DNA of 20,343 nt from Methanobacteriota archaeon (GTDB taxonomy: Archaea; Hydrothermarchaeota; Hydrothermarchaeia; Hydrothermarchaeales; JACRDW01): the NCBI GenBank assembly GCA_016212785.1, contig JACRDW010000125.1, positions 1 to 20,343 on the forward strand, read 5' to 3'. The notes beneath the pieces were generated by a model. It did not search any database. It was not told where the DNA came from and was given only the letters and a program-made list of their open reading frames with translations. Shown here piece by piece: positions 1 through 20,343 of the stretch (position 1 is the first letter of the stretch; each line of letters starts with the position of its first letter). A program made the translations under genes and the position numbers.

Positions 1-1
1 A

Positions 2-358
2 TATGCAGTAATAGAAATAAATATTGCAAGACCAGGTGATAAAGTCAGCCACCATGCCACATCCATAAATTCCCGTGAACCAGACAGCATGTCACCCCAA
101 CTGGGAACATATGGAGGCACACCAAATCCCAAGAAACTCAAAGACCTTTTGACTCTTCTTAGAGAATATGAAATTCAAATGGATGAATATAATAGAGCTG
201 TTTCCCAATACAATGCCTTGGTTAGAAAATATAATGCTGCTAATCCAATTACACAACTCTCCCTTCGAGATGATCTAAATAATCAAGCCAAAATAGTTAA
301 TCAAGAACTAGAAGATGTCAATAGAGTTGTCGCCAAAATTAATGTATTGATTAGTTGA
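2..358 (+). CDS. 3' part of an unrecognised coiled-coil protein (5' end outside window)
   Basis: The reading frame is open from base 2 to the TGA at 356-358 with no stop upstream. The ATG at 89 has no ribosome site, so it is probably internal and the gene starts before the window. The visible part (118 residues) begins YAVIEINIARPGDKV, followed by a Gly/Pro-rich stretch (QLGTYGGTPNPKK). The last ~75 residues are charged and Asn/Gln-rich, with leucine/valine spacing typical of an amphipathic helix or coiled coil (LREYEIQM, YNALVRKYN, NQELEDVNRVVAKIN). There are no cysteines, no membrane segment and no catalytic motif that I recognise. It is convergent with the prenyltransferase gene that follows. 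Function unknown. The coding call rests on the long open frame and its non-random composition. Confidence 0.6.
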   Translation, partial: YAVIEINIARPGDKVSHHATSINSREPDSMSPQLGTYGGTPNPKKLKDLLTLLREYEIQMDEYNRAVSQYNALVRKYNAANPITQLSLRDDLNNQAKIVNQELEDVNRVVAKINVLIS

Positions 359-442
359 AAAAAAGAAGGCTGCAAAGAAATCGACCCCTTTCTAAACAGA
401 CTGGACATCAAGAAACTGAAGAGATATAAATGAAAATAGTAA

Positions 443-1288
443 CTAAATCATCAAGTCAAGCGCAACGAAAACAAAAATCGAAACGCTGACTGCAGCATTT
501 ATGTTGAAGAACGCAACAGGAACTTTTTCAAGTTTTTCTGGAGAGACTATTAAATGTTCGTATATCAATAGTAAAGAAATAACTCCTACTCCTATCAAGT
601 AAAAAATTCCTAATTTTAAAATGAAAAAAACTGAGAGGAGAAGCAAGATCGTTATTGCATGACACGTTGAAGAAATCGTCAATGCGTTTTTAGCTCCAAA
701 CCTTGCAGGAATAGAGTGCAGCCCGAATTTCCTATCAAACCCTACATCCTGGCAGGAGTATATAATATCGAAGCCTGCCACCCAGAAAGTTACGGCTGCT
801 GCGAGAATAAGCGCAGGCAGCTCTATGCTTGCGGTGATTGCGACCCAGCCGCCGAAGGGAGCGAATGCGAGGTTCGTGCCGAGCAAAACATGCGCGAACG
901 AAGTGTAGCGCTTCGAATAGGGGTACGCAAGAGCGGTAATCACCGGAATTGGAGCTAATGCGAATGCAAGGAAGTTCAACTGATACGCCGAAAAAAAGAG
1001 TAAAATGTATGACAGAATAATGACGGTCTTTGCCTCTCCGGTGCTCACCTCTCCGCTCGGCAGAAGCCTGTCTTTTGTTCTGGGATTTTTCGCATCTATC
1101 GTCCTGTCCACGAGGTCTGCAAGAACGATTGCTGCGCTGCGAGCGCCAAAGAGCGCAAGCGTAATCCAGAAAAATTTTTCTAGCGGAATTATCCCGCCAT
1201 AAGCGAGCATGGCCCCTGCGTAGGCAAACGTCAGGGAAAAAATTGTGTGCTCGAAGCGGATGAGCTGCAGAAGCATTTTGAGGTTCAT
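443..1288 (-). CDS. UbiA-family prenyltransferase, MqnP-like (menaquinone pathway)
   Basis: 281-residue polytopic membrane protein with about eight hydrophobic segments, the normal UbiA size. UbiA enzymes transfer a polyprenyl chain from its diphosphate onto an aromatic ring in the membrane. The first Asp motif is ADLVDRTIDAKNPRTKDR (57-74), and the second region is DIIYSCQDVGFDRKFGLHSI (174-193). The second region, with GLHSIPARFG, is the form seen in 4-hydroxybenzoate/MqnP-type enzymes rather than geranylgeranylglyceryl phosphate synthases. Oddity: the Asn that usually opens NxxxDxxxD is Ala57. The ATG at 1288 follows the toxin stop by 6 nt, so the gene is probably co-transcribed with the toxin-antitoxin pair. 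A UbiD gene lies 1.4 kb away on the same strand. Family call is firm. The substrate (futalosine-route menaquinone precursor) is inference. Confidence 0.88.
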   Translation of the reverse strand: MNLKMLLQLIRFEHTIFSLTFAYAGAMLAYGGIIPLEKFFWITLALFGARSAAIVLADLVDRTIDAKNPRTKDRLLPSGEVSTGEAKTVIILSYILLFFSAYQLNFLAFALAPIPVITALAYPYSKRYTSFAHVLLGTNLAFAPFGGWVAITASIELPALILAAAVTFWVAGFDIIYSCQDVGFDRKFGLHSIPARFGAKNALTISSTCHAITILLLLSVFFILKLGIFYLIGVGVISLLLIYEHLIVSPEKLEKVPVAFFNINAAVSVSIFVFVALDLMI

Positions 1289-1294
1289 GATGAA

Positions 1295-1561
1295 CTACCT
1301 TTTGTATATCTTGTCGTGATGGTCTAAGTCGAGAAATTCAACAAGCCCTTCATTCTCATTGACAGAAAATATCAAGACAAAGGGGTCGAGATGTACACGT
1401 CTTATATTTTTCATGTCATATCTCAGCGGTTTATAATGAGTTGGATTTTCTATAATCTCCCCTATCCTCTTTTGTATCCGCTGAAAAAGAAGAAAATTCT
1501 TTTTCTTTATTTTCCTTAACTTTACCGCTAATTCAGGCTTTATTTCAAAAGAATAAGGCAT
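1295..1561 (-). CDS. RelE/ParE-family toxin
   Basis: 88 residues from MPYSFEIKPELAVKLRKIKK. Proteins of this fold are mRNA interferases or gyrase poisons of type II toxin-antitoxin modules. The small, basic alpha-then-beta pattern fits the family: a Lys/Arg-rich helical N-terminus, NPTHYKPL, RRVHLDPFVLIFSVNE, and the C-terminal DHHDKIYKR that takes the place of the usual GHRxxVY ending. I chose the ATG at 1561 because it lies 4 nt after the antitoxin stop and has GTGAT just upstream. A TTG nine codons earlier (1588) would overlap the antitoxin and is less likely. The antitoxin precedes it and ubiA follows after 6 nt. Which residues are catalytic cannot be settled by eye. Confidence 0.8.
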   Translation of the reverse strand: MPYSFEIKPELAVKLRKIKKKNFLLFQRIQKRIGEIIENPTHYKPLRYDMKNIRRVHLDPFVLIFSVNENEGLVEFLDLDHHDKIYKR

Positions 1562-1565
1562 CCAA

Positions 1566-1814
1566 TCACTCGGAAAAATATTCTTCAAATTCTTTCATGC
1601 TGCTGAATTTTATACCTTTTTGCTTCTGAATTTTTTCCAATTTCTTCAGAAATTCTGGATTAAGCTCTCTGTGCAAATCGTTGCTTATCGCATCAAGTTC
1701 ATCTTCCATAGAGATTATTTTCTGCTTCAGCAAAGCAATGTCACTTTGTATATTTTTCAAAATTTTAATTTCAGGCCCTTTAAAAATCTTCTGACTGGTT
1801 TTAATACTCTGCAT
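1566..1814 (-). CDS. antitoxin of the RelE-type module
   Basis: 82 residues from MQSIKTSQKIFKGPEIKI. A helical, highly charged middle part (ISMEDELDAISNDLHRELNP) is followed by a tail, EFLKKLEKIQKQKGIKFSSM then KEFEEYFSE, of the kind archaeal antitoxins use to wrap their toxin. No ribbon-helix-helix or other DNA-binding motif is obvious. The ATG at 1814 was chosen over an in-frame GTG at 1844: the ATG has GGTGG five bases upstream, and a TATA box at 1846-1855 would put transcription start near 1825, downstream of the GTG. It is the first gene of a likely antitoxin-toxin-ubiA transcript. The role is inferred from size and its position before a RelE-type gene. Confidence 0.7.
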   Translation of the reverse strand: MQSIKTSQKIFKGPEIKILKNIQSDIALLKQKIISMEDELDAISNDLHRELNPEFLKKLEKIQKQKGIKFSSMKEFEEYFSE

Positions 1815-1845
1815 TATAACCACCAAAATACAATCAGTCTCCACG

Positions 1846-1855
1846 ATATATAAAT
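1846..1855 (-). promoter_or_regulatory. TATA box of the antitoxin-toxin-ubiA unit
   Basis: Read on the minus strand this is ATTTATATAT, a good archaeal TATA box. Its centre is about 36 nt from the chosen antitoxin ATG, leaving a leader of roughly 10 nt that contains the GGTGG ribosome site. No other TATA-like box was seen before toxin or ubiA. Confidence 0.55.
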
Positions 1856-1880
1856 CTTAATATCTTCCAGAGGCTTTGAA

Positions 1881-1899
1881 AAGGCGGGTGAAGGCGGGT
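1881..1899. repeat. short tandem direct repeat, AAGGCGGGT twice
   Basis: AAGGCGGGT occurs at 1881-1889 and 1891-1899 with one base between. It lies in the ~160-bp gap between the antitoxin promoter and the end of the nuclease-like gene. The rest of the gap holds only a small hairpin (TGCC-GAA-GGCA at 1994-2004). No gene was seen there. Confidence 0.5.
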
Positions 1900-2015
1900 T
1901 AAACATTTTGCACTCATTATAAACCTTCAATGTAGGCTGTTATCTAACGTTTGGCGGGCATCTGAAGTTCCACGAAGGGGAATTTGGGCGGAGTGCCGAA
2001 GGCATTTCTAATTTC

Positions 2016-2591
2016 TCATTTCAATGCCGGGAGCATGGCGCTACAAAGCCATAATCTCTCGTTTCCGATTGACTTTTCCCAAGTAATACCATTTCCAGTT
2101 TCAGCACGTTTACGAAATAAATTTAACCAACACGCATATTTTGCATCATTTTGTATCAGCAAATATTTCATCTTTTCAATATCCCAGTCTTCTTCCATTT
2201 CCCCCTCGAATTTAATTTCGCACACCCAAAGCATAGGCCAATTTGATTCTCCTGTTGCATCGGGTGGAGCGTCTGGATTTTCTATGTCATCCCATATAAC
2301 TATATCTGGGTAACAAAAATACTTTTTTCTATCCTTGTAAACATAGGATATGTTAGGCTCACAACATACTCGATTCCATATCTGGTTATGTTCAAATCCT
2401 AGAACCGCACCTTTATAATTCCCTTTTACCGTGTCATAACCGATATTTCGATAGATAGAAGATATTCGGCTAGAAATCTCAGTCTGAATGTCGATTTCCC
2501 TAGACCATCTGTATGGCTCGCACTGCCAATCTTTAAGAAATTTCTCAATTACGTCCCAGGCAATTTGTACTAGATAAGGATACGCTGCCAT
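2016..2591 (-). CDS. PD-(D/E)XK nuclease-fold-like protein, function unknown
   Basis: 191 residues. No family name is recognised, but the layout matches the PD-(D/E)XK nuclease core. A glutamate sits in an N-terminal helix (DIQTEISSRISSIY, E38). Then YPDIVIWDD follows (Asp96 after Pro95) and, about 28 residues on, WVCEIKFEGE (Glu125-x-Lys127). The spacing PD ... ExK with beta-strand residues around each is the classical metal-binding signature. Asp107 to Gly114 form a loop between them. The C-terminus is helical. The start is fixed by GGAGGG eight bases before the ATG at 2591. It stands alone between the toxin-antitoxin/ubiA unit and ubiD, with its own TATA box and a dyad over the expected transcription start. 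It could be a small defence or DNA-repair nuclease or a degenerate restriction enzyme. No methyltransferase partner is nearby. Confidence 0.6.
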   Translation of the reverse strand: MAAYPYLVQIAWDVIEKFLKDWQCEPYRWSREIDIQTEISSRISSIYRNIGYDTVKGNYKGAVLGFEHNQIWNRVCCEPNISYVYKDRKKYFCYPDIVIWDDIENPDAPPDATGESNWPMLWVCEIKFEGEMEEDWDIEKMKYLLIQNDAKYACWLNLFRKRAETGNGITWEKSIGNERLWLCSAMLPALK

Positions 2592-2631
2592 TTTCTACCC
2601 TCCTTAAATCGTGCTTTCGCCTAACTCGTTC

Positions 2632-2654
2632 ATATCCGAACTGAGTTCGTATAT
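2632..2654. promoter_or_regulatory. dyad over the nuclease-gene transcription start
   Basis: CGAACT-G-AGTTCG (2637-2649) is a perfect interrupted palindrome. It extends on both sides to ATAT arms after a single mismatched pair. It sits about 26 bp downstream of the minus-strand TATA-like CGTTTATACC (rc of about 2670-2679), right where transcription of the nuclease-like gene should begin. It could be an operator or a leader hairpin. Confidence 0.5.
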
Positions 2655-2695
2655 CCTTCCATTTTGTCGGTATAAACGAATTTTTTTCATTTTTA

Positions 2696-4147
2696 TTACT
2701 CAACCCCCAGCTCCTTCCACATTCTCCAGATGCGCTCCTTAACTTCTTCGCTCATTTTTATTTCATCCGGCCACTCCCTTTCGAAGCCTTCTTCCTTCCA
2801 TTTTTTCGTTGCGTCGATGCCCATCTTTGAGCCGAGATTTGGCAGAGGAGCAGCGTGGTCGAGCGTATCGGCAGGCGCAGCGTCCACAAAAAAGATGTCC
2901 CTCTTCGGGTCGATTCGGTTAGAAACAGCCCATATTACTTCACTGATGTTTTGCACGTTTACATTTTCATCAACGACGATAATCGTTTTAGTAAACATCA
3001 TCTGCCCCATGCCCCAGAGAGCGAACATGACTTTTTTCGCATGCCCGGGATACTGCTTCTTTATCGACACTATTGCAAGGTTGTGAAATACGCCTTCGAT
3101 TGGAAGATTTATGTCAGCGATTTCGGGCAGCTGCATTTTGATGAGCGGCAAAAAGATGCGCTCGATCGCCTTGCCGATATAAGAGTCCTCCATCGGCGGC
3201 TTGCCCACAACTGTAGCAGGATAAATCGGATTCTTTCTGTGCGTTATGCAGGTGACGTGAAATACAGGATACAAGTCTGCGAGGGAGTAGTAGCCCGTGT
3301 GGTCGCCAAAGGGTCCTTCGATGCGGCGCTCTTCTGGATTTACGTATCCTTCCAGAACTATCTCTGCATTTGCAGGCACTTCTAAATTGACTGTCTCGCA
3401 CTTCACGAGCTCTACCGGCTTCTTTCGCAGAAAGCCTGCAAACAGCATTTCGTCGAAGCCTTCTGGCAGCGGTGCAGTAGCCGAGAATATGGTCGCAGGG
3501 TCGCCTCCAAGCGCAACCGCAACCTCAAGAGGCTCGCTTCTTTCTTCAGCCCTGCGGTAGTGTTTTGCTCCATGCTTGTGCACGTGCCAGTGCATTCCAG
3601 TAGTCGCCCTGTCATAAACCTGCATCCGATACATGCCGCAGTTGCGCTCCTCTGTTTCAGGGTCTTTTGTGAAAACGAGAGGCAGAGTTATGAAGCGCCC
3701 TGCATCTCCAGGCCAGCACTTCGGTATGGGAAATTTGTTTAAATCAACTTCTCCGCCCTTGAGAATAACTTCCTTGCATGGAGCGTTTTTAACGATTTTT
3801 GGAGGAAACGACAGGACTTCCTTCAACTTTACTGCGCTTTTTATCTTGCCTATCAAAGAAGAAGGAATCTCCGGCTTCAACAGCCTGACCAGACCTTCTC
3901 CTATGCCTTCAAGATTTTCTGTCTCTAATGCAAGCTTCATTCTCTCCACAGAGCCGAAGAGATTTGCAGCTATGGGTATGTTATAACCTTTCACATTTTC
4001 AAAAAGCAGGGCGGGTCCTTCTTTCTTTACAATGCTGTCTAAAATTTGAGTAATCTCGAGTTCTGGAGCAACCTCTGCCTTAATTCTTCGCAGCAGTTTT
4101 TTGCTCTCAAGCACCTCAATAAAATCTCTCAAATCTGAATACGTCAT
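2696..4147 (-). CDS. UbiD-family prenylated-FMN decarboxylase (MqnL-like)
   Basis: 483 residues, full UbiD length. UbiD enzymes decarboxylate aromatic or unsaturated acids using prenyl-FMN made by UbiX. UbiX is not in the window. Seen: NCGMYRMQVYDRATTGMHWH (the YRMQ Arg of the cofactor/active site), HVHKHGAKHY, VLEGYV then EGPFGDHTGYY (active-site Glu pair), and the C-terminal DHAAPLPNLGSKMGIDATKKW. The ATG at 4147 was chosen because it overlaps the upstream dtxR stop as ATGA and has GGAG 10 nt upstream. An in-frame ATG at 4156 would sit one base from that GGAG. The C-terminal block resembles menaquinone/ubiquinone UbiD. An alternative role is anhydromevalonate phosphate decarboxylase of archaeal isoprenoid synthesis, but those are usually shorter. 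Family sure, substrate inferred. Confidence 0.9.
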   Translation of the reverse strand: MTYSDLRDFIEVLESKKLLRRIKAEVAPELEITQILDSIVKKEGPALLFENVKGYNIPIAANLFGSVERMKLALETENLEGIGEGLVRLLKPEIPSSLIGKIKSAVKLKEVLSFPPKIVKNAPCKEVILKGGEVDLNKFPIPKCWPGDAGRFITLPLVFTKDPETEERNCGMYRMQVYDRATTGMHWHVHKHGAKHYRRAEERSEPLEVAVALGGDPATIFSATAPLPEGFDEMLFAGFLRKKPVELVKCETVNLEVPANAEIVLEGYVNPEERRIEGPFGDHTGYYSLADLYPVFHVTCITHRKNPIYPATVVGKPPMEDSYIGKAIERIFLPLIKMQLPEIADINLPIEGVFHNLAIVSIKKQYPGHAKKVMFALWGMGQMMFTKTIIVVDENVNVQNISEVIWAVSNRIDPKRDIFFVDAAPADTLDHAAPLPNLGSKMGIDATKKWKEEGFEREWPDEIKMSEEVKERIWRMWKELGVE

Positions 4148-4566
4148 TTGCAGCATTCTCCACTTGGAATTTTATTTCCGTGCGGGCACTTTTCTGGATG
4201 ATTCAGGGCAGTGCAGACGGCATCTGCTATTTCCTTAGATATGTGATGCTCCAGACCGCATGCGTTGTCGTGCACGCTTTTGTCCAGCTTCATGTTCAGT
4301 ATGTCTGTAAGCAGCAACTCGGCTAATCTGTGGTTTCGTACGACCTGCCTTGCTACACTTCTTCCTTTCTTTGTAAGATTAACTCCTACCCTCGTCTCGT
4401 ATTCAACTAACCCCATTTCTTCCATTTTTTTAAGCATTTCAACAGCGCTCGGAGGAGCTATTTTAAGGCTTTCGGCTATCTCATTTATCTTCGCTATACT
4501 CTTTCCTCTCTCTTCAAATATCCAGAGAAGTTCTAAATATTCTTCAATGTTCTCAGTTACCCTCAT
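4144..4566 (-). CDS. DtxR-family iron-dependent repressor (short form)
   Basis: 140 residues. A winged helix-turn-helix (about 8-70) with EIAESLKIAPPSAVEMLKKM as the HTH is followed by the metal-binding dimerisation domain. NHRLAE gives His79 and Glu83, and CGLEHH gives Cys103, Glu106 and His107. The Cys-x-x-Glu-His form matches iron-type DtxR/IdeR rather than MntR, which has Glu there. It ends with CPHGNKIPSGECC and has no SH3/FeoA domain. The ATG overlaps the stop of the preceding DtxR-FeoA gene (ATGA), and its own stop overlaps the ubiD start. It probably senses Fe(II) and may bind the palindromes before feoB. It is a shortened paralogue of its upstream neighbour, with about 40% identity judged by eye. 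Confidence 0.9.
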   Translation of the reverse strand: MRVTENIEEYLELLWIFEERGKSIAKINEIAESLKIAPPSAVEMLKKMEEMGLVEYETRVGVNLTKKGRSVARQVVRNHRLAELLLTDILNMKLDKSVHDNACGLEHHISKEIADAVCTALNHPEKCPHGNKIPSGECCK

Positions 4567-5213
4567 TTTGTTACCTTTCTCACATAAATCTCTCTCGCTA
4601 TTTCTTCATCGATGGCAAGCTCGGTCTCGCCTATTTTTATAACAAACGAGGGGCGCTTTTGGTGCAGCTTAATCGTGCTTCCCGGAATTACACCCAGCGA
4701 GCTCAGCCGGTCTAACCTCGTGTGCTCCTTAGGTACTATGAAAACAATTCTCCCCCCTTCTCCAGGTTCTAACTCCATCAGGGGCATTACCAATGGCTTA
4801 ATATCTCTCTTAAATTTTGTACAGCACTCACCTCTGGGTATAAGTTTGCCGTGAGGACACAGCGGAGGGTGCCCTAAAAAAGCGCATACGCTGTCAGTTA
4901 CTTCGGAACTGAGCAGATGCTCGAATTTGCAAGCCTGCGGCTCGAAGTGCTCCTCTTCAATCTCAAATACTCCGGAGAGCAACCTTTCCGCAAGGCGGTG
5001 GCGGCGAATTATCTCTCCAGCTTTCTTGTCCCCTTCTTTGTTTAGAGAGATTCTATTTTCATAAGTGGATATCAAACCCTGCTTTTCCATTTCTGCGAGA
5101 ACTTTCTCCGCATCCTTCTCTCTCGCTGCTGCAAGGATTTGCTCTACGTTGCTCTTGCCTTCCTCCCTGAGAGTCCAGATGACCTCCAATAATTCATCGA
5201 TCTGCTCTTTCAT
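4563..5213 (-). CDS. DtxR-FeoA fusion, metal-dependent regulator
   Basis: 216 residues. DtxR-like winged-helix (about 1-65) and metal domain (RHRLAE with His72 and Glu76; CKFEH with Cys95, Glu98 and His99; CPHGKLIPRGECC) are followed by a FeoA/SH3-like beta domain (about 143-216: LEPGEGGRIVFIV, LSSLGVIPGSTIKL, ending IYVRKVTK). The start is decided by GGAGG five bases before the ATG at 5213. Upstream in-frame ATG (5225) and GTG (5243) have no such site and would overlap the zinc-ribbon gene more. From 5213 the N-terminus also lines up with its paralogue. The helix-turn-helix looks weaker than in the paralogue. It lies between a zinc-ribbon gene and a second dtxR. It may regulate the operon or modulate FeoB through its FeoA part; no separate feoA is visible. 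Confidence 0.88.
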   Translation of the reverse strand: MKEQIDELLEVIWTLREEGKSNVEQILAAAREKDAEKVLAEMEKQGLISTYENRISLNKEGDKKAGEIIRRHRLAERLLSGVFEIEEEHFEPQACKFEHLLSSEVTDSVCAFLGHPPLCPHGKLIPRGECCTKFKRDIKPLVMPLMELEPGEGGRIVFIVPKEHTRLDRLSSLGVIPGSTIKLHQKRPSFVIKIGETELAIDEEIAREIYVRKVTK

Positions 5214-5406
5214 TTTTTCCTCCATTTGAGTATCTTCTTTCACGTCTAAAAATTCTTTGCAGAAAATTTAAAATCGTCGATTCTTCCACAAATTGATAGT
5301 TGCAGTTTGGGCAGCAGATTATCTTGCATTCGCCCATGACTAGAGGGCACTTCTTGCACTTCATTTCTTCCCTGCGAAACTCATAGCCGCACAGCGGACA
5401 CTTCAT
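5194..5406 (-). CDS. small Cys-rich (zinc-ribbon) protein of the feo operon
   Basis: 70 residues with eight cysteines: C3 and C6 (CPLCGYEF), C17 and C20 (CKKCPL), C27, C31, C32 and C35 (CPNCNYQF). This gives two zinc-ribbon or Fe-S knuckles followed by a basic helical tail (LQRIFRRERRY). Such proteins are found next to feoB and DtxR genes in anaerobes and archaea; their biochemical role is not established. The ATG overlaps the feoB stop (ATGA), and its 3' end overlaps the start of the DtxR-FeoA gene by 20 nt, so the three should be translationally coupled. It may act as an iron-sensing or FeoC-like accessory; that is inference. Confidence 0.85.
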   Translation of the reverse strand: MKCPLCGYEFRREEMKCKKCPLVMGECKIICCPNCNYQFVEESTILNFLQRIFRRERRYSNGGKNERADR

Positions 5407-7367
5407 AGCACTACCTCAAAATATCTTAGCAGGAAGTTTAAGATTCCTCCCACCAGAAAGGCGAATGGAAATATGAATGCTGCTATTGCAAGTGCGGTTT
5501 TCAGCCCTCTTTCCTTGACCATCATGAAAAAGTTGGCTATGCAAGGTACAAATAAAGTAATCGTAACCAGGCTGACCACAATTTGAGTTGGATCCAGCAG
5601 GCCTTTCTCTGCGAGCACGAAGAGACCTGCAGCGCCGTAATCTCTGCGCAGAAATCCGACGATAAAGGCTTCGGTAGCTTTCGCAGGCAGCCCCAAAAAG
5701 CTGACCACCACAGGGCTTGCCGCAATTTCGATTATTTTTAGAAGTCCTATTCTGTCAAATACGAAGAGTAAGAAAGTACCTAAAATAAAGAGAGGCACGG
5801 CTTCCTTTACATACCACTCTACTCTTGCGAGAGTTTTGACAGCTATGTTTGAGGCCTTCGGTATGCGCAGTGGAGGAATCTCAAGAATGAAGTCAGAGGG
5901 CTCTCCGGGTATTACCTTCGAGGCGAGGTAGCCGACGAGCAGCATTACCAGAATTACCATGCCTGCCCAGATGTACGCCGCTTTGGCTGAGAGCGTACTG
6001 AGCATTCCCAGAATTACTCCAAGCTGAGCAGAGCAGGGTACTGCAAGGGCTAGAAGGAGAGTGACGATAATTCTATCTTTTTTCGTCTCCAGTATTCTCG
6101 CAGTCATCGTAGCCATCGTATCGCATCCCAGTCCGAGAACCATGGGCAGCACTGCCTTTCCATTTAAACCAATCGACTTAAAAGCTCTGTTGCTCATTAT
6201 CGCAAGCCTCGGCAGGTAGCCGGTGTCCTCGAGAAAGCCGAAGAAGATGAAAAAAGTGCCGACGATTGGAAGAACTATCGCAAGCGCATAAGTTAAAGCT
6301 GTAGTAATTAATCCGTACTCTCCTACCAGCAGTTCCTGAAGCAGCTTTATCGGAATCGTTCCAGCAAGCCTTATTGCAAAGGGATTTAAATATTTCCCAA
6401 AAATCGTGTTTTCAAAAAAGTCAACAAGCGTGCCCGCGCCAAACTCTCCAACGAACTTGTACATGAGATACAAAACGAACAAAAGAACAGGCAGCCCCCA
6501 GAATGGATGCATTGTTAGATTTCCAAGTTTTTCGGTGACGGTGCCCTTAGAAACTTCCTCTGCCCTTAATACCTGCTTCAGAATCTCTTCCGCAGCTCTC
6601 AGTCTCTGCTGGGTTATTACATAACCCATGGATTCATTATATTTAGAGCGTACTTCGTTGATTATTTTCTCAATTTCAGCAAGAATTTTTTCATCTATCC
6701 TCTCCAAGAGCCATCCCCTCAAGCTTGCGTCGCCAGCGAGCAGCATTAAAGCAAGACTTCTCTTAGATATCGCAGCGCTCGGCAGAAATCCTTCGAGCTT
6801 TCCTATAGCGGCTTCTATGGTTTCGTCATAGCTCATTCTGTAAGTGGAAAGCCTGGGTTCAGAAAGACTTCGTATAAGTTGCTCCAAACCGTATTTCTGT
6901 ACCGCAACAGTCGGAACTGCTTCGACTCCAAGAATTTGAGAAAGTTTCCCAGCATTAATAGATATTCTGCGCTCCCTCGACTCGTCAATCATGTTCAGGT
7001 CTAAAACAAAGGGAAGCCGCATTTCAGCCAGCTGGAGCGAAATCAGTAAAGCTCTTCTTAGGTTTTTTGCATCCGCAATCTGGAGCACGAGCTCGACTTT
7101 TTCATTGAGAAGTATGTCTCTGGTAACCCTTTCATCCTCGCTCATCGGAACGAGATTATTTATGCCCGGAGTGTCTATGAGCTCATACTTATTTTTATTG
7201 AGCGTTCTTATCGCCCTGACAACTTCTACCGTAGTGCCTGGATAGTTTGATACAGTTGCATAGCGCCCGCTGAGCAGACCGAATACCACGCTCTTGCCCA
7301 CGTTTGGATTACCTATGACTGCGATTTTCGGCAGATTTGAAGCTGTTCCTGTATAATGCCCGTGCAT
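5403..7367 (-). CDS. feoB: FeoB ferrous iron transporter
   Basis: 654 residues, normal for the family. FeoB imports Fe(II) through a membrane channel gated by an N-terminal G-protein domain. Seen: G1 GNPNVGKS (19-26), YPGTT switch region (42-46), G3 DTPG (65-68), G4 NMID (125-128). A helical GDI-like region follows, then HPFWGLPVLLFVLYLMYKF, which opens the membrane part. Other membrane signatures are GLGCDTMATMTARILETKKD, AVPCSAQLGV and FVPCIANFFMM, the two gate motifs with paired-Cys positions. It is the first gene of the feoB / zinc-ribbon / dtxR-feoA / dtxR / ubiD operon. Two DtxR-type palindromes lie just upstream, so iron repression is likely. GGTATACC, 25 bp before the ATG, could be the TATA box, which would make the mRNA leaderless. 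No free FeoA is present. Confidence 0.97.
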   Translation of the reverse strand: MHGHYTGTASNLPKIAVIGNPNVGKSVVFGLLSGRYATVSNYPGTTVEVVRAIRTLNKNKYELIDTPGINNLVPMSEDERVTRDILLNEKVELVLQIADAKNLRRALLISLQLAEMRLPFVLDLNMIDESRERRISINAGKLSQILGVEAVPTVAVQKYGLEQLIRSLSEPRLSTYRMSYDETIEAAIGKLEGFLPSAAISKRSLALMLLAGDASLRGWLLERIDEKILAEIEKIINEVRSKYNESMGYVITQQRLRAAEEILKQVLRAEEVSKGTVTEKLGNLTMHPFWGLPVLLFVLYLMYKFVGEFGAGTLVDFFENTIFGKYLNPFAIRLAGTIPIKLLQELLVGEYGLITTALTYALAIVLPIVGTFFIFFGFLEDTGYLPRLAIMSNRAFKSIGLNGKAVLPMVLGLGCDTMATMTARILETKKDRIIVTLLLALAVPCSAQLGVILGMLSTLSAKAAYIWAGMVILVMLLVGYLASKVIPGEPSDFILEIPPLRIPKASNIAVKTLARVEWYVKEAVPLFILGTFLLFVFDRIGLLKIIEIAASPVVVSFLGLPAKATEAFIVGFLRRDYGAAGLFVLAEKGLLDPTQIVVSLVTITLFVPCIANFFMMVKERGLKTALAIAAFIFPFAFLVGGILNFLLRYFEVVL

Positions 7368-7384
7368 TTCAATGCCCCATACAA

Positions 7385-7412
7385 TTAGGTATACCTAATT
7401 AGGTTAACCTAA
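7385..7412. promoter_or_regulatory. two abutting DtxR-type operators before feoB
   Basis: TTAGGTATACCTAA (7385-7398) and TTAGGTTAACCTAA (7399-7412) are each perfect 14-bp palindromes of the form TTAGG-4-CCTAA, side by side with no gap. The half-site TTAGG/CCTAA is that of known DtxR/IdeR boxes. They cover the likely TATA region of feoB, and the second overlaps the last codons of the MFS gene. Two dtxR genes lie in the operon they would control, so feedback is expected. Confidence 0.85.
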
Positions 7413-8591
7413 CTTCTGCAAAAATATCAGCAAAACCGCTGCAAGAAAGGCAAGCACAGCGCCGTACAAAAAAGTTGCGGACGCGCCGAGATACTGCCAC
7501 AGAGCGCCTGCAATCAAGCTCGCAGGCAGCGCTGCAATACCGAGTATGGTATGGAAAATGCCGAATGCGGTGCCCCTCGCCTCAGCCGGCACAAGGTCTG
7601 CGACATATGCTTTCTGAATTCCTTCCATGAAAGCATAGTAAATGCCGTAGAGTGCGAAGAAAAGCAGGACATGTGGCATAGTTTTTGCAAGCATAAAACC
7701 TGTGCAGGTGAAACCGAAAAGTGCGTACCCAAGAGCAATCGTATGCTTCCTTTGGATTCTGTCGGAGAGCATTCCTGCGGGCATTGCAAAGGTTGCGTAT
7801 ATCACACTGAAAAGCAGGTAGAAGATGATAATCTTCTGCTCCGGTATTCCAATCTCCTTTGCCTTCCACATAAGAAAAACATAGCTGAAGTTTGCCAGAC
7901 CGAAGATCGTCGCTATCAGCAGGAAAATCTTGAATTCTCTGCTCAGCGCTTTGAAGGTAAGCCTGAACGAAATCGCTTTTGGCTCTTTTCTTATTTCTCT
8001 GACGAAAAAAATTATCAGGAGTACTGAAAGGAAAGCAGGAATTGCAGCAATCAGGAAAATCCGCCTATAGCTGAAATAAGCTACCAGAGAAAATGCAACA
8101 GCAATTCCGAGTACTGCACCGCTCGTGTCCATCGCCCTGTGAAAACCAAAGGACTTTCCATAAAATTCTGCATCTGTTGAATCCGCTATGAGCGCATCCC
8201 TCGGAGAAGTTCTCAGACCTTTGCCGACCCTGTCTACAAATCTCACAGCAAGCACTTGAAGCCATGTTGCAGCAAGTGCAAAGAAAACCTTGGAAGCCGC
8301 ACTCAAACCATAGCCGCCTGTTACGAAAATCTTTCTCCTGCCGACTTTGTCAGAATACCAGCCTGAATAAACCTTCAATAAGCTGGCAGTGCTCTCAGCT
8401 ATTCCCTCTATCAATCCCACGGCCGCAGGCACAATGCCGAGGCTCAAATAGAAGAAGGGCAGCACCGCAAAAATCATTTCAGAACTCACGTCTGCCAGGA
8501 AGCTTGCCGCTCCGAGCACTAGTACCGTGGTGCTCATTCCTTTGAAAATGCCGCTTTGAATTCTGTCCTGCTGATTTTTCAAACTATGCAC
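7404..8591 (-). CDS. MFS transporter, probable efflux permease
   Basis: 395 residues with about 12 hydrophobic segments. MFS motif A is GWYSDKVGRRK (77-87), followed by RFVDRVGKGLRTSPRD (117-132), typical of a group of archaeal and bacterial exporters annotated as drug or unknown-substrate permeases. The motif A copy between helices 8 and 9 is GMLSDRIQRKH. It follows padR and a methyltransferase gene, overlapping the latter by 8 nt if the GTG at 8591 is used. A TTG at 8582 has GGTGA nine bases upstream, and an ATG at 8537 is also possible, so the start is uncertain. Context (PadR control) favours efflux of a toxic or signalling compound. Substrate unknown. The 3' end overlaps the feoB operator. 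Confidence 0.88.
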   Translation of the reverse strand: MHSLKNQQDRIQSGIFKGMSTTVLVLGAASFLADVSSEMIFAVLPFFYLSLGIVPAAVGLIEGIAESTASLLKVYSGWYSDKVGRRKIFVTGGYGLSAASKVFFALAATWLQVLAVRFVDRVGKGLRTSPRDALIADSTDAEFYGKSFGFHRAMDTSGAVLGIAVAFSLVAYFSYRRIFLIAAIPAFLSVLLIIFFVREIRKEPKAISFRLTFKALSREFKIFLLIATIFGLANFSYVFLMWKAKEIGIPEQKIIIFYLLFSVIYATFAMPAGMLSDRIQRKHTIALGYALFGFTCTGFMLAKTMPHVLLFFALYGIYYAFMEGIQKAYVADLVPAEARGTAFGIFHTILGIAALPASLIAGALWQYLGASATFLYGAVLAFLAAVLLIFLQKLG

Positions 8592-9192
8592 TCACCTTTT
8601 TCCCATAAATCAGCCTAATGAAGCTATGCGACTCTTCTACAGCCGAAATACCAAAAGTCTTAGCAGTGTCCTCAAGCTGCTCGTCCAGTAGTGCGAGCGC
8701 ATGTTTTGGCTCAAATATTCTCAGGAAGAGATACAGGAGATACCTTGCCAGGAAATTTTTTGGTTTTTCATAATCAATGAGCACTATTCTTCCGTCTCTT
8801 TTCAGCACCCGCGCTATTTCTGCCAGAGCTCTACTCCGCATTTCTCCCGGCATTTCATGCAGACCAAAAGAGACTATGATAACGTCCAGAGAATCGCTCT
8901 CAAATGGTATTTTCTGGGCGTCCGCTTCTATAAACAGTATATTAGCTAAATTTCCTGCTTTTTTCCCTGCTTTTCTGAGCATGTGCCGCGAAATGTCCAG
9001 CCCGTAAATTTGGGATTCTGGAAATTTTTTCGCAATCAGAAGAGCAATTGCACCAGTGCCGGTGCACAAATCTAGGATTTTCCTACCATCTATTTTTTCG
9101 ATCACCTTGTTCCTGAATTTCTTTACCTGCGGGAAAATCTCTAAGACATCATAGTAGTTCATAGCGCTTCTATTCCATAACTTCTTCCACAA
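8584..9192 (-). CDS. class I SAM-dependent methyltransferase, UbiE-like
   Basis: About 200 residues with a Rossmann methyltransferase core: motif I ILDLCTGTGAIAL (39-51), acidic ribose-binding YGLDISRHML (63-72), motif II EADAQKIPFE (89-98), and VIIVSFGLHEMPGEMR (104-119), then LKRDGRIVLIDYE. The Cys in DLCTGTG and the FGLHEM loop resemble UbiE/MenG-type and small-molecule methyltransferases. The start is uncertain: the TTG at 9192 keeps the conserved-looking WNRSAMNYYDV but overlaps padR by 23 nt; the ATG at 9162 (192 residues) lies 7 nt after the padR stop. It is in a likely operon padR / methyltransferase / MFS. Possible roles are methylation of an exported compound or demethylmenaquinone methylation. 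The operon favours the first. Confidence 0.85.
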   Translation of the reverse strand: MWKKLWNRSAMNYYDVLEIFPQVKKFRNKVIEKIDGRKILDLCTGTGAIALLIAKKFPESQIYGLDISRHMLRKAGKKAGNLANILFIEADAQKIPFESDSLDVIIVSFGLHEMPGEMRSRALAEIARVLKRDGRIVLIDYEKPKNFLARYLLYLFLRIFEPKHALALLDEQLEDTAKTFGISAVEESHSFIRLIYGKKVSA

Positions 9193-9466
9193 GTTCTCTT
9201 AGTCTCTCTCGAGATTTTTTAAGAACACTAATCCCTTTTTTTGTCGCCTTGTAGTATCTTCTTCGCTTGCCATGAATCACGAGCATCCTGCTCTTTAGGT
9301 AGCCATCGCGCTCCAACGCATGCAGCGTTGGGTATAGCGTTCCGGGACTTACAGCATAACCGTGCCTTTTGAGTTCTTTGATAATCTCTATGCCGCAAAT
9401 CCCGCCCTTGCTTGCGTGGTATAAAGTATGAATTTTTATAAAGCCGAGGAAAAATTCCCGAATCAT
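9170..9466 (-). CDS. PadR-family transcriptional regulator
   Basis: 98 residues, the short PadR form. A winged helix has GGICGIEIIKELKRHGYAVS then PGTLYPTLHALERDGYLKSR, the diagnostic PadR block with the recognition helix around GTLYPTL. The wing is VIHGKRRRYYKATKKG, followed by a C-terminal dimer helix. PadR proteins repress nearby transporter or detoxification genes and respond to small ligands. It is the first gene before the methyltransferase and MFS genes. Between its TATA box and ATG lie repeated GATATCG motifs, probably its own operator. The ATG at 9466 starts immediately beside these repeats, giving a very short leader. Confidence 0.93.
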   Translation of the reverse strand: MIREFFLGFIKIHTLYHASKGGICGIEIIKELKRHGYAVSPGTLYPTLHALERDGYLKSRMLVIHGKRRRYYKATKKGISVLKKSRERLRELVEEVME

Positions 9467-9493
9467 GATATCGCAATCCGATATCGATATACG
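9467..9493. promoter_or_regulatory. probable PadR operator (repeated GATATCG)
   Basis: GATATCG occurs at 9467-9473 and 9480-9486, with a third near copy GATATACG at 9486-9493. CGATATCG (9479-9486) and ATATCGATAT (9481-9490) are perfect overlapping palindromes. The block lies between the padR TATA box and its start codon, across the expected transcription start. Confidence 0.55.
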
Positions 9494-9498
9494 ATTTC

Positions 9499-9508
9499 AA
9501 TATATAAA
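9499..9508 (-). promoter_or_regulatory. TATA box of padR
   Basis: On the minus strand this reads TTTATATATT. Its centre is about 37 nt from the padR ATG, so transcription should begin near 9478, inside the GATATCG block. Confidence 0.55.
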
Positions 9509-9530
9509 CTTTTTGTTATCCAAGCGTAAA

Positions 9531-9538
9531 ATTATAAA
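9531..9538 (+). promoter_or_regulatory. TATA box of tRNA-Cys (and possibly cysS)
   Basis: ATTATAAA with a purine-rich element before it (GCGTAAA) lies about 31 bp ahead of the tRNA 5' end. Transcription would start near 9560. It is the only convincing TATA box before cysS, since 9637-9739 contains none. Confidence 0.5.
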
Positions 9539-9565
9539 CTAGCCGTCACCCATATATGTTGGTAA

Positions 9566-9636
9566 GCCGGGGTGACAGAGCGGTTATGTGGCGGACTGCA
9601 GATCCGCATATGAGGGTTCGACTCCCTCCTCCGGCC
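9566..9636 (+). tRNA. tRNA-Cys (anticodon GCA)
   Basis: 71 nt fold as a cloverleaf. The acceptor GCCGGGG (9566-9572) pairs with CTCCGGC (9629-9635) with one G-U. U8 is present. The D stem is ACA/TGT plus a G-A pair, with GG in the loop. The anticodon stem GCGGA/TCCGC (9591-9595/9603-9607) carries loop CTGCAGA with GCA at 9598-9600. The variable loop is 4 nt. The T stem GAGGG/CCCTC has loop TTCGACT. CCA is not encoded. There is no intron. The discriminator base (9636) is C, whereas tRNA-Cys almost always has U73, the main CysRS identity base. The gene sits 115 nt before the cysS start codon. Confidence 0.95.
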
Positions 9637-9638
9637 TT

Positions 9639-9740
9639 TCTCAGCACTTCACCAGTGATAGCTGGGCGCAATACCCTTGCGCTTGCTCACGCAAGCAAGC
9701 TTTCCACAATAGCAGGTACGAATGATGCCTTGTGCTGAGA
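9639..9740 (+). promoter_or_regulatory. structured leader between tRNA-Cys and cysS
   Basis: TCTCAGCAC (9639-9647) is perfectly complementary to GTGCTGAGA (9732-9740), closing an 84-nt domain. Inside are GCGCAA-TACCC-TTGCGC (9666-9682) and GCTTGC-TCAC-GCAAGC (9681-9696), two 6-bp hairpins that share two bases and so exclude each other, plus a weaker 5-bp hairpin (9714-9730). The 3' strand of the long stem runs into the cysS ribosome site AGGTGG (9740-9745). Regulation or RNA processing is inference; no known riboswitch class was recognised. Confidence 0.4.
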
Positions 9741-9751
9741 GGTGGATTAAA

Positions 9752-11182
9752 ATGCTGAGAATTTACAATACTCTGACCAGAAGAAAGGAAAAGTTTGTTC
9801 CGAGAGAGGGGAAGAAAGTTGGAATGTATGTCTGCGGACCCACGGTATACGACTACCCGCACATAGGTCATGCCCGGACTTACGTAGCCTTCGACATTAT
9901 AGTGCGCTACCTGCGCTTCAAAGACTATGACGTGAAATACGTTGTTAACATAACAAACGTTGACGACAAGATAATCAAAAGAGCAAACGAAGCAGGCGAA
10001 GAACCCCTGAAGCTTGCAGATAGGTTTGAAAAAATATTTTTCGAGGACATGCAAGCGCTGGGCATCGAAAAAGCAGACGCATATCCAAGGGTTACAGAGC
10101 ACATACCGGAGATAGTAGCTTTGGTGCGGAAACTGATTGAGAACGGCTGTGCGTACGAGATAGAAGGCGATGTCTACTACTCGGTTGAAAAAGTCGGAAA
10201 ATACGGAGCGCTGTCCCGCCAGAGTCTGAAAGAAATGATGGCAGGTGCGAGGATAGAGGTAGACGAGAGGAAGAGGTATCCGATGGACTTTGCGCTTTGG
10301 AAAAAAGCAAAACCAGGGGAACCCTCCTGGCAGTCGCCGTGGGGAAGAGGAAGACCCGGCTGGCACATTGAGTGCTCTGCGATGTTGATGAAGCACCTCG
10401 GGGAGCAGTTCGACATTCACGGCGGAGCAGTCGACCTGATTTCCCCTCACCATGAAAATGAAATATTGCAGAGCGAGGGCGCAACCGGAAAAAAGCCTTT
10501 CGTGAAGTACTGGCTGCACACCGGCTTCTTGAAAGTCGAGGGAGAAAAAATGTCCAAGTCTCTCGGAAATTTCATAACAGTGCGAGAGCTGCTGCAAAAA
10601 TATGATTCGAATTCATTCAGATTTTTAGTAGTCTCAGCGCACTACAGAAGCCCAATAGACTTCAGCTATGGGAGCCTTGAAAAATCAAAGAAGAGCTTGG
10701 AGAGACTCCTAAACACTGCCGAATTTGTAAAAACGTTCAAGGAAGGACAATCGAATTTAGGAAATCTTCTCAAAAAGGCGAGAAAGGAATTTGAGGCAGC
10801 GATGGACGACGATTTCAACACACCCCAAGCACTCGCCGCACTGTTTGACTTTTCCAAGGAAGTGCGTAAGCTGAAATGCGGAAGCAGGGAAGTGGTTGCA
10901 CAGACCTCGGACTTTTTAAAAAGTGCTCTGAACATATTCGGCATTTTGGTGCGGGAGAAAGAAATTCCGGGAGAGGCGAAGCGGAAGCTGACAGAGGTTG
11001 CGAAAAAATTTGGAATAAGAGTAGAAGGCGAGGTAATAGAGTCGATAGTCAAGGCAAGGGAAGAACTCCGGAAGAAAAAAGACTACAAAACTTCTGACGA
11101 GATAAGGGCAGAGCTGCAAAAGATAGGAATTCTGCTCGAGAACGAGGAAGAGAAAACGGTATGGAAAATTATTTCCCTCTGA
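9752..11182 (+). CDS. cysS: cysteinyl-tRNA synthetase
   Basis: 476 residues, a class I aminoacyl-tRNA synthetase that charges tRNA-Cys. HIGH motif is HIGH (37-40) in YVCGPTVYDYPHIGHARTYV. The zinc ligands appear to be Cys28, Cys208 (GWHIECSAM), and His233 and Glu237 in SPHHENE. KMSKS is at 266-270. The C-terminal helical anticodon region follows, including DDDFNTPQALAALFD. The ATG at 9752 was chosen because AGGTGG lies six bases upstream and MLRIYNTLTRRKEKF is the usual CysRS start. Two in-frame ATGs at 9722 and 9725 fall inside the structured leader. The tRNA-Cys gene is directly upstream. The last 14 nt overlap the end of the convergent CBS-ParB gene. Its presence shows direct charging of Cys and not only the SepRS/SepCysS route. 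Confidence 0.97.
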   Translation: MLRIYNTLTRRKEKFVPREGKKVGMYVCGPTVYDYPHIGHARTYVAFDIIVRYLRFKDYDVKYVVNITNVDDKIIKRANEAGEEPLKLADRFEKIFFEDMQALGIEKADAYPRVTEHIPEIVALVRKLIENGCAYEIEGDVYYSVEKVGKYGALSRQSLKEMMAGARIEVDERKRYPMDFALWKKAKPGEPSWQSPWGRGRPGWHIECSAMLMKHLGEQFDIHGGAVDLISPHHENEILQSEGATGKKPFVKYWLHTGFLKVEGEKMSKSLGNFITVRELLQKYDSNSFRFLVVSAHYRSPIDFSYGSLEKSKKSLERLLNTAEFVKTFKEGQSNLGNLLKKARKEFEAAMDDDFNTPQALAALFDFSKEVRKLKCGSREVVAQTSDFLKSALNIFGILVREKEIPGEAKRKLTEVAKKFGIRVEGEVIESIVKAREELRKKKDYKTSDEIRAELQKIGILLENEEEKTVWKIISL

Positions 11183-11945
11183 TGATTTCTGTTATTCCTC
11201 TCTCAGCATCTTCCCCTATTTTAATGTCCTCTACAGATTTCAGCCCCATTGCTCTGGAGGTTTTTTCCATGCCGAGCTCTATGTCCTTGCTCAGGACTAT
11301 CACATATGCCGAAATTTCTTTCATGCCTATTTTCATCGCAGCCAATACTCTATGATGTCCATCCACGAGTACCATCCTCTCCCCGGATTTTATGACAACT
11401 ATGGGTTCCGCCAGGCCGCGTTTCAGCTCGTACTCCCTGCCACGGAACTCGTCTGGCAGTATCCTGTTCTGCGTGGGCATTAGCTCTGAAATTTTAACAT
11501 TTGTCAGTCTGACTATGGTCTTTAAGGAGTAGAGCTTCTCCAGAGATTCGATAAGCTTCTTGATTTTCTCAGGGGTTACCCTTTCTATGTGAGAGCGAAT
11601 AACGTCCGCATTCGTGATTATTCCGATGAGCTTTTTGTTTTCGTCCACAACCGGGAGCCTGGAAAAACCGCTGCGGAACATTACTCTCGCAGCGTCTATC
11701 AGATTCGTTTCGGGGAACGTAACCACCACTTCCTTTGACATGACCTCTCTGACCTTCTTGCCCCCTCTGCGCAGTATTATATCCCTGCTCGTTACTATTC
11801 CGATGAGATTTCCGCCCTCCACTACCGGAAAGCCGTCGTGAGCGGTCTCTCGCATTATTTTGAGAATTTCCTCAATCGTCTGCTCCGGACTAACTATGAT
11901 AACGTTGGGAGACATGTAGTTCTTTACCTTTACTTCCTGCGCCAT
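11169..11945 (-). CDS. CBS-pair protein with C-terminal ParB/SerK-like domain
   Basis: 258 residues. Two CBS domains come first: about 8-60, with MSPNVIIVSPEQTIEEIL and GFPVVEGGNLIGIVTSRDI; and about 66-120, with SRLPVVDENKKLIGIITNAD. CBS pairs usually bind adenosine ligands. After a helical linker comes a ParB/sulfiredoxin-like domain (about 147-225) with MPTQNRILPDE, a PIVVIKSGERM strand, LVDGHHRVLAAMKIG (DGHHR 195-199) and AYVIVL. The DGHHR motif and fold occur in the archaeal ADP-dependent free serine kinase SerK, which makes O-phosphoserine for cysteine synthesis, and in ParB-type proteins. From memory of SerK, its key Glu30 would align with Gln159 here, so kinase activity is doubtful. 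It is the last gene of the tldD operon, overlaps the MJ1316-domain gene by 16 nt and runs into cysS tail to tail. Confidence 0.85.
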   Translation of the reverse strand: MAQEVKVKNYMSPNVIIVSPEQTIEEILKIMRETAHDGFPVVEGGNLIGIVTSRDIILRRGGKKVREVMSKEVVVTFPETNLIDAARVMFRSGFSRLPVVDENKKLIGIITNADVIRSHIERVTPEKIKKLIESLEKLYSLKTIVRLTNVKISELMPTQNRILPDEFRGREYELKRGLAEPIVVIKSGERMVLVDGHHRVLAAMKIGMKEISAYVIVLSKDIELGMEKTSRAMGLKSVEDIKIGEDAERGITEIIRGK

Positions 11946-12169
11946 AGAACCTCGCTGCCTATTCTGATTTCTCTTATCCTGTGATATGGTATTCTCGTCT
12001 CAATATTATTTCTTTCTATTACAAAAAAGGAGCTCTCGAATTTTATTATGCTTTTGGCTTGAATGCTCATAACGTCGCCGGGAGCGCCCCTGTGCACATA
12101 AACAATTTCGACTCCCTGTATAGACTTCTTCGGATGCCACCTCAGCTCGTCCAGGAAGCGCTTAGCCAT
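11930..12169 (-). CDS. MJ1316/DUF504 (UPF0248) RNA-end-recognition domain protein
   Basis: 79 residues, a single-domain protein. Hallmarks: LRWHPKKSIQGVEIVYVHRG (9-28), APGDVMSI, then IPYHRIREIRIGSEVLW (60-76). This family (PF04457) is proposed to recognise RNA with cyclic phosphate ends and is also fused to RNA-processing enzymes in other organisms; direct biochemical proof is limited. The start is supported by GGAGTG before the ATG at 12169, 4 nt after the MBL gene stop. It overlaps the following CBS-ParB gene by 16 nt. The N-terminal MAKRFLDELRWHP is the normal family beginning, so it looks intact. Confidence 0.88.
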   Translation of the reverse strand: MAKRFLDELRWHPKKSIQGVEIVYVHRGAPGDVMSIQAKSIIKFESSFFVIERNNIETRIPYHRIREIRIGSEVLWRRK

Positions 12170-12173
12170 GTTT

Positions 12174-12785
12174 TTACACTCCAGCTATCGCTATTGCAGT
12201 AGCAATTGCATTTTTACATTCTTCGTCCCTTGCGATGTTTCCGTGCCCTGGAAGCAAAAGATTGAAATCCAGCTTTGAAAGCCTTTCAAGAGAACTCACA
12301 AGCTCTTCGAAATTTCCACCCAAGTCTGCCCTCCCAAAGCTGCCGTCAGAAAAAAGCGTATCTCCTGAAATCAAAATTTTTTTATCCCGCTCATATAGAC
12401 AGATGCTCCCTAGAGTATGCCCCGGAGTATGCACTACCTCGAATACGTGCTCCCCCATGTCTATTTTATCTCCGCCCTTCAGCATTTCACTAACCCTCAG
12501 CGGAATTTTTTTGCCTGCCATCGAGCAGGTACCGTAGAATTCTCCGGAGCGCATCTCCGCGGCATCGCTCTCGTGCACCAGAATTTTGCACTTGAAAAAT
12601 TTGTTGCCCCCGCAGTGGTCTAAGTGAGCATGGGTATTGATTATCAGGTCTATCTTGCTTACCCTCTTTCTAATCTCATCAACAAGGTTGCTCGTACCAG
12701 CACCGGTATCCACGAGCGCAATTTTCTCATCGATTATCAAAAAAACATTCGAATCGAAAGAACTGCTTATTATTGGTAGTATCAT
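12174..12785 (-). CDS. metallo-beta-lactamase-fold hydrolase (glyoxalase II-like)
   Basis: 203 residues. The MBL-fold metal ligands are all present: HAHLDH (His52, His54, Asp56, His57 in THAHLDHCGG), His123 in TPGHTLGSICLYE, Asp142 in SGDTLFSDGSFGR, and His181 in LLPGHG. The DTLFSDGSFGRADL block and length are those of hydroxyacylglutathione-hydrolase-like proteins, a broad group that includes thioesterases and hydrolases of unknown substrate. The C-terminal helices are too short for full glutathione binding, so the substrate is not known. The start ATG lies 8 nt after the radical SAM stop; its own stop is 4 nt before the MJ1316-domain gene. There are no CPSF/beta-CASP motifs, so an RNase role is unlikely despite the neighbour. 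Confidence 0.9.
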   Translation of the reverse strand: MILPIISSSFDSNVFLIIDEKIALVDTGAGTSNLVDEIRKRVSKIDLIINTHAHLDHCGGNKFFKCKILVHESDAAEMRSGEFYGTCSMAGKKIPLRVSEMLKGGDKIDMGEHVFEVVHTPGHTLGSICLYERDKKILISGDTLFSDGSFGRADLGGNFEELVSSLERLSKLDFNLLLPGHGNIARDEECKNAIATAIAIAGV

Positions 12786-12793
12786 GCTTCGCC

Positions 12794-13879
12794 TCAGTCT
12801 AAATTCGTAAGCCCGTTTTCATTTGCGATAGCAAGCGCTCTCTGCATCTCAGCGCCTGTTACTCCCCTGTTTATTTCAGGTATTTTATACGCCTCAAACT
12901 CGGGTCTGTACTGCGCCATTATATTCACTCTCACATCATTGCCCAAATTTTCGGCAATCCATTCCAGCACGTATCGAGTGCAGCACTCCACATGATTTGG
13001 AAGCACGAGGTGGCGGATGAGCAGCTCCGCATGCTCCCTTCCGAGAAGGTGATTTCTTGTAATAATCTTCCAGTAGTTCTTGACCTTCGATAATCGCTCT
13101 GCGCATGCATCGTTTCCGTATTTGAAGTCGGCAAGATAGACGTCAACTACGCCGTCTAAAAGCTTCATGGTTTCGCTGCTCATGTACATGTTGGAATTCC
13201 ATACAACCGGCACGTTAACGTCCAGGCAGCGGAGCATATCGATGATTGTGTGCAAGTTTGGAGTCGGCTCCCCGCCCACGAGGTTTATATTTCTGCCTTT
13301 CTCAATAATCCTGCGTTTTTTCGCTATCTCCGCAAGCTGCTTTCCAGTTATAGCTACTCCCTTCTCCACGTGCCTCGAAATTGTCCAGTTCTGGCAGAAA
13401 ACGCAGTAGAAGGTGCAGCCAATGAAGAAGAAAGTATGTGAGGGCACGAGACACGCTTCCTCTCCAAGATGTAAGAACTCTGAGGATAAATAGGTGCCTG
13501 CATCCAAGTTGCAGAATCCCCTCTTGCCCGCGGTTCTGTCCGCGTTGCACCTGCGCTCGCAGAAATGACAGGCGCTCAGAATTCTCCTCGCCAGCTCGAG
13601 CTTCAAATCCAGCAGCGAGACAGCAGGAAATTTTAAATCATCAACTTTTTTTGAGCCGAGCTTCTTCTCGGCATCTGCAAATTTTTTAATCTTGCTGTCG
13701 TGCTCCTGCCAGAGTTCCTCTTCAGCGCAGCTCAGCCCTATGGAAACCGGAATCGCTTTGGCTATCAGGAACTTGGCAAGTCTTTTGTCGGTCGATACTT
13801 CCACATATCTTCCCAAGGCTCTTTTTATCCCTTCGTCCTCAAAAGCAAGGAGAGCGTCCGGGCGGATTAGACCGTACAT
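12794..13879 (-). CDS. radical SAM protein, PflA-like (COG1313 type)
   Basis: 361 residues from the ATG at 13879. The SAM cluster motif is GCTFYCVFCQNW (Cys155, Cys159, Cys162), followed by NLVGGEPTPNLH (the GGEP element) and WNSNMYMS. Before it lies a second cysteine set, CHFCERRC ... GFC (Cys104, 107, 111, 123), as in pyruvate-formate-lyase-activase-like proteins of unknown function. The first ~95 residues are a less conserved extension (LLAFEDEGIKRALGRYVEVS). AGTGAT four bases before the ATG at 13879 decided the start. A GTG at 13888 would overlap the upstream stop as GTGA. It lies between a membrane protein and an MBL hydrolase in the tldD operon. No glycyl-radical enzyme is in the window, so the substrate is unknown. 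Confidence 0.88.
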   Translation of the reverse strand: MYGLIRPDALLAFEDEGIKRALGRYVEVSTDKRLAKFLIAKAIPVSIGLSCAEEELWQEHDSKIKKFADAEKKLGSKKVDDLKFPAVSLLDLKLELARRILSACHFCERRCNADRTAGKRGFCNLDAGTYLSSEFLHLGEEACLVPSHTFFFIGCTFYCVFCQNWTISRHVEKGVAITGKQLAEIAKKRRIIEKGRNINLVGGEPTPNLHTIIDMLRCLDVNVPVVWNSNMYMSSETMKLLDGVVDVYLADFKYGNDACAERLSKVKNYWKIITRNHLLGREHAELLIRHLVLPNHVECCTRYVLEWIAENLGNDVRVNIMAQYRPEFEAYKIPEINRGVTGAEMQRALAIANENGLTNLD

Positions 13880-13884
13880 TTTTA

Positions 13885-14229
13885 TCACTTTAGCAGGTAT
13901 ATTGCAAGCAAAGCGGCTCCAACTCCAATAATTTTCCTGGCTGTAACATCCTCTTTAAACACCAATAGCCCAGAAAGCGAAACAAACAGCATCGAGAAAA
14001 TTATGACGAGCGGCAGGAATGCTGACAAATCTGCTTCCCTGAGCGGGTAGAGAGTTATCAATTTTGCTAAGCCCCCCATGAGGAAGCTGAAGAGCATTGC
14101 GACCAAGATTTTCGTTGGAAGCGACCAGAACTTTACCAAGTCAAAAAGTCCTATATTCATGTGTCCGTGAAATCTGTACTTCCAGAACGAATCTCCGAGA
14201 GTGAACAGCAGGGCAGCTGTTATTGCCAT
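13885..14229 (-). CDS. small DMT/EamA-like membrane protein
   Basis: 114 residues from the ATG at 14229, with four predicted membrane helices: AITAALLFTLGDSFWK; ILVAMLFSFLMGGLAKLITL; FLPLVIIFSMLFVSLSGLLV; and IIGVGAALLAIYLL. The ending FKEDVTARKIIGVGAALLAI is typical of drug/metabolite transporter half-proteins, which may dimerise like SMR pumps. The start is doubtful. A full ribosome site GGAGGTGAT (14254-14262) lies 24 bases from this ATG but only three bases before an in-frame CTG (14250). Starting there adds seven residues, (L)KGIYIV, that lengthen the first helix. It follows tldE and is followed at once by the radical SAM gene. Substrate unknown. Confidence 0.75.
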   Translation of the reverse strand: MAITAALLFTLGDSFWKYRFHGHMNIGLFDLVKFWSLPTKILVAMLFSFLMGGLAKLITLYPLREADLSAFLPLVIIFSMLFVSLSGLLVFKEDVTARKIIGVGAALLAIYLLK

Positions 14230-14253
14230 TACAATGTAAATTCCTTTCAGACT

Positions 14254-14262
14254 ATCACCTCC
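14254..14262 (-). promoter_or_regulatory. full-length ribosome site (GGAGGTGAT) suggesting a CTG start
   Basis: Directly after the tldE stop codon, the minus strand carries GGAGGTGAT. It is followed by AGT and an in-frame CTG. The nearest ATG of the DMT-like gene is too far downstream for this site. No ATG, GTG or TTG lies at the proper distance in frame. Confidence 0.6.
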
Positions 14263-15513
14263 TTAGCTCACAACTTTAACGTCTTTGAATTGAATTGTGG
14301 GTGCACGAACAGAGGAAACCTGCTTATAATCTTTTCCGAATCCTTCGATTTTGTTCAAAACGTCAAAGATATTTCCAGAAATAATCGCTTTCTTCACAGG
14401 CTTGCCGTTGAGAAATGCGTTCCTCGTTTCTACTGAAAAATCTCCAGATACGGGATTTGAGGTGTGGGCGCCAATCAAGCCGTGCACGACCAAACCTTCC
14501 TCGTCAATCCGCCCCTTCCCCGAGACGATAAAGTTGGAAGAATCTATATAGGGCAGAGAGGCGTAGGAATCTCTCTCTGCGCTGCCAGTACTTTTTGCGT
14601 TTTCTTTATTCGCAGCGTATGTGTCATATAGATAGCCTTTTAATATTCCTTTTTTTAAAAGCTCTGTTCTTTGCGATTTGACTCCCTCGCCGTCAAATTT
14701 AGAAGTTGAAAGCCCGTGTTTAAAGGTACCATCGTCTATTATGTTTAAATCTGAGAATATTTTTTCTCCAACTTTTCCAGCCAAAATCGAGCGCCTGCGC
14801 TGCACGTTATCGGCACTGAATGAATGAATTAAAACGTTTTCAAGCAGCTCGGCTACAGCGTGCGGCTTCAGAATTAAACTCGTGGTTAGAACTCCAATCT
14901 CCGCGGCATTCAGCGAATCTCTCGCAAGCCTTGCCGCTTCCCTGCCAACGCCTGCAAAGTCCAGGTCGAGAGCCCTCGAAACCTCGTAATAAAAGCCGGA
15001 CGACTCGCTCTCTGCTACCGCGTTTAGATGGCAGGCGCATGTGGTAGCCTTATCGCTTGCGGCAACTCCGTTGGAATTCCAAATTCCAACCTCAGAGACA
15101 GACCAGGAAATTACTCCGGTCGTCGGAATTACGCTGTAACTACTACACGGGCTGACCAGAACTTCAGCAAATTCCATTGCATCCTCCACCTCAAGCTCAG
15201 CTATTCGCTTATCATAAATTCCGATACGACTATACTTCTGTTTTTCGGGCAGAGAAAGGAATTTATCTCTCTCTCCAATTTTTGCTGTATCTATTGCTCT
15301 CTGGAGCACTTTTTCATCCAGCTTATTTGAAAATGCAAACCCCATCTTTTTGTCTTTTATTGCTCTGACGCCATAGCCGAAATGTGAGCTCCCCTTGAAG
15401 GTCTCTATCCTGCCTTTCTTTATCTCAACGTCGTTTGAAATTCCCTTCGAGAAAAATATCTCAGCTTCGTCTGCGCTCTTCGTCAGGATTTTTAATGCTT
15501 TTTCTGCGTCCAT
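14263..15513 (-). CDS. tldE: TldE/PmbA-family protein, non-catalytic partner of TldD
   Basis: 416 residues. TldE pairs with TldD in a heteromeric protease that degrades or matures unfolded peptides; in bacteria it processes microcin B17 and CcdA, while archaeal substrates are unknown. Family features: EIFFSKGISNDVEIKKGRIE near the N-terminus, FGYGVRAIKDKKMGFAFSN, LILKPHAVAELLENVL, and the C-terminal VSGDFSVETRNAFLNGKPVK with ISGNIFDVLNKIEGFGKD. The HExxxH of TldD is absent, as expected for TldE. The start ATG at 15513 overlaps the tldD stop by one base (TGATG). A GTG three bases earlier is possible but less likely. Second gene of the operon. Confidence 0.94.
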   Translation of the reverse strand: MDAEKALKILTKSADEAEIFFSKGISNDVEIKKGRIETFKGSSHFGYGVRAIKDKKMGFAFSNKLDEKVLQRAIDTAKIGERDKFLSLPEKQKYSRIGIYDKRIAELEVEDAMEFAEVLVSPCSSYSVIPTTGVISWSVSEVGIWNSNGVAASDKATTCACHLNAVAESESSGFYYEVSRALDLDFAGVGREAARLARDSLNAAEIGVLTTSLILKPHAVAELLENVLIHSFSADNVQRRRSILAGKVGEKIFSDLNIIDDGTFKHGLSTSKFDGEGVKSQRTELLKKGILKGYLYDTYAANKENAKSTGSAERDSYASLPYIDSSNFIVSGKGRIDEEGLVVHGLIGAHTSNPVSGDFSVETRNAFLNGKPVKKAIISGNIFDVLNKIEGFGKDYKQVSSVRAPTIQFKDVKVVS

Positions 15514-16859
15514 CACTTAGTCCCCCCAACCGTCGCAAAAGTCCTTATGGTTGCACCTCCGTCGCTTACAGGCACGAGCTGCGCTGCCTTTCCGCAGAAC
15601 CCTATGTGCAGTCCAAAATCGCTTCCGACTGCGTCGATGCTTTTAAGAATTTCCAGGGTTTTGCCTGAGAGTGCAACGTCCTTTATCGGCTTGGTTATCT
15701 CCCCGTTTTCAATCAAAAATCCCTCCTCTGCGCTGAATTGAAAAACGCCTCTCACGGTATCAACCTCTCCTCCCTTTGAGCCTTTCAGGTATACGCCGTA
15801 CTTAATGTCCTCAAGTATCTCCTCGAAACTAAAATCTCTCGGTTCAATGTACGTGTTGCTCATCCTGACAATCGGCTGGTAGCCGAATCCCTGGGCCCTG
15901 GCATTGCCGGTATTTTCCTGCTTTAATTTTGCAGACGTTTCCCTGGAATGCAGATAAGTCTTTAGTATCCCGTTCTCGAGCAGTGTTTTTTTCTTTCCTC
16001 TCGTTCCCTCAGAATCATAAAAATAAAAACCAAAGGAATTCTCCAGAGCAGCATCGTCGTAAACGGTAACTAATTCTGAGCCAATCTGCTGCTCTAACTT
16101 GCCATCGAGTATGGACTCGCCCTGGATTACGTGGTCTGCCTCGACAGCGTGCCCGAGTGCTTCGTGAATAAAAACCCCTGCAAGCTTTGGGTCTAAAATT
16201 ACCTTGAAATTACCGCTCGGTGCTTCGCCAGCATCCAGAAGTCTTATCGCCCTCTCAGAGGCAGCTTTTGCGGCATCTGCTGCGTTCTGCAGTGCTTCAA
16301 GACCTGCCACGCTGCCCAGTCTTTCGAAGCCTACCTGCACGTTTCCGTTTTTCTTTGCGAATACCGAGGAAAAAAACGTCACTCTCGTGTATTCTGCTTC
16401 TATGCGGCTGCCCTCTGAGTTCAAGTACAGAGAATTTATCTTCGAATCAGAGTATGCAAGAGAGGTGCTCACAACCTCTCTATAGTCCTGCGCTACTCTC
16501 TCAGCTCGATGCAGAATTTCTTTTTTTTCCTCCATGTCTGCGTCGAATGGATTTATCTTTGGGATGGTCTTTACTCTGTCTTCAACAGCTTCGCTACCTG
16601 CAAACTCAATCTTCTCTCCATTTCTGGCGATTCTGCAAGCCTTCTCAGCCAGCGCATGTATATCTTCCAAGCTGTTGGACGAGACAAACCCCCAGGTTTT
16701 ATCCAGCACTCTTACGCCGACTCCGAAAATCTCGCCCGATGACACCTCTCTCGCAACTCCGTCCTTCAAAACTATGCTGTTCGATTCGACCTGCTGGACA
16801 GAGACGTCTATGAACCTTGCAGGAATATCGAAAATCTTTTTAAGCTGCTCTGCATCCAT
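15513..16859 (-). CDS. tldD: TldD metalloprotease
   Basis: 448 residues, near the usual TldD size. The zinc site is HEALGHAVEAD (His232, Glu233, His237) with the third ligand probably Cys422 in GFCGKAAQ near the C-terminus, both in the places known from TldD structures. Other family marks: RVLDKTWGFVSSN, YDDAALENSFG, GILKTYLHSRETSAKL, ARAQGFGYQPIVRMSNTYI and GGEVDTVRGVFQFSA. It is the first gene of a seven-gene run ending at the CBS-ParB gene. ATATATAT, 25 bp upstream, probably serves as the TATA box and would give a leaderless mRNA. No obvious precursor-peptide gene was seen beside it. Confidence 0.96.
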   Translation of the reverse strand: MDAEQLKKIFDIPARFIDVSVQQVESNSIVLKDGVAREVSSGEIFGVGVRVLDKTWGFVSSNSLEDIHALAEKACRIARNGEKIEFAGSEAVEDRVKTIPKINPFDADMEEKKEILHRAERVAQDYREVVSTSLAYSDSKINSLYLNSEGSRIEAEYTRVTFFSSVFAKKNGNVQVGFERLGSVAGLEALQNAADAAKAASERAIRLLDAGEAPSGNFKVILDPKLAGVFIHEALGHAVEADHVIQGESILDGKLEQQIGSELVTVYDDAALENSFGFYFYDSEGTRGKKKTLLENGILKTYLHSRETSAKLKQENTGNARAQGFGYQPIVRMSNTYIEPRDFSFEEILEDIKYGVYLKGSKGGEVDTVRGVFQFSAEEGFLIENGEITKPIKDVALSGKTLEILKSIDAVGSDFGLHIGFCGKAAQLVPVSDGGATIRTFATVGGTK

Positions 16860-16880
16860 GGATTAAAATACGCTAGCTTC

Positions 16881-16888
16881 ATATATAT
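16881..16888. promoter_or_regulatory. symmetric TATA box shared by tldD and DUF1015 genes
   Basis: ATATATAT is its own reverse complement and lies at the exact middle of the 49-bp gap. Its centre is about 25 bp from each start codon, the spacing expected for leaderless transcripts in both directions. TTTTAAA at 16891-16896 is too near the DUF1015 ATG to be its TATA box. Confidence 0.55.
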
Positions 16889-16908
16889 CTTTTAAACGAA
16901 TAAGGTGC

Positions 16909-18126
16909 ATGGCAGAAATCAGACCGTTCAAGGGCATTCGATACGGCACAGGCGACGTAGCAAAAGTAGTTGCCCCGCCCTACGACATAATATCTAGCGG
17001 GGAAAGAGACAGATACTACGATGCTCACGAGAACAATGTAGTCCGCCTAATACTCGGAAAGAAATTTCCGGGAGACAACCAAAAAAACAACAAATATACG
17101 AGAGCCGGCGAATACCTCGAAATCTGGATTAAGAGCGGAATACTGAAGCAGGACAGAGAGCCGTCAATATATGTTTACGAACAGGAATACTTCCACAGGG
17201 GAAAGAAAAAAATCCTCAGGGGCTTTATAGCCCTTGTGCGAATAGAAGAAAGAGCAATACTGCCGCACGAGGAAACTCTCTCGAAACCCATAGCAGACAG
17301 GCTGAAGCTCATGAGAGCAACTGATGCAAACCTCTGCCCGATATACGCTCTCTATTCTGACCCGAAGAAAATTCTGGACTCTGTCTTAGAGGTAAAACAG
17401 AAACCGGCAGTGGATATAAAATTTGGCGATGTGAAGCACAGGCTCTGGAAAGTTAGCGACGCTGCCGTTATAAAAAAAATAAAAAAAGAGATGAAAGGCA
17501 AAAAGCTCTTCATCGCAGACGGACATCACAGATACAAAACTGCTCTCGCTTTTAGAAATGAAATGCGCAGAGGAACGCACAACTACGTGATGATGTTTTT
17601 GACGAATACGGACAGCGGAGGAATTACGATTTTCCCTGCGCATAGGGTAGTTCGCACATCCAGTGTTTCTAAACTTGAAACCAAAATCAGGCAATATTTC
17701 GATTCAGCGCCGCTTAAGTTTAGCAGGAAAAATAAAATTAGAGAAATGCTCGAAGAAATGGAGAGGCAGAACAGCAAGCATATTTTCGGGATGTATAATG
17801 GAAGTGAATTTTGCCTGCTCACCCTAAAAGATGAAAAAATTTTAGACAGGATTATAAAAGGAAAATCGCCAGAATGGAGAAGGCTGGACGTTGCGATACT
17901 CCATACCCTGCTCTTAAAGCATGCAAATGCGATAGTATATGTAATAGATGAGAAAAAAGCGGTTCGACTCGTAGAAAAAGGAAAGTATAACGCTGCCTTT
18001 TTCCTGAATCCTACAAAAGTAGAGCAGGTCAAAAAAATTGCGCTTGCAAATGAGAGGATGCCGGGAAAAGCGACATATTTCTATCCAAAACCTCTGACAG
18101 GTCTTGTGATTAATAAATTGACGTAG
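16909..18126 (+). CDS. DUF1015 family protein (COG4198)
   Basis: 405 residues, full family length. Family marks: the N-terminus IRPFKGIRYGTGDVAKVVAP and PPYDIIS (23-29), EQEYFHRGKKKILRGFIALV, ILPHEETLSKPIADRLKLM (117-135), and FIADGHHRYKTALAFRNEM (201-219). The function is not established. The DGHHRYK motif resembles that in ParB/SerK-type proteins, and a kinase-like role has been suggested by such similarity; this is inference. It is divergent from tldD, with which it seems to share a TATA box. GGTG lies one base before the ATG, too close for a normal ribosome site, in keeping with leaderless translation. The stop codon falls inside the left arm of a strong hairpin. Confidence 0.92.
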   Translation: MAEIRPFKGIRYGTGDVAKVVAPPYDIISSGERDRYYDAHENNVVRLILGKKFPGDNQKNNKYTRAGEYLEIWIKSGILKQDREPSIYVYEQEYFHRGKKKILRGFIALVRIEERAILPHEETLSKPIADRLKLMRATDANLCPIYALYSDPKKILDSVLEVKQKPAVDIKFGDVKHRLWKVSDAAVIKKIKKEMKGKKLFIADGHHRYKTALAFRNEMRRGTHNYVMMFLTNTDSGGITIFPAHRVVRTSSVSKLETKIRQYFDSAPLKFSRKNKIREMLEEMERQNSKHIFGMYNGSEFCLLTLKDEKILDRIIKGKSPEWRRLDVAILHTLLLKHANAIVYVIDEKKAVRLVEKGKYNAAFFLNPTKVEQVKKIALANERMPGKATYFYPKPLTGLVINKLT

Positions 18127-18165
18127 AGGGGTCAAGCAGATAAGTGCTAATGACCCCTGCTACGT
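18121..18165. terminator. long hairpin between convergent DUF1015 and lonB genes
   Basis: Three stem segments stack: ACGTAG with CTACGT (18121-18126/18160-18165), GGGGTCA with TGACCCC (18128-18134/18151-18157), and AGCA with TGCT (18135-18138/18145-18148). The loop is GATAAG, with small bulges of 1-2 bases. In all 17 base pairs in 45 nt. It contains the DUF1015 stop codon and ends 8 nt from the lonB stop. There is no T-run after it on either strand, so it is not a classical intrinsic terminator. A role in 3'-end formation or in blocking antisense read-through is inferred. Confidence 0.6.
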
Positions 18166-18172
18166 CTGTGTA

Positions 18173-20080
18173 CTAGGCTCCATGCTTCTTCGGCAGCGGC
18201 TTTTCAATTCCCTTCGGCAGTGGGCTCTTGGAAAGTGGAATCAAATCTTTGATTTTCTCCAGCAAGCTCTCCCTGTCCTCGCCCCATGCAAGCGCATGCT
18301 CCAGGGCTTGAGACAGGTTTTTAGCAGGGATTATTTTCACAGAATCCCTGCTCTTTTTTTCGAGCATTACGTCCTTGAGATTTTCGCTCGGAATTATAAC
18401 TTTTTTAATGCCTGCAGCGACCGCCGCCTCAATCTTTGCGGTTACGCCGCCGACGGGCAGCACGTCGCCGCGCACGCTCAAGCTTCCTGTCATCGCCACG
18501 CTCTGGTCTACGGGAATATTCTCCAGGGCTGAAATAACTGCAGTGGCAACTGATATGCTTGCGCTGTCTCCCTCAACTCCTTCGTAGGTTTGCAGGAACT
18601 GTATATGCACGTCGTAGTTCGAAATGTCGCGACCGGTGTGCTTTTTGATGAGCGCACTCACGTTCTGAATCGCCTCCTTTGCAATCGTCCGCAGCTTGCC
18701 GGTGGCGATTATCTTGCCTTCTTCCCTGCTCTGAGCTGGAGCTACCGCCGCCACGATTGGCAGTATTACCCCGCTGTCTCCGCCTATAACAGCCAAGCCG
18801 TTAACTCTGCCTATTTCCTTGCCCTCGACGACGTAAACGCTGTAATCTTTTTTGATGCTTATATAACGGTCTGCAATCTGCTGCTCCAGAGTCTTTGCAA
18901 TGTTCTTTGCCTTCAGCACGTGCTTCGCCTCAACGTAAGGCGCATCCTCGCTTCTTGCAACGTCGCCTGCTGCCCTGACCAATCCTCCAAGTCCCCGAAG
19001 TTTTAAAGTCAGTTTTCCTCTTCTCTCGGACCTTCTCCTTGCTTCTTCTATGATATCTATCACAGCATCTCTCGTAAAGTGCGGTATTTTTTTGTCCTTG
19101 ACCACTTCCTGGGCTACAAACTGCACGATTTTATTTCTGTTCTCGACTGTATCGTCGATGATGTCCTTCATGTAAATTTCATAGCCGTAGCCACGAATTC
19201 TGCTGCGAAGCGCGGGGTGCACGCCCTTCATCGCCTCCAAATTACCCGCAGCTATCAGAATAAAATCGCAGGGCACAGGCTCAGTTCTCACCATTGCTCC
19301 GCTCGACCGCTCGCTGCGACCTGTAATGGCGTACTTCTTCTCCTGCATCGCAGAAAGCAGTTCCTGCTGGGATTCTATCCCGAGAATTGAAAGCTCATCT
19401 ATGAAAAGCACTCCCCTGTGCGACCTGTGGATAGCTCCCGCCTCGATTAAATCATGAGACGGCGTTTCCAGACCTCCGGACTGGAACGGGTCGTGTCTTA
19501 CATCGCCGAGCAGTGCTCCTGCGTGCGAGCCGGTGGCGTCGATGAAAGACGCCTTCTTTTTCTCGGCGTTGTTAACCAAAATTTTTGGAACGAGCACGTC
19601 TTCTTTAACTTTTATGTACTGGCGGCCCATGAGCAGAAATACTGCAGCAATTATTCCCCCGAACAAGAATATCGGCTGCCCGAGTATTATTGCGTAGTAA
19701 AAAACTATGAACATTATGGAAAAGAAAAGCATCCTGAACATCATATTGACCGGAGCTTCCACCCTCCTTTTCTGCTCCTTGTACTTTTCTACAATCTTCT
19801 CCCCTTCCCCTGCCTTAACGACCTCGACCCTCGGATTGTTCTTGTCAGTGGGATTTGGATGTATTAATATGTCCTCAAGCTCTTCCACAGGCAGAAGCTC
19901 TGACATTGCCAAGCCCAGCATGCTCTTCCCGGTTCCCGGCTCGCCAATCAAAAGTATGTGCCTCTTCTGTTTTGCAGCCTTTCCTATGATCTCGACTGCA
20001 TGCTCCTGCCCAATTACTTGGTCAATTAAATTCTGTGGTACTTTGATTTCTTCAGTAGTTTTGAATTCAATTAATTCCAT
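18173..20080 (-). CDS. lonB: archaeal Lon protease (LonB), membrane-bound
   Basis: 635 residues. LonB is an ATP-dependent membrane protease. N-terminal AAA+ module: Walker A GEPGTGKS (46-53) and Walker B GVLFIDEL (223-230). The module is interrupted by two membrane helices (about 115-133 and 137-152), a feature of archaeal LonB. The arginine-finger region is ALRSRIRGYG. Protease domain: GDSASISVA with nucleophile Ser506, and VGGVTAKIEAAVAAG with Lys549 completing the Ser-Lys dyad. The C-terminus is basic and proline-rich (SPLPKGIEKPLPKKHGA). The ATG at 20080 has no strong ribosome site. A TATA box (TATATAAG on the minus strand) about 29 bp upstream suggests a nearly leaderless mRNA. It is divergent from prs and convergent with DUF1015. 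Confidence 0.97.
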   Translation of the reverse strand: MELIEFKTTEEIKVPQNLIDQVIGQEHAVEIIGKAAKQKRHILLIGEPGTGKSMLGLAMSELLPVEELEDILIHPNPTDKNNPRVEVVKAGEGEKIVEKYKEQKRRVEAPVNMMFRMLFFSIMFIVFYYAIILGQPIFLFGGIIAAVFLLMGRQYIKVKEDVLVPKILVNNAEKKKASFIDATGSHAGALLGDVRHDPFQSGGLETPSHDLIEAGAIHRSHRGVLFIDELSILGIESQQELLSAMQEKKYAITGRSERSSGAMVRTEPVPCDFILIAAGNLEAMKGVHPALRSRIRGYGYEIYMKDIIDDTVENRNKIVQFVAQEVVKDKKIPHFTRDAVIDIIEEARRRSERRGKLTLKLRGLGGLVRAAGDVARSEDAPYVEAKHVLKAKNIAKTLEQQIADRYISIKKDYSVYVVEGKEIGRVNGLAVIGGDSGVILPIVAAVAPAQSREEGKIIATGKLRTIAKEAIQNVSALIKKHTGRDISNYDVHIQFLQTYEGVEGDSASISVATAVISALENIPVDQSVAMTGSLSVRGDVLPVGGVTAKIEAAVAAGIKKVIIPSENLKDVMLEKKSRDSVKIIPAKNLSQALEHALAWGEDRESLLEKIKDLIPLSKSPLPKGIEKPLPKKHGA

Positions 20081-20104
20081 CAGATTTTATTTACCACATT
20101 CAGA

Positions 20105-20113
20105 CTTATATAC
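20105..20113 (-). promoter_or_regulatory. TATA box of lonB
   Basis: The minus strand reads GGTATATAAGT here, about 29 bp before the lonB ATG. Transcription would begin only a few bases before the start codon. Confidence 0.5.
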
Positions 20114-20130
20114 CTTTAGCAGATAGCATA

Positions 20131-20140
20131 ATTTATATAC
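20131..20140 (+). promoter_or_regulatory. TATA box of prs
   Basis: ATTTATATAC lies about 35 bp before the prs ATG. A start near 20162 would leave a leader of about nine bases holding the GGTGA ribosome site. Confidence 0.5.
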
Positions 20141-20170
20141 TAAAAGAAATTAACTTCCGCTGGTGAATTC

Positions 20171-20343
20171 ATGGCTATAGTTTTCGGAGGCTCGGCGTGT
20201 CAAATTCTAGCGAAAGAGGTAGCTGACGAGCTGGGCTCTGAGCTGGGGCAGCTGACGATAAAGAATTTCCCGGACGGCGAGCGTTACCTCCGCATAGACA
20301 GCGATGTTAAGGGGAAGGACTGCGTCGCTATTCAGTCCACCTC
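20171..20343 (+). CDS. prs: ribose-phosphate pyrophosphokinase (PRPP synthetase), 5' part
   Basis: Only the first 57 codons are in the window; the gene runs off the right edge. The visible protein starts MAIVFGGSACQILAKEVADE and carries KNFPDGERYLRID, the conserved FPDGE segment of PRPP synthetases, followed by VKGKDCVAIQST. The length between the N-terminal GGSA and FPDGE matches archaeal enzymes, which make PRPP from ribose 5-phosphate and ATP for nucleotide and other syntheses. GGTGA four bases before the ATG supports the start. It is divergent from lonB. Confidence 0.92.
   Translation, partial: MAIVFGGSACQILAKEVADELGSELGQLTIKNFPDGERYLRIDSDVKGKDCVAIQST

Follow-up and report, generated by a model that had tools for sequence, protein, structure and literature searches.

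A conserved pair of abutting DtxR-type half-sites is a predicted iron operator of an archaeal feo operon

RESULTS

A feo operon that encodes two DtxR-type proteins

The window, i.e., the whole stretch of 20,343 nucleotides analysed here, carries on its minus strand, in this order, padR, a methyltransferase gene, an MFS gene, feoB, a gene for a 70-amino-acid Cys-rich protein, a DtxR-FeoA fusion gene, a gene for a short DtxR and ubiD. The features that concern the regulation of feoB are the following:

7417..7426, minus strand: possible TATA region of feoB, weak (TATTTTTG / TTTTTGCA), placed by analogy with relatives
7399..7412, minus strand: distal DtxR half-site, TTAGGTTAACCTAA; no mismatches; one of the two exact sites of the genome; overlaps the MFS stop codon
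7385..7398, minus strand: proximal DtxR half-site, TTAGGTATACCTAA; no mismatches; adjoins the distal site with a 14-bp period; conserved as a pair
5403..7367, minus strand: feoB, Fe(II) transporter of 654 amino acids; TIGR00437 and FeoB Pfam domains
5194..5406, minus strand: Cys-rich (zinc-ribbon-like) protein of 70 amino acids between feoB and the fusion; conserved position
4563..5243, minus strand: DtxR-FeoA protein with an eroded DNA-recognition segment (conservation, charge); PF02742 and PF04023 without PF01325; structural model keeps the fold
4144..4566, minus strand: short two-domain DtxR, likely the repressor; PF01325 and PF02742; only PF01325 match of the genome; PDB relatives IdeR, DtxR, SloR and DR2539

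As an earlier note on this DNA had read it, the operon does encode two such proteins, one of them DtxR-FeoA-like and the other a short DtxR. The nearest named relatives of its FeoB are from Candidatus Hydrothermarchaeota (64% identity), and the order feoB, Cys-rich protein, fusion and short DtxR recurs, with variants, in relatives. The feoB of one genome (G044, L127:4159-6100) gave two separate matches, to residues 2-170 and to residues 169-647, as from a split gene or a frameshift. The Cys-rich protein had no Pfam or NCBIfam match; its relatives are encoded directly 3' of feoB in 28 of 78 bacterial FeoB loci.

Two perfect half-sites abut upstream of feoB

The same note had described two perfect, gapless palindromes at 7385-7412. 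Indeed, both are free of mismatches, their centres are 14 bp apart, and the match claimed to DtxR/IdeR boxes was confirmed in that both 14-mers fit TTAGGNNNNCCTAA with 0 mismatches. Seventeen bases separate the pair from the ATG of feoB. The central tetramers of the two sites differ (TATA and TTAA), and they are variable across the 30 distinct sites that we collected. The suggestion that two bound dimers would lie on near-opposite faces of the helix has to be corrected, since 14 bp corresponds to about 120 degrees at 10.5 bp per turn. The pair was also said to cover the 3' end of the MFS gene and the feoB TATA region; the former is true, with the stop codon inside the distal site, but the TATA region is probably located just upstream.

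The exact motif TTAGGN4CCTAA occurs in the organism's own genome (G000; 1,114,762 bases; 93% complete) only at these two sites. A single exact site is not rare by itself, with about 1.2 expected from base composition per 1.11 Mb, whereas only about 1.3e-6 abutting 28-mer pairs are expected per genome. When up to two mismatches were allowed, the window contained 5 matches, with 8 expected, and therefore only the exact pair stands out. The classical 19-bp IdeR box, made up of four interleaved CCTAA repeats, had 4 mismatches in its best match in the window; therefore, the pair is not such a box.

We also considered a wider regulon in the same genome and rejected it: of 12 sites with one mismatch, 11 were within open reading frames and one (L136) was about 75 bp upstream of such a frame. 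Judged by eye, these frames included no iron gene, and two were taken for ribosomal protein genes. The single exact site was likewise dropped as a diagnostic, as 46 of 61 genomes have one and a reversed-pattern control gave comparable numbers in many genomes from outside the order. Some genomes do exceed the control in exact sites (13 versus 3 in G048, 9 versus 4 in G026 and 5 versus 0 in G039).

The pair and its spacing are conserved

The pair was searched for in 394 genomes with up to two mismatches; the organism's own order was represented by its genome and 19 further ones. In 11 of these 20 genomes the 28-bp pair was found at 14 places, always without a mismatch, whereas outside the order a pair with one mismatch was present in 3 of 374 genomes (G117, G313 and G378). 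The reversed-pattern control, with up to two mismatches, was positive in 5 of the 394 genomes, none of them in the order. Downstream of the 14 exact pairs were feoB (3 pairs), FTR1 (7 pairs, with PF03239 in 7/7 of the genes) and dtxR (3 pairs), and in one case the contig ended without a visible gene (G014:C20:8704).

Two sites within 0 to 30 bp of each other were found 29 times in 18 of 61 genomes and not once in 61 genomes with the control. Read by hand from the search output, their centres were 14 bp (14 pairs), 26 bp (5 pairs), 27 bp (5 pairs) and 15, 17, 21, 22 and 23 bp (one pair each) apart. Counted once per family and spacing, 7 of 14 cases, i.e., 7 families, had the 14-bp spacing, which has a P of about 1e-7 if all 31 spacings are taken as equally likely, with the proviso that promoters within the order are related and the pairs thus not independent.

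Conservation before feoB, for which the earlier note had asked, was also found: 10 of 12 archaeal promoters with feoB as the first gene, our own included, have a site (≤1 mismatch, ≤300 bp upstream), with 0.22 expected and with some of the 12 being close kin. Together with the pairs before FTR1 and dtxR genes, this conservation supports the prediction that the feo operon has operators of the DtxR type. The set of 12 omits six operons in which feoB is not first or the contig ends (L034, L114, L125, L127, L128 and L132), and L162 of G017, a feoB with an exact site, is outside it as well. In three of the six (L034, L114 and L132), FTR1 is the first gene and the pair precedes it; in L125, the contig ends before that point. 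Six relatives have a single site before feoB (L033, L116, L118, L120, L121 and L122). The two promoters without a site are L123 (G022, 81% complete) and L126 (G020, 95% complete). Neither genome yielded the short DtxR of the operon; G020 had no PF01325 match and G022 had one, another DtxR encoded elsewhere. G020 has 2 exact sites elsewhere, versus 2 control matches. In three order genomes the stretch around the short DtxR gene contained no site and no feoB (L129 to L131), and this argues against a simple rule of autoregulation for all genomes with a short DtxR.

Other arrangements of the site were also seen. In a second class of operator, the two sites have a spacing of 26 or 27 bp and enclose an AT-rich stretch that resembles a TATA box (L158, L159, L160 and L178); it precedes FTR1-like genes and, in L178, a gene for a solute-binding protein (PF13343). 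A third, MntR-like DtxR of some order genomes has a pair directly before its own gene (L189:1117-1494; L178 from 1528), and in L178 the second site of this pair overlaps the start codon. In G001 and G011, one exact site immediately precedes the gene of an Nramp transporter (L156:151-1500, with PF01566 in L156; L157). In the distant archaea G313 and G378 (L187 and L188), the pair with one mismatch precedes a feoA gene (PF04023 in L187), and near the start of the next, feoB-like frame there is another exact site.

Probable position of the pair around the start site

Fifteen promoters with a pair (12 exact, 3 with one mismatch) were inspected for a TATA-like 8-mer. Such an 8-mer starts 8 to 20 bp upstream of the pair in 11 of 15, with 2.9 expected from shuffled sequences; an equally long stretch farther away contained one in 3 of 15. 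Our own promoter is not among the 11; like L178, it reached weak TATA scores only. Because a TATA-like box is found just upstream of the pair in most relatives, the pair probably lies over the region of the start site, itself placed by inference, rather than over the TATA box.

The short DtxR is the candidate reader

The short DtxR matched PF01325 with 65.1 bits and PF02742 with 94.2 bits, both above the cut-off. A profile search of its own genome found PF01325 in this protein only and PF02742 in this protein and the fusion; there was no match to PF01475 (Fur). Among 23 genomes of the order and class, 5 had weak PF01475 matches, one of them over the cut-off, and several order genomes contain further PF01325 matches and thus more than one candidate binder of their sites. 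In the alignment of orthologues (A2; 1 of 19 sequences left out), PF01325 was present in 18/18. At the positions that we take, from DtxR and IdeR, to be metal ligands in the short DtxR and the fusion, the ancillary-site His included, the short DtxRs have C103, E106, H107 and E83 in 18/18 and H79 in 17/18; the ancillary-site His (H99) is present in 10/18, and 8 have a gap there. An AlphaFold2 model of the short DtxR (mean pLDDT of 82.6) has a recognition helix of 13 residues. Most likely, judging from these sequence features, the palindromes are read by the short DtxR alone.

The recognition segment of the fusion is eroded

The FeoA domain of the fusion matched PF04023 with 60.2 bits, and the gene is near feoB. 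Of 90 fusions found, 86 remained after removal of 4 duplicates (alignment A1). PF02742 was found in all 86 and PF01325 in 11; our own fusion had no PF01325 match at an E value of ≤0.1. For 13 loci with both proteins (L132, which also has both, was omitted), the mean pairwise identity of the turn and recognition helix is 27.5% in the fusions and 67.4% in the short DtxRs, and that of the metal domain is 65.2% and 61.1%, respectively. Six fusions have a segment that looks intact by eye (L128, L132, L025, L027, L029 and L030). In the other 80, the eroded fusions, the segment has a mean net charge of -1.8 (range, -7 to 3), versus +0.9 (range, -1 to 2) in 18 short DtxRs. The putative ligands are retained in the eroded fusions: C105, E108 and H109 in 79/80 (gap in 1), H82 in 75/80 and E86 in 72/80; at the ancillary position there is Glu in 72/80 and His in 6/80.

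We had considered a loss of the whole helix-turn-helix, but this was rejected, since an AlphaFold2 model of the fusion (mean pLDDT of 92.2) keeps the winged helix; the claim was therefore cut to erosion of the recognition segment. The model has a helix of 10 residues in the recognition position and superimposes on IdeR from a DNA complex with about 2 Å over 126 columns. Loss of DNA binding by the fusion is likely from its sequence but not proven, because the IdeR variants Q43A and P39G still bind (PMC8464063).

In a tree calculated with a quick method from 109 columns, with the recognition segment left out, the eroded state requires one change, and its branch has an SH-aLRT value of 87; the short-DtxR group has 41, and the tree is poorly resolved. 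Eroded fusions of bacteria (L035-L112) and of archaea are intermixed in it, which suggests, as far as sequences can tell, transfer of the feo operon between the domains.

Most of the bacterial feo operons have the fusion, and none has the DtxR site

FeoB relatives with 52 to 63% identity are encoded in bacterial genomes. Of the 78 loci, three with a short upstream stretch (L040, L087 and L091) were left out, and in the remaining 75 regions upstream of feoB no DtxR site was found with ≤1 mismatch (0.48 expected). With looser criteria, 2/75 had a site with ≤2 mismatches and 4/75 the core AGGN4CCT. A Fur-like box, scored with the consensus sequences printed in PMC545781, was present in 34 of the 75 regions (1.4 expected) and in none of the 12 archaeal feoB-first promoters; the other 41 bacterial regions had no recognised box. 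Fur boxes had been predicted before the feoB1-R operons of Geobacter (PMC545781). A full fusion is encoded downstream in 62 regions (75 minus 13 listed by hand), 30 of which have the Fur-like box. No separate short DtxR was found in the fetched flanks (≤6 kb) of the 78 loci, except for a partial DtxR-like match upstream in L073. Since bacterial fusion operons often have Fur-like boxes and none has the DtxR site, the fusion goes with FeoB under different predicted regulators, and the palindromes go with DtxR.

DISCUSSION

What can be read directly from the sequences is the presence of the sites, how they are conserved and spaced, that the genome has one DNA-binding domain of the DtxR type, and that the fusion has an eroded recognition segment. 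Taken with the gene content, these features point to a real and conserved, if predicted, iron operator of known type with an unusual paired geometry. We favour, with a probability of roughly 80%, the reading that metal-loaded short DtxR on both sites of this operator blocks the polymerase and represses its own operon, with the fusion as the FeoA partner. The 28-bp element would then be made of two DtxR/IdeR half-sites, each for a single dimer and one directly following the other, rather than being the interleaved 19-bp box of actinobacteria. With sufficient Fe(II), or another activating metal, the metal-loaded short DtxR would occupy both half-sites around the start site, just downstream of the TATA region, and would keep RNA polymerase from joining TBP/TFB; we infer repression rather than activation. 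Because the repressor gene is part of the operon, this would close a negative feedback loop. The fusion would not be a DNA reader but, most likely, a metal-sensing FeoA partner of FeoB. The weak TATA-like sequence of our own promoter counts against this model, as does the ancillary metal site, which lacks its His in 8 of 18 short DtxRs and has Glu instead in 72 of 80 fusions.

How the two sites and the two proteins work together could be seen differently. One dimer at a time might be bound, with the sites competing and the second only raising the chance of local occupation; the zero gap between the 14-bp sites and the single site before feoB in six relatives would fit, but a spacing of exactly 14 bp recurs in 7 families, and the 19-bp IdeR box accepts two dimers with centres only 5 bp apart (a distance derived here), so that 14 bp need not cause a clash. 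We consider this improbable, and we give the same low weight to heterodimers of the fusion and the short DtxR, in which the fusion would be an anti-repressor or an iron-tuned modulator of the operator. Such heterodimers are conceivable, as the two genes are neighbours and their products share the metal/dimerisation domain and its Cys-Glu-His ligands, and inactive heterodimers are one of two proposals made for a Fur protein without a DNA-binding domain (PMC545781); however, 62 of 75 bacterial operons keep a full fusion, and no separate short DtxR was found in the fetched flanks (≤6 kb) of the 78 bacterial loci, apart from the partial match in L073.

Very unlikely, in our opinion, is the idea of the earlier note that the paralogues differ in the site that they prefer. 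The two proteins do share the metal/dimerisation domain and the two central tetramers do differ, but the tetramers vary among the collected sites anyway, and a fusion that lacks a PF01325 match, whose recognition segment is poorly conserved next to its own metal domain and is acidic on average, and whose 62 bacterial operons, among 75 feoB promoters inspected, have no such site, is a poor candidate for reading either of them; both segments of the short DtxR are well conserved. That the palindromes are a product of chance or the terminator of the MFS gene, as their overlap with its stop codon might indicate, can practically be dismissed, given their conservation before different genes in different families and the minute number of pairs expected per genome. 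We now return to repression by the short DtxR as the preferred reading and compare it with known systems.

In Saccharopolyspora, one IdeR dimer binds one half-site, for which the consensus TTAGGNNNNCCTAA was proposed (PMC8464063). Both 14-mers described here match it, and the distal one, TTAGGTTAACCTAA, is identical to a DNA designed to accommodate a single DtxR dimer, with an apparent Kd of 5.5 nM in the presence of Co2+ (PMC13379313). What differs from the Saccharopolyspora half-site is that two of them abut, with centres 14 bp apart, and that it is the pair which is conserved within an archaeal order. The 19-bp IdeR/DtxR box, TTAGGTTAGSCTAACCTAA, has the CCTAA repeats in common with the pair, but its two dimers sit on interleaved repeats on opposite faces (PMC8464063), whereas the half-sites here are arranged end to end at 14 bp; in repressed genes, the box overlaps the start site and/or the -10 region (PMC10317159).

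Among the nearest solved structures of the short DtxR is DR2539 of Deinococcus, a chain of 148 residues with the same two domains. MDR1 of Archaeoglobus fulgidus is a regulator of the DtxR type. It is metal dependent, binds beside the TATA box and blocks the polymerase, a mechanism seen earlier for MDR1 and then for LrpA, which binds at the downstream border of the TATA box (PMC2995911). DR2539 differs from the short DtxR in that its target is mntH, with Mn(II) and Fe(II) as the metals to which it responds (PMC3327659). PgMntR resembles the fusion, with DtxR domains joined to FeoA domains and a gene in an operon with feoB, but PgMntR binds DNA and its DNA-binding domain can be predicted (PMC4805248), whereas that domain is eroded in the fusion described here.

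In a literature search that covered titles and the beginnings of abstracts, neither an abutting 14-bp pair nor an eroded fusion was described. The work of Leyn and Rodionov from 2015, which reportedly deals with DtxR-family control of metal genes in archaea, was considered through its title and citations, and it is not certain that the abutting pair is new.

The function of single half-sites is left open in two papers (PMC8464063, PMC10317159), and the promoters described here would be cases in which nature uses the single-dimer DtxR half-site pairwise. The recurrent spacings of 14 bp and 26/27 bp define an operator geometry that can be tested on archaeal promoters. The fusion is also a reason not to annotate all DtxR-FeoA proteins encoded beside feoB as repressors, since here the part that reads DNA is eroded and the metal domain is kept. 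This combination suggests, at the level of sequence, that iron controls FeoB also at the protein level. A broader scenario, which we put forward tentatively and hold to be somewhat less probable than even, is that a DtxR repressor turned into a transporter subunit: it would have lost operator reading, apparently once, kept Fe(II) sensing and come to gate FeoB post-translationally in bacteria and archaea, with transcriptional control being exerted separately, by Fur in many of these bacteria and by the short DtxR on abutting half-sites in archaea.
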